Source: an uncultured Rhodopila sp.
Lineage (GTDB): Bacteria; Pseudomonadota; Alphaproteobacteria; Acetobacterales; Acetobacteraceae
Length of the DNA: 64,000 nucleotides
Assembly (NCBI GenBank): GCA_903932145.1
Contig: CAIZFE010000086.1
Span: 248,001-312,000, forward strand
Reading direction: 5' to 3'
In this document: piece by piece, positions 1 to 64,000 of the stretch
How positions within the stretch are numbered: the stretch's first letter is position 1
How the letters are laid out: each line of letters opens with the position of its first letter
Program-made: the position numbers and the translations under genes
Notes under the pieces: generated by a model
The model's input: the letters and a program-made list of their open reading frames with translations, nothing else
What the model was told of the DNA's origin: nothing
The model's database searches: none

Positions 1-636
1 GCGGGTGCGATCCGAAAGCACCAGCAAGACCTCGCCGCCATCGGCCAACGGTGGGTTCATCGGGACCACGGTGGCATACAGATCGCGCGGCACCGGCGCC
101 CGCAACGCGATTTCGGCGGTTTGCGCGATGGCAGTGGCCATGGCGCGGTCGATGGCGTTGCGGATTCCGGGATGACGCAAAACGGCCGGCAAATCGTCTC
201 CCAGGGCAGAGCGGGCGGACGCATTCGCGCGGCGCACCGCATGGTCACGTGCCAGCACCAGGATCGGGTCGGGCAGCCGTTCCAGGATCAGGGTGTCGGC
301 GCGGCGGTGCTGTTCCTGAACGGCGGCGCGGCTGGCAAGCCGGCGTGACAGGCGTTCGATTTCGCGGCCCAGCGGGCTCATCATAACCGCGCTTTCGGCC
401 TCGCCGATCGTGTTTGCGCTTTCCGGCCGAGGATCGTCGGAGGTCACGCGCCGCACCTGCTCCATCAGCAGGTCAAGATCGCGGCCCCAGACCAACGCGA
501 AAGCGCCGGCGGCAAGGGTGCAGAGCATCATCCCGCCCAGGCACGGCCAAAATTCCGCCCACTGAAACGCGGCCAGAAACGCCAGCACGATGACCGGGGT
601 ACCGGCGAGAACGGACGCAACGCCCAGGGTCCTCAT
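1..636 (-). CDS. PhoR-like sensor histidine kinase, N-terminal part (runs off the window)
   Basis: The frame is open from an ATG at 636 to the left edge, giving the first 212 residues. Residues about 4-50 form two hydrophobic segments separated by a very short loop, the membrane anchor usual in PhoR-type kinases. A linker containing LGREIERLSRRLASRA leads into a PAS-like domain (about 100-205) that includes LERLPDPILVLARD and ends in EVLLVLSDRTR, which in PhoR-like kinases precedes the dimerisation helix with the phospho-accepting His. That His and the ATPase domain lie outside the window. The family usually senses phosphate limitation with PhoB, but no pho gene is visible, so the assignment rests on architecture alone. 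A palindromic repeat separates it from the upstream TerB-like gene. Confidence 0.75.
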   Translation of the reverse strand, partial: MRTLGVASVLAGTPVIVLAFLAAFQWAEFWPCLGGMMLCTLAAGAFALVWGRDLDLLMEQVRRVTSDDPRPESANTIGEAESAVMMSPLGREIERLSRRLASRAAVQEQHRRADTLILERLPDPILVLARDHAVRRANASARSALGDDLPAVLRHPGIRNAIDRAMATAIAQTAEIALRAPVPRDLYATVVPMNPPLADGGEVLLVLSDRTR

Positions 637-663
637 CGCGACGGGGCTCGGTCTTCATTCACC

Positions 664-738
664 GTCATGGCCCGGCTTGGCCGGGCCACCTGTGGCGGTA
701 GGAGTGGCATGAGTGGCCCGGACAAGCCGGGCCATGAC
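664..738. repeat. interspersed palindromic repeat (GTCATGGCC family), copy 1
   Basis: The left arm starts GTCATGGCCCGGCTTGGCCG and the right arm ends AGCCGGGCCATGAC, with an unpaired centre of about 30 bases holding TGTGGCGG. It lies between the 3' end of the TerB-like gene and the start of the PhoR-like gene. Related copies occur at 8251-8337, 15094-15170, 38481-38557, 55859-55937 and 56940-57016. Whether it is a REP-type element, a terminator or a transposon remnant cannot be told from one copy. Confidence 0.85.
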
Positions 739-772
739 GCCTCGGGACGGGAACCGGCGCCCACGTGGGCTG

Positions 773-1207
773 TCACGATTCACCAGGATCGACCCGCTGG
801 TAGCGGGCGCGTACCCCGCGTTCGATCGCGGCGGAAACCAGCGGGTCCAGTTCCAGTTCACCGCGCACGAAGTCGAGCATTTCCAGCGACTGGCGACGCG
901 CGCCCTCGCCTCCGGCCACGACTTCACAGGCCAGGGCATAGGCGGTTTCCCGCAGTTTGGGGCTGAGTGCCGCGCGCATCAGCCGGCTGGCGTGGGCCAG
1001 TCCCTCGTCCTCATGCAGCAAATTGGCGGCGCGTTCGGTGACGCTGGCCAGTGCGTCGCGGGTGAAATCCTGGAATGCCGGCAGCGTCTGCACCAGGCCG
1101 GACATGATGCCAATTTCCCGGTCGGTCATACCGCCGTCGGCGGCGGAGACCAGAACCATTGTGAGAACCAGCGCCTCGGGCGCATTGATAGAATCGCGGG
1201 ACCGCAT
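773..1207 (-). CDS. TerB-like (tellurite resistance domain) protein
   Basis: A 144-residue soluble all-helical protein. The stretch ALVLTMVLVSAADGGMTDRE is the acidic first-helix signature of the TerB/DjlA-N fold, where the acidic residues are thought to bind metal. The rest consists of paired amphipathic helices including LRETAYALACEVV. Length fits a single TerB domain. The ATG at 1207 follows a good GGAGG ribosome site. TerB-domain proteins are linked to metal and stress responses, often at the membrane, but a specific role cannot be read from sequence. It lies between the helicase gene and the sensor kinase on the same strand. Confidence 0.75.
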   Translation of the reverse strand: MRSRDSINAPEALVLTMVLVSAADGGMTDREIGIMSGLVQTLPAFQDFTRDALASVTERAANLLHEDEGLAHASRLMRAALSPKLRETAYALACEVVAGGEGARRQSLEMLDFVRGELELDPLVSAAIERGVRARYQRVDPGES

Positions 1208-1243
1208 GTGTATCCTCCAGGGATCATGGATAGGGCGACAGCC

Positions 1244-4141
1244 TCAGGCCGGGGACCGTGGCGTTAGAAATGCACGAGTCCTCAGGAAAGCGCCAGTTTC
1301 CTCGACGGCTTGTGCGAGGCCCACACGTTTCACCACGACTCCCGACGGAAAGGCCGACATCAACCGCGTTGGCGCCTGTCGGTCGAGCAGCACAAACACG
1401 CCCCGGTCCGAGGCGCGACGGATCAGGCGGCCGAACGCCTGGCGCAAACGCAAGCGAACTATACGGTCGTCGTAGCTTTTTGGATCACCGTCGGACAGGT
1501 GGACCCGGCGTTCGCGGTGCAAAATATCGGGGCGAGGCCATGGCGTGCGCTCGAACACCACCAGCCGCAGCGCGTTCCCCGGGACATCGACGCCGTCGCG
1601 CATGGCGTCGGTACCGAGCAGGCAGCTTTCTTCCTCGGCGCGGAAGATATCGACCAGGGTGGCGTTGCCCATGGCATCGACATGCTGGGCATACAGCGGA
1701 ATACCGGCGCGTTCCAGGTCCGGGGCGATTTTCGCGTGCACCGTCCGCAGGCGGCTGATGGCGGTGAACAGGCCCAGCGCGCTGCCCTCCGACGCCATAA
1801 AAAGAGCGCGATAGGCGGCGGCGAGTTGGTCCAGGTTGCCCGGCATCACGTCGCTGACCACGAACGCCCGTGTCTGTTCCGCGTAATCGAACGGTGACGC
1901 CACCGCCGCTCTGATCGCCGGCGAGGGCAAATGCGGCGCGCCGACGCGGGCCTCCGCCGACGCCCAGGCGATTTCGGGATCGCGATCGCCGGAGTCGCGT
2001 AGTGTCGCGGATGTGATCAGCAGGCCTTGGGCCGGCGCCGCCAAGGACGCGGCAAACGGAATCGTCGGGTCAAGCCAATGCTGGTGCAGCCCGACATCCT
2101 GGTCGCGCAGCCCATCGCGCCGGTCCAACCGCAGGAACATGACATGTTGCGGACGCTTGCCCGGTTCCGCCTGTGGTTCCGTCAGGCGCCACAACATCGA
2201 CTGCCACGCTTGCAGCGGGTTCAACGCGCGCCGCAACAGCGAGCGGCTGATGGCTTCGATGCGGTTGCGGGTGACCTCGTCGATTTCCTCGGCCTCATCG
2301 TCGAGGCGGGCGAGCAGGCGTTCGTTCAGCGTCGCCAGCGGTTCGGCGATGCGGGCCAGCGCGCGGGCGAGGCGTTCCGAAGCAGCGGCGGCGTCTTCAT
2401 TCAGCGGGAATACATCGCATTCCATTGTGCCGAAGGTTGGACGGCCGTCGGCTCCGGCGGTCCGGGCCAGGATCTGGCGGCGGATGAAGCGCAGAAACGT
2501 CTCGGACGGATTGGGCCGAACGGGTTCGACGCCCTCGAAGTCCGGGACTTCTTCCGTTGCGACACGGCTGGCCCAGTCCGACGGCGGCAGCGCGGCGGCG
2601 GCTTGCAAGGCGGCATCCAGCGGGGCGATCAGGGCGGGCCGGTCGGCGACGATTTCTTCCAGGCGTTTGCGCAGGCCCCTGGCGCGGGATCGGCTGCCCT
2701 CGGCGCCCCGCAGCCAGCGGCGCAGTTCGGCGGTTTCTCCCCCCGACAACGCGGCGGAGAACGCGCTGTCAGCAGCGTCGAAGAGGTGGTGGCCCTCGTC
2801 GAACACATAGCGCGTCGGGACGGCGGTGTCGTCGAGGCCGCCCCAGGCGGCTTGCGTCATCACCAGGGCGTGGTTGGCGACAACCAGTTCGGCGGTTTTT
2901 GAACGGCGGATGGTGTGTTCGATGAAGCAGCGCCGGAAATGCGGGCAGGCGGCGTGGATGCATTCCCCGCGCCGGTCGGCCAGGGAGGCGATCAGGGTGC
3001 CGCCGAACAATTCAGGCAGCCAGCCCGGCAGATCGCCGCCCTGGACGTCGCCGTCGTCTGTGGCCATGGCCCAGCGGGCGATCAGGCCGAGCGGAACGAC
3101 GGTCTGGTTCATGAAGCCGGTGGTGGCGGTGCTGATCGCGTCTTCCAGGTTCAGCAGGCACAGGTAGTTCTCGCGGCCCTTCCGCACCACGATGCGGCGG
3201 CGGCGTTCGGTCGGGTCGGGAATCAGGCGTTCCAGCTCGTTATCGATCTGGCGCTGCAGGTGACGCGTAAACGTGCTGATCCAGACAGCGCCTTTGTTTT
3301 TCTCGGCCCACACGCTGGCCGGCGCGAGGTAGCCCAGCGTCTTGCCAGTGCCAGTGCCGGCTTCGACCAGGACCATGTGCGGGTCGCCGCGGACTTCCCT
3401 GGGCGCGAAGGCGGCGGAGGCGGCGCCGGCATAGTCGCCCTGGCCCGGGCGTTGTTCGGCGTTGGGACCGAGCATTTTCGCCAGCCGTTGGCGGGCTTCG
3501 GCTTCCGAGACGGGGTGAGAGGATGGCGGGGGCAGGGGGGCGGCGTCTTCCCACTCCGGCAGCTTTTTCCAGATTTTCAGGGGTTCGTTCGACGATGCCG
3601 CGTCGGGGCGGCCGAGCGCGTGCATGACGTAGCCGCCCCAGCCCCAGCCGGCTTTCTGCATGCGGGCGGCCAGAACGGCGGCGTCGCGGTTCATCAGGGT
3701 GTCGCGGCCTTGCGACAACTGGTTTAGCAGCGCGGCGGCAAGGTCGGGGAGACGGGTGACCTCGGCTTCCAGGCCGATGGGGGGCGTGTCGTTATCGAGC
3801 GCCATGGCGAGGCCGCGCGGGGTCGGGGCGGCGGATTGGGCGGGGCGGACGAAGGCGAACAGGTCCAGCAGGTCGAACGCCGGGCCGGGCCGCATGCCGA
3901 GGCGGCGGAAGGTGGCGGGGGCGTGCACCAGGATCGGCGGCGGGAACGTCTTCAGCAGCGCGGCTGCCTCGGCGGTGGGCAGCACTAGCAGTTCGCCATC
4001 CGGAGTCAGGATGGCGGCGCGGCCGTGGCCCGCCACCACACAGGGGGCGTCGGGCAGCGCGATTGAAGGTGTCACAGTGGGTGTGTAGCTCGGATTCGGG
4101 GCTGTGTCATCGCGAGGTATGGCCTTATCGTCTCGCGACAA
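1244..4141 (-). CDS. DinG/XPD-type ATP-dependent DNA helicase
   Basis: A 965-residue superfamily 2 helicase. Walker A is EAGTGTGKTLGYLAPASVW (about residue 260), and the DEAH box appears as FDEGHHLFDAADSAF (about 445). Four cysteines between them, one in NYLCLLN and three in GECIHAACPHFRRC, fit the Fe-S cluster domain of DinG/XPD enzymes. The C-terminal part has SATLRDSGDRDPEIAW, LLGTDAMRDGVDVPG and QAFGRLIRR, typical of motifs IV-VI. Related enzymes unwind 5'-overhang, R-loop or D-loop substrates. The listed start is a TTG at 4141 without a convincing ribosome site. A GTG at 4075 is an alternative that loses only a poorly conserved leader. Confidence 0.88.
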   Translation of the reverse strand: MSRDDKAIPRDDTAPNPSYTPTVTPSIALPDAPCVVAGHGRAAILTPDGELLVLPTAEAAALLKTFPPPILVHAPATFRRLGMRPGPAFDLLDLFAFVRPAQSAAPTPRGLAMALDNDTPPIGLEAEVTRLPDLAAALLNQLSQGRDTLMNRDAAVLAARMQKAGWGWGGYVMHALGRPDAASSNEPLKIWKKLPEWEDAAPLPPPSSHPVSEAEARQRLAKMLGPNAEQRPGQGDYAGAASAAFAPREVRGDPHMVLVEAGTGTGKTLGYLAPASVWAEKNKGAVWISTFTRHLQRQIDNELERLIPDPTERRRRIVVRKGRENYLCLLNLEDAISTATTGFMNQTVVPLGLIARWAMATDDGDVQGGDLPGWLPELFGGTLIASLADRRGECIHAACPHFRRCFIEHTIRRSKTAELVVANHALVMTQAAWGGLDDTAVPTRYVFDEGHHLFDAADSAFSAALSGGETAELRRWLRGAEGSRSRARGLRKRLEEIVADRPALIAPLDAALQAAAALPPSDWASRVATEEVPDFEGVEPVRPNPSETFLRFIRRQILARTAGADGRPTFGTMECDVFPLNEDAAAASERLARALARIAEPLATLNERLLARLDDEAEEIDEVTRNRIEAISRSLLRRALNPLQAWQSMLWRLTEPQAEPGKRPQHVMFLRLDRRDGLRDQDVGLHQHWLDPTIPFAASLAAPAQGLLITSATLRDSGDRDPEIAWASAEARVGAPHLPSPAIRAAVASPFDYAEQTRAFVVSDVMPGNLDQLAAAYRALFMASEGSALGLFTAISRLRTVHAKIAPDLERAGIPLYAQHVDAMGNATLVDIFRAEEESCLLGTDAMRDGVDVPGNALRLVVFERTPWPRPDILHRERRVHLSDGDPKSYDDRIVRLRLRQAFGRLIRRASDRGVFVLLDRQAPTRLMSAFPSGVVVKRVGLAQAVEETGAFLRTRAFLTPRSPA

Positions 4142-4159
4142 CTTTCGGGTTCACACGCG

Positions 4160-4321
4160 GTGGTTGGTCTGACATCGGATCAGATAGAAGCGGCGACCGA
4201 ATATGCCAAAATTTATCCCAAGCCGGGACGTCCGTTGCCGACGCGCAGCTTCAAGAACAAGCTCACCGACATGGCAGAGGCTGGCGTTTGGGATGTCGAG
4301 ACGGAACGCATACCGCTGTAG
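4160..4321 (+). pseudogene. short ORF or 3' remnant resembling the end of a small antitoxin-like protein
   Basis: From a GTG at 4160 the frame reads 53 residues, beginning VVGLTSDQIEAATEYAKIYP and ending with RSFKNKLTDMAEAGVWDVET. The composition looks protein-like: a helical segment, then a PKPGRPLP turn, then a second helix. It resembles, from memory, the C-terminal end of small DUF433-type or antitoxin-like proteins, but I cannot confirm this without a search. No start codon with a ribosome site is visible, and the upstream frame runs into the 5' end of the divergent helicase gene. It may therefore be a truncated relic. Confidence 0.35.
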
Positions 4322-4408
4322 GCGTCGTCCGAATAAGGAAAACCTTGCTATTCCGCCCCCTTTCATTGTATCGATACTTCGAACATGCTTCCGCGTCAGG
4401 AGCGACAG

Positions 4409-4597
4409 ATGACTGATGTGTTGAATTGGATAACCTCGGACGAACATCTTCTGGCGGTACCCTTTTACGCCGTTATGTCGGTTATGCTCGGCTGGCGTAC
4501 GGTCAATGTGGCTCTGCGCGTGACCCATCATAATGACCAGGCCAGAAAATCCGTGCGCGCCTTTGTGCGCGCCACAGCCTACTTTCGGCTTTCCTGA
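4409..4597 (+). CDS. small membrane-associated hypothetical protein
   Basis: A 62-residue ORF starting at an ATG preceded by CAGGAG at good spacing. The N-terminal half has one hydrophobic segment, LLAVPFYAVMSVMLGW. The C-terminal half is basic (NDQARKSVRAFVRATAYF). This layout suggests a single-pass inner-membrane protein with a cytoplasmic basic tail. It ends 11 bases before the next ORF, another membrane protein, so the two are probably cotranscribed. I do not recognise the family. Confidence 0.55.
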   Translation: MTDVLNWITSDEHLLAVPFYAVMSVMLGWRTVNVALRVTHHNDQARKSVRAFVRATAYFRLS

Positions 4598-4608
4598 GAA
4601 GCGGCGGT

Positions 4609-4962
4609 TTGCCCGATCCGGTCGCCCTGGCAACCGTCTCTCCCTTCCAATCTCATCTTGATCTTCTGGGAATACCAGTGAATGTCTTCTGGGTCGGCGT
4701 GCTCGGAGGACTGTTCGTCGAACTCATCACGCTCGCGGCTGCCTATGAGTCCGGGCAAAGGCTGCCAGAGCGATACGGCAGGGTTGGCTTTTATGCGGTC
4801 AGGGTCGCCTTGGCGTTTGCCGGAGGGGTGCTGGCACTCGTTTATAATGTGAACAACTTCCCGGCAGCACTCCAGATCGGGGCGTCCACCCCGGCGCTTC
4901 TGGCTGCGCTTGCGACGGTGCGCAGGCCGCCGGATCAGGCCGACGCGCATACCCGAGCATAA
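4609..4962 (+). CDS. hypothetical polytopic membrane protein
   Basis: A 117-residue ORF with three likely membrane segments: NVFWVGVLGGLFVELITLAA, the stretch around FYAVRVALAFAGGVLALVY, and a C-terminal LQIGASTPALLAALATV. The proposed start is a TTG at 4609 preceded by GAGAAG. The frame stays open upstream, so the start is uncertain. It follows the 62-residue membrane ORF by 11 bases and precedes the enoyl-CoA hydratase gene. No family recognised. Confidence 0.5.
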   Translation: MPDPVALATVSPFQSHLDLLGIPVNVFWVGVLGGLFVELITLAAAYESGQRLPERYGRVGFYAVRVALAFAGGVLALVYNVNNFPAALQIGASTPALLAALATVRRPPDQADAHTRA

Positions 4963-5116
4963 CGCACCGGTGGTGCCAGGCTATGTTGATGGGCCGTCAT
5001 TGCCGGAACTTCGGGCTGCCATGGAGCAAAGTCCGGTAACGAACCATCGCCCTGGTTTCCCCTCCCGCGCAATCCGCTCTAAACTCCGGCGCATCGACCA
5101 AAGGGCAGGAAACCAC

Positions 5117-5902
5117 ATGCAACACGGCACGTACGAACATATCGCTGTCTCCATAGACGGCAACGTCGCGACCATCGAGGTCCGGCGCGGCCCGAACAAT
5201 TTCATCGACACCGACATGGTGGCGGAAATCGCCGATGCGCTGGAGGTCTATGACCGCACCCCGGAAGCCCGAGCGATCGTTCTGTGTTCGGAGGGGAAAC
5301 ATTTCTGTGCCGGCGCCGATTTCGGCAGTCGCGGCCCCGACGGAGTCTCCCGCGCCGCCAAACGCGGCCGGCATCTCTACAAGGAAGCGCAACGCCTGTG
5401 GCGCACCGGCAAGCCGATCGTCGCGGCGGTCCAGGGTGCCGCCGTGGGCGCTGGCGTCGGTCTCGCGGTGATGGCGGATTTCCGCGTCGCCTGCCCGGAG
5501 GCCCGGTTGTCCTCCAACTTCACCCGTCTGGGTTACCATCCCGGGTTCGGTTTGACCCACACGTTGCCCCGCCTGGTCGGGGAGCAGCACGCCGCCATGA
5601 TGATGTACACCGGCCGCCGCCTGACGGGCGAGGAAGCCCTGGCCATCGGCCTGGTGGACTATTGCGTGCCACTGGATCAGGTCCGCGCGAAAGCCTTCGA
5701 AGTCGCCGCCGAAATCGCCGGATCGGCGCCATTGTCGATCGTCGCGACCCGCGAAACCCTCAGGCGAGGCCTCGCCGAGGCGGTGGCGCGGGCGACCGAG
5801 CGTGAATACGAGGAACAGGACTGGCTGCGTAACACCGCCGACTTCAAGGAAGGCACCAAAGCCATGGGCGAACGCCGCCCGCCGAATTTTCTCGCGCGCT
5901 AA
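5117..5902 (+). CDS. enoyl-CoA hydratase/isomerase (crotonase) family protein
   Basis: A 261-residue crotonase-fold protein of normal family length. The oxyanion-hole segments are seen as SEGKHFCAGADF (about residue 60) and QGAAVGAGVGLAVMADFRVA (about 105), followed by FTRLGYHPGFGLTHTLPRLVG. Crotonases hydrate, isomerise or cleave acyl-CoA thioesters in the cytoplasm. The exact reaction depends on active-site acidic residues that I cannot assign here. The ATG at 5117 has a GGGCAGGA ribosome site; longer upstream extensions in frame lack family similarity. It is not in an obvious operon, and the next gene (a glycosyltransferase) has its own ribosome site and a CtrA-like box in the gap. Confidence 0.88.
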   Translation: MQHGTYEHIAVSIDGNVATIEVRRGPNNFIDTDMVAEIADALEVYDRTPEARAIVLCSEGKHFCAGADFGSRGPDGVSRAAKRGRHLYKEAQRLWRTGKPIVAAVQGAAVGAGVGLAVMADFRVACPEARLSSNFTRLGYHPGFGLTHTLPRLVGEQHAAMMMYTGRRLTGEEALAIGLVDYCVPLDQVRAKAFEVAAEIAGSAPLSIVATRETLRRGLAEAVARATEREYEEQDWLRNTADFKEGTKAMGERRPPNFLAR

Positions 5903-5913
5903 CCATTCGTTAA
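5899..5913. promoter_or_regulatory. CtrA-like box upstream of the GT2-GT4 gene
   Basis: CTAA-CCATTCG-TTAA, one mismatch from the TTAA-N7-TTAA consensus of the CtrA cell-cycle and motility regulator of alphaproteobacteria. It begins on the stop codon of the hydratase gene and lies 43 bases before the GTG of the glycosyltransferase. Assignment is by motif only. Confidence 0.4.
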
Positions 5914-5955
5914 CCTTTCCTCGATACAACGGGGCCTCCCGACAGGAGGCCTCGC

Positions 5956-8136
5956 GTGAGCCAGTCCCGGCGCGTTGCGCGCATACGTCTGACCGCCGCC
6001 ATCGACATCGTGTTGTGGCGTGCCCTCGCTAAAGCGCGGTCGTTACAGGAACGGTCGCCGAACGGCGCCAAACTGTTGCGTTGGTCGGTGTTGCTGTTGT
6101 GGTGGACAGCGACGTTTCAACTGCATGTCCATGCGCGGTATTGGCTGCGGGCGAGGCGGCTGCGTCAGGTGGTTCCGCCAGTGGTGGCGGTTCCAGAGCT
6201 GCTTGCGGTCGATCCGCTTATGCTGAATGTGCCGCTTTCCAGCCAGCCGCTCGTGTCGGTCATCATTCCGACGTATGGGCAGTTGCCCTACACGTTGCGT
6301 TGTCTCGCGTCGATCATCGAACACGCCTCGGCCATTTCGATCGAGGTGATTGTCATCGACGATGCTGGCCAGGATGGGGCGATACTGGATGGCGTGCGCG
6401 GCATCCGGTTGATCCGCAATGAAACCAATCTTGGTTTTCTGCACAGTTGCAACAAGGCGGCGGAACAGGCGCGCGGCCGGTACCTGTATTTCCTCAATAA
6501 CGACACCCAGGTGCTACAGGACTGGCTGGACCCGATGGTCTCGCTGTTCCAACAACGGCCGGACACTGGCGCTGTCGGCGCAAAACTGTTGTATCCGGAC
6601 GGCCGTCTGCAGGAGGCAGGTGGTATTGTCTGGCAAGATGGTTCCGGCTGGAATTTCGGCCGCCTGGAGGACCCGGCCAAGCCCGCCTACAATTACGTGC
6701 GGGAGGCCGATTATTGTTCAGGCGCCGCGTTGATGGTCGATCGGGCGGCGTTCGTTCGGCTGGACGGTTTCGATCCAAACTACGCGCCGGCTTATTACGA
6801 AGATACCGACCTGTGCTTCAGGTTGCGCGGGATCGGATTGAAGACTTTGTATCAACCCGCATCGCAAGTGGTGCACCACGAGGGGATTTCCCACGGGCGC
6901 GATACCGCTGTTGGCATCAAGTCGTATCAGGTGGTGAATCGCCGGACCTTTATCGATCGCCACGCGGACGTGCTGGTTCGCGATCATTATCCGAACGGCC
7001 GCAATGTGCTCCGGGCAAGCGACCGGTCCAAGCGAAGGCAGGTCATTCTCGTGATCGATCATTACGTTCCGACGCCGGATCGCGACGCGGGATCGCGCGC
7101 CATCATGGGGTGCCTGCATGTGCTTCTCCAGGCCGGCTTTGTCGTCAAGTTCTGGCCGCATAACCTGGCGTACAGCCCCGGCTACACGGGTGTTCTGCAA
7201 GGCATGGGGGTGGAGGTTTTTCATGGGCCGCACCAGATCGGATTCGAACCCTGGATGGAGGCCAACGGTGGTGACATCGATCTGATCCTGGTCAGTCGTC
7301 CGGAGGTCGCCGAAGATACGTTCCCCGTTATCCGCCGCCACTCCCGAGCGCGGATGGTGTATTACGGTCACGACCTGCATTTTCGCCGGATGCGCCAGCA
7401 AGCGGACATCACTGGCGACGACAGGTTGGCTCGGGTGGCGGAGCACATGCGCGAGCGGGAGTTCGCCATCTGGCGGCAGGCCGATCTGTCTTTGTATCTG
7501 TCCGAAGAAGAAGCGCAGATCGCGTCCGCCTATCGGCCGGACGCGAAGATTATGCCGATTGTTCCGTATTGCTTCGATCATTTCGCGGAGCCACGCGCCG
7601 CCCCCGAAGGGCTGGAAATCCTGTTTGTCGCCGGCTTCGGGCACCCTCCCAACGAAGATGGTGCCTGCTGGTTCGTCACCGAAATTTTGCCGTTGGTGCG
7701 GGCCGCGATGCCCGGCGCGTCGGTATCCATCGTCGGATCAAATCCAACCGAACGGGTTCGGGCGTTGGCCGCAGATGATGTCAACATTGAGTCCGACGTG
7801 ACCGATGTGGCGCTGACTGAAGCCTACAACCGGGCCCGGGTGGCTGTTGTACCGTTGCGCTGCGGGGCAGGGGTGAAATTGAAGGTGGTCGAGGCGTTGC
7901 GGGCCGGCGTCCCGCTCGTGACGACGCCGGTGGGCGCCCAGGGATTGCCGGGGCTGTACCAGATCGTTCCTGTCGAAAACCGTCCGGAACGGTTTGCGGC
8001 GGCGGTGATTGCGTTATTGCGGGACGACGCGGAATGGGAAAAGCGAAGCCGGGATCAGGTCCAATTTGCTCGGACACGATTTTCAAGGGAAGCGATGTCG
8101 GCATCGTTATTAAACGCGCTGGCGGCGTCAACATAA
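5956..8136 (+). CDS. two-domain glycosyltransferase (GT2 fused to a GT4-like domain)
   Basis: A 726-residue protein starting at GTG 5956 after an AGGAGG site. Residues about 1-60 are a basic leader with a possible membrane-associated helix ([17 protein letters not shown]). The GT2 domain (about 93-330) shows [20 protein letters not shown] (the DxD-type region), [13 protein letters not shown] and [15 protein letters not shown]. The second domain (about 370-726) starts [20 protein letters not shown] and has the C-terminal GT-B nucleotide-sugar region [20 protein letters not shown]. Such fusions often build cell-surface or flagellar glycans by adding two successive sugars. It stands alone between a hydratase and a repeat-rich intergenic region. 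Sugar and acceptor are unknown. Confidence 0.9.
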
Positions 8137-8513
8137 GCGGTCGGCGAAGAATATGTTTCCCGGCCATAGATTTCCCCTCTCCATCATGGGCGCGCTCGGC
8201 CCCATAGGCATCAGGATAAGACGTCTGATGGGGAGGATTTCCCCCTTTCGTGGTGGCCGGGCTTGGCCCGGCCACCCACGACTTGCCTTGCAGACGCCCG
8301 TAAAGTCGTGGGTAACCGGGCCAAGCCCGGTCATGACGGAGAAAATTATGCCTTGGCCGGGAAAGAATTTTCTCCCCCACTCGCGTATCCTGATGCCTAT
8401 TGGGTTTGGCCCGGTCATGACGAATGGGCAAATCCTCCCGGTCCACCGCTTATCCTGATGCATATATGGACAGGTCGGGGCCAAAAGTACGTTCCGGCCC
8501 CAGCACAGACAAA
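8137..8513. repeat. intergenic region of nested inverted repeats
   Basis: There is no credible gene in these 377 bases between two convergent genes. At 8251-8337 a palindromic repeat is visible: GGCCGGGCTTGGCCCGGCC, then CCACGACTT pairing with AAGTCGTGG, then CCGGGCCAAGCCCGGTCATG. Outside it, ATAGGCATCAGGATA near 8204 is inverted as TATCCTGATGCCTAT near 8386, and CTTATCCTGATGCATA recurs at 8449. The nesting suggests repeated insertion of small non-coding elements or a degraded miniature transposon. The apparent ORFs on both strands here are by-products of the repeats. Confidence 0.75.
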
Positions 8514-9755
8514 CTACTCGGCCGCCACCTTTTGTCCGGCCAGATCGTTGGAATACCGCAGGTGAACCGGCGCATTCGCCTCCCACGGGTCCTTTAGTCC
8601 CAGCGTCGCGCCGAACTCCTTGATCGCCGGCATGACCTCACCGCATAGCAACTGGATGCACCGGCGGCGATCCTGCTTGCTGACGTTTCCGTCATTCGCC
8701 CATATGCCCATGATCCCCGGCCTTGTATGCTCGACCAGATATTTCAGCCGCTCGATCACCTGCGACGGCGTGCCGGCCACGATCATCGTATCCGCCACCT
8801 GCTGCTCAAACGTCGGGTTCCCACGTGGATTTTTCGCTCGCCCGGTCGAGAACTCCACAAACGCGCGGCGGCCGGACGGTGAGAAATATCCCGCCGGATT
8901 GGCCCAGACCGGGTTCGCCAGACCGGTGAACTCACCCTGCATCCACATGAACTGACGGGCGTTCTCCATCGCCTTTTCCTCGGTATCCTGAACATGCACG
9001 CGGATCAGGTAGCCGAAATTCTCCGGCCCGGCGGTGTAGCCGACCTCCAGTGCCGCCTTGTCATAAGTCTCGTGGATCGTCTTCGTCGCCTCGATCGAGG
9101 TATTCAGCGCGATATACGGATACCGTTGCTGCGCCGTCCAGATCACCGTCTCTTTTGACAAAACGCCCGGAATCCACACCCGAGGATACGGTTTCTGCAA
9201 CGGCAACGCCCAGGGATTCACCACGCGCTGCTGGTAATGCGTACCCTCCCACCGGAACGGCCCGGGCTGAGTCCAGGTCTTCTGGATCAGGTCGTGCGCT
9301 TCCATAAACCGTTCACGGTTGAACGCCGGATTCACACCATTGGCCAACTGCTCCTGTCCGCCGCCGCGCACAAAGCCCGACACCAACCGGCCTTTGGAGA
9401 TCATATCGATCATCGCCAGCTCTTCCGCGAGCTGCACGGGATTTTCCGTCAGCGGCAACGGATTGCCCAGGATAACGATCTTTACCCGCTTCGTGACCGC
9501 CGCCAGAATAGACGCGAACATGTTGGTCCGCGCCTGCATGCAGAACGGGGCATTGTGGTGTTCGTTCAGCATGATCCCGTCGGCGCCGCATTGCTCGGCC
9601 AGGATATATTCTTCCAGATATTCGTTGTACAACCGGCTGCCTTCGACCGGATTGTAATACGAATTCGAGAAATTCAACGCCGTCGCGCCAAAGTCCAGTC
9701 CAGCCTGTGCGTCATATGCCGACATCGGCTGTTCGGTGAAATACATCATATGCAT
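8514..9755 (-). CDS. LLM-class flavin-dependent monooxygenase (bacterial luciferase family)
   Basis: A 413-residue luciferase-like TIM-barrel enzyme. The N-terminus MHMMYFTEQPMSAYD is followed by GADGIMLNEHHNAPFCMQ, NPLPLTENPVQLAEELAMID and SKGRLVSGFVRGGGQEQ, all typical of this family, which uses reduced flavin and oxygen to hydroxylate or cleave small organic substrates. The start at 9755 has a GAAGGAGG site. It is downstream of and cotranscribed with an alpha/beta hydrolase gene (gap 14 bases), a pairing common in degradation of sulfur, nitrogen or aromatic compounds. Substrate unknown; a partner flavin reductase is not visible nearby. Confidence 0.9.
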   Translation of the reverse strand: MHMMYFTEQPMSAYDAQAGLDFGATALNFSNSYYNPVEGSRLYNEYLEEYILAEQCGADGIMLNEHHNAPFCMQARTNMFASILAAVTKRVKIVILGNPLPLTENPVQLAEELAMIDMISKGRLVSGFVRGGGQEQLANGVNPAFNRERFMEAHDLIQKTWTQPGPFRWEGTHYQQRVVNPWALPLQKPYPRVWIPGVLSKETVIWTAQQRYPYIALNTSIEATKTIHETYDKAALEVGYTAGPENFGYLIRVHVQDTEEKAMENARQFMWMQGEFTGLANPVWANPAGYFSPSGRRAFVEFSTGRAKNPRGNPTFEQQVADTMIVAGTPSQVIERLKYLVEHTRPGIMGIWANDGNVSKQDRRRCIQLLCGEVMPAIKEFGATLGLKDPWEANAPVHLRYSNDLAGQKVAAE

Positions 9756-9769
9756 GGTAAAAGCCTCCT

Positions 9770-10549
9770 TCAGCTACGAGACAGGAAATCAGCCGTCAGT
9801 TTCGCGACGGCATCGGGTTTTTCCATTTCGGCGAAATGCCCGCAGTCCGGAACGGTGGTCAGGGTCGCATCTCGCAGCGCCCGAGCGTAGGCATGGCCAG
9901 CGCTCAGCGGAACGATCCGGTCATCGTCACCCCATATGATCAATGCCGGGGAACGCACGCCGCCCAGCAAATGCGGCAATGTCTGACTGTACATGTACGG
10001 CTTCCAGGCATTTCGAAAACACATTTCGCGGGCGATATCCCAGGCTTCCAACTGGTCAGTGGTCACGTCGCCATAGATCGCGGCAAACGCCGCCTGGTCA
10101 TGGAACCCGGAACGCGGGTAGTCGATATAGGAAACGATCGCCTGATCGGCGATATCGCCCTCGGGCGGCTTGATGCCCATCGCGCCCACAAGCACCAGTT
10201 TTCGGTAAGCCTCGGGTGACAGGCTGGACATTTCGGCAGCGATCCAGCCGCCGAAGCCCAGCCCGACCAGCGAGACGTTGCTGACCCCAAGGTCGGCGAG
10301 CAACCAGGCATAGATCGCCGCAATGTCACGCGGATGGCGAGTCCATTGCGGCCGCTCCGACTTGCCCCAGCCGGGGTGATGCGGGATCAGCACATCGAAA
10401 TACTCCGCCAGCGCGTCATAAAACGGCAGGCGGTCCACGGTGCCAATATCGTGATGAAGCACCAAAACCGTTTGACCTCTCCCCGCTCGGGATATGTGCA
10501 GTTTGATCCCGGCGATCTCTTTGACCATGTCGGTCCAGACGACGCTCAT
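9770..10549 (-). CDS. alpha/beta hydrolase fold protein with a replaced nucleophile
   Basis: A 259-residue alpha/beta hydrolase. Seen are the oxyanion region VLVLHHDIGTVD, the PHHPGWGKSERP loop, the acid-bearing strand IIWGDDDRIVPLSAG and the catalytic-His region VPDCGHFAEMEKP. The nucleophile elbow, normally G-x-S-x-G, reads VGLGFGGW, so the expected Ser/Cys/Asp is Gly. I checked this against the DNA (complement of about 10243-10260). It may therefore be a non-hydrolytic member such as a lyase-type or cofactor-free enzyme, or an inactive partner. It precedes the flavin monooxygenase gene by 14 bases in the same operon. Confidence 0.85.
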   Translation of the reverse strand: MSVVWTDMVKEIAGIKLHISRAGRGQTVLVLHHDIGTVDRLPFYDALAEYFDVLIPHHPGWGKSERPQWTRHPRDIAAIYAWLLADLGVSNVSLVGLGFGGWIAAEMSSLSPEAYRKLVLVGAMGIKPPEGDIADQAIVSYIDYPRSGFHDQAAFAAIYGDVTTDQLEAWDIAREMCFRNAWKPYMYSQTLPHLLGGVRSPALIIWGDDDRIVPLSAGHAYARALRDATLTTVPDCGHFAEMEKPDAVAKLTADFLSRS

Positions 10550-10717
10550 TCTCTGGTTTCCCCTTCTGGATTTAGATCTGAAGGATACTCATCAGTAGCC
10601 CGGTCTGTCCAATGTGTCGTCGCAGTAGAGCTGACGCACAGGTGATGAGATTTGTTCACGCCGCCGCCCATGTGCCGATTTCCGTTCGTCTTCAGGCAAA
10701 GGCCATCGTCCCGCTGT

Positions 10718-11308
10718 ATGCTCGCCAATACAATCGCATCCCTTCTGGCCCGGGCGGGTCATTCGGTGCTGTTTCAGGCCGGAGCGATCATTCTGGGCAC
10801 GTTCATCCTGGAAGACGCGGCCACGGTTGTCGCCGCGATGCAGGTCCAGGACGGCGAATTGTCCACACAAGTCGCGTTGGCCGCGTTGTATGCCGGGATT
10901 GTGTTGGGGGATCTTGGGCTTTATGGCCTTGGCCGAATGTCCGCGCATATTGCCTGGATCGCCCGCCAATTACCGCCACACAGGCATGAAGCCATCAAGG
11001 CCTGGATCACCGGGCGGGTCTTCAAAGTCGTTCTGATCAGTCGTTTCCTGCCCGGATTGAGACTGCCGACCTACACCACATGCGGGTTCGTGGGAGCAGA
11101 CATCAGGCGATTTACCCTCGCCGCCGTTGTGGCAACGAGTCTCTGGACCAGCCTGTTGTTTGCCGTCTCGCTCCGCCTTGGAGGGTTTTTCATGGAGCAT
11201 TTGGGCGTCTGGCGGTGGGCCGGGGTGGCCGGTTTCGTCGTTTTCATTCTCCTCGCCGGGCGCGCCGCTGCCGCTGCCGCCGGCGTGCAGGCCGCTCGGA
11301 GATCATGA
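10718..11308 (+). CDS. DedA/VTT-domain membrane protein
   Basis: 196 residues from the ATG at 10718; upstream in-frame starts at 10652 and 10670 give longer versions. Motifs typical of DedA/VTT proteins are seen: FILEDAATVVAA near the N-terminus, ALYAGIVLGDLGLYGLGR, and VVLISRFLPGLRLPTYTTCG, followed by two or three hydrophobic helices. DedA-family proteins are inner-membrane transporters, several of which flip undecaprenyl phosphate or phospholipids. The stop overlaps the ATG of the ATP-grasp gene by four bases (ATGA), so the two are translationally coupled. UppP lies 1.5 kb downstream on the same strand, which fits a lipid-carrier theme. Confidence 0.82.
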   Translation: MLANTIASLLARAGHSVLFQAGAIILGTFILEDAATVVAAMQVQDGELSTQVALAALYAGIVLGDLGLYGLGRMSAHIAWIARQLPPHRHEAIKAWITGRVFKVVLISRFLPGLRLPTYTTCGFVGADIRRFTLAAVVATSLWTSLLFAVSLRLGGFFMEHLGVWRWAGVAGFVVFILLAGRAAAAAAGVQAARRS

Positions 11309-12393
11309 TGGACAGTGCTGTCTCCGCCGTCCGGGTCGCGCGAAAGCCCGATCGTCCGCTGTCGTATTTTGAGTTCTGGCCGGGCTGGATGTTCTACACG
11401 CCCGTCGTGATCCATTGGCTGCTGCTTGGCCTTCGGTATGGCGATTTCAGCCTTCCCACGGCGGCAAATCCCCGGATCACAACCGGCGGATTGTGTGGCG
11501 AGTCAAAATTGTCGATCCTGGCGCAGGTGGCTCCGGCCATGCAGTCGGTGATCGCCCCGGCCTGTGGGGTTGTGGCAATGCCCGGTGGCATCGAAGTCGC
11601 GGAACCCGCAATGAAAGCCCGGGGGCTGACCTATCCCGTGGTCGCCAAGCCCGACATCGGCTGCAACGGCACCGGAGTTCGGTTGATCCACGATAAGGCC
11701 GCACTGGCCCGGTATCTGGACACCTATCCGCAAGGCGAAACAATCGTCCTCCAACAGTACGTATCCGAACCGAACGAGGCTGGCATTTTCTACATGCGTC
11801 ATCCGGACGAACCGCACGGGCGCATAACCTCGCTGACAATCAAACAGCCGCCCATCGTGGTCGGAGACGGCCGGTCCGACCTGCGCCACTTGATCTTGGC
11901 GGACGAGCGTGCCGGCCGGGTCCCGCATTTGTATCTGGATCGTCTCAAGGACCGCTTGAGCAGCGTGCCGGCGCAAGGGGAAAAAATCCGGCTGGTCTTC
12001 GTCGGCAATCATTGCAAAGGGTCGATCTTCCAGGATGGCCGAACGCTGGTGACGCCGGAGTTGACGGCAACGATTGAGAAACTGGCGCGTTCGCTGCCGG
12101 ATTTCTTCTTCGGCCGCATCGATGTTCGATTTGCCTCGTTCACCTCGTTGCGTAACGGCACCGGCCTGCGGGTGATTGAGATCAACGGCGCCGGATCGGA
12201 GGCCACCCATATCTGGGACCCGTCCACGAAGCTGTTGGACGCATGGCGGACGCAGTTCTTTCACTACGGGGCCGCGTTTCGCATCGGGGCGGCCAACCGG
12301 CGGCTCGGCTTTGCGTCCTCCGGCGTGCGGGCTATGTTTCGCGCATGGATGAACCAACGGCGGCTGATGGCGCTGTATCCCTTGAACGACTGA
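11305..12393 (+). CDS. ATP-grasp enzyme (D-alanine-D-alanine ligase-like)
   Basis: A 362-residue protein. Residues about 20-70 carry a hydrophobic stretch (MFYTPVVIHWLLLGLRYGDF) that is unusual for a soluble ligase and suggests membrane association. The ATP-grasp core starts at LTYPVVAKPDIGCNGTGVRL, with ETIVLQQYVSEPNEAGIFY, and the metal/ATP-binding end DVRFASFTSL...LRVIEINGAGSEATH. Such enzymes join a carboxylate to an amine or thiol through an acyl-phosphate. The start overlaps the VTT-domain gene (ATGA). The substrate is unknown; linkage to membrane lipid or cell-envelope building blocks is an inference from the neighbour. Confidence 0.8.
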   Translation: MMDSAVSAVRVARKPDRPLSYFEFWPGWMFYTPVVIHWLLLGLRYGDFSLPTAANPRITTGGLCGESKLSILAQVAPAMQSVIAPACGVVAMPGGIEVAEPAMKARGLTYPVVAKPDIGCNGTGVRLIHDKAALARYLDTYPQGETIVLQQYVSEPNEAGIFYMRHPDEPHGRITSLTIKQPPIVVGDGRSDLRHLILADERAGRVPHLYLDRLKDRLSSVPAQGEKIRLVFVGNHCKGSIFQDGRTLVTPELTATIEKLARSLPDFFFGRIDVRFASFTSLRNGTGLRVIEINGAGSEATHIWDPSTKLLDAWRTQFFHYGAAFRIGAANRRLGFASSGVRAMFRAWMNQRRLMALYPLND

Positions 12394-12397
12394 AACG

Positions 12398-12718
12398 ATG
12401 AACACGCAGGAAGCAGACGATCTGGAACGAGCCGCCGCCTGGCGGTTGCGACTGGTCGATAGCGATCCGTCCGACTCCGCCAGTGCAGAGGCCGCCGCGC
12501 TGCTGGAGGCGCTGGCCGATGACCTGAGGCGCAACGATTACGCGGCGCTGTGGACCGAGCTTCGCTCGATCGGCAACTGGCTGGGCGAGTCGGACGCGAT
12601 CTCGGACTACGCCGACCTGGCCAACGATTATCGTTCCAAAATCGGCACAACCGAACACCCGGCGAATGGCGCTGCTTATTTGGAAGGGTTACTGGCAATC
12701 GCTCGCGGCTTCGTGTAA
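12398..12718 (+). CDS. hypothetical helical protein
   Basis: A 106-residue acidic, soluble, predicted all-helical protein that starts four bases after the stop of the ATP-grasp gene, so it probably belongs to the same transcript. It has Glu/Ala-rich helices (DLERAAAWRLRLVDSD, AEAAALLEALADDLRR) and no membrane segment, cysteine or recognisable catalytic motif. The N-terminal WRLRL pattern faintly recalls the regulatory tail of FecR-type proteins, but this is weak. Function not recognised. Confidence 0.6.
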   Translation: MNTQEADDLERAAAWRLRLVDSDPSDSASAEAAALLEALADDLRRNDYAALWTELRSIGNWLGESDAISDYADLANDYRSKIGTTEHPANGAAYLEGLLAIARGFV

Positions 12719-12807
12719 CGGACCCTTCGCTGCCCGGTGGTTCTGCCGACGGTGCGGACACGATCACAATTCCAGTAGTCTCTTTTCCGACCCGGCCGGA
12801 GCCACGC

Positions 12808-13647
12808 ATGGACACGATACAAGCCCTGATCATTGCCATCCTGCAGGGAGCAACCGAGCTGTTCCCCGTGAGCAGTTTGGGGCACGCGGTGGTGCTGCCG
12901 GCGCTGCTGCATTGGGGGATCAATCAGCGATCTCCCGAGTTTCTGCCGTTCCTGGTGATGCTGCACCTCGGCACCGCGACCGCCCTGTTGGCCTATTTCT
13001 GGCGCGACTGGTGGGCGATCACCACGGGCGTGCTGGGCATCGGCGATGCGCATGAGGTCAGCGAAAGCCGCCGGGTGTTCGTGCTGGTGGTGATTGCCAC
13101 CATCCCCGCCGTGGTCATGGGCTTCTTTCTCGAAAAATACGTCCGCGGTCTGTTCGGCTCCCCGGTCATCGCGGCGTCGTTCCTGATCGTCAATGGTCTC
13201 TTGCTGATGTTCGGTGAGCGGCTGCGCGGCCGCGGCACCGCCGATCGCCATCTTTCGTCCCTCAGCCGGATGGATGCGTTCACCATTGGCTGCTGGCAGT
13301 GCACGGCGCTGATCCCCGGCATCTCCCGCTCCGGCGCCACCATCGTCGGCGGCCTGCTGCGCGGCATCAATCATGAGGGTTCGGCGCATTTCTCCTTCCT
13401 GATCGCCACGCCGATCATCCTCGGGGCAACGGTCCTGGAAATCCCGAAGCTGATGCATGAGCAAGTGCCGCATGGCGTCCTGCTGCTGTCCGGCATCGCG
13501 GCGGTTGTGGCGGGCATTACGGCGTTGCTCAGCACCGCGTTCCTGATGCGCTATTTCCGCCAGCACGACTCCTGGGCGCTTAACCCGTTCGCCTATTATT
13601 GCGTCGTGGCGGGTGCGATCAGCCTGGGCGTGTTGTTCCTGGTGTAG
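12808..13647 (+). CDS. uppP: undecaprenyl-diphosphatase UppP (BacA)
   Basis: A 279-residue polytopic membrane enzyme of normal family length. It removes a phosphate from undecaprenyl diphosphate and so recycles the lipid carrier for peptidoglycan and surface polysaccharides; loss or excess affects bacitracin sensitivity. Both signature motifs are present: ELFPVSSLGHAVV near residue 20 and IPGISRSGATI near residue 170. The Glu and Ser/Arg/His residues assigned to catalysis are intact. Multiple hydrophobic helices fill the rest. The start at 12808 is the first ATG giving the family N-terminus (MDTIQALIIAILQGATELFP). It follows the ATP-grasp/VTT genes and precedes a permease. Confidence 0.95.
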   Translation: MDTIQALIIAILQGATELFPVSSLGHAVVLPALLHWGINQRSPEFLPFLVMLHLGTATALLAYFWRDWWAITTGVLGIGDAHEVSESRRVFVLVVIATIPAVVMGFFLEKYVRGLFGSPVIAASFLIVNGLLLMFGERLRGRGTADRHLSSLSRMDAFTIGCWQCTALIPGISRSGATIVGGLLRGINHEGSAHFSFLIATPIILGATVLEIPKLMHEQVPHGVLLLSGIAAVVAGITALLSTAFLMRYFRQHDSWALNPFAYYCVVAGAISLGVLFLV

Positions 13648-13678
13648 GCACCGGTAGCGCGGTCGGGTCCGCGGTCCC

Positions 13679-14482
13679 ATGACGTCAGGGCGTGCGCTGC
13701 TGAACGCATGGCTGCTGGCGTGTTACGTCTTCTTTTACACGCCGATCGCGTTCCTGGTGGTGTTCAGCTTCAACGACTCTCGACTGGTCACCGCCCGGAC
13801 GGGATTTTCCACTCGCTGGTATGTCGCGCTTTGGCATGACCAGGCGCTGATCGATGCCACACTGTTGTCGCTGCGCATCGCCGCCGCCTCCGCCACCATT
13901 GCCTGCCTGATCGGTGGCACCGCCGGGTTCGCCCTGGCCCGCTTCGGCCGGTTCCGCTCCCGAACCCTGTTCGAAGCCGCCCTGGCTGCCCCGCTGGTCA
14001 TGCCGGAGGTCATCACCGGCCTGTCCCTGTTGCTGCTGTTCGTCACCTTGGAGCAACTGACCGGCTGGCCCGCCGGCCGTGGCGCCGCGACCGTGACCCT
14101 CGCCCACGCATCGGTCTCCGTCGCCTATGTCGCGGTGGTGGTGCGGGCAAGATTGGCGGATGCGGGGGACGCGCTGGAGCAGGCGGCGATGGATTTATAT
14201 GCCCCGCCCTGGAAGGCGTTTGCCGCCATAACGCTGCCTCTGATGGTGCCGGCCCTGGTGTCCGGCTGGTTGCTGGCGTTCACGTTGTCGATGGACGATG
14301 TCGTCGTGGCCAGCTTCACCTCCGGTCCGGGAGCCTCCACCTTGCCAATGGTGGTGTTTTCCGCCACCCGGCTGGGTGTGACACCGGAAATCTATGCATT
14401 GGCCACGGTGATCGTGGCTGTCGTCTCGGCGGGACTGCTGATCGTTGCCCTGACCGGATGGCGCAACCGTACAGTCGGCTGA
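13679..14482 (+). CDS. ABC transporter permease, PotI-like (polyamine type), orphan
   Basis: A 267-residue inner-membrane permease with six predicted helices. The start MTSGRALLNAWLLACYVFFY and FSFNDSRLVTARTGFSTRWY are typical of PotI-type permeases for putrescine/spermidine uptake. The EAA loop that contacts the ATPase reads LEQAAMDLYAPPWKAFAAI followed by TLPLMVPAL. In complete systems PotI sits after PotF, PotG and PotH, none of which is here: the upstream gene is uppP and the downstream one is cytochrome b561. It is intact, so partners may be elsewhere. The substrate is inferred from family only. Confidence 0.87.
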   Translation: MTSGRALLNAWLLACYVFFYTPIAFLVVFSFNDSRLVTARTGFSTRWYVALWHDQALIDATLLSLRIAAASATIACLIGGTAGFALARFGRFRSRTLFEAALAAPLVMPEVITGLSLLLLFVTLEQLTGWPAGRGAATVTLAHASVSVAYVAVVVRARLADAGDALEQAAMDLYAPPWKAFAAITLPLMVPALVSGWLLAFTLSMDDVVVASFTSGPGASTLPMVVFSATRLGVTPEIYALATVIVAVVSAGLLIVALTGWRNRTVG

Positions 14483-14501
14483 ACGGAATCAGGAGATACA
14501 C

Positions 14502-15059
14502 ATGAGTGCCGGCACCGAAAAATCGAATTCTTACAATACCATCGCCAAGTCCCTGCACTGGTTGATCGTGGCTTTGCTGATTGGACAATTCGCCATCGCG
14601 TGGACGATGCCCGATATTCACCGGGATACGAAGCCGGTCGATCTGATCGCCTGGCACCTGTCAACGGGGGCGTTCATTCTGCTGGTCATGCTCGTTCGGC
14701 TGGGCTGGCGGCTGGCCAGCACGGTGCCGCCCGCACCGGCCAATCTGCCGCCGCTGCTGCAACTGTTGTCCCGCGCCATGCATGTCCTGCTGTATGGCAT
14801 GTTGATCGTTTTGCCAGTTACCGGCTGGATCAATGCGAATGCACGCGGCTGGACGGTGACCCTGTTCGGAGCCATTCCGTTGCCGGCTTTGGTCGCCACG
14901 GGTGAGAAATGGGGCCGGCAAACGGGCAATATTCACCAAATTGTCGCATGGGTCTTGCTCGGCGCCGTCGGGCTGCATGTGCTCGGGGCGTTGTATCATC
15001 GCTTCGTCCTGAAGGACGCGCTACTCCAGCGGATGTTGCCTGGAGAGGGCCGAGGCTGA
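14502..15059 (+). CDS. cytochrome b561 (CybB-type)
   Basis: A 185-residue di-heme membrane protein with four predicted helices. The haem-binding histidines expected for this family are seen in SLHWLIVALL, LIAWHLSTGAFI, SRAMHVLLYG and VGLHVLGALYHRF. Family members oxidise ubiquinol or take electrons to superoxide or other acceptors in the inner membrane. The start at 14502 follows an AGGAG-like site (CAGGAGATACAC). It is 19 bases after the PotI-like gene. A palindromic repeat lies 35 bases downstream and may end the transcript. Confidence 0.9.
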   Translation: MSAGTEKSNSYNTIAKSLHWLIVALLIGQFAIAWTMPDIHRDTKPVDLIAWHLSTGAFILLVMLVRLGWRLASTVPPAPANLPPLLQLLSRAMHVLLYGMLIVLPVTGWINANARGWTVTLFGAIPLPALVATGEKWGRQTGNIHQIVAWVLLGAVGLHVLGALYHRFVLKDALLQRMLPGEGRG

Positions 15060-15093
15060 GCCGGCCGGCAGTCGCGCCAAATCGTTACCCACC

Positions 15094-15170
15094 GTCATGG
15101 CCCGGCTTGTCCGGGCCAACTATGGCGGCACCGTCAGGGCATAGGTGGCCCGGACAAGGCGAGCCAAGAC
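15094..15170. repeat. interspersed palindromic repeat, degenerate copy
   Basis: The left arm GTCATGGCCCGGCTTGTCCG is intact. The right arm (GGCCCGGACAAGGCGAGCCA) has drifted from the expected GACAAGCCGGGCCATGAC. The centre contains GGCGGCACCGTCAGGG. It sits between the convergent cytochrome b561 and GYD genes, the usual position for this family in the window. Confidence 0.8.
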
Positions 15171-15221
15171 GGCGAAAACGCTCAAGACGAACGCCCGTTG
15201 CTATGAGCCGGCCCTATCGCA

Positions 15222-15515
15222 TCAGTGCAGAGAATTAACGATCTGGCGGAACGCCGCCTCGGGGAATGCCTTCATCGAGGTTGTTCGGATGTTCCCCAGT
15301 TGCCCTAACATCAGGATAAACCGGGCGGCCACGGCGTCGTCCGGGGCATCATAAATTCCCACCAGATCGAACTGGCCCATGGTCATGTACAGCTCCTGAA
15401 AATGGCCGCCCATGTCTTCGAGTATTTTTCTGGCGCCGTCCACACGGCGAGATCCGTCGCCGATTGCCTTCAGACCTTGATCCGTCCAGTTCGCAAGCAT
15501 GACATAGGTCGGCAT
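15222..15515 (-). CDS. GYD-domain protein
   Basis: A 97-residue protein from the ATG at 15515 (MPTYVMLANWTDQG), preceded by AGGA at suitable spacing. An ATG nine bases upstream (15524) is possible. The small alpha-beta barrel-like fold with GHFQELYMTMGQFDLVGIYD is the hallmark of GYD-domain proteins, named after that G-x-Y-D segment. They resemble dimeric alpha-beta barrel stress proteins; no catalytic role is established. It is a single-gene unit between two repeat elements. Confidence 0.85.
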   Translation of the reverse strand: MPTYVMLANWTDQGLKAIGDGSRRVDGARKILEDMGGHFQELYMTMGQFDLVGIYDAPDDAVAARFILMLGQLGNIRTTSMKAFPEAAFRQIVNSLH

Positions 15516-15684
15516 GTTTACCATCCTGTGTTGAAGCCGGCGAAGTGTGGGATCGGAACGGCCGGGAATGCAAGCCGGCCGGGGGGCCGGGCAGCCGCAA
15601 TCGGGTGAATGTGTGCAGCCGCCGACGATGGCGCCCCGAGGCGCCGCCGCACCGATACCAACGAGCTTAAGTGACGACTCATCG

Positions 15685-15716
15685 CCGTCATGGCAGGCCT
15701 TCGCCTGCCATGACGG
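15685..15716. repeat. perfect hairpin, minimal form of the GTCATGG repeat
   Basis: CCGTCATGGCAGGC and GCCTGCCATGACGG form a 14-bp perfect stem around a CTTC loop. About 30 bases before it, ACCAACGAGCTTAAGTGACG resembles the block that precedes other copies. It lies downstream of the minus-strand hybrid kinase gene and may end its transcript, although there is no T-run on that strand. Confidence 0.75.
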
Positions 15717-15786
15717 ATTGGGGTCGACCGGTCGGATCTTAGGGCCGCTGGTATGATCGACCCTTGCGGATCATCCGATCCGAAAC

Positions 15787-17733
15787 CTACACCAGAACTC
15801 GGTCCTGATGCGGAATCTGTATTCTGGCAATGGCTCGGCCCAAGTCTTCCGGACGCAGCGGCTTCGCCACGCTTTGCAACGACTTGGCGGCCAGCGGGGT
15901 CGCGAAGATTAGGGGCATCGTCGGAAATTCGGCCTTTATCGCATCGGCGAGCTCAGCCCCCGACATGTCCGGCATCGCATGATCGATGATCACGAGATCG
16001 ATGATTTTCTCGCGTCGCAAAATGTCGAGGGCCTGCTCACCCGACGTCGCGGCAAATGTCCGATAGCTCATATCGTTCAGCATCGCGGTGGTATTCATCA
16101 GCGCAAGCCGGTCGTGATCGACGGCCAATACGGCGAGTGGGCGGCCGTTCGAACCCGGTGGACTCGATCCCTTGGCGGACCCGGCAAAGCCGGCCACCCG
16201 GATGCTATCGACGGCGATGGGCAGCAGCAATTCGGCGACCGTTCCTTCGCCTTTTCGGCTCTTGAGGGTGAAGTGGCCACCTGATTGTTCCGCCAGGCCA
16301 TGCACCATCGATAAGCCCAGCCCGGTCCCCTTGCCAATGTCCTTGGTGGTAAAAAACGGTTCCATCGCCCGGGACAATGTGGCTTCGTCCATACCTTCGC
16401 CCCTGTCGGCCACCGTGAGGCATATATGACGATCAAACGAAGGCTCGCCATCGTGGTCTGAAAGGCTGGTTTCGGGTCTCGCCGCGATGATGATCGAACC
16501 GCCGTTTGGCATCGCGTCCCGTCCGTTCATCGCCAGATTCAGAATCGCGAGTTCCAATTGGTTCGGATCCACCCGGACCGGGTCCAGAAACCGCGGAAAC
16601 TGGATTTCGATCATGACCGACGGACCCAAACTGCGTTGCAGAAGGTCCGACATGCCATGCACAAGGGCCGACAAATCGACCGTTTCTGGCTTCAGGTCCT
16701 GGCGCCGTGCGAATGCCAGCATCCGTTGCGTCAGCATCGAACCGCGATGCGCAGCCTGGATCGCGTTCTCCAGCAGCGGCGTGATATTCGGGTCCGGCGG
16801 TAAGCGGCTTTGGAGAATCTCGAGACCGCCTAAAACCACTGTCAGAAGGTTGTTGAAGTCGTGGGCAACGCCACCTGTCAGTTGGCCGATGGCCTCCATC
16901 TTCTGGGACTGGAACAGCGAATCCCGCGCCCGCTCCAAATTAATCTGGGCTTCCCTGGCCTGAGTCATATCGCGGGTGATCTTGGCGAAGCCGATGATGG
17001 CGCCATCATCTCCGATGATCCGATCGATCACCACGTTGGCCCAGAATACATTGCCATCTTTACGAACGCGCCAGCCTTCCTTCTCAAACCGCCCCTCCCG
17101 GGCAGCGATGTCCAGCGCTCGCTGGGGTTCGCCTTTGGCTTTGTCTTCCGCAGTATAAAACATTGAAAAATGTTTGCCGATGATTTCGTGCGGCAGATAT
17201 CCCTTTATTCTTTGTGCGCCGGTGTTCCAATTACTGACATGACCGCGGGCGTCCAACATATAGACAGCATAATCAGTTACGCTTTGCACCAGTAACCTGA
17301 ATTCCTGTTCGCTGTGCCGCAGGGCTTCCTTGGCCGCCTGACGCTCCGTCAGGTCACGGGTGATTTTTGCGAAGCCGACCAGGCCGCCGTTCTCCAGGCG
17401 GATCGGATCTATGACAACATGGGCCCAGAACTGGCTGCCATCCTTGCGAACGCGCCAGCCCTCGTCTTCGAAAGTGCCGGTGCTGGCCGCGACCTCGAGC
17501 GCATGCGCGGGAAGACCGGAACGCCGGTCTTCCTCGGTATAAAAAACCGAGAAGTGCTGGCCGACGATCTCCGACGCCTGATAGCCCTTGAAGCGTTGGG
17601 CGCCGGTATTCCAGCTTGTAACGGTTCCGGAGCCATCAAGCATGTAGATGGCATAGTCGGCGATCGCATCGACAAGACGTTGATACAGGCCCGCCTCGGT
17701 CTGGGAAGCCTCGTTGCGGCCCTGGATTTCCAT
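15787..17733 (-). CDS. hybrid sensor histidine kinase (PAS-PAS-HisKA-HATPase-REC)
   Basis: A 648-residue soluble hybrid kinase. Two PAS domains (about 15-135 and 145-265) are near-duplicates; each has NTGAQR(F/I)KGY, (G/E)GWRVRKDG and GFAKITRD. The phospho-accepting site is [11 protein letters not shown] (about 295). The ATPase motifs are [17 protein letters not shown] and [13 protein letters not shown]-terminal receiver (about 525-640) carries the phospho-Asp in [13 protein letters not shown] and the Lys in [11 protein letters not shown]. There are no membrane segments, so it senses a cytoplasmic signal. No response regulator gene is adjacent, so phosphotransfer targets are unknown. The ATG at 17733 has a weak GGAAA site. 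Confidence 0.92.
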
Positions 17734-18048
17734 TGCTATTTCCGATCATGGCAAGTGCCATTGTTCTGTAAAGCATTATGATCCGGGCGGAGAATGCGAA
17801 AATTCGTAGATTATATCTTGAAAATACGCTGATCCGGTTGGAACGTCCGCCCCGGAAGGCATCAGACGACTACTGTGTTAATTTGAAAATGGATATGTCT
17901 GAACAAATTGTAAAAATCGCGTGATGCCGTCTGACCGGAGGGCCATAAATCCGACTTCGTGTTAAATTCCGGGTGACGAAAATGCAGCGTGACCAGGTCA
18001 CATCCGCCGCCCGGTCACGCGCATATGCGGCGCACCTCCCCAACCCGG
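17734..18048. other. intergenic region upstream of the hybrid kinase
   Basis: AT-richer than its surroundings and without a credible ORF. It probably holds the promoter of the minus-strand kinase gene. GTGACC-A-GGTCAC at 17989-18001 is a perfect 13-base palindrome that could be an operator or part of a hairpin. Nothing else was recognised. Confidence 0.45.
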
Positions 18049-18070
18049 CCGGCGGGCTTTGGCCCGCCGG
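18049..18070 (-). terminator. possible terminator after the tartrate dehydrogenase-like gene
   Basis: CCGGCGGGC (18049-18057) pairs with GCCCGCCGG (18062-18070) around a TTTG loop, just beyond the stop codon of the minus-strand dehydrogenase gene. The stem is strong but no clear U-tract follows, so terminator function is inferred. Confidence 0.45.
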
Positions 18071-18089
18071 CGACGCAAGGCCTGGCAGC

Positions 18090-19166
18090 TTAGCGATTCA
18101 TGCCCCGAACCGCTTCGACAACCGCTTTTGTCACTTCCTTGGTTGTCGCCGTTCCACCCAGATCGGGCGACAAAATGCCGGCGGCGCAGACCTGCTCGAC
18201 CGCCCGCATCAGCAGGTCCGCGGCGGGTTTTTCACCCAGATGTTCCAGCATCATCGCGCCGGTCCAGAACGTCGCGACCGGGTTGGCGATGCCCTTACCG
18301 GTGATGTCGAAGGCGCTGCCGTGGATCGGCTCAAACATTGATGGGCTGCGGCGTTCCGGATCGATATTTCCGGTGGGAGCAATCCCGAGCGACCCGGCCA
18401 GCGCCGCAGCCAGATCGGACAAAATATCGGCATGCAGGTTTGTCGCCACGACCGTGTCGATGGTGCGCGGCTTGCGCACCATGCGCATCGTCATGGCATC
18501 CACAAGCTCCTTGTCCCACGTCACATCCTTGTAATCATGGCTGACCAGGGCGGCGATTTCGTCCCAAAACACCATGCCATGCCGCTGCGCATTCGATTTT
18601 GTGACAACTGTCAAATGTTTGCGCGGGCGTGAGCGGGCGATGTCGAAGGCAAAACGCATGATCCGCTCAACGCCACGGCGGGTGAAAATCGCGGTTTCCG
18701 TCGCGACTTCCTCGGGCAGCCCGCGATGCGTGCGCCCGCCCTGGCCGGCATATTCGCCTTCCGAGTTCTCACGGACAATCACCCAGTCCAGATCGCCGAT
18801 CCCGACGTCGCGCAACGGCGAGGTCACACCCGGCAAAATCCGCGTCGGCCGTACATTGGCATACTGATCGAAGCCCTGACAGATTTGTAGCCGCAGGCCC
18901 CAGAGTGAGATGTGGTCAGGAATGTTCGGGTCGCCAACCGCGCCAAAATAGATCGCATCGGCGGTGCGCAGCCACGCCAGGCCGTCGGCCGGCATGAACT
19001 CGCCATGCTTGCGGTACCAGTTCGATCCCCAGTCGTAGTGATCCACCACCAGCTTGAACGTGCCGTCACGCGAGGCGACGGCGTCCAGCACTTCCAGGCC
19101 GGCGTCGATGACCTCCGGTCCAATGCCGTCAGCGGGGACGGAGGCGATACGATAACTGCGGGTCAT
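18090..19166 (-). CDS. tartrate dehydrogenase/decarboxylase-like (beta-decarboxylating dehydrogenase)
   Basis: 358 residues from the ATG at 19166 (AAGGAA site). It belongs to the isocitrate/isopropylmalate dehydrogenase fold: VPADGIGPEVIDAGLEVLD at the N-terminus, LDWVIVRENSEGEYAGQGGR, VVTKSNAQRHG, and the metal/NAD-binding NLHADILSDLAAAL with SMFEPIHGSAFDITGKGIANP. The N-terminal HYDWGSNWYRKHGEFMP and IYFGAVGDP segments match tartrate dehydrogenases rather than LeuB. Such enzymes oxidise tartrate or D-malate with NAD, with or without decarboxylation. It stands alone; a longer upstream frame (to 19466) has no family similarity. Confidence 0.88.
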   Translation of the reverse strand: MTRSYRIASVPADGIGPEVIDAGLEVLDAVASRDGTFKLVVDHYDWGSNWYRKHGEFMPADGLAWLRTADAIYFGAVGDPNIPDHISLWGLRLQICQGFDQYANVRPTRILPGVTSPLRDVGIGDLDWVIVRENSEGEYAGQGGRTHRGLPEEVATETAIFTRRGVERIMRFAFDIARSRPRKHLTVVTKSNAQRHGMVFWDEIAALVSHDYKDVTWDKELVDAMTMRMVRKPRTIDTVVATNLHADILSDLAAALAGSLGIAPTGNIDPERRSPSMFEPIHGSAFDITGKGIANPVATFWTGAMMLEHLGEKPAADLLMRAVEQVCAAGILSPDLGGTATTKEVTKAVVEAVRGMNR

Positions 19167-19261
19167 ACGACGGTTCCTTGTTGCGATTGACGGCTTTCTA
19201 GCGTGGGTCGGCGCCGGAACCAAGTCGTGGCGGTGTGCGTTCGGATGTGATAAGATGCAAC

Positions 19262-19849
19262 ATGGTCGCACTTCGGAAGAACCCGCCCGCGCGCATGACT
19301 GTCGATGAGTTCCTCGCCTGGGACGCAGACGACGATAACGGCTGGCGCTGGCAGCTTGTCGATGGGGAGCCGGTTTCGATGGCTCCGGCAGCCGAGGTGC
19401 ATGGCGCGATCCAGATGGAATTGGGTGCGCTGCTGCGTAACCACCTGTTGGCCACGGGAAGACCATGCCGCGTCACCGGTGCCCCGGGTGTCGTACCGCG
19501 TATTCGCGCCAACGAAAACTTTCGCGTTCCCGACCTGGGCGTCACTTGCTCGCCGCCATCGGGGGGCGTGATGCTTCCCGAACCGGTGTTGCTGATCGAG
19601 ATTCTCTCGCCGGGTAACGAAGCGGCGACCTGGTCGAACGTGTGGGCATACACCACGATGCCAAGCGTGCACGAGATCCTGGTCGTCCGCAGTTCGCGGA
19701 TGGAGGTCGAGCTGTTTCGCCGGAATGGCGACAGCAATTGGCCGGATGCGCCGGTTGTCGTGCGCCCGCCGGCCAGCCTGGAACTGACCAGCATCGGGTT
19801 TGCAACGCCGGTGGCCGATCTGTACCGGACCACCGGCCTCTCCCGCTAG
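19262..19849 (+). CDS. Uma2-family (DUF820) putative nuclease
   Basis: A 195-residue protein of the Uma2 family, which has a PD-(D/E)xK nuclease-like fold. Seen are MTVDEFLAWD, WRWQLVDGEPVSMAPAAEVH, the acidic/catalytic stretch FRVPDLGVTC, and VLLIEILSPGNEAATW followed by PSVHEILVVRSSRMEVELF. These match the conserved Asp and Glu positions of the family. The biological role is unknown; many genomes carry stand-alone copies. The stop overlaps the 3' end of the convergent acyl-CoA dehydrogenase gene by four bases. The ATG at 19262 is chosen because the family start (about 10-15 residues before MTVDEF) is reached there. Confidence 0.85.
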   Translation: MVALRKNPPARMTVDEFLAWDADDDNGWRWQLVDGEPVSMAPAAEVHGAIQMELGALLRNHLLATGRPCRVTGAPGVVPRIRANENFRVPDLGVTCSPPSGGVMLPEPVLLIEILSPGNEAATWSNVWAYTTMPSVHEILVVRSSRMEVELFRRNGDSNWPDAPVVVRPPASLELTSIGFATPVADLYRTTGLSR

Positions 19850-21036
19850 CTGGACTCGATCGACATCGCGCCCGGCTCGCCGTTCCAGCTCATCGCGAAC
19901 AACCCATCCGCGGCGATCGCCCAGGGCGGCCGCAGGAACCCGGCAGCCCGCACGTCCTCGAACCAAAATCCCAGTGGTGAGTGCCGCGCATACGCGCCAC
20001 CGCCGGCGATGCGGCACAACCGGGTCATCACGGACTCCGCTAGAACGGCGATATTCGCTTTGGCCAGTGATGCTTCGTGGCGGGCGCGGCCGTTGCGTTC
20101 CATCGCGGTCAGCGCGGCCTCGTAACATTGATACATCAGCGTCGCCTCCCGGTGCGCCGCCGCCCATTCCATCTTCTCGAACGCCCGAAAACTCTCCGGA
20201 TGCTGACCACGCCGGATGAATTCGTCCCGCATGAACCGCATCGCGGCGTCGATAATCCCCAGGAACGGCGCCCCGAAACCCAGCGAGCCGGTGCCGCCGG
20301 TGCCCTCGAAAACATCGCGCCACGACCCCGGCCACGCCAGCCGCGTGGCCGGGTAGTTGTCGAAGGTGAACGCATGGCTGTTGGTCGCCGGCATGCCGTG
20401 TCCGTCCCACGCCGCCTTCAGGGTCATTCCGGTCGAGCCATCCCACGGCGTGCCGGCGACCTCCATAAAGAACCAGTCCGGCTCATCCGCACCCGGACGC
20501 CGGGCGGTCGTCAAGACATGCGTGGTGGCGCCGGAACCGCTGCCGAAATGCTTCTCACCCGAAATGCGAAAGCCGCCGTCGGCCGGTGTCGCCGTCGCCC
20601 GCGTCAGCCCGATATCGCCGCCGCTGCCGGGTTCCGAAGTGATCGTGCCCCACCACGCGCCGTCCAGCACACTGGCGAACACCGCGCGCCGCTGCGCCTC
20701 CCAGGCTTCGCGGCCGGTCGCGGGCATCGCCGGATCGCGCCAGAACGTCAACACGGTCGGATGCATGCTGGCGACCAGTGCCAGCGACGCGTCCCCCTGC
20801 GCCAACAACCGCAGCGCCTCACACTGCACGCGTGCCGACTTCTGCTGGCCTTGCCACCAGCCGCCGTATTCCTCCGGCACCGCCGCCAGATGCAACCCGA
20901 TCGCCTTCAGCGACGCCACATCCGCGGGATCGAGCGCCCGGCGCTGCTGCCGCTGCCGCCGGTCAGCCGCGAAGCCCCTGGCGAGTGTCCGGATATTCGC
21001 CAGCAATTCCTCAGCGTGCAGCATCCATTTCCCCAT
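19846..21036 (-). CDS. acyl-CoA dehydrogenase family protein
   Basis: 396 residues from an ATG at 21036, with an internal ATG at 21024 as an alternative. The fold is that of acyl-CoA dehydrogenases: DVASLKAIGLHLAAVPEEYGG, LALVASMHPTVLTFW, WGTITSEPGSGGDIG (flavin contact), GFRISGEKHFGSGSG, and a C-terminal helical bundle ending GGGAYARHSPLGFWFEDVRA. The usual catalytic Glu near the C-terminus is not obvious, so it may be closer to the DszC/hydroxylase-like branch that uses reduced flavin. Expected role: oxidation of an acyl-CoA or monooxygenation. It is convergent with and overlaps the Uma2 gene. Confidence 0.83.
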   Translation of the reverse strand: MGKWMLHAEELLANIRTLARGFAADRRQRQQRRALDPADVASLKAIGLHLAAVPEEYGGWWQGQQKSARVQCEALRLLAQGDASLALVASMHPTVLTFWRDPAMPATGREAWEAQRRAVFASVLDGAWWGTITSEPGSGGDIGLTRATATPADGGFRISGEKHFGSGSGATTHVLTTARRPGADEPDWFFMEVAGTPWDGSTGMTLKAAWDGHGMPATNSHAFTFDNYPATRLAWPGSWRDVFEGTGGTGSLGFGAPFLGIIDAAMRFMRDEFIRRGQHPESFRAFEKMEWAAAHREATLMYQCYEAALTAMERNGRARHEASLAKANIAVLAESVMTRLCRIAGGGAYARHSPLGFWFEDVRAAGFLRPPWAIAADGLFAMSWNGEPGAMSIESS

Positions 21037-21154
21037 TATTGCCCGGCCGGTCCGCACCCGGCCGACGCCATCGCCGTCCCTTACGGAAAGCGATTTCATG
21101 AGTGCGACAATGCACCCTGGACCGATACCGGCGATCCTCCGCCGCCGATACCGA

Positions 21155-23266
21155 TTAGTCCAGCCGGATGCGGCCGCCATCCTCGCGCGCGGCCTCGACC
21201 TCGCCGATCATCGCCGCGTTCACCCCGGCCGCCCGCAGCGCCTCCAGGCACGTCACCGCTCGGTTGGCCGGCAGTCCGAACAGCAGGCCGCCGGACGTCT
21301 GAGGATCCACCAGCAAGGCGGCTTCCGGCGCATCGCCGACCAGACGGCGGTTATCGGGCGCCAGACTGCTTTCGATGCCGTGGGCGGCGAGGGCGCGCGC
21401 ACCGGGCAGGGCGGGGATCGCCTCCAGCCGCAGCACGGCGCCCACACCGGACGCGTCCAACATCTCCTGCAGATGCCCAGCCAGCCCGAAGCCGGTGACG
21501 TCGGTCCCGGCGCGCGGCCGATGTTCCATGGCAATCCTGGCCGCGAGGGCGTTGGTCATGCGCATCGACTCAATCGCCGCCAGCAGCCATTGCGCCCGGG
21601 CGTTGCCGCGCATGTGGCCGGCCAGCACGATTCCGGTGCCGAGCGGCTTGGTTAGGATGAGCTGATCGCCGGGTTGCAGGCCGGATTTGCGCAGGATTTT
21701 GCCGGAATCGACCAGTCCGGTGACCGCGAAGCCCAGCGCGATCTCCGCCGCCTCGGCGGTATGGCCGCCCACCAGGGAGCAACCGGAGTCCAGCAGGACC
21801 TGGTTCGCGCCCTGAAGCATGGCCGTCAGATCAGCGTGCATCTTGCGCTTGGACCCGAATGGCACCGAGACGATCGCCAGCGCCGTCCAGGGCTGCGCCC
21901 CCATCGCATACAGGTCCGACAAAGCATGCGCCGCGGCAATCTGACCGAACACAAACGGATCGTCGAAAAAGGCGCGAAAGTGATCGACCGATTGGACCAA
22001 TAACTTGCCCAAGGGGGGCTTCAGCACCGCCGCGTCGTCCCGCGTCGTCAACAGGTCAGGATTTTCGCCAACCGGCAGGGCCGCAAGCACGGCCTCCAGC
22101 ACGTCGGCGCTGACCTTGGCGCCGCAGCCGCCGCAGCGCATCGGTCCGTCGGGACCGGGCGCCATCCGCATGTCGGTGTACATTCGCATCCAACGCCGGT
22201 CGATCCTGTCTTTCAGCCGCGCGACCGTCCGCCCCTGTAATGACAATCCATTCCGCCAGGCGACCGCGCGGCCGCTGCCCAGGCCCAGGATCGCCAACGC
22301 GTCCCGCTGCGGTTTCCATGGTCTCAGCGGCTGCCCGGCTGTCGCCCGCCGCAGGTTTTCGGCCAAGGGCGCGCCCGCCCGCACCGCCCAAACGCCAGCC
22401 TTCGGGCGAGGGGCGCCGTCCAGCGCCGCGCAGTCCCCGGCCGCGAAGATATGGGGATGGCTGATGCTTTGCAGATCCCGTGTCACGCGCATGCAGCCGG
22501 TGCGATCGCAGGCAACACCTGACGCCGCAAGGAAGGCCGGCCCCTCCACCCCGGTGGCCCACAAAGCCGTCGCGACCTCGATAAACGTGTCATCCGACAG
22601 CAGCAGGCGGTTCGGTTCCAACGCGATTGCCGTCACGCCGCTGACCAGTTCCACACCCGCATCGACCAGCGCCTGGCGCACCGCGCGGCGAACGGAGGAC
22701 GGCGCCGTGGCAAGCAGTTCCGGCGTCGCGGAGACCAGCACCAGCCGCAGTTGGCCGGCAAACCGCGCCGCCAGCGCCAGCGCCAATTCCACTCCGCCGG
22801 GTCCGCCGCCGACGACGGCGATGCGGGAACCGGCGGGCAGGTCCGCCTCCAACCGGTGCAACCGGTTCAGAAACCCGCCAATCGGCTTGACCGCGATCCC
22901 GTTGCCGTCCGGTGTGACCGGAATCCCCCCGACATCGACGGAAAGCAGGTCGAACGGTAGGTCGGGGCGGCCGGGCAGGGTGATGGTGCGGGCTTGGGGA
23001 TCAAACGCCGTCGCCTCGGCCAGGATCAGCCGCGCATTCGCCATCGCGGCCAGGGGCGCCAGGTCGATATGGGCTTCCGCGTGGGTGTATTCGCTGCGGA
23101 TCAGCCCCGGCAGCATGCCGGAGTAGGGCGTTTCAGGCTCCCGCCCGATCAAGGTCAGCCGCACGCCGGGTTCCGGGCGCATCGCAAAACGGCGGAGCAC
23201 CTCGACATGGGCATGGCCGGCGCCGAGGAGGACAATGTCGGTTTCGACGGGTTGGGACGGTTGCAT
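21155..23266 (-). CDS. selD: selenide, water dikinase fused to an NADH-dehydrogenase-like FAD domain
   Basis: 703 residues. Residues 1-380 form a pyridine-nucleotide-disulfide-oxidoreductase-like domain with FAD motif IVLLGAGHAHVEVLRR, NAD motif IAVVGGGPGGVELALALA and C-terminal FAD motif HPHIFAAGDCAAL. Residues about 385-703 form SelD, which makes selenophosphate from selenide and ATP: RCGGCGAKV (active Cys region, Cys rather than Sec), LTTRDDAAVL, SDLYAMGAQP, SLVGGHTAEAAE and GTDVTGFGLAGHL. This fusion is a known SelD subtype; the FAD domain may supply reduced selenium. No selA, selB, selU or tRNA-Sec was seen in the window. Confidence 0.93.
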   Translation of the reverse strand: MQPSQPVETDIVLLGAGHAHVEVLRRFAMRPEPGVRLTLIGREPETPYSGMLPGLIRSEYTHAEAHIDLAPLAAMANARLILAEATAFDPQARTITLPGRPDLPFDLLSVDVGGIPVTPDGNGIAVKPIGGFLNRLHRLEADLPAGSRIAVVGGGPGGVELALALAARFAGQLRLVLVSATPELLATAPSSVRRAVRQALVDAGVELVSGVTAIALEPNRLLLSDDTFIEVATALWATGVEGPAFLAASGVACDRTGCMRVTRDLQSISHPHIFAAGDCAALDGAPRPKAGVWAVRAGAPLAENLRRATAGQPLRPWKPQRDALAILGLGSGRAVAWRNGLSLQGRTVARLKDRIDRRWMRMYTDMRMAPGPDGPMRCGGCGAKVSADVLEAVLAALPVGENPDLLTTRDDAAVLKPPLGKLLVQSVDHFRAFFDDPFVFGQIAAAHALSDLYAMGAQPWTALAIVSVPFGSKRKMHADLTAMLQGANQVLLDSGCSLVGGHTAEAAEIALGFAVTGLVDSGKILRKSGLQPGDQLILTKPLGTGIVLAGHMRGNARAQWLLAAIESMRMTNALAARIAMEHRPRAGTDVTGFGLAGHLQEMLDASGVGAVLRLEAIPALPGARALAAHGIESSLAPDNRRLVGDAPEAALLVDPQTSGGLLFGLPANRAVTCLEALRAAGVNAAMIGEVEAAREDGGRIRLD

Positions 23267-23509
23267 CGGTGCACCCTAGCCCGGGTGGTGCGAGTCGGCG
23301 CATCCGGTGTCAACGCCACCGTGCCGGGTGGTTCTCATTTTCGCGAGACCTGCCATGGCGCGGTCATGGCCATCGATTTGACTCCGGATCCAAAGGGCGA
23401 CCGGCGCCGCGCCATGTTGCAGTTTGATGACGATACGCATACGGTACTGACCGCTTGGCCCTGCGGTCTGTTTGTTCCGGGCTGCGGCGTAGTGCTTCGA
23501 GGGTTAACG

Positions 23510-24289
23510 ATGATTGAATATCTGTACAGTTTCAGCGCCTTGGGCGTGGCGGTGTTATTCACCGGCGTCATGCTGGGGTTTTCGCTGGCGGCGCCGTTTG
23601 TCGGGCGATGGCTGGGCTTTAATGCGAGTTCCAAGGAGAAGGCGGACATCATCGGACGGTCGCAGTCGTCCGTGCTGTCGTTTTGTGCTCTGACGCTGGC
23701 GTTTTCCCTGGTCCAGGTGCAAGGCAATTTCCGTCAGACGGAGCAGATCGTGCACAAGGAAGCCAGCACCGTCCTGCTGTTGGAACACCAGCTTATACGG
23801 CTTGGATCTCCGGGCGCTGATTCGCCGCGCACATTGTTGCGGGCTTATGCGGACTCGATCATCCAGGATGATTGGCCGGCGATGAGGCATGAGGAACTGA
23901 GCGATCAGGCGACCGCCGCCTTCCGGTTGCTGTCCGACGCCATCTCCGTCCTGCAACCCACGCCGGGCCGCCAGCAGGTAGCCTATGCGGATACCGTGAA
24001 GTCGTTGGATAGTTTGTTCGAAACGTGCGGTCTGCGGCGTGCGGCAGCCACCATCAAACTGTCGTTTCCGTTCTGGTGCCTGGCGTTGGTCCTGCTCACG
24101 ACGGTTGTTGGACTGAATCTGATGGTGGTGCCGCTCCCAACCAATCTGGCATCGGCGGTGATACCCTGCGTTGTCCTGTCGCTGCTGGCAGCGGTTGTCT
24201 TCATCACCGACCGGCCCTTCCTGGGCCACACGAGCATTCCGCCGACCTCGATGGAACGCGTGCTGATCGAGATGAACACACCCCGGTGA
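23510..24289 (+). CDS. DUF4239-type (bestrophin-like) membrane protein
   Basis: 259 residues from ATG 23510. Two N-terminal helices (FSALGVAVLFTGVMLGFSLA and SVLSFCALTLAFSLVQV) are followed by a cytoplasmic-type helical domain (VHKEASTVLLLEHQLIRLG, LRAYADSIIQDDWPAM) and two C-terminal helices (CLALVLLTTVVGLNLMVV and SAVIPCVVLSLLAAVVFI). The layout matches the DUF4239 family, distantly related to bestrophin channels, whose role is unknown. Upstream in-frame extension (to 22994) overlaps selD antisense and is not expected to be coding. The ribosome site is GAGGG. Confidence 0.75.
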   Translation: MIEYLYSFSALGVAVLFTGVMLGFSLAAPFVGRWLGFNASSKEKADIIGRSQSSVLSFCALTLAFSLVQVQGNFRQTEQIVHKEASTVLLLEHQLIRLGSPGADSPRTLLRAYADSIIQDDWPAMRHEELSDQATAAFRLLSDAISVLQPTPGRQQVAYADTVKSLDSLFETCGLRRAAATIKLSFPFWCLALVLLTTVVGLNLMVVPLPTNLASAVIPCVVLSLLAAVVFITDRPFLGHTSIPPTSMERVLIEMNTPR

Positions 24290-24417
24290 CCCTTGCGGCG
24301 ACTGATCGGCCTGCCGGCGTCTGAAATGACGCGGCAAGCCATCATGCCGCTTTGATTGGCAATGCCTCGGCACTTTGGCCTTTGCTATGCAATTGTGGCC
24401 GGTTCGGGGAGTGGGGG

Positions 24418-24945
24418 ATGCTGAATAAACTGGCGCATGTCGATTACCTGTTGATCGACAGGCTCTGTCAGCCGGTCGCGGACTGGATTTTTCAGGTGTT
24501 CACGTCCGATTGCTTCCGTACGGCCCGTTTGTGCATGGATCTCTCCGCTTTAATGTGGATTCTGTCGCAGGCCCACAGCGCGGTCATGGCGGCAAGACGC
24601 GGCGTTCCGGGCCTCATGGCCTTTCAGGTCGCGTTGATCGTGATCGGTCTCGGATCCATCATGACCCTGAGATGGGTGTTCGAGCGCGGCGGTGGCAACC
24701 ACGGCGGCCGGGTTAATCCGCTGCGCGCGCCGATGTTTCCGCAACGCTTCGCGTGTCTGCTGTGGGTGGCGCTACAGGTGTTCCAGGCCTCGCGGGTGCC
24801 ATTCGACCTGGTCGCTCTGGCCCGTGTGCTGGTGGCGGGGTTCGCGACGGTCGGCGTGTATATCGGGGCCTGTTCGAACCGCCCGCCTGTTCGGTGGGAC
24901 TATCGTTCCGGGATCTGGCGTCCGGCCGAGGCGCGTGGCCGCTAA
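24418..24945 (+). CDS. hypothetical membrane protein
   Basis: 175 residues starting at an ATG preceded by GTGGGGG. Hydrophobic segments are visible at LMAFQVALIVIGLGSIMTL and around FACLLWVALQVF and LVALARVLVAGFATVGVYIG. It carries a Cys-rich end (GACSNRPPVRWDYRSG). It follows the DUF4239 gene by 128 bases on the same strand. No family recognised. Confidence 0.6.
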   Translation: MLNKLAHVDYLLIDRLCQPVADWIFQVFTSDCFRTARLCMDLSALMWILSQAHSAVMAARRGVPGLMAFQVALIVIGLGSIMTLRWVFERGGGNHGGRVNPLRAPMFPQRFACLLWVALQVFQASRVPFDLVALARVLVAGFATVGVYIGACSNRPPVRWDYRSGIWRPAEARGR

Positions 24946-25025
24946 ATCCCGGCAAGCCGACGCAGGGCGATTGGGGCCACTGCTTCGATCAGTACGAATA
25001 CGTCAGCGCCGGTCGCCGCATTGGC

Positions 25026-26360
25026 CTACGTTGTGACCTCCCGGATCGCACCGGCTTCCTCGCGATGCCCGCGAAACGCCAGTAATCCCGTGGCGCTGGC
25101 CGCGATCAGCGCGAACACGCACGCACTCAGAAAAATCTGCGTCGGCGGCAAGCCCAGCGCCAACAGGTACCCGCCCAGCACCGGTGCCGCGATGCCGCCC
25201 AGCCGCCCGATACCGAGTGCCCAGCCCAGGCCGCTCGTGCGCATGCGCGCCGGATACAGCTTGCCGCACATCCCGTTGGCGCCGGTCTGGCTGCCGATGG
25301 TTGTCATCCCGGCCAGGACGCTCACGACCAACAGCATCGCATAGGGCAGCGCCACCAGTGCGATCACCGCGATGACCACCGCGCCGGCCGCATAGTGCCA
25401 CGCCAGCGTGCGCTCCGGCCCGATCCGGTCGATTGCCAACCCAAGATACACCGCCGGCAACAGCGCGCCGAAATCCCGCAGGCTGGAGGCGAACACAGCC
25501 TGCGTCGGGGTCATGCCAATCAGCGTCAGCACGGTTGGCATCCAATAGGCAAACAGGAACAGGTTCAACAAACTACAGAAATAAACGATCCATATCAGTA
25601 CTGTTTGCAGTGCATATCCGTCACTGAACAGCATCAGGACCGGATTGCCCCGCGCTACATCGACGGCGGCGTTCTGCGTCGGATCGATGTCGAGGCGCCG
25701 CAGCAAGGCGGCATGACGTGGCGATACCGTCTGCCTGGCTGCCAAAAACCGAGGCGATTCGGGCAGCCAAAGTGCCAGCGCCGGCACCAACAACAGCGGG
25801 AACACGCCGCCCAGGATAAAGATCACCGGCCAACCGAAATGCCCAAGCAACAACGCCACGATCTGCCCACCGAGAAAACCACCCAGAGGCGCACCGGTGA
25901 ATGAGAGCATGATCATCGTCGCGCGCAGCCGATGCGGCGTATAATCGCCGGTCAACGCCGCCGCCCCGGAGAACCCGCCGCCGATCCCAACGCCGGTCAA
26001 AAACCGCCAAAGGCTGATTACACCCAGAGAACCAGCCCCGGCACTCAGCAACGAAGCCACCCCAAAGATCGTCAGACTGCCGAGGATCAACGGCCGGCGG
26101 CCGAAACGATCGCCGATCGGCCCGGCACCCAGCGCGCCCACCAGGATGCCAATGCTCGACCACAAAAATGCAATGGTGAACATCGACGGAGGTAAATGCC
26201 ATGCTCGGATCAGCGACGGCACCGCCCAGGCGACCGCGTTCAGATCGTAGCCGTCGCAAACCTGGACGAGTGTACACAGTGCGGCCACGCGAAGCTGTAA
26301 TCCACCGATCCGCTGATTTTCAAGCGCGCTCTCCGCGGCCGACATCACTACGTTTGGCAT
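25026..26360 (-). CDS. MFS transporter, aromatic-acid:H+ symporter (AAHS) type
   Basis: 444 residues from the ATG at 26360, which has a GGAGGCGAAC site. Twelve predicted helices are seen, with the AAHS marks VQVCDGYDLNAVAWAVP in helix 1, GPIGDRFGRRPLILGSLTIF (MFS A-motif), FLTGVGIGGGFSGAAAL and AWHYAAGAV. AAHS carriers import benzoate, 4-hydroxybenzoate and similar compounds with protons. The gene is upstream-adjacent to a FAD-dependent oxidoreductase gene on the same strand, with a repeat between, so joint use of one substrate is possible but not proven. Confidence 0.9.
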   Translation of the reverse strand: MPNVVMSAAESALENQRIGGLQLRVAALCTLVQVCDGYDLNAVAWAVPSLIRAWHLPPSMFTIAFLWSSIGILVGALGAGPIGDRFGRRPLILGSLTIFGVASLLSAGAGSLGVISLWRFLTGVGIGGGFSGAAALTGDYTPHRLRATMIMLSFTGAPLGGFLGGQIVALLLGHFGWPVIFILGGVFPLLLVPALALWLPESPRFLAARQTVSPRHAALLRRLDIDPTQNAAVDVARGNPVLMLFSDGYALQTVLIWIVYFCSLLNLFLFAYWMPTVLTLIGMTPTQAVFASSLRDFGALLPAVYLGLAIDRIGPERTLAWHYAAGAVVIAVIALVALPYAMLLVVSVLAGMTTIGSQTGANGMCGKLYPARMRTSGLGWALGIGRLGGIAAPVLGGYLLALGLPPTQIFLSACVFALIAASATGLLAFRGHREEAGAIREVTT

Positions 26361-26450
26361 GTTCGCCTCCGGTGCGGCAGCGATCCCGGCGCACGCCAAC
26401 GGATGCGGTGCGCGCCGAGAGGCCAAGTCTTTGCAGGTTATATCAACCGG

Positions 26451-26562
26451 CGTTGAGGCCGACTCTATTGCAGAGTATCCCGTCATGCCGACGAAAGCCG
26501 GTATCTACGTCTTTCATGATTGAAAACAAAGACGTGGATGGTGCGCCTCCGCGCACCATGAC
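26451..26562. repeat. composite intergenic repeat (CGTTGAGGCCGACTCT plus CGTCATGCCG type)
   Basis: CGTTGAGGCCGACTCT (26451-26466) is repeated exactly at 38453 and 56913. It is followed by GTCATGCCGACGAAAGCCGG (26482 onwards) with inverted arms ATCTACGTCTTT / AAAGACGTGGAT, then a GGTGCGC-CTCC-GCGCACC hairpin, and closes with CATGAC at 26562. It lies in the gap between the MFS and FAD oxidoreductase genes. No ORF here looks real. Confidence 0.8.
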
Positions 26563-26607
26563 GATATCAGGACGATCCGCGTGTGTCAGCATCAAAGCCG
26601 ATTGGTA

Positions 26608-28023
26608 TTACGTATGAATATTCTGGTTCAACCGGAACAGGTTGACGGGATCGTAACGCTGCTTGATCGCCGCCAGCCGGTCGTAGTTCGCCCCATACGC
26701 GCCACGCACGCGATCGACCTCATCATCCGGCATGAAGTTCACATACACGGACCCGGTCGCATGCGGGGTCAAAGCGTCGAACAGGCCGCGTGCCCAGGCG
26801 ATGCAGGTTGCGTCCTGTGCCGGATCGCGCCAGCGCGTATGCACGTTGACGATGAACTGCACATCGCGCCGGGAAAACGCCGTGGCGTCGCTGGCGACAC
26901 GGTTAACCCGGGCGCCAAGATGGCCGACGAAGACCTCACATTCGTCCCCGGGCAGCCGCCGAATCGCATCGACGATGACCGACCCGGCGGCATCGGTGAA
27001 GTCCTTGAAGTCGTGACTTTTCCAGTAATTCCGTGCGCCGGGAGTCAGCAGCGGATCGAACGCGGACTGCCAGCCGACAAACGAATGCGGTGACACCAGG
27101 TCCACAATTGGTTTTCCCAGTGCCTGGAATGGGGCAACGGCGTCCTGTCCGTCCTCTACCGAACCGCAGTAGCAAAGCGCGATGATCATGACTTCCTTGT
27201 TGTGCCAGTCGGCCGGGATGAAAGGGGCCGGGGGCGCCTTGCGCAGCACCAGCCAGCAGGTCAGTTCATCCGGGGCTGCCGCGACAAGGCTGCGGTATTG
27301 CGGAATCAGTTCCGCCGCGGCATCGAGCGGATGCACCAGCAGACCCGCCATGACCTGAGGTCCCAACGGGTGCAACTGGAACTCGAACGACGTCACGACT
27401 CCGAAATTGCCGCCGCCGCCGCGCACCGCCCAGAACAGATCGGCGTTCCGGGTCGCGTCGGCCCGCCGGAATTGGCCGTCGGCGGTGACGATATCGACCG
27501 AAATCAGGTTGTCGATGGTCAGACCGAGCTTGCGGCTGGTCCAGCCGAAGCCGCCCCCCAAAGTCAGGCCGGCGATGCCCGTCGTGGCATTGATGTCGAC
27601 CGGCACGGTCAATCCGAACGCCTGGGTTTCTTTGTCCACGTCACCGAGCAGAGCGCCGGCTTCAACCTGGGCTCGGCGCGCGTCGGGATCAACGTGCACC
27701 GACCGCATGTGCGAGAGATCGAGCATCACGCCGCCCTCGCAAACCGCATTGCCGGTGATGTTGTGACCGCCGCCCCGAACCGCCAGCGCACAGCCATGGT
27801 CGCGGGTGAAGTTCACGGCCTGGATGACGTCGGCGGCGCCGGCTGCCTGGATGATCATGGCCGGACGGCGATCGATCATGGCGTTCCAGACGCTGCGGGC
27901 GGAATCGTATCCGGCGTCGCCGGGCAGACAGATCGTTCCGCGCAGGTTGGTGCGGAGCGCGGTAATTTCCGCTTCATCGATTTTGGTTGCGCTGCCTGTG
28001 TAGGTACGAACGTCAACGGTCAT
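26608..28023 (-). CDS. FAD-linked oxidoreductase (berberine-bridge-enzyme-like)
   Basis: 471 residues from the ATG at 28023 (AAGGAGACAGG site). The FAD-binding domain has PAMIIQAAGAADVIQAVNFT, AVRGGGHNITGNAV (His of the histidyl-FAD bond) and DINATTGIAGLTLGGGFGWT; the second covalent Cys of plant BBEs is absent, so single attachment is expected. The C-terminal BBE segment appears at the end (YGANYDRLAAIKQRYDPVNL). Such enzymes oxidise sugars, alcohols or aromatic side chains with oxygen and are often cytoplasmic in bacteria. A signal peptide is not evident. It lies next to an AAHS-type transporter. Confidence 0.9.
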   Translation of the reverse strand: MTVDVRTYTGSATKIDEAEITALRTNLRGTICLPGDAGYDSARSVWNAMIDRRPAMIIQAAGAADVIQAVNFTRDHGCALAVRGGGHNITGNAVCEGGVMLDLSHMRSVHVDPDARRAQVEAGALLGDVDKETQAFGLTVPVDINATTGIAGLTLGGGFGWTSRKLGLTIDNLISVDIVTADGQFRRADATRNADLFWAVRGGGGNFGVVTSFEFQLHPLGPQVMAGLLVHPLDAAAELIPQYRSLVAAAPDELTCWLVLRKAPPAPFIPADWHNKEVMIIALCYCGSVEDGQDAVAPFQALGKPIVDLVSPHSFVGWQSAFDPLLTPGARNYWKSHDFKDFTDAAGSVIVDAIRRLPGDECEVFVGHLGARVNRVASDATAFSRRDVQFIVNVHTRWRDPAQDATCIAWARGLFDALTPHATGSVYVNFMPDDEVDRVRGAYGANYDRLAAIKQRYDPVNLFRLNQNIHT

Positions 28024-28408
28024 GGTCCTGTCTCCTTGATTGCGCAGTTGGATGTCATTGCAAGTCAAAGGCAGAGGCGGATCGTTAAAGCGGCGTCAGC
28101 CATACGACACGCGCCAATCCGGGTACGGTTGATATCCGCCGGGGCGCGATCCGTTAAGTCTTCAGTGGCTGGTATGTAACGAAACCTCCACTATCCCTAC
28201 ACGCCGCGGGCAGGGCGTGCAGCACTATTCGGCGCGGCGGCGGACTCACTTGTTGGTGAGCTCCCCGGCCCCCGGCAAGGCGGCGTAACAGACGATCGTC
28301 ATCGAGGCCCGAACTTCGCTTCGGGTGGCGCAACGATTCTGGTCTTGACCTTGGAATAACTCGGGACAGGCCATCGATCGGCTTCTGCACCCAAGCCTCA
28401 TGTATGTC
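28024..28408. other. intergenic region without a recognised gene
   Basis: This 385-base gap lies between the FAD oxidoreductase start and the flippase stop, both on the minus strand. It should contain the promoter of the FAD oxidoreductase gene. Possible short ORFs (28154-28390 and the end of a longer minus-strand frame at 28246) show no ribosome site or family signature. No repeat of the GTCATGG family is present. Confidence 0.4.
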
Positions 28409-29890
28409 TTACCAGGAACCCCGGGCGCGTCGCAGGATGGCCAGCATATCCGTTTCGGCACCCTCCGGCCGTCCGGCGATGATCCAGCTTGACAGCAACA
28501 CGGCCGCGTAGATCGCACCGCCACTGACGGCGGCTTCAGCCAACCGAACGACACCCGCATCGCCCGGCCAACCGAAACCGCAGGCTGCCAAAACCGCGGC
28601 CATCGCGGCGGCGGCCAACGCCGGGCGCCACACCCGTCGGAGCATCGCCCCGCCACTGACGCGGAACCGCCGCAGCGCGGTGGCAACCGTAAAACCCTGC
28701 TCCAGCACCACCGCCACAGCCGCGGCCATCGCCGCACCCGGCAGGCCGAACGATGGGATCAGCAGTGCCAGAAGCGCAACCCGCACCGCCGCGCCGGCCA
28801 GCGTGATGCCGACCAGACGGCCGAGCAGCGCGTGCGCGCTGAGCAAGTGCAGACCGAGATGTCCAAACACCATCACGGTGAAACTCAGGGACAGGATGCG
28901 CAGCACCGGCACGGCCTGTTCCCACCCGGCACCGAATGCCAGCGCCACCAGGGGGGAGGCAACCAACGACAGGCCGACGCCCGCCGGCAACGTCAGTAAC
29001 GCGGCCGATCCGATCAGGCGCAGGAAGATCTCTCCGGGGTCCGCCTTCTGCTGCCGTCCCGCCGCGAAACCGGCGAACGCGGCGCGCCCGAGCGGCTCGA
29101 TCAGTTCGGTGGTGGGCAGGGCGGCGATCTCGGCGCCGAGACTGTAAAAGCCGACCGAGGCTGTGTTCAGCATGCCACCAATCAGCAGGCTGTCGCACCG
29201 GTCCCGCACCAGGACGGCCAGACTGAGCACCCACGTCCAGATCGAATACCCGGCCAGTCCGCGCCATGCTTTCAGCGACAACGCGGGCCGGTAGGGATGC
29301 ATCACGTAGGTCATAACGACGCGCAATGTGCGGTTGACGCCCATGCCCACCAGCATCGCGACGTAAGAGTGGAGCAGAAAGGCGGCGGTGATCGCCGCGA
29401 CGATGCTGGCCAGCTTGGGCAGCACCATGATCGCGAATTCCTTGTGGAACGCGAGGTCGCGGCGGAAATCGACAGCTCCGATATTGCAGAACCCGTCCAG
29501 CACCGGCAGGCAGGCGACGAACAGCAGCACCGGCCCCAACCTCGGATCGGCGAAAAACCCCGCGGCCGGGTACGCGAAACCGGCGACCAGCAGCGTGACC
29601 GACAATCCCCGCAGCAGGTTCAGGGTGAAGGCGGTGTCGTAGAAGGTTCGGCCGGGAGTGTCCTCGCGGATCACCGCCTCTTCGGTGCCCAGGCTCAACA
29701 TGCCGTCGATGGTCTGCATGACGCTGGTGGACAGGGCGATAATCCCGAAATCGGCCGGCGCGATCAGCCGCACCAGTACCAGGGTGCTGACCAGCCCGAG
29801 CACCCGCATTCCCAGCTTCCAGGCCACGACCCAGCCGGCACCGCGCGCGGTGCGGACGAGCAGACTGTCTGTGGGGGCGATGTCGGTCAC
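28409..29890 (-). CDS. polysaccharide flippase (Wzx/MOP superfamily)
   Basis: A 493-residue polytopic protein with about 12-14 hydrophobic helices. The start MTDIAPTDSLLVRTARGAGW leads into WKLGMRVLGLVSTLVLVRLI and APADFGIIALSTSVMQTIDG, a typical first part of Wzx/oligosaccharide flippases. These move lipid-linked oligosaccharides across the inner membrane. A second, unrelated-looking flippase gene is at 46762-48231. It neighbours the GST gene and, across it, the giant repeat protein and glycosyltransferases at 37-42 kb, so a surface-glycan role is likely. The GST gene is divergent from it. Confidence 0.87.
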   Translation of the reverse strand: MTDIAPTDSLLVRTARGAGWVVAWKLGMRVLGLVSTLVLVRLIAPADFGIIALSTSVMQTIDGMLSLGTEEAVIREDTPGRTFYDTAFTLNLLRGLSVTLLVAGFAYPAAGFFADPRLGPVLLFVACLPVLDGFCNIGAVDFRRDLAFHKEFAIMVLPKLASIVAAITAAFLLHSYVAMLVGMGVNRTLRVVMTYVMHPYRPALSLKAWRGLAGYSIWTWVLSLAVLVRDRCDSLLIGGMLNTASVGFYSLGAEIAALPTTELIEPLGRAAFAGFAAGRQQKADPGEIFLRLIGSAALLTLPAGVGLSLVASPLVALAFGAGWEQAVPVLRILSLSFTVMVFGHLGLHLLSAHALLGRLVGITLAGAAVRVALLALLIPSFGLPGAAMAAAVAVVLEQGFTVATALRRFRVSGGAMLRRVWRPALAAAAMAAVLAACGFGWPGDAGVVRLAEAAVSGGAIYAAVLLSSWIIAGRPEGAETDMLAILRRARGSW

Positions 29891-29968
29891 GGACGGTCTG
29901 TTACCACGCCGAACCGGTGCGGCACAGGCAATCTGGACGAACCGGCCCGATCCTGATCAAGATGCGGC

Positions 29969-30655
29969 ATGAGCATCATCCTGTATGACCTCGCCGGAGC
30001 AGACCCGGACCTGCGGTTCAGCCCGTATTGCTGGCGGACCCGCTTCGCCCTCGCCCACAAAGGCCTGCCGGTGGAGACCGTGCCGTGGCGGTTCACCGAC
30101 GGGGCGGTGATCGCGTTCTCGGGCCAGGGCAAGGTGCCGGTGATCGTGGACGCAGGCAAAGTCGTCTCCGACAGTTGGGTGATCGCGGATTATCTGGAGG
30201 AACAGGCGCCCACCCCGACTTTGTTCGGCGGCCCGACCGGGCGCGCCCATGCCTCGTTCGTCAATGCATGGGCCGACTCCATCCTTGTCGGCGCCATCGC
30301 TCGGTTTATTGTCCGTGATCTGTTGGACATTATCGATCCCAAAGACGTCGATTACTTTCGTTCCAGCCGGGAGGCTCGTTTCGGTGCCACGCTTGAGGCC
30401 GTGCAGGCGGGGCGGGAGGACCGCGTGGCGGCGTTCCGCGACCTGCTGCTGCCGGTTCGCCTTCACCTGCGCAAAAACCAATGGCTTGGCGGCGCCGCCC
30501 CCAGCTATGCGGACCACATCGTCGCCGGCACGCTGATGTGGCCGTATTGCGCCAGCCGGTTCGAGTTACTTGAGCCGAACGATCCGGTGGCCCACTGGCA
30601 GGGCCGCATGCTGGATTTGTATGGCGGCCTTGGGCGGGCCGCCAAACGGGCCTAA
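29969..30655 (+). CDS. glutathione S-transferase family protein
   Basis: A 228-residue protein with a thioredoxin-like N-terminal domain (IILYDLAGADPDLRFSPYCW, with a Ser/Cys pair at the typical active-site helix start; GKVPVIVDAGKVVSDSWVIA for the cis-Pro and glutathione contacts) and an all-helical C-terminal domain (residues about 95-228). Such proteins conjugate glutathione or act as reductases or structural partners. The start at 29969 has only a weak ribosome site. The stop overlaps the convergent giant repeat gene by four bases. No partner gene indicates its substrate. Confidence 0.85.
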   Translation: MSIILYDLAGADPDLRFSPYCWRTRFALAHKGLPVETVPWRFTDGAVIAFSGQGKVPVIVDAGKVVSDSWVIADYLEEQAPTPTLFGGPTGRAHASFVNAWADSILVGAIARFIVRDLLDIIDPKDVDYFRSSREARFGATLEAVQAGREDRVAAFRDLLLPVRLHLRKNQWLGGAAPSYADHIVAGTLMWPYCASRFELLEPNDPVAHWQGRMLDLYGGLGRAAKRA

Positions 30656-33600
30656 AGCGCTCCGATCTGCGCCGTCGTCATAACGCCGAGCTGGGTGCTG
30701 GTGAAGGCGGGGATCTGAGCCGTGCCCATGGCGTTGAGTTGCGCGGTGGTAAACGCCGGTATCTGACCGGTGCTGAACGCCGGGATTTGACTGGTCGTCA
30801 GTGCCGACATCTGCGCCGTTGTCAGGGCCACGATATCCGCTGTGGTCAATGCCATGAGCTGCGTGGTCGACAGCGCCACGATATCGGCGGTGGTCAGCGC
30901 GGCGGTTTCCGCGGTTGTCAGGGCGCTGATCGCCGCCGACCCTAATGCCGGCAGTTGTGCCGTGGTCAACGCCAGCACGGCCGCGGATGTCAGCGCCGCG
31001 AACTGCGACGATCCAAACCCCATCAGCGCCGAGGTGGACAGGGCGGCGGCCTGAGCGGTGGTGATCGCCCCCGCGTCGGCGGTCGTTAACGCCGCGGTTT
31101 GTGCGGATGTCAAAGACGCTGCCTGGGTTGTCGTCAGGGCGGCGGTCTGGGCGGTGGTCAAGACGGCGATTTCACTGGTGGACAAGGCTTTGACATCGCC
31201 GGTCGTCATGGCGGCAACCTCGGCGGTTGTCAGGGCCGCGACCTGTGCGGTGGTCAGGGCGTCGGTCTGTGCGCTGGTCAGTGCGGCCATCTGAGCCGTC
31301 GTCAGAGCGGCGGTTTCCGCCGTGGTCAGGGCACTCAGGGCGGCGGTGGTCAGGGCCGAAACCTGTGCCGTAGTCAGTGCGGCGATGTCGCCCGACGCCA
31401 TGGCAACGATACTCGCGGACCCCAGCCCGGCGATCGCCGCCGTGGAGAACGCCGCGGTCTGCGCCGTGGTAATGGCGCCTGCTTGCGCGGTGGTGAGGGC
31501 GACGGTTTGTGCCGATGTCAGGACCGACACCTGACCGGTCGTCAGGGCCGCGACCTGGGCGGTTGTCAATGCCGCCACCTGTGCCGTTCCAAGCGCTTTG
31601 ATATCGGCGGTGGGGAGCGCGACGGCCTGTGCCGTGGTCAGCGCCGCGATCTGCGCCGTCGTCAGGCCGGCGGCCTGTGCCGTGGTCAGCGCGGCCACCT
31701 GAGCCGTTGTCAGAGCGGCGGTTTCCGCCGTGGTCAGTGCGCTGATCGCGGCCGTGGTCAGCGCAGGGATCTGCGCGGTGGTGAAGGCGGCGATGTCTCC
31801 CGATGCCATGGCCGCGAGATCGGCCGAACTCAGTCCCGCGAGTCCCCCGGTGGACACGGCAGCGGCCTGGGCGGTGGTGATCGCACCGGCCTGGGCAGTC
31901 GTCAGGGCGCCGATCTGCGTCGAGGACAGCACCGGTATCTGCGCCGTTGTCAGGGCGGCGACCTGCGCGGTTGTCATGGCGGCGATCTGGCCGGTGCCCA
32001 CCGCCTTGATCTGGCCCGTCGTCAGCGCGGCCACCTGGCTGGTGGTCAATGCCGCCAGTTGTGCGGTGGTCAGGCCGGCGATCTGCGCCGATGTCAGGAC
32101 TGTCACCTGAGCGGTGGTCAATGCCGCGGCCTCCGCCGTCGTCAGGGCGCCTATCGCGGTCGCGGTCAACCCCGGGATCTGGGCGGTGGTGAAAGCGGCG
32201 ATATCGCCCGATGCCATGGCAACGATACTGGCGGACCCCAGCCCGGCAATGCCGGCCAGGGACAAAGCGGCGGCCTGCGCGGTGGTGATCGCGCCCGCTT
32301 CGGCCGTGGTCAGCGCGCCGGTTTGCGCAGAGGACAGCACCGGCACTTGGGCGGTGGTCAACGCCGCCACCTGTGCGGTCGTCAGGGCCGCGATCTGGGC
32401 GGTGGTCAGCGCCTTCACCTCGGCCGATGTCAGCGCGGCCATCTGCGCCGTGGTCAGTGCCGCGATCTGAGCTGTCGTCAGGGCGGCGACCTGCCCCGAG
32501 GTCATGGCGACGATTTGCGCCGTCGTCAGGGCGGCGGTTTCGGCGGTGGTCAGGGCGGTGATCGCGGCGGTGGTCAGGGACGGCATTTGTGCCGTGGTGA
32601 AGGCGGCGATATCGCCGGACGCCATGGCCACGATACTCGCGGACCCCAGTCCCGCGATCCCGGCGGTGGACAATGCGGCAGCCTCGGCGGTTGTGATCGC
32701 TCCGGCCTCCGCGGTGGTCAGGCCAGCGGTCTGTGCCGAGGACAGCACCGGAACCTGCGCCGTGGTCAGGGCCGCGACCTGGGCGGTGGTCAGCGCGGCG
32801 ACCTGCGTGGTTGTCAGTGCCTTGATGCCGGCCGTGGTCAGCGCGGCAACCTGCGCCGTGGTCAGCGCCGCCACCTGTGCGGTTGTCAGGGCGGCGATCT
32901 GGCCGGAGCCGAGGGCGGCGAGTTTCGCCGAACTCAGGGCGGCGGTTTCTGCTGTCGTTAATGCGGCGATCGCGGCGGTGGTCAGGGATGGAACCTGCGT
33001 CGTGGTGAACGCCGCGATATCGCCGGACGCCATCGCCACGATACTCGCGGACCCGAGACCGGCCATGCCGGAGGTGGACAACGCGGCGGCCTGGGCGGTT
33101 GTGATCGCCGCGGCCTGCGCCGTTGTCAGGGCGGCGGCCTGGGCGGAGGACAGGGTTGGAACCTGAGTGGTGATCAGCGCGGCGATCTGTGCGGTGGTCA
33201 AGGCGGCGATCTGGGCGGTCGTCAGGGCCTTCACCTCGGCCGTGGTCAACGCGGCGACCTGGCCGGTGGTCAGTGCGGCGATCTGCGCCGTGGTCAGGGC
33301 GGCGATCTGTGCCGATGTCATTGCGATCACCTGAGCCGTCGTCAGGGCCGCTGTTTCGGCGGTGGTCAGGGCGGTGATGGCGGCCGAGGACAGACCCGGT
33401 ATCTGGGTCGTGGTGAACGCGGCGATGTCACCGGACGCCATGGCAACGATACTGGCGGACCCGAGGCCGGCAATGCCGGCGGTGGATAGCGCGGCCGCCT
33501 GGGCCGTGGTGATCGCGCCGGCCTGGGCCGTCGTCAGCGCGCCGGTTTGGCCGGACGACAGCACGGGAACCTGCGCGGTGGTCAGGGCGGCGACCTGGGC

Positions 33601-36600
33601 CGTCGTCAATGCCGCCACCTGAGCGGTGGTCAACGCCTTGATCCCGGTGGTTGTCACAGCGGCGGCCTGGCCGGTGGTCAGGGCGGCAATCTGCGCCGTT
33701 GTCAGCGCCGCGATCTGTGCCGAGGTCAGCGCCGCGATCTGTGCGGTGGTCAGGGCGGCGGTCTCGGCCGTGGTCAGGGCAACGACGGCGGCTGTCGTCA
33801 GGGCGGGAACCTGAGCCGTGGTCAGGGCGGCGATGTCGCCCGACGCCATGGCGGCGATGCTGGCGGAGCCAAGCCCGGCGATCCCCGCGGTGGACAGAGC
33901 GGCGGCCTGGGCCGTGGTGATGGCTCCGGCCTGCGCGGTTGTGAGCGCCCCGACCTGCGTCGAGGACAAGGCAGGGACCTGGGCGGTGGTCATTGCGGCG
34001 ACCTGGGCCGTGGTCAGGGCGATGATTTGCGCGGTGGTCAACGCTTTCAGTTCGGCTGTGGTCAATGCTGCGATCTGGCCGGTGGTCAATGCGGCGATCT
34101 GCGCGGTCGTCAGTGCCGCGATCTGAGCTGATCCCCAGGCGACCAATTGCGCGGTGGTCAACGCGGCCGTCTCGGCTGTCGTCAACGCCCCCAGCGCGGC
34201 GGTGGACAGGGCCGCCATCTGGGCGGTCGTGAGGGCGGCGATGTCGCCCGACGCCATGGCGACGATGCTGGCGGAACCAAGCCCTGCAATTCCCGCGGTG
34301 GACAGAGCGGCGGCCTGAGCCGTTGTCAGCGCGCCCGCCTCGGCTGTCGTCAGGGCGGCGGTTTGCACCGAGGACAGCACCTGAACCTGAGCGGTCGTCA
34401 GCGCCGCGATCTGAGCGGTGGTCATAGCCGCCACCTGTGCGGTCGTCAGAGCCTTAATATCGGCGGTCGTCAAAGCGGCGGCCTGGGCGGTGGTCAACGC
34501 GGCGATTTGCGCCGTGGTCAGCGCGGCGGCCTGAGCCGATCCCAAGGCAAGGATCTGAGCGGTGGTCAGCGCCGCTGTCTCCGCCGTGGTCAGCGCACCG
34601 ATCGCTGCGGTGTTCAGCGCCGGAACCTGCGCAGTGGTGAAGGCGGCGATGTCGCCGGATGCCATGGCGGCGATGCTGGCGGTTGCCAGTCCGGCGATGC
34701 CCGTGGTGGACAGCGCGGCGGCCTGCGCGGTGGTGATCGCTCCCGCCTCAGCGGTCGTCAGCGCGGCGGTTTGGGCCGAGCTTAACACCGGAACCTGAGC
34801 GGTCGTCAGCGCGGCCACCTGCGCTGTGGTGAAAGCCGCGATCTGCGCGGTCGTCAGGGATTTAATCTCGGCGGTCGTCAAAGCGGCGGCCTGTGCCGTG
34901 GTCAACGCGGCGATCTGCGCTGTTGTCAGAGCGGCGGCCTGTGCCGACGTCATTGCGGCGATTTGCGCTGTCGTCAGCGCCGCGGTTTCCGCCGTGGTCA
35001 GGGCTGCGAGCGCGGCGGTGGTCAACGCGGGGATCTGCGCCGTGGTGAATGCGGCGATGTCGCCCGACGCCATGGCAACGATGCTGGCGGACCCCAACCC
35101 GGCGATACCGGCAGTGGACAGCGCGGCGGCCTGCGCGGTGGTGATCGCACCCGCCTCGGCCGTTGTCAGGGCGCCGGTCTGGGCGGACGACAGCACCGGA
35201 ACCTCCGCCGTGGTCAGCGCGGCGATCTGGGCGGTGGTCATGGCCGCGATCTGCGTCGTGGTCAGCGCCTTTACTTCGGCGGTCGTCAGTGCCGCGACCT
35301 GAGCGGTGGTCAGGGCGGCGATCTGAGCGGTCGTGAGGGCGGCAACCTGTGCGGAGCCGAGTGCGATCACCTGTGCCGTCGTCAGCGCGGCGGTTTCCGC
35401 CGTGGTCAGTGCCGCGACCGCCGCCGTGGACAGCGCCGGAACCTGCGCCGTGGTCAACGCGGCGATGTCGCCGGATGCCATGGCCGCGATGGCGGCGGAC
35501 CCCAACCCGGCAATACCGGCGGTGGACAGCGCGGCGGCCTGCGCGGTGGTGATCGCGCCGGCCTCGGCCGTTGTCAGGGCGCCGATCTGCGCCGACGACA
35601 GCAACGGAACCTGCGTCGTGGTCAGCGCGGCCACCTGGGCGGTGGTCATGGCCGCGATCTGCGTCGTGGTCAGCGCCTTTACCTCGGCGGTCGTCAGTGC
35701 CGCGACCTGAGCGGTTGTCAGGGCCGCGATCTGTGCCGTGGTCAGCGCCGCGATCTGAGCGGACCCCAACGCGGACATTTGCGCGGTTGTCAGCGCGGCG
35801 GTCTCCGCCGTTGTCATGGCAGCGACCGCGGCGGTCGTCAGAGCCGGTAGCTGTGCCGTGGTCAAAGCGGCGATATCGCCGGACGCCATGGCCACGATGG
35901 CGGCGGACCCCAGGCCGCCGATGCCGGCGGTGGACAACGCGGCCGCTTCGGTCGTGGTCAACGCGCCGGCCTCGGCGGTGGTCAGCGCGCCGGTCTGCGT
36001 TGCGCCAAGCGTGGCCACTTCGGCCGTCGTCAACGCCGCCACCTGAGCGGTCGTCAAAGCGGCGATTTGTGCCGTTCCCAAGGCTTTGACCTGGGCAGTC
36101 AACAGGGAAGCGGCCTGAGCCGTCGTCAGTGCGACGATCTGCGCCGTCGTCAGCGCGGCCACCTGAGCCGATGCTAACGCTACCATCTGGGCGGTTGTCA
36201 GCGCGGCCGTCTCCCCCGTGGTCAGGGCGGCGACGGCGCCGGTGGTCAAAGCCGGGATCTGGGCGGTCGTGAAGGCGGCGATATCGCCCGATGCCATGGC
36301 CACGATGCTGGCCGCCCCAAGCCCCGCGAGCCCGGCCACGGACAGAGCAGCGGCTTGCGCGGTCGTGATAGCGCCAGCCTCGGCCGTGGTCAGCCCGGCG
36401 ATCTGGGCTGACGTCAGAGCGGCAATCTGTGCGGTTGTCAGGGCGGCGATTTGCGCCGTCGTCATCGCGGCCATCTGCGCCGAACCCAGTGCCTTGATCT
36501 GGGCGGTCAGCAGCGCGGCGGCCTGACCGGTGGTCAAGGCGGCGATCTCCGCGGTGGTCAATGCGGCAATCTGGGCCGATCCCAGCGCGATCACCTCAGC

Positions 36601-36939
36601 CGTGGTCAGCGCCGCGACCTCCGCCGTCGTCAGCGCGTCCAGCGCGCCCGCCGTCAATGCCGGCATCTGCGCGGTGGTAAACGCCGCCACGTCGCCCGAC
36701 GCCAGCGCGGCCATTTGTGAGGAACCCAGTCCGGCCAGGGCCTTGGTTGTCAGCGCGGCAGCCTGCGCGGTGGTCAACGCCGCGGCCTCGGCCGTGGTCA
36801 GCGCCGCGATTTGCGCGGAGGTCAGCCCGATGACCTGGCCCGTTGTCAAGGCCGCGATCTGTGTGGTCGTCAGCGCGGCGATCGTGCTGGTCGGCAACGC
36901 GGCGATCTGGGCAGAGGTCAGGGCGGTGATGGACGACAT
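30652..36939 (-). CDS. giant octapeptide-repeat protein (Thr/Ala-rich)
   Basis: 2095 residues from an ATG at 36939 with a GGAG site; a longer frame to 37059 reads a basic, non-repetitive leader and is less likely. From about residue 5 to the last residue the protein consists of 8-residue units of consensus TTAQIAAL. These are arranged in a 136-residue superunit of 17 units in fixed order, including GSASIVAM, ASGDIAAF, TTAQ(I/V)PAL, TTAEVKAL (the only Lys), TTAQVPVL, SSAQTGAL and STAGIAGL. Each superunit thus has one Asp, one Lys and two Pro in fixed positions. There is no signal peptide, no membrane helix, no Cys and no RTX-type C-terminal end. A long regular solenoid is likely. Function unknown; candidates are a scaffold, a surface fibre or a glycosylation acceptor. 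Confidence 0.85.
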   Translation of the reverse strand: MSSITALTSAQIAALPTSTIAALTTTQIAALTTGQVIGLTSAQIAALTTAEAAALTTAQAAALTTKALAGLGSSQMAALASGDVAAFTTAQMPALTAGALDALTTAEVAALTTAEVIALGSAQIAALTTAEIAALTTGQAAALLTAQIKALGSAQMAAMTTAQIAALTTAQIAALTSAQIAGLTTAEAGAITTAQAAALSVAGLAGLGAASIVAMASGDIAAFTTAQIPALTTGAVAALTTGETAALTTAQMVALASAQVAALTTAQIVALTTAQAASLLTAQVKALGTAQIAALTTAQVAALTTAEVATLGATQTGALTTAEAGALTTTEAAALSTAGIGGLGSAAIVAMASGDIAALTTAQLPALTTAAVAAMTTAETAALTTAQMSALGSAQIAALTTAQIAALTTAQVAALTTAEVKALTTTQIAAMTTAQVAALTTTQVPLLSSAQIGALTTAEAGAITTAQAAALSTAGIAGLGSAAIAAMASGDIAALTTAQVPALSTAAVAALTTAETAALTTAQVIALGSAQVAALTTAQIAALTTAQVAALTTAEVKALTTTQIAAMTTAQIAALTTAEVPVLSSAQTGALTTAEAGAITTAQAAALSTAGIAGLGSASIVAMASGDIAAFTTAQIPALTTAALAALTTAETAALTTAQIAAMTSAQAAALTTAQIAALTTAQAAALTTAEIKSLTTAQIAAFTTAQVAALTTAQVPVLSSAQTAALTTAEAGAITTAQAAALSTTGIAGLATASIAAMASGDIAAFTTAQVPALNTAAIGALTTAETAALTTAQILALGSAQAAALTTAQIAALTTAQAAALTTADIKALTTAQVAAMTTAQIAALTTAQVQVLSSVQTAALTTAEAGALTTAQAAALSTAGIAGLGSASIVAMASGDIAALTTAQMAALSTAALGALTTAETAALTTAQLVAWGSAQIAALTTAQIAALTTGQIAALTTAELKALTTAQIIALTTAQVAAMTTAQVPALSSTQVGALTTAQAGAITTAQAAALSTAGIAGLGSASIAAMASGDIAALTTAQVPALTTAAVVALTTAETAALTTAQIAALTSAQIAALTTAQIAALTTGQAAAVTTTGIKALTTAQVAALTTAQVAALTTAQVPVLSSGQTGALTTAQAGAITTAQAAALSTAGIAGLGSASIVAMASGDIAAFTTTQIPGLSSAAITALTTAETAALTTAQVIAMTSAQIAALTTAQIAALTTGQVAALTTAEVKALTTAQIAALTTAQIAALITTQVPTLSSAQAAALTTAQAAAITTAQAAALSTSGMAGLGSASIVAMASGDIAAFTTTQVPSLTTAAIAALTTAETAALSSAKLAALGSGQIAALTTAQVAALTTAQVAALTTAGIKALTTTQVAALTTAQVAALTTAQVPVLSSAQTAGLTTAEAGAITTAEAAALSTAGIAGLGSASIVAMASGDIAAFTTAQMPSLTTAAITALTTAETAALTTAQIVAMTSGQVAALTTAQIAALTTAQMAALTSAEVKALTTAQIAALTTAQVAALTTAQVPVLSSAQTGALTTAEAGAITTAQAAALSLAGIAGLGSASIVAMASGDIAAFTTAQIPGLTATAIGALTTAEAAALTTAQVTVLTSAQIAGLTTAQLAALTTSQVAALTTGQIKAVGTGQIAAMTTAQVAALTTAQIPVLSSTQIGALTTAQAGAITTAQAAAVSTGGLAGLSSADLAAMASGDIAAFTTAQIPALTTAAISALTTAETAALTTAQVAALTTAQAAGLTTAQIAALTTAQAVALPTADIKALGTAQVAALTTAQVAALTTGQVSVLTSAQTVALTTAQAGAITTAQTAAFSTAAIAGLGSASIVAMASGDIAALTTAQVSALTTAALSALTTAETAALTTAQMAALTSAQTDALTTAQVAALTTAEVAAMTTGDVKALSTSEIAVLTTAQTAALTTTQAASLTSAQTAALTTADAGAITTAQAAALSTSALMGFGSSQFAALTSAAVLALTTAQLPALGSAAISALTTAETAALTTADIVALSTTQLMALTTADIVALTTAQMSALTTSQIPAFSTGQIPAFTTAQLNAMGTAQIPAFTSTQLGVMTTAQIGAL
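30970..36800 (-). repeat. nested tandem repeat: 24-bp units within 408-bp superunits
   Basis: The ASGDIAA-coding block recurs at 31381, 31789, 32197, 32605, 33013, 33421, 33829, 34237, 34645, 35053, 35461, 35869, 36277 and 36685: 14 copies spaced exactly 408 bp with no indel. A diverged 15th copy (TSAAVLAL instead of ASGDIAAF) lies at about 30973. Third-position differences between copies show that the array is not a recent simple amplification. It lies entirely inside the giant repeat CDS. Confidence 0.93.
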
Positions 36940-37034
36940 GGCGGCGGCGCTCCGAATTGATTTTGAGACTCGATTTAACTGGCGTGGTGAAGGCGAAATG
37001 CTCTCGGCCCGGGAGCAACCATGACGAAAAAAGG

Positions 37035-37049
37035 TTAACCGGACGTAAA
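37035..37049. promoter_or_regulatory. CtrA-like box (one mismatch)
   Basis: TTAA-CCGGACG-TAAA, one mismatch from TTAA-N7-TTAA. It lies 96 bases upstream of the giant repeat gene and 101 bases from the divergent Sel1 gene. The surrounding DNA is AT-rich with T-runs, consistent with a promoter region. Confidence 0.3.
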
Positions 37050-37110
37050 CGCCGGGCATTTTATTTTCTTTTTGAGCGATTTTTCTTGCCGCTATTTTTT
37101 CGATTGCGCG

Positions 37111-37125
37111 TTAACCAGTTCTTAA
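37111..37125. promoter_or_regulatory. CtrA-type box, perfect match, upstream of the Sel1-repeat gene
   Basis: TTAACCAGTTCTTAAC matches the full CtrA consensus TTAA-N7-TTAA(C). It ends 24 bases before the ATG of the Sel1-repeat gene at 37150, so it could activate or repress that gene. The intergenic region is shared with the divergent giant repeat gene. In Rhodospirillales CtrA mainly controls motility and cell-surface genes. CtrA itself is not in the window. Confidence 0.5.
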
Positions 37126-37149
37126 CGCCCGCGGGTTCAGGATGCCGGC

Positions 37150-38442
37150 ATGTCCGGCGCCCACCTTTGGCTGAACCGAATGCTCGCCGTGCCGGGCGTG
37201 CCGGCGGCGTGTCTTGCCCGGGCGACGACCTTGGCGGAACGGGGGGACGATTTTGGCGCTTTCCGATGGTTTTCCCGAGCGGCCAGGGTCGGCCTGCCGG
37301 AGGCCTGTTATCGGCTGGGACGGTGCTACCTTCTCGGTCTGGGTGTGCCCCCCGGGATCAATGAGGCGCTTCGCTGGCTGCGGCGCGCGGCGGAATCCGG
37401 CGATGCGGCGGCGCGGGCCCAGCTTGGATCGCTGGCGCTGCAAGGGGTGACGGATCGCGACCCCGGGGCGCTGTTTGACGTGCCAGGCGCCGGCCCCGAT
37501 TACGACCGGGCCGAATACTGGTGCCGCCTGGCCGGAACGGCGGAGGCCAAGGCGCTGCATGCCTTTATCCTGACCGAAGGGCCGGCTGGACGGCGCGATC
37601 AGGCGGCGGCGGACACTCTCTACCAACAAGCCGCCGACGCCGGCTGGCCGGGCGGTCAGCTCGGTGTCGCCACACGCCTGTTGCGGCAAGGCGGACAGGC
37701 CAACGCCGAACGCGCGGCGGTTCTGTTACGCGCCGCCGCCGCCGCCGGGCTCGCCACGGCGCATCATCTGCTGGGCGTGCTGGCTGAAAGCGGAGCAGTC
37801 GGCGCGGCGGACGTCACCGCCGCCGCAACCCACTACAAGCTGGCGGCCGTGGCCGGTTACGTCCCGGCACAGGTTCGCTATGGATTCGCCATGCTGCTCG
37901 GCCGGGGTATTCCGCGCGACCTGTTCGGAGCGGAAACATGGCTCCGGCGCGCGGCGTTGGCGGGCGACGCGCATGCGTCGGCGGTGGTTGGTTATTTGTA
38001 TGTGCGTGACGACGAGCTGCCGCCCAACCATGGCGAAGCCGCGATCTGGCTCCGCCGAGCCGCCGAGGCAGGCCACCCGGGCGCCGCCCGAACGCTGGGC
38101 CGGCTGTTGCTGCTGGGGGCGGGTGTGCCCCGCGACCTGGCGGACGCCGCGCACTGGCTGCGCCTTGCCGCCGAAGCTGGCGAGCGATCGGCGTGGACCG
38201 ATCTGGTCCGCCTGGCCTTGACCCGCCAGGCCGGGGACGCTGACCGCGCAGAAGCCGCACAATGGCTGCGGGCTGAGGCGGCGGCCGGCGATCCGGCGGC
38301 CCGGTTCGACTATGCGTTGTGTCTTGCGCAGGGAATTGGCGTCGAACGCGATGAGCCGGCGGCGTTGGACTGGGTCCGCCGTTCGGCCATAGCGGGGCAT
38401 AGCGAGGCGATAGCGATGCTGGCTCAGTTACCGGCGACGTAA
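37150..38442 (+). CDS. Sel1-like repeat protein
   Basis: 430 residues of alpha-solenoid built from Sel1-type repeats of about 36 residues, for example EACYRLGRCYLLGLGVPPGI, ALRWLRRAAESGDAAA, YGFAMLLGRGIPRDLFGAET and AAIWLRRAAEAGHPGAARTL. At least nine such units are visible. There is no signal peptide or catalytic motif, so it is probably a cytoplasmic protein-binding scaffold. It is divergent from the giant repeat gene and convergent with the GT41 gene, and a perfect CtrA box lies before it. Sel1 proteins often act with glycosyltransferases or in flagellar and stress regulation, but a specific partner is not shown here. Confidence 0.88.
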   Translation: MSGAHLWLNRMLAVPGVPAACLARATTLAERGDDFGAFRWFSRAARVGLPEACYRLGRCYLLGLGVPPGINEALRWLRRAAESGDAAARAQLGSLALQGVTDRDPGALFDVPGAGPDYDRAEYWCRLAGTAEAKALHAFILTEGPAGRRDQAAADTLYQQAADAGWPGGQLGVATRLLRQGGQANAERAAVLLRAAAAAGLATAHHLLGVLAESGAVGAADVTAAATHYKLAAVAGYVPAQVRYGFAMLLGRGIPRDLFGAETWLRRAALAGDAHASAVVGYLYVRDDELPPNHGEAAIWLRRAAEAGHPGAARTLGRLLLLGAGVPRDLADAAHWLRLAAEAGERSAWTDLVRLALTRQAGDADRAEAAQWLRAEAAAGDPAARFDYALCLAQGIGVERDEPAALDWVRRSAIAGHSEAIAMLAQLPAT

Positions 38443-38452
38443 TATCAGCCCC

Positions 38453-38557
38453 CGTTGAGGCCGACTCTCACCCGATATTTGTCATGGCCCGGTTTGTCCG
38501 GGCCACCTGTCGCGGCACCGTCGAGTCAGGGGTGGCCCGGACAAGCCGGGTCATGAC
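38453..38557. repeat. interspersed palindromic repeat with CGTTGAGGCCGACTCT block
   Basis: CGTTGAGGCCGACTCT at 38453-38468 precedes GTCATGGCCCGGTTTGTCCG (from 38481) and closes with GACAAGCCGGGTCATGAC at 38557. It fills the gap between the convergent Sel1 and GT41 genes. Its right part overlaps the last codons and stop of the GT41 gene. Confidence 0.85.
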
Positions 38558-40328
38558 GGATGTGGCCAGAGGACGCCGATCGGGCAGACCCGGACTCCGC
38601 CATCCGCAACAGGGCTGCCTCGAAATGGCGGGTGAACCCGGCGATGTCGCCGAGCGAGCCTGCCCACGCGGTCTCGCTGAAATGCGCCCGATAGGCCGCG
38701 TAGTGCCGCGGATCGGTGGCGAGGGCCACGGCCGTCGCAACATATGCGTCCAGCGTCTCCGTCACACCGTCATCCGCGCCGATCGCGTGCAGCATTCGAG
38801 CCGCCATTCGCGATGCGAACGACCGGCCGGCGAGCGTCAACAGTGGCAGCCCCATGCGGATGGCGTCGCTGGCGATGGTGCCGGCATTGTAGGGAAATGT
38901 GTCCAGGAACACATCGGCCAGCGCCAGCCGAACCATATAAGTGGCTGGATCGGTGCGGCCGGCAAACAGCAGCCGTGCAGGATCGATGCCTGCGACGATT
39001 GCCCGCAAACGCAGGTTCTGACGCGACCAGATGTTGTCATCGACCAGCCAAAGCACGCTGTCCGGCGCGCCATGCAGTATCCGCATCCATCCCGCGCACA
39101 TCGTCTCGGTGATTTTGTAGTGGTTGGAGAAACAACAAAATATAAAACGATCGTCCGGCAGTCCGGCCTGCGCGCGCGACAGCGGCGCCCCGACCACCCG
39201 CTTGCTATCGTTGGCCTGATACAGGCGTTGGATCGGCATCGGCGCCGGATGATAGGACGCCGCGATGGCCGGCGGCACGACGAAATCGTCGCACAGCATG
39301 TAGTCCAGTTCCGGCAGCGGCACCGGGCCGATAAAGCCGAGGTAGGTCGCCTGGATCGGTGCCGGCTTCCAGCGCAGGATTTGCAGGCGTCCGCCGGATG
39401 TCAGGCCGTTCAGGTCGATCAGGATGTCGATCTCGTCGTCGCGCATGCGCCGGGCCGCAGCCTCGTCGGACATCGATCGAACCGAGGTGAAATGGTCGAA
39501 CGCGGCGATCACCCGGGTGCGGATCGGGCTGCCGTCTTCGGGGCTGGCGCAATAGCCGTGGATTTCGAATCGTTCGCGGTCGTGGCGTTCGAACAGTTCG
39601 ACGATGAGATAGCTCATGGCGTGACTGCAGAAGTCCGATGACAGGTAGCCGATGCGAAGCCGGTCGTGATGGTAACCGCCGGCCGGCGCCAACGCGGGGC
39701 GTGGCTGTGTCTTGCGGGCGATGAACCCGGCGGCGATGGCCCGCTGCGCCTCCACATCGTCGGTCAGCGCCAGCGCGGCGAGGGGGCCGGATTGTCGCAG
39801 CAGATCATCGTGCGACAGGCCGGGAATCGTCTCGGCGAGGACCGGCCATTGGCACATCTTCTGCCGCACATGCAGCCAGTGCTGCACCGCGTCCGGTTGG
39901 TCGTGCCGGGTCAGCAGGCTGTTGCGCAGCACCTCCGCCGCCTGTGCCAGGTCGCCGGATCGTTCCAGCAGCCGCGCCCGTTGGTTTAGCAGGGCCGTGC
40001 GGGACTCGTCCGACTGCAGAGCCTCATCCCAGACCTTTAACGCCGCCGCCGCCGCACCCTGTCGCTCAAGCTGGAGGCCGAGGTTGATCGCCGCGGGGGC
40101 GAAGCCGGGTCTGATCTCCAAAGCGGTCCGATACGCTTGCATGGCCCCCGCGGTATCGCCGGATGCCCCGAGCTCAGTGCCCAGATTGAACCATGCCGCG
40201 TGCAGGCCGGGCGTTCCGGGAGCCGTCGCGGCGATCCAGTCACTATACAGCGCGATCGTTGCTCTCGCGCCGGTGCCCGAACCGATTGCCTCGGCAACGG
40301 CGACGATCTCACGGAAGGAAGTGGCCAT
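38526..40328 (-). CDS. TPR-GT41 glycosyltransferase (O-GlcNAc-transferase-like)
   Basis: A 600-residue protein. TPR repeats cover about residues 45-145 (AWFNLGTELGASGDTAGAMQ, AAINLGLQLERQGAAAAALK). The GT41 catalytic region starts RLRIGYLSSDFCSHAMSYLI, continues with IDILIDLNGLTSGGRLQILR, APIQATYLGFIGPVPLPELD and FCCFSNHYKITETMCAGWM, and has the nucleotide-sugar site LDTFPYNAGTIASDAIRMG with PLLTLAGRSFASRM. GT41 enzymes O-glycosylate Ser/Thr of proteins in the cytoplasm. The last dozen residues (HIRHDPACPGHP) come from a palindromic repeat and are not family sequence. A CtrA-like box lies about 48 bases upstream. A membrane glycosyltransferase-like gene is directly upstream on the same strand. 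Confidence 0.9.
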   Translation of the reverse strand: MATSFREIVAVAEAIGSGTGARATIALYSDWIAATAPGTPGLHAAWFNLGTELGASGDTAGAMQAYRTALEIRPGFAPAAINLGLQLERQGAAAAALKVWDEALQSDESRTALLNQRARLLERSGDLAQAAEVLRNSLLTRHDQPDAVQHWLHVRQKMCQWPVLAETIPGLSHDDLLRQSGPLAALALTDDVEAQRAIAAGFIARKTQPRPALAPAGGYHHDRLRIGYLSSDFCSHAMSYLIVELFERHDRERFEIHGYCASPEDGSPIRTRVIAAFDHFTSVRSMSDEAAARRMRDDEIDILIDLNGLTSGGRLQILRWKPAPIQATYLGFIGPVPLPELDYMLCDDFVVPPAIAASYHPAPMPIQRLYQANDSKRVVGAPLSRAQAGLPDDRFIFCCFSNHYKITETMCAGWMRILHGAPDSVLWLVDDNIWSRQNLRLRAIVAGIDPARLLFAGRTDPATYMVRLALADVFLDTFPYNAGTIASDAIRMGLPLLTLAGRSFASRMAARMLHAIGADDGVTETLDAYVATAVALATDPRHYAAYRAHFSETAWAGSLGDIAGFTRHFEAALLRMAESGSARSASSGHIRHDPACPGHP

Positions 40329-40375
40329 TGTTCTGCCTGTCAGGTTTCACAGGCGGCATATGACAACGGAAAGTA

Positions 40376-40390
40376 CTAAGATTCGGTTAA
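40376..40390. promoter_or_regulatory. CtrA-like box upstream of the GT41 gene
   Basis: CTAA-GATTCGG-TTAA, one mismatch from TTAA-N7-TTAA, lying 48-62 bases before the GT41 start at 40328. It overlaps the stop codon region of the upstream membrane protein gene. Assignment is by motif only. Confidence 0.35.
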
Positions 40391-41808
40391 CGCGGCGGCT
40401 GATTACGCGCGTGGATGACGAGGCCATCCGATGTCGTCAAACGCCGCCATCCCGGCATGTCATCCATCGCTCCGATAACAAGGCGGCCGGACGGAAAGAT
40501 CGTCCATTCGATACGATAGTCGTCCAGGACCCTGTGCAGTTCCTCACGATCGCCTTCAACGGCGCGGTCATACTGCGTCACAAAATCCGGACCGTACAAA
40601 TCCGCTCGGGAATCGATAAACGGCCGAACCCCGTTGAAGATTAGCGGGCCACCCAACAGAGGTTCATTCAGCACCGGACGCGCGCGCAACGATACCGGCA
40701 CGGTGTCGAGCGTGCTGGCGAACGCGGCTCCTGAATGTTGGGGATCAAGCGGGATGGCGAAGCGGATCGCCAGGGCGACACAGGCAAGAGCTGCCACCCC
40801 GGTCGTCAGGCTTCGCCACGCCGCGCCTGATGCCCGCGCGTAGCCGGGCGCGAGGCTGGTCCCCAGAGGTTCCGCCAGGATCAGCACCCCGACGATCCCC
40901 AGCAACTGATCATTGCGCCCATGGGTCAAAGCCGCGTGTATAAGCCCCAACAAAAGCAGAATTCGCATCGGTGGCAGCACCACCTTTCCCGAAAAACCGA
41001 GCGCCAGACCACCTAGAATGACCATTTCGAGGGGGGAGGCCCTGGAGAAATCGGCGGGAGCCCACTCGCCTGCGCCGACGGACCCCGCGACCATGGCGAG
41101 GATGCGGATCGGATACACCACGCCCTGACTGAACGTCGGGTTGATCAGTGCCACCGTCCAGGCGGCCAGAATGAACCGTGCCCAGCCGATGAAAACCGGA
41201 CGGCGGTGGGCGCCGGGATCGAACAGTGCCTCGATCATCAAGGCGCCGGGTAGCAACAGGCCGGCCATGAAGCTGCCGTGCAGATTGATCCACAGCACCA
41301 TGACCGGCAGCAGCCAGAAAGACGGGGCGGTGCGGTCGGCGCGCGCCGCTATCAGACCGCCGCACCACAGCGCCAGGCACGGCCATGCGAGGAGATGCGG
41401 CCGCGCCAGCATGGACGGCGCCGCGTTTGCCAAAGCCAGGATCATCGCTGTAACAGCATACGCGGCCGGCAGGAACCGCAGCAGGTGATGCAGCAGAATG
41501 GCAGCCGTCAGACCGGTTGCCGTCGCGGCGAGCACCATGATCCCCCGCAGACCGGCGGCGCGATGAGCGAGCGCCATGATTGTGTCGGCGAGCCACTCAA
41601 GCGGAGCCCATGGACGGCTTCCGGCTGTGAACGAAAACGGGTCGGTCAGCGGAATGGCATGATGATCGAGAATCCAGTCCCCGGTTCGAATTTGCCAGAG
41701 CGTATCGCCATCGTTCAGAAACGATGGCAGAAACAGCGTCAGCGTGAACACCAGACAACCGGCGATCAACACGCCCGCATCGTCGCGGACGGTTTGGCGG
41801 CTTCTCAT
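40387..41808 (-). CDS. polytopic membrane protein, glycosyltransferase-like (GT-C type?)
   Basis: 473 residues with about ten hydrophobic helices (VLIAGCLVFTLTLFLPSFLN at the N-terminus) and a C-terminal soluble domain of about 110 residues (FNGVRPFIDSRADLYGPDF). The loop FLNDGDTLWQIRTGDWILDH after the first helix carries an acidic segment (NDGDTLW) reminiscent of the first-loop Asp of GT-C enzymes such as ArnT or oligosaccharyl transferases. This points to a lipid-phosphate-sugar dependent transferase, but no definitive motif is seen. It starts at an ATG (41808), ends 59 bases before the GT41 start on the same strand, and may belong to the same transcript. Confidence 0.65.
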   Translation of the reverse strand: MRSRQTVRDDAGVLIAGCLVFTLTLFLPSFLNDGDTLWQIRTGDWILDHHAIPLTDPFSFTAGSRPWAPLEWLADTIMALAHRAAGLRGIMVLAATATGLTAAILLHHLLRFLPAAYAVTAMILALANAAPSMLARPHLLAWPCLALWCGGLIAARADRTAPSFWLLPVMVLWINLHGSFMAGLLLPGALMIEALFDPGAHRRPVFIGWARFILAAWTVALINPTFSQGVVYPIRILAMVAGSVGAGEWAPADFSRASPLEMVILGGLALGFSGKVVLPPMRILLLLGLIHAALTHGRNDQLLGIVGVLILAEPLGTSLAPGYARASGAAWRSLTTGVAALACVALAIRFAIPLDPQHSGAAFASTLDTVPVSLRARPVLNEPLLGGPLIFNGVRPFIDSRADLYGPDFVTQYDRAVEGDREELHRVLDDYRIEWTIFPSGRLVIGAMDDMPGWRRLTTSDGLVIHARNQPPR

Positions 41809-41944
41809 CTCTGATGTTGGTATGTCAGAATGAATTTTATCACGGTATCATATAGTTTGCCGAGGCGGACTCATGCCTTCGGACGTTGCCAGACGGGTTG
41901 CAACAGTTCGGACAGGGGGGCACCGAAGCATTCGCCTGCCTGGA

Positions 41945-42874
41945 TCACTCCGGCTGCCCGGCCTTATGCGCCAGCAAAGCCATCAGCCGCCGGTCACGCC
42001 ATTCCTGCCGCACCGGCTGCATGTTCGCCGGCAATTCCGCGCGGCGATCGGCATGCAACCGGTCCACCAGCGCCGCGTCCCACTCCAGCGGCTGCATTTG
42101 TTCCTGCATCGTCGCGTAGAGCGGGCCGTAGCGGTTGCAATAATCCGCCAGCCCGCCGGGAGCATTCAGGTCGATTGTTTCCAGCGGTCCCATGAAACTC
42201 CAGCGCAGGCCAAGACCGTCCTTCACCAACGCATCGAGATCGGCAGGCGAAATGACATCGTCGGCGACCAGCCGGAACGCCTCGGCCAGCAGCGCACCTT
42301 GCAAGCGGTTTAAGGCAAAACCCTCGACTTCTTTTTTCACCGTCGCCGGGACCTGACCGGCTTCGATCATGATCTCGCGTGTGCGTGCGGTGACCGCCGG
42401 ATCGGTCCACGGGGCAGGGCAAATTTCCACCAGCGGGATCAGGTAGGGCGGGTTGACCGGATGCGCGATCAGGCAACGATTGCGGGTTTTCAGATGCTCC
42501 GTGAAGGCGCTGGCCGGGATGCCGGACGACGAGGACGCAATGATCGCGTCCGGCCGGGCGGCACGTTCCAGTTCCTCGAACAACGGGCGTTTGATGTCGG
42601 CGCGCTCCGGTCCGTTCTCCTGGATGTAGTCGGCGTCACGGACTGCCTCCCACATCGATGCCACCGGATGAATACGGGCCAGGACTGTTTCGGGTTCGTC
42701 CGCCAACAGGCCGGCCGCGCGCAGTTCCGGCAGCCGGTCGGCGATGAACGCCATGGCCTGCGAGGTTTGCAGCGGGAACTGGTCCCACACATTCACCTCG
42801 AAGCCGGCCCGCGCAAAAACAATGCACCATGCTCGGCCGATCAGCCCGGATCCGATAACGGCGATTTTGGTCAT
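41945..42874 (-). CDS. 3-hydroxyacyl-CoA dehydrogenase family protein (gulonate/carnitine dehydrogenase-like)
   Basis: 309 residues from ATG 42874 (AACAGGAGAACC site). The Rossmann N-terminus has IAVIGSGLIGRAWCIVFARA, and the catalytic region SSSSGIPASAF, LIAHPVNPPYLIPLVEI and GFALNRLQGALLAEAFRLV shows the Ser, His, Asn pattern. The HPxNPP segment is typical of L-carnitine/L-gulonate 3-dehydrogenases (lambda-crystallin group). Expected reaction: NAD-dependent oxidation of a 3-hydroxy acid or its CoA ester in the cytoplasm. It is divergent from the D-2-hydroxyacid dehydrogenase gene (114-base gap); the two may serve one pathway, which is not shown. Confidence 0.9.
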   Translation of the reverse strand: MTKIAVIGSGLIGRAWCIVFARAGFEVNVWDQFPLQTSQAMAFIADRLPELRAAGLLADEPETVLARIHPVASMWEAVRDADYIQENGPERADIKRPLFEELERAARPDAIIASSSSGIPASAFTEHLKTRNRCLIAHPVNPPYLIPLVEICPAPWTDPAVTARTREIMIEAGQVPATVKKEVEGFALNRLQGALLAEAFRLVADDVISPADLDALVKDGLGLRWSFMGPLETIDLNAPGGLADYCNRYGPLYATMQEQMQPLEWDAALVDRLHADRRAELPANMQPVRQEWRDRRLMALLAHKAGQPE

Positions 42875-42988
42875 GCTGGGTTCTCCTGTTGGGCAGCGAG
42901 ATGCCACGGGTCGGGTTTCCGGGCAACCGCTTGCGCGAAGATCGGTTGGGCGCCACCTTCCCGGGCTGAAAACAGGAGGGAACACGCG

Positions 42989-43978
42989 ATGACCAACAAG
43001 ACCCGGGTGGCGGTGATGGACGATTGGCAAGGCGTGGCGCGCGGCGCCGCCGATTGGTCGCCGCTGGAGGCACGCGCCGAGGTGGTGATTTTCCAGGACG
43101 CGTTCGCTGATGAAAACGACGCGGTCGCGAAACTTGCTGATTTTGACATCGTGTTGTCGATGCGGGAGCGGACGCCGCTGCCGGCCTCGCTGATCAATCG
43201 GCTGCCGAAGTTGCGCATGCTGGGCATGACGGGCGCGCGGAACCTGTCGCTGGATACGGCGGCCTGCACCGCCCGAGGCATTCCGGTGTGCTGCACCCGG
43301 GGCGGCGGCTATGCCGACTCGGCGACGGCGGAATTGGCGTTGGGGCTGCTGATCGGCGCGGCGCGCGGTCTGGCGGTCGGCGATGCGAATATGCGGGCGG
43401 GCGGGTTCCAGATGGGCGTGCCGGTTGGCATCGGTCTGGCCGGCAAGACACTCGGTGTCATCGGGCTTGGGCGGCTCGGTGGGTATATGGCGACGTATGC
43501 CAAGGCGCTGCGGATGAACGTAATCGCCTGGAGCCAGAACCTGACGGCCGAAAAAGCCGCGGCGGTCGGCGCGAAGCTGGTGTCGAAAGACGAGCTGATG
43601 TCCACGTCGGACGCCATCAGCATTCACATGGTGCTGTCAGATCGCAGCCGTGGATTGGTGGGACGGACGGATATCGCCAAGATGAAGCCGGGGACGATTC
43701 TGGTGAATACCTCGCGCGGGCCGATCGTCGATGAGGCGGCGATGCTGGAGGCGTTGCACGCCGGGCGGATTGTCGCGGCTTTGGATGTGTATGACCGGGA
43801 GCCGTTGGCGGTGGATCACCCGCTGCGGACGGCGCCGAACACCATACTGAGCCCGCATTTGGGCTATTGCGTAAAAGAGACGTGGGACGGGTTCTATCCG
43901 CAGTCGGTCGAGAACGCGCTGGCGTTCCTGGACGGCAAGCCGGTGCGGGTGACGAATCCGGAGGTGTTGAAGGGGTAA
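42989..43978 (+). CDS. D-2-hydroxyacid dehydrogenase family protein
   Basis: 329 residues from ATG 42989 (CAGGAGGGAAC site). Typical marks: NAD motif GVIGLGRLGGYMA, ILVNTSRGPIVDE (catalytic Arg), ALDVYDREPL (catalytic Glu) and ILSPHLGYCV (catalytic His). The N-terminus RVAVMDDWQGVA and the MRERTPLPASLI segment match the phosphoglycerate-dehydrogenase-like group often annotated only as D-2-hydroxyacid dehydrogenase. It reduces a 2-keto acid or oxidises a D-2-hydroxy acid with NAD(P). It is divergent from the 3-hydroxyacyl-CoA dehydrogenase gene. Confidence 0.92.
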   Translation: MTNKTRVAVMDDWQGVARGAADWSPLEARAEVVIFQDAFADENDAVAKLADFDIVLSMRERTPLPASLINRLPKLRMLGMTGARNLSLDTAACTARGIPVCCTRGGGYADSATAELALGLLIGAARGLAVGDANMRAGGFQMGVPVGIGLAGKTLGVIGLGRLGGYMATYAKALRMNVIAWSQNLTAEKAAAVGAKLVSKDELMSTSDAISIHMVLSDRSRGLVGRTDIAKMKPGTILVNTSRGPIVDEAAMLEALHAGRIVAALDVYDREPLAVDHPLRTAPNTILSPHLGYCVKETWDGFYPQSVENALAFLDGKPVRVTNPEVLKG

Positions 43979-43997
43979 GGGATCACAGTTTCGGGTG

Positions 43998-44035
43998 CCG
44001 TCATGGCAATAAAACTTGCGGTAATGCCATGACGG
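43998..44035. repeat. short hairpin of the GTCATGG family
   Basis: CCGTCATGGCA and TGCCATGACGG form an 11-bp stem with a 16-base loop, 20 bases after the stop of the hydroxyacid dehydrogenase gene. It may act as a terminator for that gene; no T-run follows immediately. Confidence 0.6.
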
Positions 44036-44102
44036 ATTCACGAATAATATGTGATTTAGGGAAATAGTTTGACTAAATAAAACACAAAGCTAGGACGACA
44101 AC

Positions 44103-44444
44103 CTAAATTTCAAGAAATGACGTTGCATACACCCGCATAGCATCAATGATATCTTCGGCAGCCATGCGTGAGGCGGCAGGGAGATCAGCTGTTGAAGCGG
44201 GGTCGGCGACTAAACGGTCAAAGAGGTCCATGTAGAGGCTGAGCACTTGGCGGTTGTGAAGCGGATCGTCCTTGAAATTCGATTCTGCCTTCGCACAGCG
44301 CGCGATCAGAAAAGTTATCATGTGTCTATACGCCTCAGTGCGACCAAAGAGAACGATGAGGGATTCCATCGCTCCTGAGAGTGCTGTTTCTAAAATTTCG
44401 TTTTTGGCCTCAACGGCCGCAATGCGTTCCATAATGTTATTCAT
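44103..44444 (-). CDS. hypothetical helical protein in an AT-rich patch
   Basis: A 113-residue ORF with start MNNIMERIAAVEAKNEILE and an AAGG ribosome site. It is predicted to be entirely helical, with a coiled-coil-like N-terminus, YRHMITFLIARCAKAESNF and an acidic C-terminal part. Base composition is clearly more AT-rich than the neighbours and codon choice differs (ATA, TTT, AAA), which suggests recent acquisition. I do not recognise the family. Confidence 0.55.
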   Translation of the reverse strand: MNNIMERIAAVEAKNEILETALSGAMESLIVLFGRTEAYRHMITFLIARCAKAESNFKDDPLHNRQVLSLYMDLFDRLVADPASTADLPAASRMAAEDIIDAMRVYATSFLEI

Positions 44445-44611
44445 GCTAAACCTTCGATCGCTGCTTATCTGGTGTATCGGAGATCGTATTCATAACGCAT
44501 CGAATTATTTAGCGTTACGTCCGTCGCTCAGCAACCCGTATGGATTCCCATTGCCGAGGGACATGAGAAGAGGTATATGCTATATGGTATATCGTGTCTC
44601 ATCCGGGTGCC

Positions 44612-45418
44612 ATGCACGACACACTATTTTCCGACTTCTGGGTACCTGATCGAAACCAGCCCATCGGTCCCATGCGTCTTCGTAAACGTGGCAACGCCGA
44701 TCCAAAGGCTGCCAGCAATGAAACGTATCAGGAGTTTGTAGCGGCACTTACCGACGCCCTGGTGGAGATACTTCCGCATCAGGTCGGAATGGCTGTGTCT
44801 CAAATCGCTCCCACAACAATCGCCACAGCAGTAGCCGACATCATCGCCGGACGCTCGGTCATCCTCCATCTGAACGCCGATCTCGACGCACCCCACCGAG
44901 CCGCCGTCTGGATATTCCTGGACCAACTCATCCGCGTCACCGGGACTTTGGACGAAAGCCGCCAGGAAGCCGCCATTGCCAAATCGGCTGAAGTCATCCT
45001 GCCGGACGACCTGGCCGCCGCCCGAGGCGCCCTCGCCGCCGATAATCTCACGCTGCGCGACCGCTTCATCGCCCAAACCACTCCGCTGACCAGCGCCGAG
45101 GTGGGTGAACGAGCCGGTGCAAGCAGCACCAACCCTTACGCCACCGCCGCACGTTGGAAGAAGGCCGGCGATATCTTCTCGGTCCATCACCGGGGCACCG
45201 AATACTACCCCGCCTTTCAGTTCCGCGACGGCCGCCCGCATCCGTCGATCAGCAAAGCGTTGGCGACCCTTCCTGCCGGCATGTCTGCCTGGCAGCGCGC
45301 GTTCTGGTTTGTCTCCACCAACGGCTGGCTGGACGATGCGGCCCCGGTGGATTGGCTCGACGACCCGAACGCCATCGTCAGTGCCGCCGCAAGAGAGGCG
45401 CAAGAGGTCATCGGTTGA
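44612..45418 (+). CDS. Xre/MbcA/ParS-type antitoxin (partner of a broken RES toxin)
   Basis: 268 residues from ATG 44612 (a GTG at 44594 gives six more). The C-terminal 70 residues (AWQRAFWFVSTNGWLDDAAP and VDWLDDPNAIVSAAAREAQE) match the toxin-binding domain of Xre/MbcA/ParS antitoxins that pair with RES toxins. The middle (about 150-200) has LTSAEVGERAGASSTNPYAT and AARWKKAGDIFSVHHRGTEY, a helix-turn-helix-like section. The N-terminal part is extended and without known domain. The stop overlaps a TTG start of the RES frame by four bases, as in intact toxin-antitoxin operons. Confidence 0.65.
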   Translation: MHDTLFSDFWVPDRNQPIGPMRLRKRGNADPKAASNETYQEFVAALTDALVEILPHQVGMAVSQIAPTTIATAVADIIAGRSVILHLNADLDAPHRAAVWIFLDQLIRVTGTLDESRQEAAIAKSAEVILPDDLAAARGALAADNLTLRDRFIAQTTPLTSAEVGERAGASSTNPYATAARWKKAGDIFSVHHRGTEYYPAFQFRDGRPHPSISKALATLPAGMSAWQRAFWFVSTNGWLDDAAPVDWLDDPNAIVSAAAREAQEVIG

Positions 45419-46048
45419 CCCTGCGTCGGCCGCCGTCGTCTTTTCCAGCCATCAACCGGACGATCATCGAAGCAGGTACCGTCTTGCACCGGAGCCATGC
45501 CCGCGCCTACCGCCCCGCCCGGTTCAACCCTGCCAGGGTCGGCCGACCCGATTCGCGCCGTTCACCGATTCAGTCGGCGCGTGCGTCCCGACACTCTATG
45601 CCGCCACCACCCGGGAAGCGGCCGCGTTCGAAACCATCTTTCACGACATCGCGCCAAAAGCTGCCTTCAAGACTGTGCGCCTGGACGGCGTCGCCTCCCG
45701 TTCGATCAGCCGGATCGCGCCGGCACGCGACCGTGCCCTGCGGCGCTGTTCACTCCGGACCTCAAAGCATGGGGTTTACAACGGCGTGATCTGATCGACA
45801 CACCGAAGTCCATTTACGCCCGGACGGTGCATTGGGCCGCGGCGATCCATGCCGCCGCCCCTGACCTCGATGGTTCGGTCTGGACGTCCCGGCAATGCGA
45901 CCCCGAACGATGTGTCATCCTGTTCGGTGATCGTGTCTCCGAAATCGATTGCGATCCCCTGGAGTGTCTGAACGTGGCCAACGACGCAGCACTGCTTCTC
46001 GAACTGAGGGGCTTCGGGCGGCGTGCAGGGATCGACATCGTGAGCTAA
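45415..46048 (+). pseudogene. RES-domain toxin, disrupted by two frameshifts
   Basis: Three reading frames together give one RES protein. Frame 1 starts TTG 45415 (overlapping the antitoxin stop) and covers VLHRSHARAYRPARFNP. After one missing base near 45530 frame 2 gives GRPTRFAPFTDSVGACVPTL, then YAATTREAAAFETIFHDIAP, including Tyr and Glu expected in the active site. After another missing base near 45742 frame 3 gives ALFTPDLKAWGLQRRDLIDT and RVSEIDCDPLECLN and ends at 46048. RES toxins degrade NAD+. Because both breaks are single-base losses, either the toxin has decayed or the assembly has errors. Confidence 0.7.
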
Positions 46049-46083
46049 CCAGGGGTTTCCAGACCGCGGCGCGGAAGCATGCC

Positions 46084-46650
46084 CTACCCACCGTTACCCA
46101 GCAGCGCCCGCTTCAACTGTTGCGTCGGCGGCACAGGTCCCAGGAACGTCGCCAGCAGAGTCTCAGCAAAGTGATGATCGGCAATATCGCCCAGGCTCCT
46201 TCCGTTGAAAGTGACGGAAACGCCTTTGGACGTGAAGGTCATCGTCGTTTCATCGCCGCGGTGAATGGGCGGCACCTCGGTCAGAAACCGCTCGATATCC
46301 TGTGGGTCAAGATAGCACTCCGGCGGCCGGCAATTATTGGCGAAGCCGTCGCGCCACGCGCTCCGCGCACGATCCGCATCGACGTCGCGCAGAAACCGGA
46401 TGTCGAGCACCTTCGGTTCCGGCGAATGCAGGATCGCATTGGGGTTGTCGCTGCGATGTTCCAGATACAGTCCGGCAACGTAGATATGAATTCCGAAGAC
46501 CGACCAGGTGCGCAGCCCCATGCCGTTCAGGCGCAGCCGTACGCCGTCCACGAGACGGATCTCCGGCATCGCGACATCGTCCAGCACGGCGCCACGAACC
46601 GGGTAGATGGACGTCAAACCGATCGCTACCGAAACCAGAACGCGGATCAT
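46084..46650 (-). CDS. chalcone isomerase-like protein, probably exported
   Basis: 188 residues. The N-terminus MIRVLVSVAIGLTSIYPVRG is a likely signal peptide. The body has GVRLRLNGMGLRTWSVFGIH followed by IYVAGLYLEHRSDNP, LDIRFLRDVDADRARSAWRD and DETTMTFTSKGVSVTFNG, the pattern of the bacterial chalcone-isomerase-like family (PF16036 type). Bacterial members lack flavonoid substrates and are probably fatty-acid or small-ligand-binding periplasmic proteins. A weakly spaced ribosome site precedes the ATG. It is a single gene downstream of the flippase gene on the same strand. Confidence 0.85.
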   Translation of the reverse strand: MIRVLVSVAIGLTSIYPVRGAVLDDVAMPEIRLVDGVRLRLNGMGLRTWSVFGIHIYVAGLYLEHRSDNPNAILHSPEPKVLDIRFLRDVDADRARSAWRDGFANNCRPPECYLDPQDIERFLTEVPPIHRGDETTMTFTSKGVSVTFNGRSLGDIADHHFAETLLATFLGPVPPTQQLKRALLGNGG

Positions 46651-46761
46651 CAGACATCCTCCGATTAACCTCCTTCCCAGTATGGTTATGGTGAGCGCGA
46701 ACGACAGCCGTCATCGCGTCAAATATTCAGTCTGTTCTGGTGTTTTCGAAAGATGACCGGG

Positions 46762-48231
46762 TCAGGACACCGCTTCGTTGCACGTCGGCGCCCGAACGCT
46801 GTTCCACAAAAAGCCCCCGAGAAACCCTGTAACGGCGGTCCAAACAACCAGTTCGACCGTCGCGGACAGGAGTCCCGGAGTGTTGCTCGCGCCGTCGATC
46901 GCGACGGCCGTGATGGTCGATGCGGCGAAATACATCAGCATCCCGACAAACGGGAACGTGATGCGAAACACCCGGTGCGACGACAGCGCCGTCACCCCCA
47001 CCAGCACCAAGCCCGCGAGCAGCCGGCTGATCGCGGCGCCATCCGGCCCGAACGGCGGTGTCAGGATCGCCGCGGCCGCAACGGCTGCGGCGGCGGCCAT
47101 TGCCGTGCAGGTGACGTTCTTTCCGGTGTGCCCCGGCATCAGCATGCCGACGTTCACGGCATGGCTGAGAGCAAGGCATGTCACCGAACCGAGGCAACAG
47201 CCCAGGACCAGCGGCGACGCAACCACTCCCGGCGCGATCAGCGGCAGCAGGATGTCGCGCCCCAGCCAGACAATACCTGACACATACGCGCAGATCACGG
47301 ACAGCGCAGCGGCCGAACGCCGAAAGAACAACCGTCCCTGGTCGATATCGTTCAGCCGTTTGAAGCGTTCCGTGGGAAACCAAAGCCCGAACGGAACCAC
47401 GATGGCCTGCGCCATGATCGCTGCCGTTTTTAAATGCAATGTGTAGGTTCCGACCGCGACCACGCCGCTAAACCCGGCCACGAACCAGCGATCGGTCATA
47501 TCCATCAGCGCGTAGATGAATGTGGTCAGCAGCAGGGGAAAGCCGTAACGCACCGCGTCCAGGTAAACCGCTCGGTCGAACCGGGGTTGCGGGCGCAGGA
47601 TAGCGAGCGCGGCCAGGCTGACGGCGAACACGCAGGCGCCCCGGGTCAGGAAGGCCATGTTGACCGAGATCGGACCCTGCTCACGAAGGATCAGCAGCAC
47701 CACCAGATAGAGCAGGTTGCGTGACACCAGGACGGCGCCGAACGGCCCGGATGCGCTGCTGGCCCGTAAGCCGGTCAACGTCATCAGGATCAGGGCCTCG
47801 CCAGCAACGGCCAGCAGCAAAGCGTTTGTCCAGGCAGAATGGAAGATGGCTTCAGCGATCAGACCGATCGCCGCAAGACAGAGTGTCGTGGCCGGCAGTG
47901 TGCTGACCAGCAACAGACCGGCCACGACGGGCAATGGCATGCGATCCATGTGCAGCATCTTGACCATCGCATGGTCGATACCGAACAGCACCAGCGCCGC
48001 CAGAGGCGTCAGTATGGGATCAACCAGCGCCCACATGCCGAAATCGGCCGGTGTCAGGCCACCCCAGAGCACGCGGGTCTGAACGAGCGTCAGCACCGCC
48101 GCCACGCCGGTTGCGGCGCCATACACGGCGATGCCGCCCGGGTGCCGTCCCGTCCGAGCCAGCCGGGCTTTCAGTGCAACGCGTGAGGGTGGATTCAAAC
48201 GGCTGACGTCAGGACGATCGGGATCACACAC
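46762..48231 (-). CDS. polysaccharide flippase-like membrane protein (MOP superfamily)
   Basis: 489 residues with about 12-14 hydrophobic helices; the basic N-terminus is followed by GIAVYGAATGVAAVLTLVQT and GGLTPADFGMWALVDPILTP. The pattern is that of Wzx/oligosaccharide flippases. It ends near the chalcone-isomerase-like gene and starts three bases after the stop of the upstream sterol desaturase-family gene, so the two are likely cotranscribed. It differs from the flippase at 28409-29890 in sequence, so this is not a recent duplication. Its lipid-linked substrate is unknown. Confidence 0.8.
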   Translation of the reverse strand: MCDPDRPDVSRLNPPSRVALKARLARTGRHPGGIAVYGAATGVAAVLTLVQTRVLWGGLTPADFGMWALVDPILTPLAALVLFGIDHAMVKMLHMDRMPLPVVAGLLLVSTLPATTLCLAAIGLIAEAIFHSAWTNALLLAVAGEALILMTLTGLRASSASGPFGAVLVSRNLLYLVVLLILREQGPISVNMAFLTRGACVFAVSLAALAILRPQPRFDRAVYLDAVRYGFPLLLTTFIYALMDMTDRWFVAGFSGVVAVGTYTLHLKTAAIMAQAIVVPFGLWFPTERFKRLNDIDQGRLFFRRSAAALSVICAYVSGIVWLGRDILLPLIAPGVVASPLVLGCCLGSVTCLALSHAVNVGMLMPGHTGKNVTCTAMAAAAAVAAAAILTPPFGPDGAAISRLLAGLVLVGVTALSSHRVFRITFPFVGMLMYFAASTITAVAIDGASNTPGLLSATVELVVWTAVTGFLGGFLWNSVRAPTCNEAVS

Positions 48232-48234
48232 ACA

Positions 48235-49248
48235 TCACCGAACGATGACTCCGGGATCGTTTTTGTTGCCTGCCTTCAGCTGCGCAACTCCAGCCTTATC
48301 GCTCAGTCCCTTGTGCGCCATTTTCCCTATGTTGATGAAAGGCGTCGCATAGAGTTGGGCGACTGTGCGATAGTTCTGTCCCTCGGTTTCCGGCAAGCCG
48401 AGCCGGAAGCTGCCGCGCGGTTCGGAGTACAGGAACGTGCCGAACAACTTGTCCCAAACCGAGAGGAGCAATCCGAAATTCTTGTCCCAGTGACGCGGTT
48501 CTTTGCTGTGATGCAAATGATGCTGAGAGGGGCTGAGGAATATGTTTTCGAGCCAGCCGTATGACATGTCGATATGAGAATGGCGAAGGTGATAGAAACT
48601 GAGCGCGTTCACCAGGAAGTAAGCATCGACCCCGGCAATGGTGTTGTCATAGATCGGCATCGAAAACAGGTAGGAAAACACCCCGATCACCGCGCCGGAC
48701 GTCAATGCAACGCCGGTATTATCAAATATCTGTTGGGCGGGATGAAATCTTTTGTTGGTGATCGGGATCAGGAACTCAGAAGAGTGATGGATCTTGTGGA
48801 ACTCCCACATCACCTTAATTTTATGATCCAGATAATGGGTGTAGAACGTCGCGAAATCGGCCCCGATGATCACGGCGGTCACCACGATCAGCCAAACCAG
48901 CGTGGTTTCCGGCACTTGAGCATGTGGGCCGAACAGCCGGGTCAGGCCTTCGTAACTGCTGGTGGAAATAAAGATGCTGCCCAGAAGCAGGGGGGCGATG
49001 AACAATGGCGTGGCAAGCCGATTCAAGGCGTAGATGATGAGATCGGTGTGCACCGTCTTGGTGGTGAACATTGCCGCCGGAAAGCAAAAGCGCAAGAAAC
49101 CGTGGAAGGTTTTGGGTAGTCCGTGATTAGTACGAACGAGGAATGTTATCGCGGCGCCAATGGCAAGCGATACCCAGGTCATGATGGTAACAAAAAAAGT
49201 GAAGCTCACGAAATGTGATAATATTCTCGAAATAAGAGGCCAAAACAT
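48235..49248 (-). CDS. sterol desaturase/fatty acid hydroxylase family protein
   Basis: A 337-residue membrane protein with a di-iron site formed by His clusters: FYTHYLDHK, FHKIHHSSEF, YHLRHSHIDMS and SQHHLHHSKEPRHWDKNFG. Four to five hydrophobic helices surround them. Family members hydroxylate or desaturate membrane lipids or carotenoids with oxygen. It starts at an ATG (49248), and the flippase-like gene follows three bases after its stop, so the pair probably acts on the cell envelope, for example lipid modification of a surface glycan; this is inference. Confidence 0.9.
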   Translation of the reverse strand: MFWPLISRILSHFVSFTFFVTIMTWVSLAIGAAITFLVRTNHGLPKTFHGFLRFCFPAAMFTTKTVHTDLIIYALNRLATPLFIAPLLLGSIFISTSSYEGLTRLFGPHAQVPETTLVWLIVVTAVIIGADFATFYTHYLDHKIKVMWEFHKIHHSSEFLIPITNKRFHPAQQIFDNTGVALTSGAVIGVFSYLFSMPIYDNTIAGVDAYFLVNALSFYHLRHSHIDMSYGWLENIFLSPSQHHLHHSKEPRHWDKNFGLLLSVWDKLFGTFLYSEPRGSFRLGLPETEGQNYRTVAQLYATPFINIGKMAHKGLSDKAGVAQLKAGNKNDPGVIVR

Positions 49249-49579
49249 CTAAACCTCATTGCACAAAACTGTGCTGTCAATCTTAGGGGATAGGGCCAAG
49301 CCAGTCCTACACAGCGGATTCACTGGATTTGTGTTCGCCTAAGCGCCCAATCCGGTGTGCGTATCGTTTCGTGTTTTTTATCTCTGACTTTCTAAATCCA
49401 CCAGCGGGATTTTTTCATTTGTGCGTGAGACGCCGGCCGCTATCGGGCCGCTCCTGACGACCGGACTGATTTGTAGTGTTTTCTGACCCATTGACGCGTT
49501 TCGACTAAATGTGGCGCCTCAAACGGCGCGTGTAACGCCCGGCTGTGTCATCGCCGCCAGGACCCGCGCGGACGTAGCG
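49249..49579. other. intergenic region, no gene recognised
   Basis: A gap of 331 bases between the start of the desaturase gene and the stop of the DUF2336 gene. The part near 49250-49400 is AT-rich with a T-run at 49374 and should carry the promoter of the desaturase/flippase pair. No repeat of the GTCATGG family and no ORF with a ribosome site was found. Confidence 0.4.
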
Positions 49580-50728
49580 TCATAGCGTCGCGGTAACCGC
49601 GACGCCGCGCGATGCGGGCGCCGGGCAATGCACCAGCACCTCCTCCAGCCTGTCCAGCAGGTAGTCGGCATCGGCATCGTCCATTGTCTCGACCAATGTC
49701 AGGACCCCGGTGATCACGCGGGAGCGAAACCGTTCCCGTTCGAGCGGCGTTCCGTCGAAGACTGTGTCATCCACCACCTCGACCGCCGCCAGCACGGCGC
49801 CATACAGCGCCGCGGGCATGGCCGCCTTGCGATACAAGGCCTCCAGTCCGCGACGGCCGGGCTCATGAATCAGGATTTGTGTATGGTCGAGCGAAATGCC
49901 GCTCCGCACCGCCATCCCTGCCTCAAAGAATGCGACATCGCCCGTGCAAATCGCGCGCAGCAGCAAAGACGGCGTCAGCCGCCCATGGCGGTGCATGTGA
50001 GTCACCATGTGCTGAAGGTTGGTGTCCGAGGCACCCGAACTCAGGTGAATAACGGCATGCTCCCGGGCGCTCAGCACGATGTCCGAGGCAATTGCCGGCG
50101 CAAGATCGTGGTGCATTACCAGATGAGTCTGGAGCGCCTTCGACACCATGGTCACGAGGCGTTCGGCAACCGCGAGCGGCAGCCGGGCGCTCAGAACCAT
50201 CGCTTCCTTCACCCGTATGCTGCCCGCGAAGCGGTCCAACGCCCGATGGAAGCTGGCCGAGGCGATGCTGGCGCGCTCGTTGCCCATCAGCATGACAACC
50301 GCGGGTTCCTGTGCCCGGATGATAATAACGTCGGATACCGCTTCGCTCAGGTTTGGCCGGCTGGCGATCGCCTCTTGTTTGGGACCGGAGTTGCCACGCA
50401 CGATTTCGATCAGGTCTGCGTCTGTCAGCACCAGGCTGTCGGCCAGCAGCGGCAGGGCGACGAACTCCACATCGTTCGCCAGTTTTTTGGCCACGTCGTG
50501 CGGCAACAGCGAAGCGTGGCGCAGGCCGCGCGACAGCGCCGCTCGGACCTTCACCTCCACATCCTTGGCCAGGATGCGCACGATATCCTGTGCCAATGCG
50601 ACCTCGGCGGCGGTCAATCTCTTGCCCGACAGGTCGGAGGCGAGCTTGCCCGCCAGTTCCACCCGCATATCGGGCGAGGGTTCGGCCATTAACCGAGCGA
50701 CATCGTGGGAAGACAGTGTGGCAGGCAT
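49580..50728 (-). CDS. DUF2336 protein
   Basis: 382 residues, HEAT-like all-helical. Typical DUF2336 features are the N-terminal MRVELAGKLASDLSGKRLTA, AQDIVRILAKDVEVKVRAAL, LSRGLRHASLLPHDVAKKLA and FVALPLLADSLVLTDADLIE. The family is mostly restricted to alphaproteobacteria, with no established function. A TTAA-N7-TTCA sequence, two mismatches from a CtrA box (TTAACCGCTTGTTCA on the minus strand), lies about 45-60 bases upstream of the start. It stands alone between the DsbD gene and a non-coding gap. Confidence 0.87.
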   Translation of the reverse strand: MPATLSSHDVARLMAEPSPDMRVELAGKLASDLSGKRLTAAEVALAQDIVRILAKDVEVKVRAALSRGLRHASLLPHDVAKKLANDVEFVALPLLADSLVLTDADLIEIVRGNSGPKQEAIASRPNLSEAVSDVIIIRAQEPAVVMLMGNERASIASASFHRALDRFAGSIRVKEAMVLSARLPLAVAERLVTMVSKALQTHLVMHHDLAPAIASDIVLSAREHAVIHLSSGASDTNLQHMVTHMHRHGRLTPSLLLRAICTGDVAFFEAGMAVRSGISLDHTQILIHEPGRRGLEALYRKAAMPAALYGAVLAAVEVVDDTVFDGTPLERERFRSRVITGVLTLVETMDDADADYLLDRLEEVLVHCPAPASRGVAVTATL

Positions 50729-50810
50729 TGGAACCTCGTGCGATTACGGATCGCACGAGTGTGACAGGGAAGCATGAACAAGCGGTTAACGCGGGCCTTA
50801 CAAAAACGCG

Positions 50811-52808
50811 CTAAGATGTCGTTAGCCGCCGCAGCAGACTGCCCTCCGTCAGAATCTGAGACATGACTTCCGGCTGACCGCCATGTGCCGGGAAGAACAC
50901 ATACAATGGCACGCCATCGCGTCCGTTCTGGCGCAGGAAGGCGGTGATCGCCGGGTCCTGCCGGGTCCAGTCCCCCTTCAGATAGGTCACATCGCCCGCC
51001 GCGAACGCCTGCCGAACCTGGTCCGTGTCGATCGCCACCCGTTCATTCAGCAGGCAGGTCACGCACCAAGCCGCTGTCATGTTTACGAATACCGGCCGTC
51101 CGGCGGCGCGCAGCGCGGCCAGCCGTTCGGGGGTATAGGCCTCGGCCGATTGGGCGGTTTCCGTCGCCCCGACCGGGACGGCGGACATTCCCGATAAAAC
51201 CGTCAACGCGGCCATCACCGCGACCGCCGCCGCGGCCTGTCCAAACCGTCGCGGCTGCACTTCCGATGCCTGTGTAATGCCGAACACCCAGCCGGCGAAA
51301 CCGACCAGCACCAGTCCCGCGGCCGTTGCCAGCACACCGGATGGGCCGGCCTCCTGACTGACCACCCACATCAGCCACGCCGCCGCGCCGTACATCGGGA
51401 ACGCCAGCGTTTGCTTCAGCACGTCCATCCAGCGTCCCGGCCGCGGCATCAACCGAGCAAGACCGGGCATCGCAGCCAGCGCGACGTATGGCGCGGCCAG
51501 GCCGAGACCCATCGTCGCGAACACCAGCACGGTAATGGCCGGAGGCGCCGCCAGTCCGGCCGCGACCGCCACGCCCATGAACGGCGCGGTGCAGGGCGTC
51601 GCCACCAGCACCGCCAGCAATCCGGTAAAGAAACTGCCCGCCACGCCCTTGCGGCCGGCGAGTTCGCTGCCCGCTCCGGTTACGCCCGCACCGACCTCAA
51701 ACACGCCGGACAGGTTCAGCCCGACGGCGAACAGCAGCCAGGTCATGCCCGCGACAAATACCGGCGAGGAGAATTGGAACCCCCATCCCGCCGCCGTTCC
51801 CGCCGCCCGTGTCGCCAGCAACAGCCCGGCCAACGCGATGAACATGGTCAGCACGCCGGCCGTATAGGAGACAGAATGGGAGTGGCCTTTGCCGGCATGA
51901 CGCGCCAGTGCCACGGCCTTCATCGCCAGGATCGGGAACACACAGGGCATCAGGTTCAGGATCAGTCCACCCAGGAACGCGAACACCAGGATCTGCCCCA
52001 GCGGTGGGAGCGCGGGGGATGGCGGCGGCCCGGGCTGCGCCTCCACCACAACATCGGTTTGTAACCCGGCGCGATCCCGCACCGACAGCACACCGCCGAG
52101 GCTGTTCGATGCGTCGAAGCCGTGCGCCGGCTTCAGCGCCAGGGTAAAGCCGCCATTACGCACCGACAGCGGCTGCGCGGCATCGTCCTGGATGCGATCC
52201 CCCTGGTCCGGGATGAACCAGGCATCCGTGATCGTGGAGGTCAATAATTCCGGACCTTGCACGAACAACGTGCCATCCGCCGAAATACGGGCCGTCCACG
52301 GCGAGGCCCGCGGCACGGCTCTGTCATGCGCCGCAAACAGGTCCGCTTGAGGCGACGGAGCAGGGGTTCCGACCGGCACGTTCAGGATGAAATCACCCTC
52401 CTCCGGAACGCAGATGTCTTTGCAGACCAGCCACTGGGCATGCGCCTTGATCTTACCCGTTTGCATCGTAACGGTGACCGGCAGCAGAACCTCGCCGGTA
52501 TAGGCATAGGTCATGACGGGACCTTCGGCGACACGGCGCGGTGTCGGCCAGTCAATGGCCGACTGGTTGCCGGATTCGATGGTCAGGTCCGGAGGCACGC
52601 CAGCATCGCCAGGATTTTTCCAATACGTATGCCAGCCGTCCGCCATGCGCAGCCGCAGGCCGACGCGAAACGGCGTGTTCGGTTGCATCGCATCGGTGTC
52701 AGTCACCAGCGTCGCGACCGCGCGTTTGCTGCTGACGGGCGTGCTTTCCATCGCATACGCACCGGTCGCCGTCACCGCCATCAGAATCGCCAGCAAAAGC
52801 CGCTTCAT
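50811..52808 (-). CDS. thiol:disulfide interchange protein of DsbD/ScsB type
   Basis: 665 residues from ATG 52808 (GGAG site; a 672-residue version starts at 52829). A signal peptide (MKRLLLAILMAVTATGAYA) precedes a periplasmic domain with WLVCKDICVPEEGDF. The central eight-helix domain has NLMPCVFPILAMKAVAL and VATPCTAPFMGVAVA, each with the transport Cys. The C-terminal thioredoxin-like domain has NMTAAWCVTCLLNERV. The protein carries electrons from cytoplasmic thioredoxin to periplasmic thiol proteins. It is divergent from the CoA transferase gene; no dsbC or scs partner is visible. Confidence 0.93.
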   Translation of the reverse strand: MKRLLLAILMAVTATGAYAMESTPVSSKRAVATLVTDTDAMQPNTPFRVGLRLRMADGWHTYWKNPGDAGVPPDLTIESGNQSAIDWPTPRRVAEGPVMTYAYTGEVLLPVTVTMQTGKIKAHAQWLVCKDICVPEEGDFILNVPVGTPAPSPQADLFAAHDRAVPRASPWTARISADGTLFVQGPELLTSTITDAWFIPDQGDRIQDDAAQPLSVRNGGFTLALKPAHGFDASNSLGGVLSVRDRAGLQTDVVVEAQPGPPPSPALPPLGQILVFAFLGGLILNLMPCVFPILAMKAVALARHAGKGHSHSVSYTAGVLTMFIALAGLLLATRAAGTAAGWGFQFSSPVFVAGMTWLLFAVGLNLSGVFEVGAGVTGAGSELAGRKGVAGSFFTGLLAVLVATPCTAPFMGVAVAAGLAAPPAITVLVFATMGLGLAAPYVALAAMPGLARLMPRPGRWMDVLKQTLAFPMYGAAAWLMWVVSQEAGPSGVLATAAGLVLVGFAGWVFGITQASEVQPRRFGQAAAAVAVMAALTVLSGMSAVPVGATETAQSAEAYTPERLAALRAAGRPVFVNMTAAWCVTCLLNERVAIDTDQVRQAFAAGDVTYLKGDWTRQDPAITAFLRQNGRDGVPLYVFFPAHGGQPEVMSQILTEGSLLRRLTTS

Positions 52809-52937
52809 GCCGTCTCCGTTCACCGCCAACCCGGCTGATATGCGCTTCCGGGACCCGCGATGCCAGCCGAGGGACTACCCATCCCGGATTTTTCGTCCTA
52901 GCGTTCCTGTAACGCGCATAAACCTGGGGAAACGCTA

Positions 52938-54167
52938 ATGACAACCAACGGCTTTGGGGGAGATTGCCTCGCCGGTGTCCGGGTCCTGGACATGACGCAG
53001 TTTGAGGCCGGGCCGTCCTGCACCGAAACTTTGGCATGGATGGGTGCCGAGGTCGTGAAGGTCGAAAACCCCAAAGGCGGCGATCCCGGGCGGTCGCTGG
53101 GCGGTAAGCCGGGCGTGGACGATCCGTATTTCCTGAATTTCAATGCCAACAAAAAGTCGATCACGGTCAACCTGAAGGACCCTCGTGGCCTGCAGTTGGT
53201 GAAGGATCTGGCGGCCAAGGCCGACGTGCTGGTGGAGAATTTCGCGCCCGGCGCGATCGAGCGGCTCGGTCTTGGGGAAGACGTGATACGCGCCCTGAAC
53301 CCGTCGATCATCTATTGTCAGATCAAAGGTTTCGGCGAAGGCAGCCCATACGAGAAAAATCTGGCCTTCGATATGATCGCGCAGGCGTGTAGCGGCATCA
53401 TGAGCACGACTGGCGAACTGGATGGCCGTCCGCTGAAGCCCGGCCCGTCGCTCGGCGATACTGGCACCGGGATGCTGCTGTCGATCTCTATCCTGGGCGC
53501 GCTGTACCGGCGGAAGGTGACCGGGCAGGGGGACCATCTGGAAGTCGCGATGCAGGACGCCATGCTGCACTACATGCGGATCGCCTTCGCGCAGCAGGCC
53601 CGCACCGGCAAACCGGCGCCGCGCGCGGCGGATGTGTCGGTGACCGGCGGCAATCCGCCGATGGGCACGTTCCCCAGCAAGGGCGGCGGCCCCAACGACT
53701 ATGTGTATGTGTATACGTCTCGGGCCAATCCCGAACACTGGCGCCGGTTGTTGGGGGTGATCGGGCGGGAAGACCTGATCGGCGACGTTCGGTATGATAG
53801 CCCGGCTGCCCGGGCGGAAAACGCCGCCGAGGTGAACGCCATGGTCGCCGACTGGACCCGCCAGCGCACCAAGCACGAAGCCATGGAAATCATCGGTGCC
53901 GCCGGCATTCCCGCCGGCGCGGTGTTGGACACCATGGAACTGACCGAAGATCCGACCTTCGAACAGCGCGGCATCATGCAGACCATCGACCACCCCGTGG
54001 TGGGACCGTTCAAGATGGTCGCCTGGCCCGTTCGCTTTTCCGGCAGCCCCCCGCCGGTCAAGCCCGCACCGTTACTGGGGGCAAACAACGACGACGTGCT
54101 GACCAACTGGCTTGGTTTTAGCAACGACAAAGTCAGCGGTCTGCGCGGCGATAATATCATCGGCTAA
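52938..54167 (+). CDS. CoA transferase, family III (formyl-CoA transferase-like)
   Basis: 409 residues from ATG 52938 (GGGGAAACGC upstream). The family III N-terminus CLAGVRVLDMTQFEAGPSCT and EVVKVENPKGGDPGR, the NANKKSITVNLKDPRGLQLV region, FDMIAQACSGIMSTTG (catalytic Asp of this family) and the C-terminal TDHP-like stretch are present. Family members move CoA between acids, for example formyl-CoA and oxalate in Frc. It is followed 17 bases later by a ThDP-dependent lyase/decarboxylase gene, matching the frc-oxc layout, so the pair may activate and cleave oxalate or a 2-hydroxy acid. Confidence 0.9.
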   Translation: MTTNGFGGDCLAGVRVLDMTQFEAGPSCTETLAWMGAEVVKVENPKGGDPGRSLGGKPGVDDPYFLNFNANKKSITVNLKDPRGLQLVKDLAAKADVLVENFAPGAIERLGLGEDVIRALNPSIIYCQIKGFGEGSPYEKNLAFDMIAQACSGIMSTTGELDGRPLKPGPSLGDTGTGMLLSISILGALYRRKVTGQGDHLEVAMQDAMLHYMRIAFAQQARTGKPAPRAADVSVTGGNPPMGTFPSKGGGPNDYVYVYTSRANPEHWRRLLGVIGREDLIGDVRYDSPAARAENAAEVNAMVADWTRQRTKHEAMEIIGAAGIPAGAVLDTMELTEDPTFEQRGIMQTIDHPVVGPFKMVAWPVRFSGSPPPVKPAPLLGANNDDVLTNWLGFSNDKVSGLRGDNIIG

Positions 54168-54184
54168 CTTAGGGAGAACCAACA

Positions 54185-55837
54185 ATGGCGGAAATCACCG
54201 GCTCGGAAATCATCGCCCGATGCCTGCAGAAGGAAGGGGTCAAGGATCTCTTCTACATCATGGGCGGCCCGATGCTGCTGGCGGAAGCCACCTGCGTCAA
54301 AGAAGGCATTCGCATGATCGACGTGCGGCACGAGCAGGCCGCGGCCTTCATGTGCCAGGCGTACAGCCGCCTGAAGCAAGTGCCGTCGGTCTGCATGGCC
54401 GCATCCGGCCCCGGCGTCACCAATCTGATCACCGGCATGGCCAACGCCCTGGTCGATTGCTGCCCGGTCGTCGCGTTCGGCGGGTCCAGCCCGCTGTCGC
54501 AGTTCGGCCGTCAGGTATTCCAGGAAATCGACCAGGTCGAGCTGATGCGCGGCTGCTGCAAATACGTTGATCGGCTGATCAACCTGAAACGCATTCCACA
54601 ACAAATCAACTTCGCCCTGCAACGCGCGATCAGCGGCAAGCCAGGCCCCGTCTACATCGATTGCCCCGGCGACATGCTGTATCAAAAGATCGACGAGAAC
54701 CTGGTCGATTGGTCGTTCGCCGGCCGTCCGATGCTGGACAGCCGTCCGCTGGGTGACCCGCATCAGGTCGATGCGCTGATTAGTGCCCTGGCCGAGGCGA
54801 AGAATCCGCTGATTGTATCAGGCTCCGGCGTGATCTGGTCGCGGGCGTGGGAGGAAATGCAGGCGTTCGTCGAAGCCGCCGGCATTCCGTTCTATACCAC
54901 TCCGCAAGGACGTGGCGTGGTGCCCGACGATCATCAATACGCGTATCCCGCCATGCGTTCCGGCGCATTCCGAGACGCCGACCTGATCATCGTGCTCGGC
55001 ACCCGGATGAACTACATCATCGGTCATGCCAGCCCGCCGCGCTTTGGGCCCACCGCGAAGATCGCCCGAATCGATATCGATCCGGCTGAAATCGGTGCCG
55101 CCGCCCGCTATGTCGATATCCCCATCGTCGGCGACTGCAAGGCCGTGCTGGGTCAATTGCTGCAAGGCATCAAGGGCCGGATTGAGCCGGACAAATATGC
55201 CGGCTGGCGCAAGCAGTTGTCGGACGGTGAGGCCGCGAAACGGTCGTCGGCCGGTGCCAACAAGCTGCAAGAGGACGGCGACATCCATCCCGTTCGCATG
55301 CTGGAAGCGGTGCGCGATTTCATGAACCGCGACGCGATTCTGTGCGTCGATGGACAGGAAACGTTGAACTTCGGCCGCCTGACCATGCCGACGTTCGCGC
55401 CGGGACATCGTTTGAACTCCGGTCCGTTTGGGACGATGGGCGTCGGCCTGCCGTTCGGTGTCGGCGCGAAAGTCGCCTGTCCGGATAAGCAGGTGATCGT
55501 CGTGCATGGTGACGGCTCGATGGGTCTGAACGCGATGGAGCTGGATACCGCCATCCGCCACAAGATCCCCATCCTGGTGGTGATCAGCCTGAACGGCGGC
55601 TGGACCGGCGATCCGAAGCGCGAGAAGCCGGGGCGTGATCTTGGTTACACGCGTTACGATAAAATCTGTGAGGCATTGGGCGGCTACGGGGAGTATGTTG
55701 ACAAAGTAGAAGACATCGCGCCGGCTTTGGCGCGCGCGCAGAAGAAGGTCGATGAGGGCCGCGTCGCGCTGGTGAACGTTCGCACAGATTATCGCGCAAG
55801 GTTCTCTGGTGTATCGTTCTCGGATTATTCGACGTAG
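54185..55837 (+). CDS. ThDP-dependent oxalyl-CoA decarboxylase/2-hydroxyacyl-CoA lyase-like enzyme
   Basis: 550 residues with the three domains of the acetolactate synthase fold. Seen: RHEQAAAFMCQAYSRLKQVP (catalytic Glu), AASGPGVTNLITGMANAL, VYIDCPGDMLYQ, and the ThDP motif VHGDGSMGLNAMELDTAIRH ending in VVISLNGGWTGD. The size fits oxalyl-CoA decarboxylase and 2-hydroxyacyl-CoA lyase. These cleave the C-C bond of 2-oxo or 2-hydroxy acyl-CoA and release formyl-CoA or CO2. The upstream CoA transferase and a GGGAGAACC site support operon use; which branch it belongs to cannot be decided here. Confidence 0.85.
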   Translation: MAEITGSEIIARCLQKEGVKDLFYIMGGPMLLAEATCVKEGIRMIDVRHEQAAAFMCQAYSRLKQVPSVCMAASGPGVTNLITGMANALVDCCPVVAFGGSSPLSQFGRQVFQEIDQVELMRGCCKYVDRLINLKRIPQQINFALQRAISGKPGPVYIDCPGDMLYQKIDENLVDWSFAGRPMLDSRPLGDPHQVDALISALAEAKNPLIVSGSGVIWSRAWEEMQAFVEAAGIPFYTTPQGRGVVPDDHQYAYPAMRSGAFRDADLIIVLGTRMNYIIGHASPPRFGPTAKIARIDIDPAEIGAAARYVDIPIVGDCKAVLGQLLQGIKGRIEPDKYAGWRKQLSDGEAAKRSSAGANKLQEDGDIHPVRMLEAVRDFMNRDAILCVDGQETLNFGRLTMPTFAPGHRLNSGPFGTMGVGLPFGVGAKVACPDKQVIVVHGDGSMGLNAMELDTAIRHKIPILVVISLNGGWTGDPKREKPGRDLGYTRYDKICEALGGYGEYVDKVEDIAPALARAQKKVDEGRVALVNVRTDYRARFSGVSFSDYST

Positions 55838-55858
55838 ACTTACCGTCCTCGACCGAAC

Positions 55859-55937
55859 GTCATGGTTCGGCTCGTCCGGGCCACCTATCGCGGCAATATG
55901 CTGGTATGGGTGGCCCGGACGGCTCCGGGCTATGACG
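55859..55937. repeat. interspersed palindromic repeat
   Basis: GTCATGGTTCGGCTCGTCCG on the left and GGCCCGGACGGCTCCGGGC plus TATGAC on the right, with a 30-base centre TATCGCGGCAATATGCTGG. It is between the ThDP enzyme and the SDR gene, 22 bases past the stop, so it could stop or attenuate transcription. Arm similarity is lower than in copy 1. Confidence 0.8.
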
Positions 55938-55971
55938 GGGATGGCCTAAACAAACAGGAGACTCCCCCAAC

Positions 55972-56886
55972 GTGCCTGGACTTATGGAAGGCAAGGTCGC
56001 CGTCGTGACCGGCGCCGGAGGCGGTATCGGCCGCGAGATCGCGATTATGATGGCCGCGGCGGGTGCGAAAGTGATCGTCGCCGACATCGGTGCATCGCTC
56101 AGCGGCAGTGGCGGATCGGGTACCCCGGCGCAACAAACCAAAGCCCTGATCGAACAACATGGCGGTCAGGCCGAGATCTGCACCGAATCCGTCGCCACCT
56201 GGGGCTCCGCCCGCAAAATTATCCAGGCCGCACTGGATCACTACGGCCGTATTGATGCCGTGGTGAACAACGCTGGCATCCTGCGCGACGGCATCTTCCA
56301 CAAAATGTCCGAGGACGACTGGCTGTCTGTCATCCAGGTCCATCTGAACGGCAGTTTTTTCGTCTCCCGCGCCGCCGCCGAACACTATCGGACGCAGGAG
56401 AGCGGGTCGTTCATGCATATCACCTCGACGTCGGGCGTGATCGGCAATGTTGGCCAGGCCAACTACGCCGCCGCTAAACTGGGAATTACCGCGTTGTCGA
56501 AATCGATTGCGCTGGATATGCAACGGTATGGCGTGCGGTCGAATTGCCTCGCGCCGTGGGCCTGGAGCCGCATGACATCGTCAATCCCCACTACGACATC
56601 GGAACAAAAAGCCGCCGTGGACAAGCTGCAAAAGATGACGCCGGACAAGAACGCGCCGTTGGCGGTGTTCCTATCGTCTGATGCCGCCAAAGATGTGACG
56701 GGACAGGTGTTTGGGACGCGCATGAACGAGATCTATCTGTTCAGTTCTCCGCGTCCGATCCGCATTGTGCAGAACTCCGATGGCTGGACCCCCGAAAGCA
56801 TCGCCGCGCACGCGGCCCCCGCGCTGAAGCAATGGTTTATGCCGTTGGACACGTCCGAGGACGTGTTCGGCTGGGACCCGGTTTAG
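55972..56886 (+). CDS. short-chain dehydrogenase/reductase (SDR)
   Basis: 304 residues from GTG 55972, which follows CAGGAGACTCC. The NAD(P) motif VVTGAGGGIGREIAIMMAAA, NNAGILRDGIFHKMSEDDW, the catalytic Ser-Tyr-Lys set (ITSTSGVIGNVGQANYAAAK) and a C-terminal extension beyond the classical fold are visible. Extended members of this type resemble the dehydrogenase part of multifunctional peroxisomal/beta-oxidation enzymes, acting on 3-hydroxyacyl-CoA. It is downstream of the CoA transferase/ThDP lyase genes and may act on the same acyl-CoA. Confidence 0.88.
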   Translation: MPGLMEGKVAVVTGAGGGIGREIAIMMAAAGAKVIVADIGASLSGSGGSGTPAQQTKALIEQHGGQAEICTESVATWGSARKIIQAALDHYGRIDAVVNNAGILRDGIFHKMSEDDWLSVIQVHLNGSFFVSRAAAEHYRTQESGSFMHITSTSGVIGNVGQANYAAAKLGITALSKSIALDMQRYGVRSNCLAPWAWSRMTSSIPTTTSEQKAAVDKLQKMTPDKNAPLAVFLSSDAAKDVTGQVFGTRMNEIYLFSSPRPIRIVQNSDGWTPESIAAHAAPALKQWFMPLDTSEDVFGWDPV

Positions 56887-56912
56887 CTGCGTCGGGTTTT
56901 TAGACCAACGTC

Positions 56913-57016
56913 CGTTGAGGCCGACTCTAGCCCCTCATCGTCATGGCCCGGCTCCTCCAGGCCACCTGTCCCGGCATCTTCAAGGCACAAGTGGCCCGGA
57001 CAAGCCGGGGCCATGA
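56913..57016. repeat. interspersed palindromic repeat, interrupted at its right end
   Basis: CGTTGAGGCCGACTCT (56913-56928) precedes GTCATGGCCCGGCTCCTCC (from 56940). The right arm reads GACAAGCCGGGGCCATGA and stops at 57016, where GTGCGTCC of the adjoining intron-like element begins. In other copies CATGAC continues with CGG, so the element inserted inside the right arm. Confidence 0.8.
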
Positions 57017-57345
57017 GTGCGTCCGCGAGGACGCTTTGTCTACACGGTTTAAGTCCGTGCCCGGGTTGGTCGCAACCCGGTAATCGAAAGAAACCACGTC
57101 ACTGTGGTTGGACCGCAGGTCTAACGGGTGGACAGCAGCCGGAGGTGAACCGGTCAGTCCGTAGGATGACGGACCTGTTTCGGCGAAGTCTCGTGGCAAG
57201 CCTGCTCATGGATGGCGAAGCCCGGACTACCTCTTGGCACTAAGGCGACTGATACTCAAAGCGGCCATTGGAGGGACAACATGTTTGAGAGCGGAGGGCG
57301 GGGAGGAAACTCCCCGACCCCTATCGAAATGTGTGGATGGACAGC
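57017..57345 (+). mobile_element. 5' fragment of a group II intron (domain I), no reverse transcriptase
   Basis: The start GTGCG matches the conserved 5' end of group II introns. The next 330 bases form many strong stems: GCGTCC-GCGA-GGACGC (GNRA loop), CACGG/CCGTG, CCGGGTT/AACCCGG and AACCAC/GTGGTT. AGCAGCCGGAGGTGAACCGG and GGCGGGGAGGAAACTCCCC are segments I associate with domain I of bacterial introns. No maturase/RT ORF or domain V/VI follows; an unrelated gene ends at 57370, so this is a truncated copy. It sits within the right arm of a palindromic repeat. Identification is by pattern only. Confidence 0.7.
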
Positions 57346-57369
57346 CGATTCGCAAATTATGGGCGCCGC

Positions 57370-58125
57370 CTAACCCGGATACACAGTCTCGACCGGCGGG
57401 ATGCCGTCGATCGTGACGAGCAACGCCGAGTCCGATTCCTCATTTGGTTGGGCGCCCGAAGGCGCGCCGGACTCAGCGCGTTCGACGAAAGTTCTTTTGG
57501 ACGCGGCGTGCCTGGCGATTGACATGGCCGGGTTGGTGTCGTCCCGCTCCGGTGGCACAACCACTGAGCCGATCGTCAACGACGGCGCCTTTTGCTTAGT
57601 GCTAACGAAACGGCCGTGTTCCCGCTTTCGGCCCTCCGGGCTGAATGGCAGCAGTTTTGCCTTGAGCTGCTCGTTCTCAAGCCGCAACCGGGTGTGGTCG
57701 TGGTACGCTTGTTCAAGCTGTCTTGTGGCCTCAGAGCGAAGATCACTCAGGACGGCCATGTCATGCTCGCGCGCCAGCCGGAGCCTTTCATTGCTCGCCA
57801 GCATTTGCGCCTTCAGGTTGGTTCGGGCGTCGCGCTCGTGGTCGGCGACGAAGGCGAACTCGCGCCGGACGAAGAATGGTAGCAGGATCATAGTTGCCGC
57901 CACGGCAGCGATAAGGGCGTCAAACCAGTTCTGCCGCCACCAGATGATGTAGGCTGCCGTGCAAAGCCCGATCGCGAACACCAGACAATAGAACACGCTC
58001 GTCGTGGTGGGCATTACCCCGGCGGTGCGGGTTCGGCCGATCCGCCATGGACCGAGCGAGAAGGACGCGCCGCGCCGGACAATATGCGCATCGGGAACTA
58101 CTCGTTTCGACGTAATAATGCGCAT
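57370..58125 (-). CDS. hypothetical membrane protein with coiled coil
   Basis: 251 residues. After a basic start, residues about 40-85 form two hydrophobic helices (TSVFYCLVFAIGLCTAAYII and FDALIAAVAATMILLPFFV). Then comes a long helical coiled-coil region (about 90-165: ERDARTNLKAQMLASNERLR, HDHTRLRLENEQLKAKL), and a Pro/Ser/Glu-rich tail. The listed ATG at 58125 has a poor ribosome site; an ATG at 58014 (MPTTTS) just before the first helix may be the real start. No family recognised. It lies next to the intron fragment and a gene-free AT-rich gap. Confidence 0.6.
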   Translation of the reverse strand: MRIITSKRVVPDAHIVRRGASFSLGPWRIGRTRTAGVMPTTTSVFYCLVFAIGLCTAAYIIWWRQNWFDALIAAVAATMILLPFFVRREFAFVADHERDARTNLKAQMLASNERLRLAREHDMAVLSDLRSEATRQLEQAYHDHTRLRLENEQLKAKLLPFSPEGRKREHGRFVSTKQKAPSLTIGSVVVPPERDDTNPAMSIARHAASKRTFVERAESGAPSGAQPNEESDSALLVTIDGIPPVETVYPG

Positions 58126-58578
58126 CGTTGCACCGTGTTACTTGGAATGTTTCCGTGACTTAGGCTGAATGAATCGCCGTTGAGGCGGATCCTCTCCCTT
58201 GATCGGCGCGGGAGGCTGCGTTGCATTTATATCGCATGGACTCATGATTAGCGAATTGCATTTCACGAAGCTGCGATCACGATTTACGCGCAGTAATGTA
58301 ATATTCCAATTTCGTCTCATTATGATAATAATTATATTATGGCGTTGAGAGGCCGCAAACTTCACCAACTATATGGATTGGATTATACACTTTAATTATT
58401 GCATTGGCCCCGGTTCCGCACCTTGGTTCGGCGTTGGCCCGTGACCGGTCGCTCCTGACCGAAAAAAGGTCTCGTTCTGCCGGAGGCGATTTACTCGGGC
58501 AGCGGGCACACGCGCTAGCGGGGAATTGCCGTGCCGCTTCGCAGCCCGGGTCGACATGTTCGGTCGACGGACGGGATG
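58126..58578. other. gene-free, partly AT-rich gap
   Basis: A 453-base gap between a hypothetical protein and the peptide ABC ATPase. The part at 58300-58400 is strongly AT-rich (for example ATTATGATAATAATTATAT). CGTTGAGGCGGATCCTC at 58178 resembles the CGTTGAGGCCGACTCT block seen at three other sites. A minus-strand ORF at 58138-58368 has no ribosome site and an Ile/Arg-rich start, so I do not accept it. There is no promoter-like box I can name. Confidence 0.4.
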
Positions 58579-59580
58579 TCAGCCCGCCTTTGCCAGGGGC
58601 AATCGCACGCCACTGTCATGCAAATGGCAGGCGGCCAGATGGTTCGCGATCACTTCTCGCAGGGCCGGCTCCTCGTTTCGGCAGCGCTGCATCGCGTAGG
58701 GGCACCTGGTATGGAAATGGCATCCTGACGGAGGATTGATCGGGCTTGGAACATCCCCCGTCAGGATCACCCGCTTGCGCCCCCGGGCGCCGGATTTCGG
58801 GATCGGCACGGCGGACAGCAGAGCCTCGGTGTACGGATGCAAAGGCGCCTCGAACAGGCTGAGCTTATCAGTCATCTCTACGATGCGGCCCAGATACATC
58901 ACCGCGACCCTGTGGCTGATGTGCTCGACCACACCCAGATCGTGGGCGACGAACAAATACGACAGCTTGTATTCGTCCTGCAGGTCCATCAGAAGGTTGA
59001 TGATCTGTGCCTGAATCGAAACATCCAGCGCCGAGACCGGTTCGTCGCCCACGATCAACGCGGGATTCAGCGCCAACGCCCGCGCGATGCCGACCCGCTG
59101 CCGTTGACCACCGGAAAATTCGTGAGGATAGGAGTGCATCAACGCCGGCCGCAGCCCCACACGCGTAAACAACGCAGCCACCCGTTCGTTACGCTCATTC
59201 GGTGCGCAGGTCCGGTGGATCGTCAGCGGCTCGCCTACGATATCGCCGGCTGTCATGCGCGGGTTCAACGACGCGTAAGGGTCCTGGTAGATCATTTGCA
59301 TGCGTTGGCGGAATGGCATCAACGCCTTGGCATCGAGATCGGTGATGTCCTCGCCGCCGATCAGGATTTGCCCCGACGTCGGCTCCAGCAATCGCAGCAA
59401 CGTGCGTCCGGCGGTGGATTTGCCGCAGCCGCTTTCACCCACCAGACCCAGGGTCTCGCCGCGATCAATATGAAACGATATCCCATCGACGGCGCGCACC
59501 TGGCCGGCAACGCGCGAGAATACGCCCTTGTGGATCGGAAAATGCTTCTTCAGATCGCGGATTTCCAGCAGCGCGGTCAT
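58579..59580 (-). CDS. oligopeptide/dipeptide ABC transporter ATP-binding protein (DppF-like)
   Basis: 333 residues from ATG 59580. ABC motifs: Walker [10 protein letters not shown], signature [19 protein letters not shown], Walker [15 protein letters not shown] and the H-loop FVAHDLGVV. The C-terminal oligopeptide-type extension has [17 protein letters not shown]. The start overlaps the stop of the DppD-like gene by four bases (ATGA), so they are translationally coupled. It should energise the two permeases encoded divergently at 62.4-64 kb. The substrate is a peptide or similar solute; family members also carry nickel or opines. Confidence 0.93.
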
Positions 59581-60587
59581 GCCGCCAGTCCCTCGGCGTT
59601 CCAGCAGGCGACGGTATGGCCGTCCCGCAATGGGCGCAGCACCGGCGTGTCGATCCGGCACCGATCCGAGACCAGCCCGCACCGCGGCGCGAACGCGCAT
59701 CCGGCGGGAAGCCGGGACAGCACCGGCACCATGCCCTTGATCTCATTCAGCCGCGTGCCGACGGTGTTTCGTATCGCGACATCAAGGCTGGGAATCGAGG
59801 CCAGCAAGCCGCGCGTGTACGGATGCGCCGGCCGGTCGAACAGGTCATCGACTGCTGCCTCCTCCACCTTGCGTCCCGCGTACATCACAACCACCCGATC
59901 CGCGTTTTCGGCGACCACGCCCATGTCGTGCGTGATCAAAATCATCGCCGTGCCCAGGGTGCGCCGCAGTTCCCGCATCAGGTCGAGAATCTGCGCCTGG
60001 ATCGTGACATCCAGCGCCGTGGTCGGTTCATCCGCGATCAGCACCTTGGGATTACACGACAGCGCCATGGCGATCATCACCCGCTGGCGCATGCCGCCGG
60101 ACAGCTGATGCGGATACGAAGCCGCCCGCTGCTCCGGTTCGGGGATATGCACCAGCCGCAGCATGTCCACCGCTTTTGCCATCGCCGCCCGATGCGACAC
60201 ATGCTGGTGCAGGCCGATCGCCTCGGCGATCTGATGTCCGGCGGTTTGCAACGGATTCAACGACGTCATCGGCTCCTGGAAGATCATCGAGATATCGTTG
60301 CCGCGGATGCGCTCCATCTCCGGTTCGGTGAGCGCCAACAAATTCTTGCCCTGAAACCGGATCTCCCCCCCGACGATGCGCCCGGGCGGGCTGGACACCA
60401 GTCGTAGTATAGAGAGAGCCGTCACGCTTTTGCCGCAGCCGGATTCACCGACCACGCCTAACGTCTCTCCAGCATTCACATGGTATGAAACGCCATCCAC
60501 TGCCGGCACAATGCCGGCCGCCGTGAAGAAGTGCGTCCGGAGATTGTCCACCTCCAGGATCGGCGCGCCGTTGCTTTGATTCAACAA
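59577..60587 (-). CDS. oligopeptide/dipeptide ABC transporter ATP-binding protein (DppD-like)
   Basis: 336 residues starting at a TTG (60587) with GGGAG five bases before it; longer upstream frames lack similarity. ABC motifs: Walker [16 protein letters not shown], signature [16 protein letters not shown], Walker [14 protein letters not shown] and H-loop [10 protein letters not shown]. The C-terminal extension has [17 protein letters not shown]. It forms a heterodimer with the DppF-like ATPase encoded next to it. The gene is divergent from the binding-protein gene at 60695; the 107-base gap holds both promoters, although no specific box is recognised. Confidence 0.93.
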
Positions 60588-60694
60588 GTGACTCCCTGTG
60601 CCCCGTCTGTTATTTTGATTGTAAGTTCCCGGCGGGCAAGCCATCAGAGCATCCGGCGGCAATAAAGAAAAGATAAAACGGGAGGTAAAACGAG

Positions 60695-62386
60695 ATGCCA
60701 TATCAGGATTCCCATCGTACAGCCTGGGGCCGGCGCGGATTTTTACAGGGCAGCGCCGCCGCGATGGCGGCCGCTTATGGTTTCGCGCCACGCTACGGCC
60801 TGGCCGCGGATGTCCCGATGCAGTTCGACGGTTCGAAGTTCAAGCTGACCCCGCCCGAGGCCAACCCCAAACGCGGCGGCGTGTTGCGGTATGCGATCAC
60901 CAGCCGGCCGCCTCACTTTGATGTGCACCAGTCAGGCACCATCAACAGCCTGGGCGCCCAGGGCTGCATGTTCGACAACTTGATCCGCCGCGATCCGCGC
61001 GACAGCGGCCAGACCATTATCCCGGACCTCGCGCATAGCTGGGACATTGCCTCGGACGGCAAGACCTACACGTTCTTCTTGCGCAAGGGTGTGCTGTTTC
61101 ATGACGGAACCGAGCTAACCTCGGCAGACATCAAGGCGACATTCGACCGCATTTGCAAGCCGCCTCAGGGTGTGCTGATCCCTCGTAGTATTCTGTTCAA
61201 GACCGTCAGTGAAATCACCACGCCGGACAAATATACCGTTGTGTTCAAGCTGTCCGAACCGCGTCCACCAAACTTTATCATGTCGGCATTCGCCAGCGGC
61301 TGGAACGTGATCTTCAGCAAGAAGACGCTCGAGGACAACAACTACAATCTACGAAAGGTCGAAATCATTCCCGGCACCGGCCCCTACAAATCCAAACGGC
61401 GGGTCGAAAACGAAGTTTGGGTCATGGAGGCCAACAAAGCCTATTGGAATGAGGGCATGCCATACCTCGACGGCATCGAATTCTACCACGCGCTGCCGTT
61501 CTCCACCGAACTCGGGTCCGCGATCCTCTCCGGGCGGGTCGATTACGCCCGCATTGTCGATCCGGTGACCACGCGCAAGGCGAGAGCCACACCCGGCATG
61601 TCCACCGCCACCTTCAACCAAAGCGTGATCCAGGGGACGTGGGTCAACACCAAACACAAGCCGCTGGATGACCCGCGGGTTCGTCGCGCGATCCATCTGG
61701 CATTCGACCGGCCGGTGTTGATCGACGTGGTGAAGGACGTGACGCCGATGCGGGTGGGCGGGTTCATCTACCCGTTCTCCGACTTCGCCACGCCGCCGGC
61801 AGAACTGGCCAAGCGGGTCGGCTATCAGGAAGACCCAACCGCGGCAATCAAGGAAGCCCGCGCGTTGATGGCGGCGGCGGGTCATGCGGATGGGCTTAAG
61901 GGATTGGATTTCCTGGTCCGCGATGTCGCCAGCTATCGCATCTGGTCGCAGGCGATCCAGGCGATGCTGAAAGAGTCGATCAATGTCGAGTGCAACCTGC
62001 GCACAGTCGTGGAATCCGTCTGGTTCGACGACATCGCCAGCGGGCATTACGATCTGGCGATCGGCGCTGTGGTGTCCACGCTGCTCGATCCGTCCGACTA
62101 CTTCAATGCGTGGTATAAAAGCACCGGCCCACAGAACTACTCGTCATGGGTCAGTCCCGACTTCGACACTCGGCAGCCGCTGATCGATCAGGAGGTCGAT
62201 CCGGTCAAGCGCCTCGCGCTGGTGCGTGCCGATGAAGCATTGATGGAAGACAGTCCGCCCGTGTTCCCGGTAGCGTGGGAGAATATCAACGACATCTACT
62301 ACAATTACGTAAAAGGCCATAACCCGAAGGACTACTTCGGTATCTACGATTGCGTCCGGTTCGACACGTTCTGGCTCGACAAGTAG
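60695..62386 (+). CDS. ABC transporter substrate-binding protein, family 5 (peptide type)
   Basis: 563 residues, starting at ATG 60695 after ACGGGAGGTAAAACG. A Tat-type signal is visible: [18 protein letters not shown] followed by an Ala-rich end (LAADV), so it is exported folded to the periplasm. Family 5 marks are [38 protein letters not shown] and [20 protein letters not shown], with the mature fold continuing to FDTFWLDK. It captures peptides or similar solutes and delivers them to the permeases. The stop overlaps the permease start by one base, so it is first in a coupled operon. Confidence 0.92.
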
Positions 62387-63342
62387 TGCTCGCCTACATT
62401 GTTCGCCGGCTGGTGTTCGGCGCGCTCACCATCGTGGGCGTGTCGATCGTGGTCTTCGTGGTGATGCGGGTGCTGCCGGGCGATCCGCTGGTGGCAATTT
62501 TCGGAAGTGAGGGATTCACGAAACTGACGCCCGAACAGCGCGAAAACTACATGACCGCGCTGGGGCTCAGCGATCCGTTGTGGCTGCAATACTGGCACTG
62601 GGTGGTCGATATCGCGCGCGGTCAGTTCGGCCATTCGTTCTTTCGGTCCGAAAGCGTCGCGGACACCATCTTGCGCCGGGGACCGATTACCGCCGAGATC
62701 GCGCTCCTGTCCGTGGCATTGTCCTGGGTGGTCGGTGTTCCGGTGGCCGTGCTCAGCGCCCTGCGCCCCAACAGTGCCGTCGATAATATCGCTCGGTTTT
62801 TCAGCATCCTGTTTCTGGCCATTCCCGGCTTCTGGTTCGGCATGCTGATCGTGCTCGCGTCGTTGTTCTGGTTTGGATACAAATCACCGATGGCCGGGGT
62901 GTCGTTGTTCACCGACCCGTGGGGCAATTTCCAGATTATCATCGGCCCGGCGGTCGTTCTCGGCCTCGGGCAGGCCGCCTACATCACCCGCATGGCCCGA
63001 TCCTCCCTGCTGGAGGTGATCCGCGAGGATTTTGTCCGCACCGCGCGTGCGAAGGGGCTGACTGGACGGCTGGTCATTACCTTGCATGCGCTGCCCAACG
63101 CGTTGCTGCCGGTGATCACGTTGTCTGGCATCTTGCTGGGTTTCGTGCTGGCCGGCTCAATCCCCGTGGAGCGCGCCTTTGGCACACCCGGACTCGGATC
63201 GTCGATGTTCAGCGCGGTGTCGGAACGCGATATCTTCGTCATGCAGAATCTGGTGTTCCTCTATGCCGTCGTATTCGTGATGCTGAATATCATTGTCGAT
63301 GTGATCATTGCGTGGCTGGACCCGAGGATTCATTATCAATGA
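62386..63342 (+). CDS. peptide ABC transporter permease (DppB-like)
   Basis: 318 residues from GTG 62386, overlapping the last base of the binding-protein stop codon. Six predicted helices start with AYIVRRLVFGALTIVGVSIV and VFVVMRVLPGDPLVAIFG. The EAA loop that contacts the ATPase reads VRTARAKGLTGRLVITLHAL ending in PNALLPVITLSG. It forms the channel with the next permease. The coupling to neighbours and the DppD/F genes nearby indicate one complete importer. An ATG with no ribosome site upstream would overlap the previous gene and is not used. Confidence 0.92.
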   Translation: MLAYIVRRLVFGALTIVGVSIVVFVVMRVLPGDPLVAIFGSEGFTKLTPEQRENYMTALGLSDPLWLQYWHWVVDIARGQFGHSFFRSESVADTILRRGPITAEIALLSVALSWVVGVPVAVLSALRPNSAVDNIARFFSILFLAIPGFWFGMLIVLASLFWFGYKSPMAGVSLFTDPWGNFQIIIGPAVVLGLGQAAYITRMARSSLLEVIREDFVRTARAKGLTGRLVITLHALPNALLPVITLSGILLGFVLAGSIPVERAFGTPGLGSSMFSAVSERDIFVMQNLVFLYAVVFVMLNIIVDVIIAWLDPRIHYQ

Positions 63343-64000
63343 GCATCAGCCAGACCAGCGAACTGCCGGCTCTCCGAAGGCGATCGTTGCCGCAACGGGT
63401 TGCGGCGGCGCTTTGGTATTTCGCCCGTCGTTCCCCCATGTCGGCGTTCTGGGGCGTGGTCGCTTTGACGATTGTCATCGTCGCCATCGCCGCCCCATGG
63501 ATCGCGCCGTTCGAACCGCTGCGCTCGGACTTCCGGCACATGACCAAGGCGCCGGACGCACTGCATATCTTCGGCACCGACCAGATCGGCCGCGATACGC
63601 TCACGCGGGTGATTTATGGAAGCCGAGCGTCGCTGCTGGTGGCGTTCGGGGCGGTGCTGCTGGGGACGACGACGGGGGCATTGTGGGGACTGGCCAGCGG
63701 TTTCTTCGGCGGCCGGTTCGATCTGATCAGCCAGCGGGTGATCGAGTTCCTACAGGCTTTCCCGGATCTGATCCTGGCGATGGCGATTGCCATGGCGCTG
63801 GGGGCAGGGACCGGGACGGTCATTGTCGCGATCGCCATCACCCGGATTCCGTTTGGCGGGCGCATCATCCGGGCCGTCGTGCTGTCGCTGAAGGAATTGG
63901 CCTATGTCGAGGCCGCCCGCGGCCTGGGCGCGTCGAACCTGCGGCTGATGGCGCGGCACATTCTGCCGCAATGCATCGCCCCCTATCTGATCCTGGCCAC
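63339..64000 (+). CDS. peptide ABC transporter permease (DppC-like), 3' end outside window
   Basis: From ATG 63339, overlapping the DppB-like stop (ATGA), the frame is open to the right edge: 220 residues of an expected 280-300. It has a soluble N-terminus, then a first helix AFWGVVALTIVIVAIAAPWI, the periplasmic loop motif HIFGTDQIGRDTLTRVIYGS and an EAA loop VEAARGLGASNLRLMARHIL followed by PQCIAPYLILAT. The latter matches DppC/OppC permeases. Partner of the DppB-like permease, completing the importer of this window. Confidence 0.93.
   Translation, partial: MSISQTSELPALRRRSLPQRVAAALWYFARRSPMSAFWGVVALTIVIVAIAAPWIAPFEPLRSDFRHMTKAPDALHIFGTDQIGRDTLTRVIYGSRASLLVAFGAVLLGTTTGALWGLASGFFGGRFDLISQRVIEFLQAFPDLILAMAIAMALGAGTGTVIVAIAITRIPFGGRIIRAVVLSLKELAYVEAARGLGASNLRLMARHILPQCIAPYLILA

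Follow-up and report, generated by a model that had tools for sequence, protein, structure and literature searches.

The long octad gene analysed here, from an uncultured Rhodopila sp. (Acetobacteraceae), encodes a protein of 2095 residues that is built of eight-residue units, and structure prediction together with covariation strongly supports a regular alpha-solenoid. Sequence periodicity, couplings and conservation point to a turn of about 3.4 octads (27 aa), and thus the superunit of 17 octads would correspond to 5 turns and the 24 octads of a sister type to 7. In addition, the presence of a GT41 glycosyltransferase gene beside octad genes suggests a sugar-coated fibre, and we give even chances to the reading that the protein is a rod-like alpha-solenoid which is glycosylated and probably exported. 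The window, that is, the whole stretch of DNA that was analysed, comprises 64,000 nt (GCA_903932145.1, CAIZFE010000086.1:248,001-312,000, forward strand) and contains the following features.

30652..36939, minus strand: ALTTAQ octad protein, 2095 aa, predicted alpha-solenoid rod (ORF, Pfam, codon analysis, AlphaFold2)
36511..36918, minus strand: first of 15 superunits, a diverged copy at the N-terminus with 17 octads (octad layout, copy comparison)
31207..36510, minus strand: superunits 2-14, 408 bp each, 17 octads or probably about 5 turns (octad layout, TRF, copy comparison)
30799..31206, minus strand: superunit 15, diverged, with TSAAVLAL in place of the ASGD octad (octad layout)
30655..30798, minus strand: six C-terminal octads of QIPAF type, candidate cap or export signal (octad layout, genus orthologues)
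37150..38442, plus strand: Sel1-repeat protein, divergent from the octad gene (Pfam, genus loci)
38526..40328, minus strand: GT41 glycosyltransferase, 600 aa, TPR and O-GlcNAc-transferase-like catalytic part (Pfam, XcOGT and human OGT matches)

The octad ORF runs on the minus strand from an ATG at 36939 to a stop codon at 30652-30654. An alternative in-frame ATG upstream, at 37059, would add 40 aa; orthologues in the genus start at the equivalent of the ATG at 36939 (MSSITSLT..., MPSITALT...). The first-pass annotation described a protein built only of octads, and apart from a seven-residue lead (MSSITAL) every residue indeed stands in octad frame: 261 octads form 15 superunits of 17 octads (136 aa) with zero indels, followed by six further octads. 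Its ASGD block, counted 14 times at 408-bp spacing with no indel plus one diverged copy, was found again, octad 10 being ASGD in superunits 1-14 and TSAAVLAL in superunit 15, and TRF gave the 408-bp period with 14.2 copies and 0% indels. Cys is absent from all 2095 residues, as had been noted, and the protein contains 16 Lys, 23 Asp, 27 Pro and 2 Asn; in the consensus superunit, the single K reported before stands in octad 1, the single D in octad 10 and the two P in octads 4 and 11. The last six QIPAF-type octads are resembled by the C-termini of genus orthologues. A Sigma70_r4_2 row in the Pfam output for this protein (E 3.8e-6), of which no single stretch passes, was taken as a chance helix-turn-helix match.

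Comparison of the superunit copies supports the earlier claim that selection acts on position within the superunit. Compared with itself, the protein had an identity of 0.785 when shifted by 17 or 34 octads, and the remaining shifts listed, up to 39, gave 0.48-0.53. For the 78 pairs among units 2-14, mean amino-acid identity was 0.79, median dN 0.137 and median dS 0.956, and an identical codon was used for the same aligned amino acid in 0.52 of cases versus 0.45 expected from codon usage. The protein is conserved while its synonymous sites are near-saturated, which indicates that octad identity is kept by selection and not by recent duplication. An orthologue whose length is likewise exactly 2095 aa, with an equal period, is present in a further assembly of the genus (L028 and L049, one contig), and thus a misassembled array appears unlikely. 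The possibility that the superunit is common to lineages outside the genus was not upheld, since L048, L049 and L052 were the only loci in which a register-specific profile exceeded 25 bits; other lineages may either have 17-octad periods made of other octads or have diverged past this threshold.

The octad protein belongs to the Pfam family ALTTAQ_rpt (PF20080), with 1310 bits over 86 stretches against a gathering cut-off of 26.4 bits, and shares its octad along the whole length. The Pfam model spans 38 residues, and the Pfam output includes neither the 17- or 24-octad superunit nor the 3.4-octad turn, the GT41 neighbours or the secretion neighbours; no paper on the family was found in the literature searched, and the octad protein had no ARM/HEAT Pfam match. 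AlphaFold2 modelling of residues 552-823 (34 octads) with a 91-row alignment gave a mean pLDDT of 97.6 and pTM of 0.88 (five models at 97.1-97.6), and the model is a regular solenoid with one short helix per octad, the helix being just three residues long in 4 of the 34 octads, those with Pro. With rows from the window protein alone, pLDDT was 73 and pTM 0.49 (five models, 35-73). The prediction with the 91-row alignment and the covariation of octad i with i+3 and i+4 strongly support the long regular solenoid proposed earlier. Octads of the same kind (LTPEQIAA) occur in HeliScrew4 (PDB 9zem, 120 aa), a likeness by sequence alone (phmmer E 1e-13; profile E 2e-29); 9zem was not among the best 50 Foldseek rows listed for the octad model, and no paper on HeliScrew4 was found in the literature searched. 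The best-ranked natural protein among the Foldseek matches listed was mesothelin (8cx3, 7ued; E 1.6e-3), described in PMC10035497 as a right-handed solenoid of short helices with repeats of 27-37 residues; unlike the octad protein, it is eukaryotic and its repeats are irregular. The query-normalised TM-score was 0.25-0.35 and the best target-normalised value, for one fragment, 0.48, values below the 0.5 taken to indicate the same fold as mesothelin or ARM/HEAT solenoids. LRR chains also appeared among the profile-search matches, which we took as Leu-period similarity.

The first-pass annotation proposed a 17-turn periodicity, each octad being a separate turn. This was not borne out: autocorrelation pooled over 143 octad runs from 87 ORFs gave a best common period of 3.400 octads (amplitude 0.86 in x100 units, a value that never exceeded 0.05 when the octads were shuffled 100 times), and octad couplings peaked at lag 3 (positions 5-4 and 2-7) and lag 4 (6-1 and 6-4), on which grounds one turn per octad was rejected. 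The 5-4 and 2-7 couplings at lag 3 and the 6-1 coupling at lag 4 were recovered in two splits into halves, lag 5 was below the shuffled level and lag 2 near or below it. In 71 of 73 proteins, the strongest lag in the range 6-80 was no more than 0.15 turn away from a multiple of 3.4 (chance 0.29). This held for 68 of 70 proteins once three loci that overlap another locus on their contig were excluded (pairs L077/L111, L078/L114 and L097/L105), and for 31 of 33 of these once multiples of 17 were dropped as well. Conservation was one-sided at this period in the window protein (p 0.006), with a more conserved stripe formed by octads 9, 16, 6, 13, 3, 10 and 7 and, more weakly, 17; among 48 runs, such a face had p<0.05 in 20, versus 0-5 for each other harmonic. 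The main alias, a turn of 2.43 octads (harmonic 7 of 17), had a pooled amplitude of 0.65 versus 0.86 and is disfavoured because it needs contacts at lags 2-3, whereas lag 2 couplings lie close to those of shuffles or under them. It should be noted that in single octad runs 2.4 fits as often as 3.4 (30 and 30 of 98), and that in the 24-octad type a 2-octad alternation exceeds the 3.43 signal, one of four proteins of this type (G010) having no 3.43 face. Thus, the solenoid and the selection on superunit position stand from the earlier interpretation, and its 17 turns become 5.

The GT41 gene lies 1.6 kb from the octad gene, and the window genome has one gene of each kind, with no other GT41 gene found. 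The enzyme scored 206 bits with PF13844 (cut-off 25) and matched XcOGT (E 4e-74) and human OGT, with both TPR and catalytic parts. The DxxxH motif, a Lys and a later Asp, whose roles we presume to be those in human OGT, are kept in all 47 aligned GT41 enzymes (two seen twice). On the other hand, the UDP-loop HTT of human OGT and XcOGT reads GTI in the window enzyme (NAGTIASDA), a G replacing the His before the conserved Asp; HTT or HST is retained in enzymes linked to the 24-octad type and to Rhizobiales octad genes. An ORF at 38484-39641 on the plus strand, antisense to the GT41 gene, had no Pfam match and conservation that mirrors GT41, and was taken as spurious. No tblastn match indicated a phage or plasmid origin, although the BLAST low-complexity filter may hide matches.

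Among related loci with both flanks, a GT41 gene was found within 2.5 kb of the octad gene in 14 of 19, eight of them from Pseudomonas, and anywhere in the locus in 39 of 72. In the five well-flanked loci without this neighbour, GT41 occurs elsewhere in their four genomes. Within the genus, 9 of 20 fetched loci have GT41; it is absent from L032 and L036 (more than 7.8 kb of flank on each side) and from L031, where the flanks span 1.9 and 5.6 kb. L038 and L046 have Sel1 and no GT41 on the single flank covered. The Sel1 gene was matched beside octad genes in L028, L029, L036, L038, L039 and L046. In a phylum sample, GT41 was found in 18 of 27 ALTTAQ-positive genomes versus 114 of 370 others (Fisher p 0.0004, which does not refer to independent events because 16 of the 27 belong to one family, f69); of the nine lacking it, four have 4-20 octad matches.

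On the basis of these results, we propose that each octad T-T-A-Q-I-A-A-L forms one short helix, in which, from general knowledge of helices, position 1 (T/S/G/N/P) would be the N-cap, position 4 (Q/E) would complete a capping box, and positions 5 and 8 would likely be core. With about 3.4 octads (27 aa) per turn, octad i would pack on octads i+3 and i+4, and because a superunit would be five whole turns, every superunit would show the same face, giving a conserved stripe along the rod. Helix layers are typically spaced about 1 nm apart, and 261 octads, or roughly 77 turns, would then make a rod of very roughly 75 nm. The nearby OGT-like enzyme may attach single sugars to octad Ser/Thr in the cytoplasm, and the protein would then be exported, in some relatives by an adjacently encoded type I system, yielding a glycosylated surface or extracellular fibre. 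We hold more tentatively, at somewhat under even chances, the wider reading of a widespread three-part Gram-negative system, in which a giant octad solenoid, a dedicated GT41 enzyme that O-glycosylates its Ser/Thr and type I export produce a sugar-coated helical rod, and in which geometry sets superunit lengths at whole turns (7, 10, 17, 24, 27, 34, 44 octads and so on), in the way that the 3.6-residue alpha-helix gives rise to heptads and hendecads. No publication on such a system was found in the literature searched.

The same solenoid, exported or not, might instead carry no sugar, its Thr residues only capping helices and the GT41/TPR neighbour having a different target, for instance some other protein or a polysaccharide of the cell surface. 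Thr/Ser at octad position 2 provided no evidence of glycosylation, with 0.79 in the five loci lacking a GT41 neighbour versus 0.80 in linked loci, and its Thr richness may thus reflect only helix capping; the values at position 1 were 0.50 and 0.71. In this comparison L116 (119 of 1255 octads) was read in a shifted octad frame, which lowers the values of the unlinked loci. HeliScrew4, with mostly P at position 2, the absence of GT41 from some ALTTAQ-positive genomes and genus loci, and the polysaccharide (Wzx-like) genes near the window octad gene fit this explanation too. However, GT41 genes stand beside octad genes repeatedly, in Pseudomonas, Rhodobacter, Rhizobiales, Geobacteraceae and Acetobacteraceae, their open frame often beginning 14-80 bp from the octad ORF, and enzymes of differing motif make-up accompany both the 17- and the 24-octad type; we consider a sugar-free solenoid rather unlikely.

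An intracellular scaffold or filament that is never exported seems more doubtful still. GT41 enzymes are cytoplasmic, no secretion gene was matched in the window or at L028 and L029, which are genus loci of the 17-octad type, and their conserved flank consists of Sel1 and GT41, in some with GST, Wzx, SelD or a 2-hydroxyacid dehydrogenase. The window genome has two HlyB/HlyD pairs, both on other contigs than the octad gene, its HlyB being no closer than 39-45% to ALTTAQ-linked HlyB. Against such a filament, HlyB-, HlyD- or TolC-like matches were found in 22 of 72 related loci and in three of the 24-octad genus loci, and of ten C-terminal tails from relatives, seven showed EF-hand-like rows. A modular TALE- or PUF-like solenoid, whose octads would read a ligand and whose superunit would repeat a binding site along the conserved face, could account for that face and for the own character kept by each octad, but it is very improbable given the few charged, aromatic and Asn residues for specific contacts and neighbouring genes that, as scanned, suggest no ligand. 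As for a functionless array produced by neutral slippage or recent duplication, the tandem DNA repeat found by TRF agrees with it, whereas a dN/dS of about 0.14 between copies with near-saturated synonymous sites, the lack of stops and indels, and the same-length orthologue leave it a negligible chance.

The octad repeat itself is already known, as Pfam family PF20080 and from HeliScrew4 in the PDB. For the glycosylated rod that we prefer, a comparable case is the HMW1 adhesin, a protein that is large and exported and has a GT41-family glycosyltransferase of its own, HMW1C (PMC3012730, PMC3983070). The octad locus likewise combines a large protein, in this case probably exported, with a GT41-family enzyme. 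However, HMW1C is N-linking whereas the window enzyme is OGT-like, and HMW1 leaves by two-partner secretion whereas the secretion neighbours of octad relatives are of type I; with 2 Asn in 2095 residues, the octad protein offers no basis in Asn sequons for HMW1C-type N-glycosylation. If the 3.4-octad turn and whole-turn superunits are correct, they would provide a structural rule for a known repeat family for which we found no studies, and would aid the design of regular rods. To our knowledge, the substrates of bacterial O-GlcNAc-transferase-like enzymes are largely unknown, and the octad protein, if our reading is true, would be a natural substrate for these orphan enzymes. In its TPR and catalytic parts the window enzyme resembles XcOGT and human OGT, differing from them in the loop (GTI versus HTT), and its pairing with the octad protein would point to an exported glycoprotein fibre of a kind that differs from HMW1.

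The gene studied here encodes a protein built of octads, that is, 8-residue units of the TTAQIAAL kind, 17 of which form a superunit (136 residues, 408 bp). The gene and its neighbours are as follows.

36939-30652, minus strand: octad-protein ORF, 2095 aa
29969-30655, plus strand: glutathione-transferase-like gene, convergent and overlapping the octad stop
37150-38442, plus strand: Sel1 gene, upstream of the octad gene
38526-40328, minus strand: GT41 gene (O-GlcNAc-transferase-like glycosyltransferase), upstream of the octad gene

A long ORF at 38484-39641 (plus strand), antisense to the GT41 gene, has a conservation that mirrors GT41 and is likely spurious.

The octad protein consists of a 7-residue lead and 261 octads in a single frame, arranged as 15 superunits of 17 octads plus six C-terminal octads without any indel; the first-pass annotation had likewise noted a 17-octad superunit free of indels. 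The ASGD sequence of octad 10, noted there as 14 copies plus a diverged one, was present in units 1-14 and lost from unit 15. Across units 2-14, 58 of the 136 columns were invariant. Shifting the protein against itself by 17 octads gave an identity of 0.785, versus ∼0.50 for shifts other than multiples of 17, and comparison of units 2-14 (78 pairs) gave a median dS (0.956) far above the median dN (0.137), both of which support the earlier proposal that selection acts on position within the superunit. Codon identity at identical residues between units was 0.52, compared with 0.45 expected from codon usage. The superunit copies are old and have been maintained by selection. Misassembly of the array, a concern raised at first, is disfavoured because other assemblies of the genus contain orthologues, one of 2095 aa with the same period and another of 1415 aa.

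The octad repeat corresponds to the Pfam family ALTTAQ_rpt (PF20080). It was detected in 17 of 32 other genomes of the genus, in none of 26 genomes sampled outside the genus and, in a phylum sample with the own genome left out, in 27 of 397 other genomes. A scan of GTDB contigs, in which the best matches were kept, yielded at least 72 named loci; the matches listed included Pseudomonas, Rhodobacter, Burkholderiales, Rhizobiales, Geobacteraceae and Acetobacteraceae, with a Rhodopila sp. and an Acetobacteraceae MAG as the best two named records among them. Three pairs of these loci overlap on the same contig (L077/L111, L078/L114 and L097/L105) and are counted unless stated otherwise. No NCBIfam model matched the protein at E 0.01, and its best PDB sequence match was 9zem (HeliScrew4, 120 aa). 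In the open-licence literature, no paper was found on ALTTAQ, HeliScrew or PF20080 (such absence is not proof), octad strings retrieved only papers with unrelated titles, and nothing on the family was noticed in work on solenoids, GT41, OGT or type I secretion.

Octad ORFs passing the filter were found in 13 of 20 genus loci fetched, and could be divided into 17- and 24-octad superunit types, some fragments being undecided. In one genus locus (L036:8533-11695) the ORF was broken up and contained masked bases, which probably reflects a gap in the assembly, and GT41 was absent. The 24-octad type (L030, L033, L034 and L035, same genus) was T-rich and A-poor with a strong two-octad alternation. 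In 143 octad runs from 87 ORFs (22 893 octads), self-identity pooled over all runs peaked at 7, 10, 14, 17, 20, 24, 27, 31, 34, 37, 41, 44, 48, 51... octads. The best single period was 3.400 octads (amplitude 0.86 versus a maximum of 0.05 in 100 within-run octad shuffles). In 71 of 73 proteins, the strongest lag (6-80) was no more than 0.15 turn away from a multiple of 3.4, against a chance expectation of 0.29. The fraction was 68/70 after removal of the overlapping loci and 31/33 once multiples of 17 had been dropped as well, with L073 (lag 66) and L110 (lag 50) as the two misses. Because the period was derived from these very data and the set includes many related proteins, this count is a description rather than a test. 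Refitting without multiples of 17 gave 3.395 in 38 17-type proteins and again in 35 other proteins, where it was nearly level with 2.0; among the 26 others outside the Pseudomonas group, 2.0 ranked first and 3.405 second, as did 2.0 and 3.43 (24/7) in the 24-octad type.

An alias period of 2.43 octads reached a pooled amplitude of 0.65, and single runs were divided equally between it and 3.4 (30 and 30 of 98). The choice was decided by covariation, analyzed in windows of six octads (effective number 6817) with a mean-field model. The strongest couplings lay at lag 3 (position 5 with 4, 1.30; 2 with 7, 0.97) and lag 4 (6 with 1, 1.35; 6 with 4, 0.69); by the mean of the top five, lag 1 was lower and lags 2 and 5 were under the shuffled control. 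The 5-4, 2-7 and 6-1 couplings were recovered in every half of two splits by locus (39 + 39, and 37 + 38 without overlaps), in which related species may sit in both halves. These lag-3 and lag-4 couplings favour 3.4 octads per turn. Identity couplings at positions 2 and 3 also appeared at lag 7, where an octad would return to the same side of the rod after two turns; shared ancestry could produce them as well. Covariation of these positions in octads i and i+7 may represent a surface ladder two turns apart, perhaps an assembly face.

On the 3.4-octad wheel, octad conservation was one-sided in the window protein (p 0.011 and 0.006 in two computations) and in both orthologues (p 0.006 and 0.016). 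Such a face reached p<0.05 in 20 of 48 17-type runs (including the overlapping pair L078/L114), versus 0-5 of 48 for each of seven other harmonics; among four proteins of the 24-octad type, three had a significant seventh harmonic (3.43), G010 being the exception. On the basis of period, couplings and one-sided conservation, each superunit appears to comprise only complete turns (5 or 7), so that one face stays aligned down the length of the rod. Thus, the 17-turn periodicity first suggested should be replaced by five turns per 17 octads.

Structure prediction agreed with a regular solenoid, as initially proposed. AlphaFold2 with alignment rows from the window protein alone gave short helices (pLDDT 73, pTM 0.49; five models 35-73), whereas with relatives, residues 552-823 were modelled at pLDDT 97.6 (five models all at least 97.1; pTM 0.88) with each octad forming one short helix, which was reduced to three residues in the four octads containing Pro. 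For this input, 90 windows cut from relatives in octad frame but in any phase (88 from 120 listed among 265 candidates and two from another search) were aligned by MAFFT to 336 columns, and this deliberate mixing of phases presupposes structurally equivalent octads, with which the predicted confidence is consistent. In Foldseek searches the top match was the designed crystal protein 8cws (E 3e-4, TM 0.19), followed by mesothelin (E 1.6e-3 and up, TM 0.25-0.35), which has been described as a right-handed solenoid whose short helices form repeats of 27-37 residues (PMC10035497). Three phage proteins in the viral library had E <0.001 (TM 0.21-0.28). BFVD A0A6J5QPU1 and A0A6J5Q6G8 (uncultured Caudovirales; E 1.5e-6 and 1e-5, low TM-scores) may contain octad-like phage repeats.

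The CAZy family GT41 includes O-GlcNAc transferase and SPINDLY, and the GT41 enzyme of the window matched XcOGT at E 4e-74. In the own genome (6.66 Mb), a single GT41 gene and a single ALTTAQ gene were found, separated by 1.6 kb. GT41 was 74-82% identical at the 17-octad genus loci L028 and L029; it lay ∼0.1 kb from the 24-octad ORFs of L030, L033 and L034 with only 38-39% identity. A profile from ten such enzymes detected GT41 in 48 of 92 loci (L028-L119, in which L048 duplicates L029 and L049 duplicates L028), namely 9 of 20 genus and 39 of 72 named loci. Among 19 named loci with at least 2.5 kb on both sides, GT41 was within 2.5 kb in 14 (8 Pseudomonas) and within 300 bp in 12; the remaining 53 were mostly cut by contig or locus ends. 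Genus loci with such flanks had GT41 in L028, L029, L033, L034 and L042 and lacked it in L032 and L036, as did L031 (1.9 and 5.6 kb). GT41 beside octad proteins is common, not obligatory. In 47 of 47 aligned enzymes, DxxxH, Lys and a later Asp were conserved; loop motifs varied between enzyme groups. At a Rhizobiales locus (L100:10856-15685), a farnesoic-acid-methyltransferase-like domain gene and UDP-galactopyranose mutase adjoin the octad protein and GT41, hinting that the sugar could differ from GlcNAc.

HlyD-, TolC- and HlyB-like genes adjoin octad and GT41 genes in Pseudomonas (L051, L068), Rhodobacter (L095) and others, and HlyB/HlyD plus GT41 occur beside the 24-octad genus loci L030, L033 and L034. 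At least one tblastn match to such genes was present in 22 of 72 named loci, some being weak ABC-transporter matches only. Many Pseudomonas/Burkholderiales octad proteins end in ∼290 non-octad residues; an EF-hand match (E<0.01) was found in 7 of 10 tails scanned, two of them (L062, L065) over the Pfam cut-off, and none in L050, L057 and L096. The window protein lacks a tail of this kind, and no transporter gene is linked to its gene. Elsewhere, the genome carries two HlyB/HlyD pairs of type I secretion (L126 and L127; C76 and C42), neither clearly orthologous to the octad-linked ones.

We read the octad protein as a rod in which every octad would be one helical step, with sugars probably added by the nearby-encoded enzyme before a likely export. 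Alternatively, the protein may not be glycosylated at all. Among the best arguments for this are that Thr/Ser at octad position 2 is independent of a GT41 neighbour and that octad loci and genomes without GT41 exist. In the phylum sample, GT41 was present in 18 of 27 ALTTAQ-positive genomes (16 of the 27 from one family) versus 114 of 370 others (own genome left out). Of the nine positives in which it was not found, five had weak octad matches numbering one to five per genome; G254, G257, G334 and G452 had 4, 5, 4 and 20. The five of the 19 well-flanked named loci without GT41 nearby (L070, L089, L108, L115 and L116) came from four genomes, each with GT41 elsewhere. If the rod is glycosylated, N-linked modification is unlikely because Asn is nearly absent. 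The nearest functional precedent for a glycosylated and exported rod is HMW1/HMW1C, a system in which a large exported protein is reportedly modified by an enzyme of family GT41.
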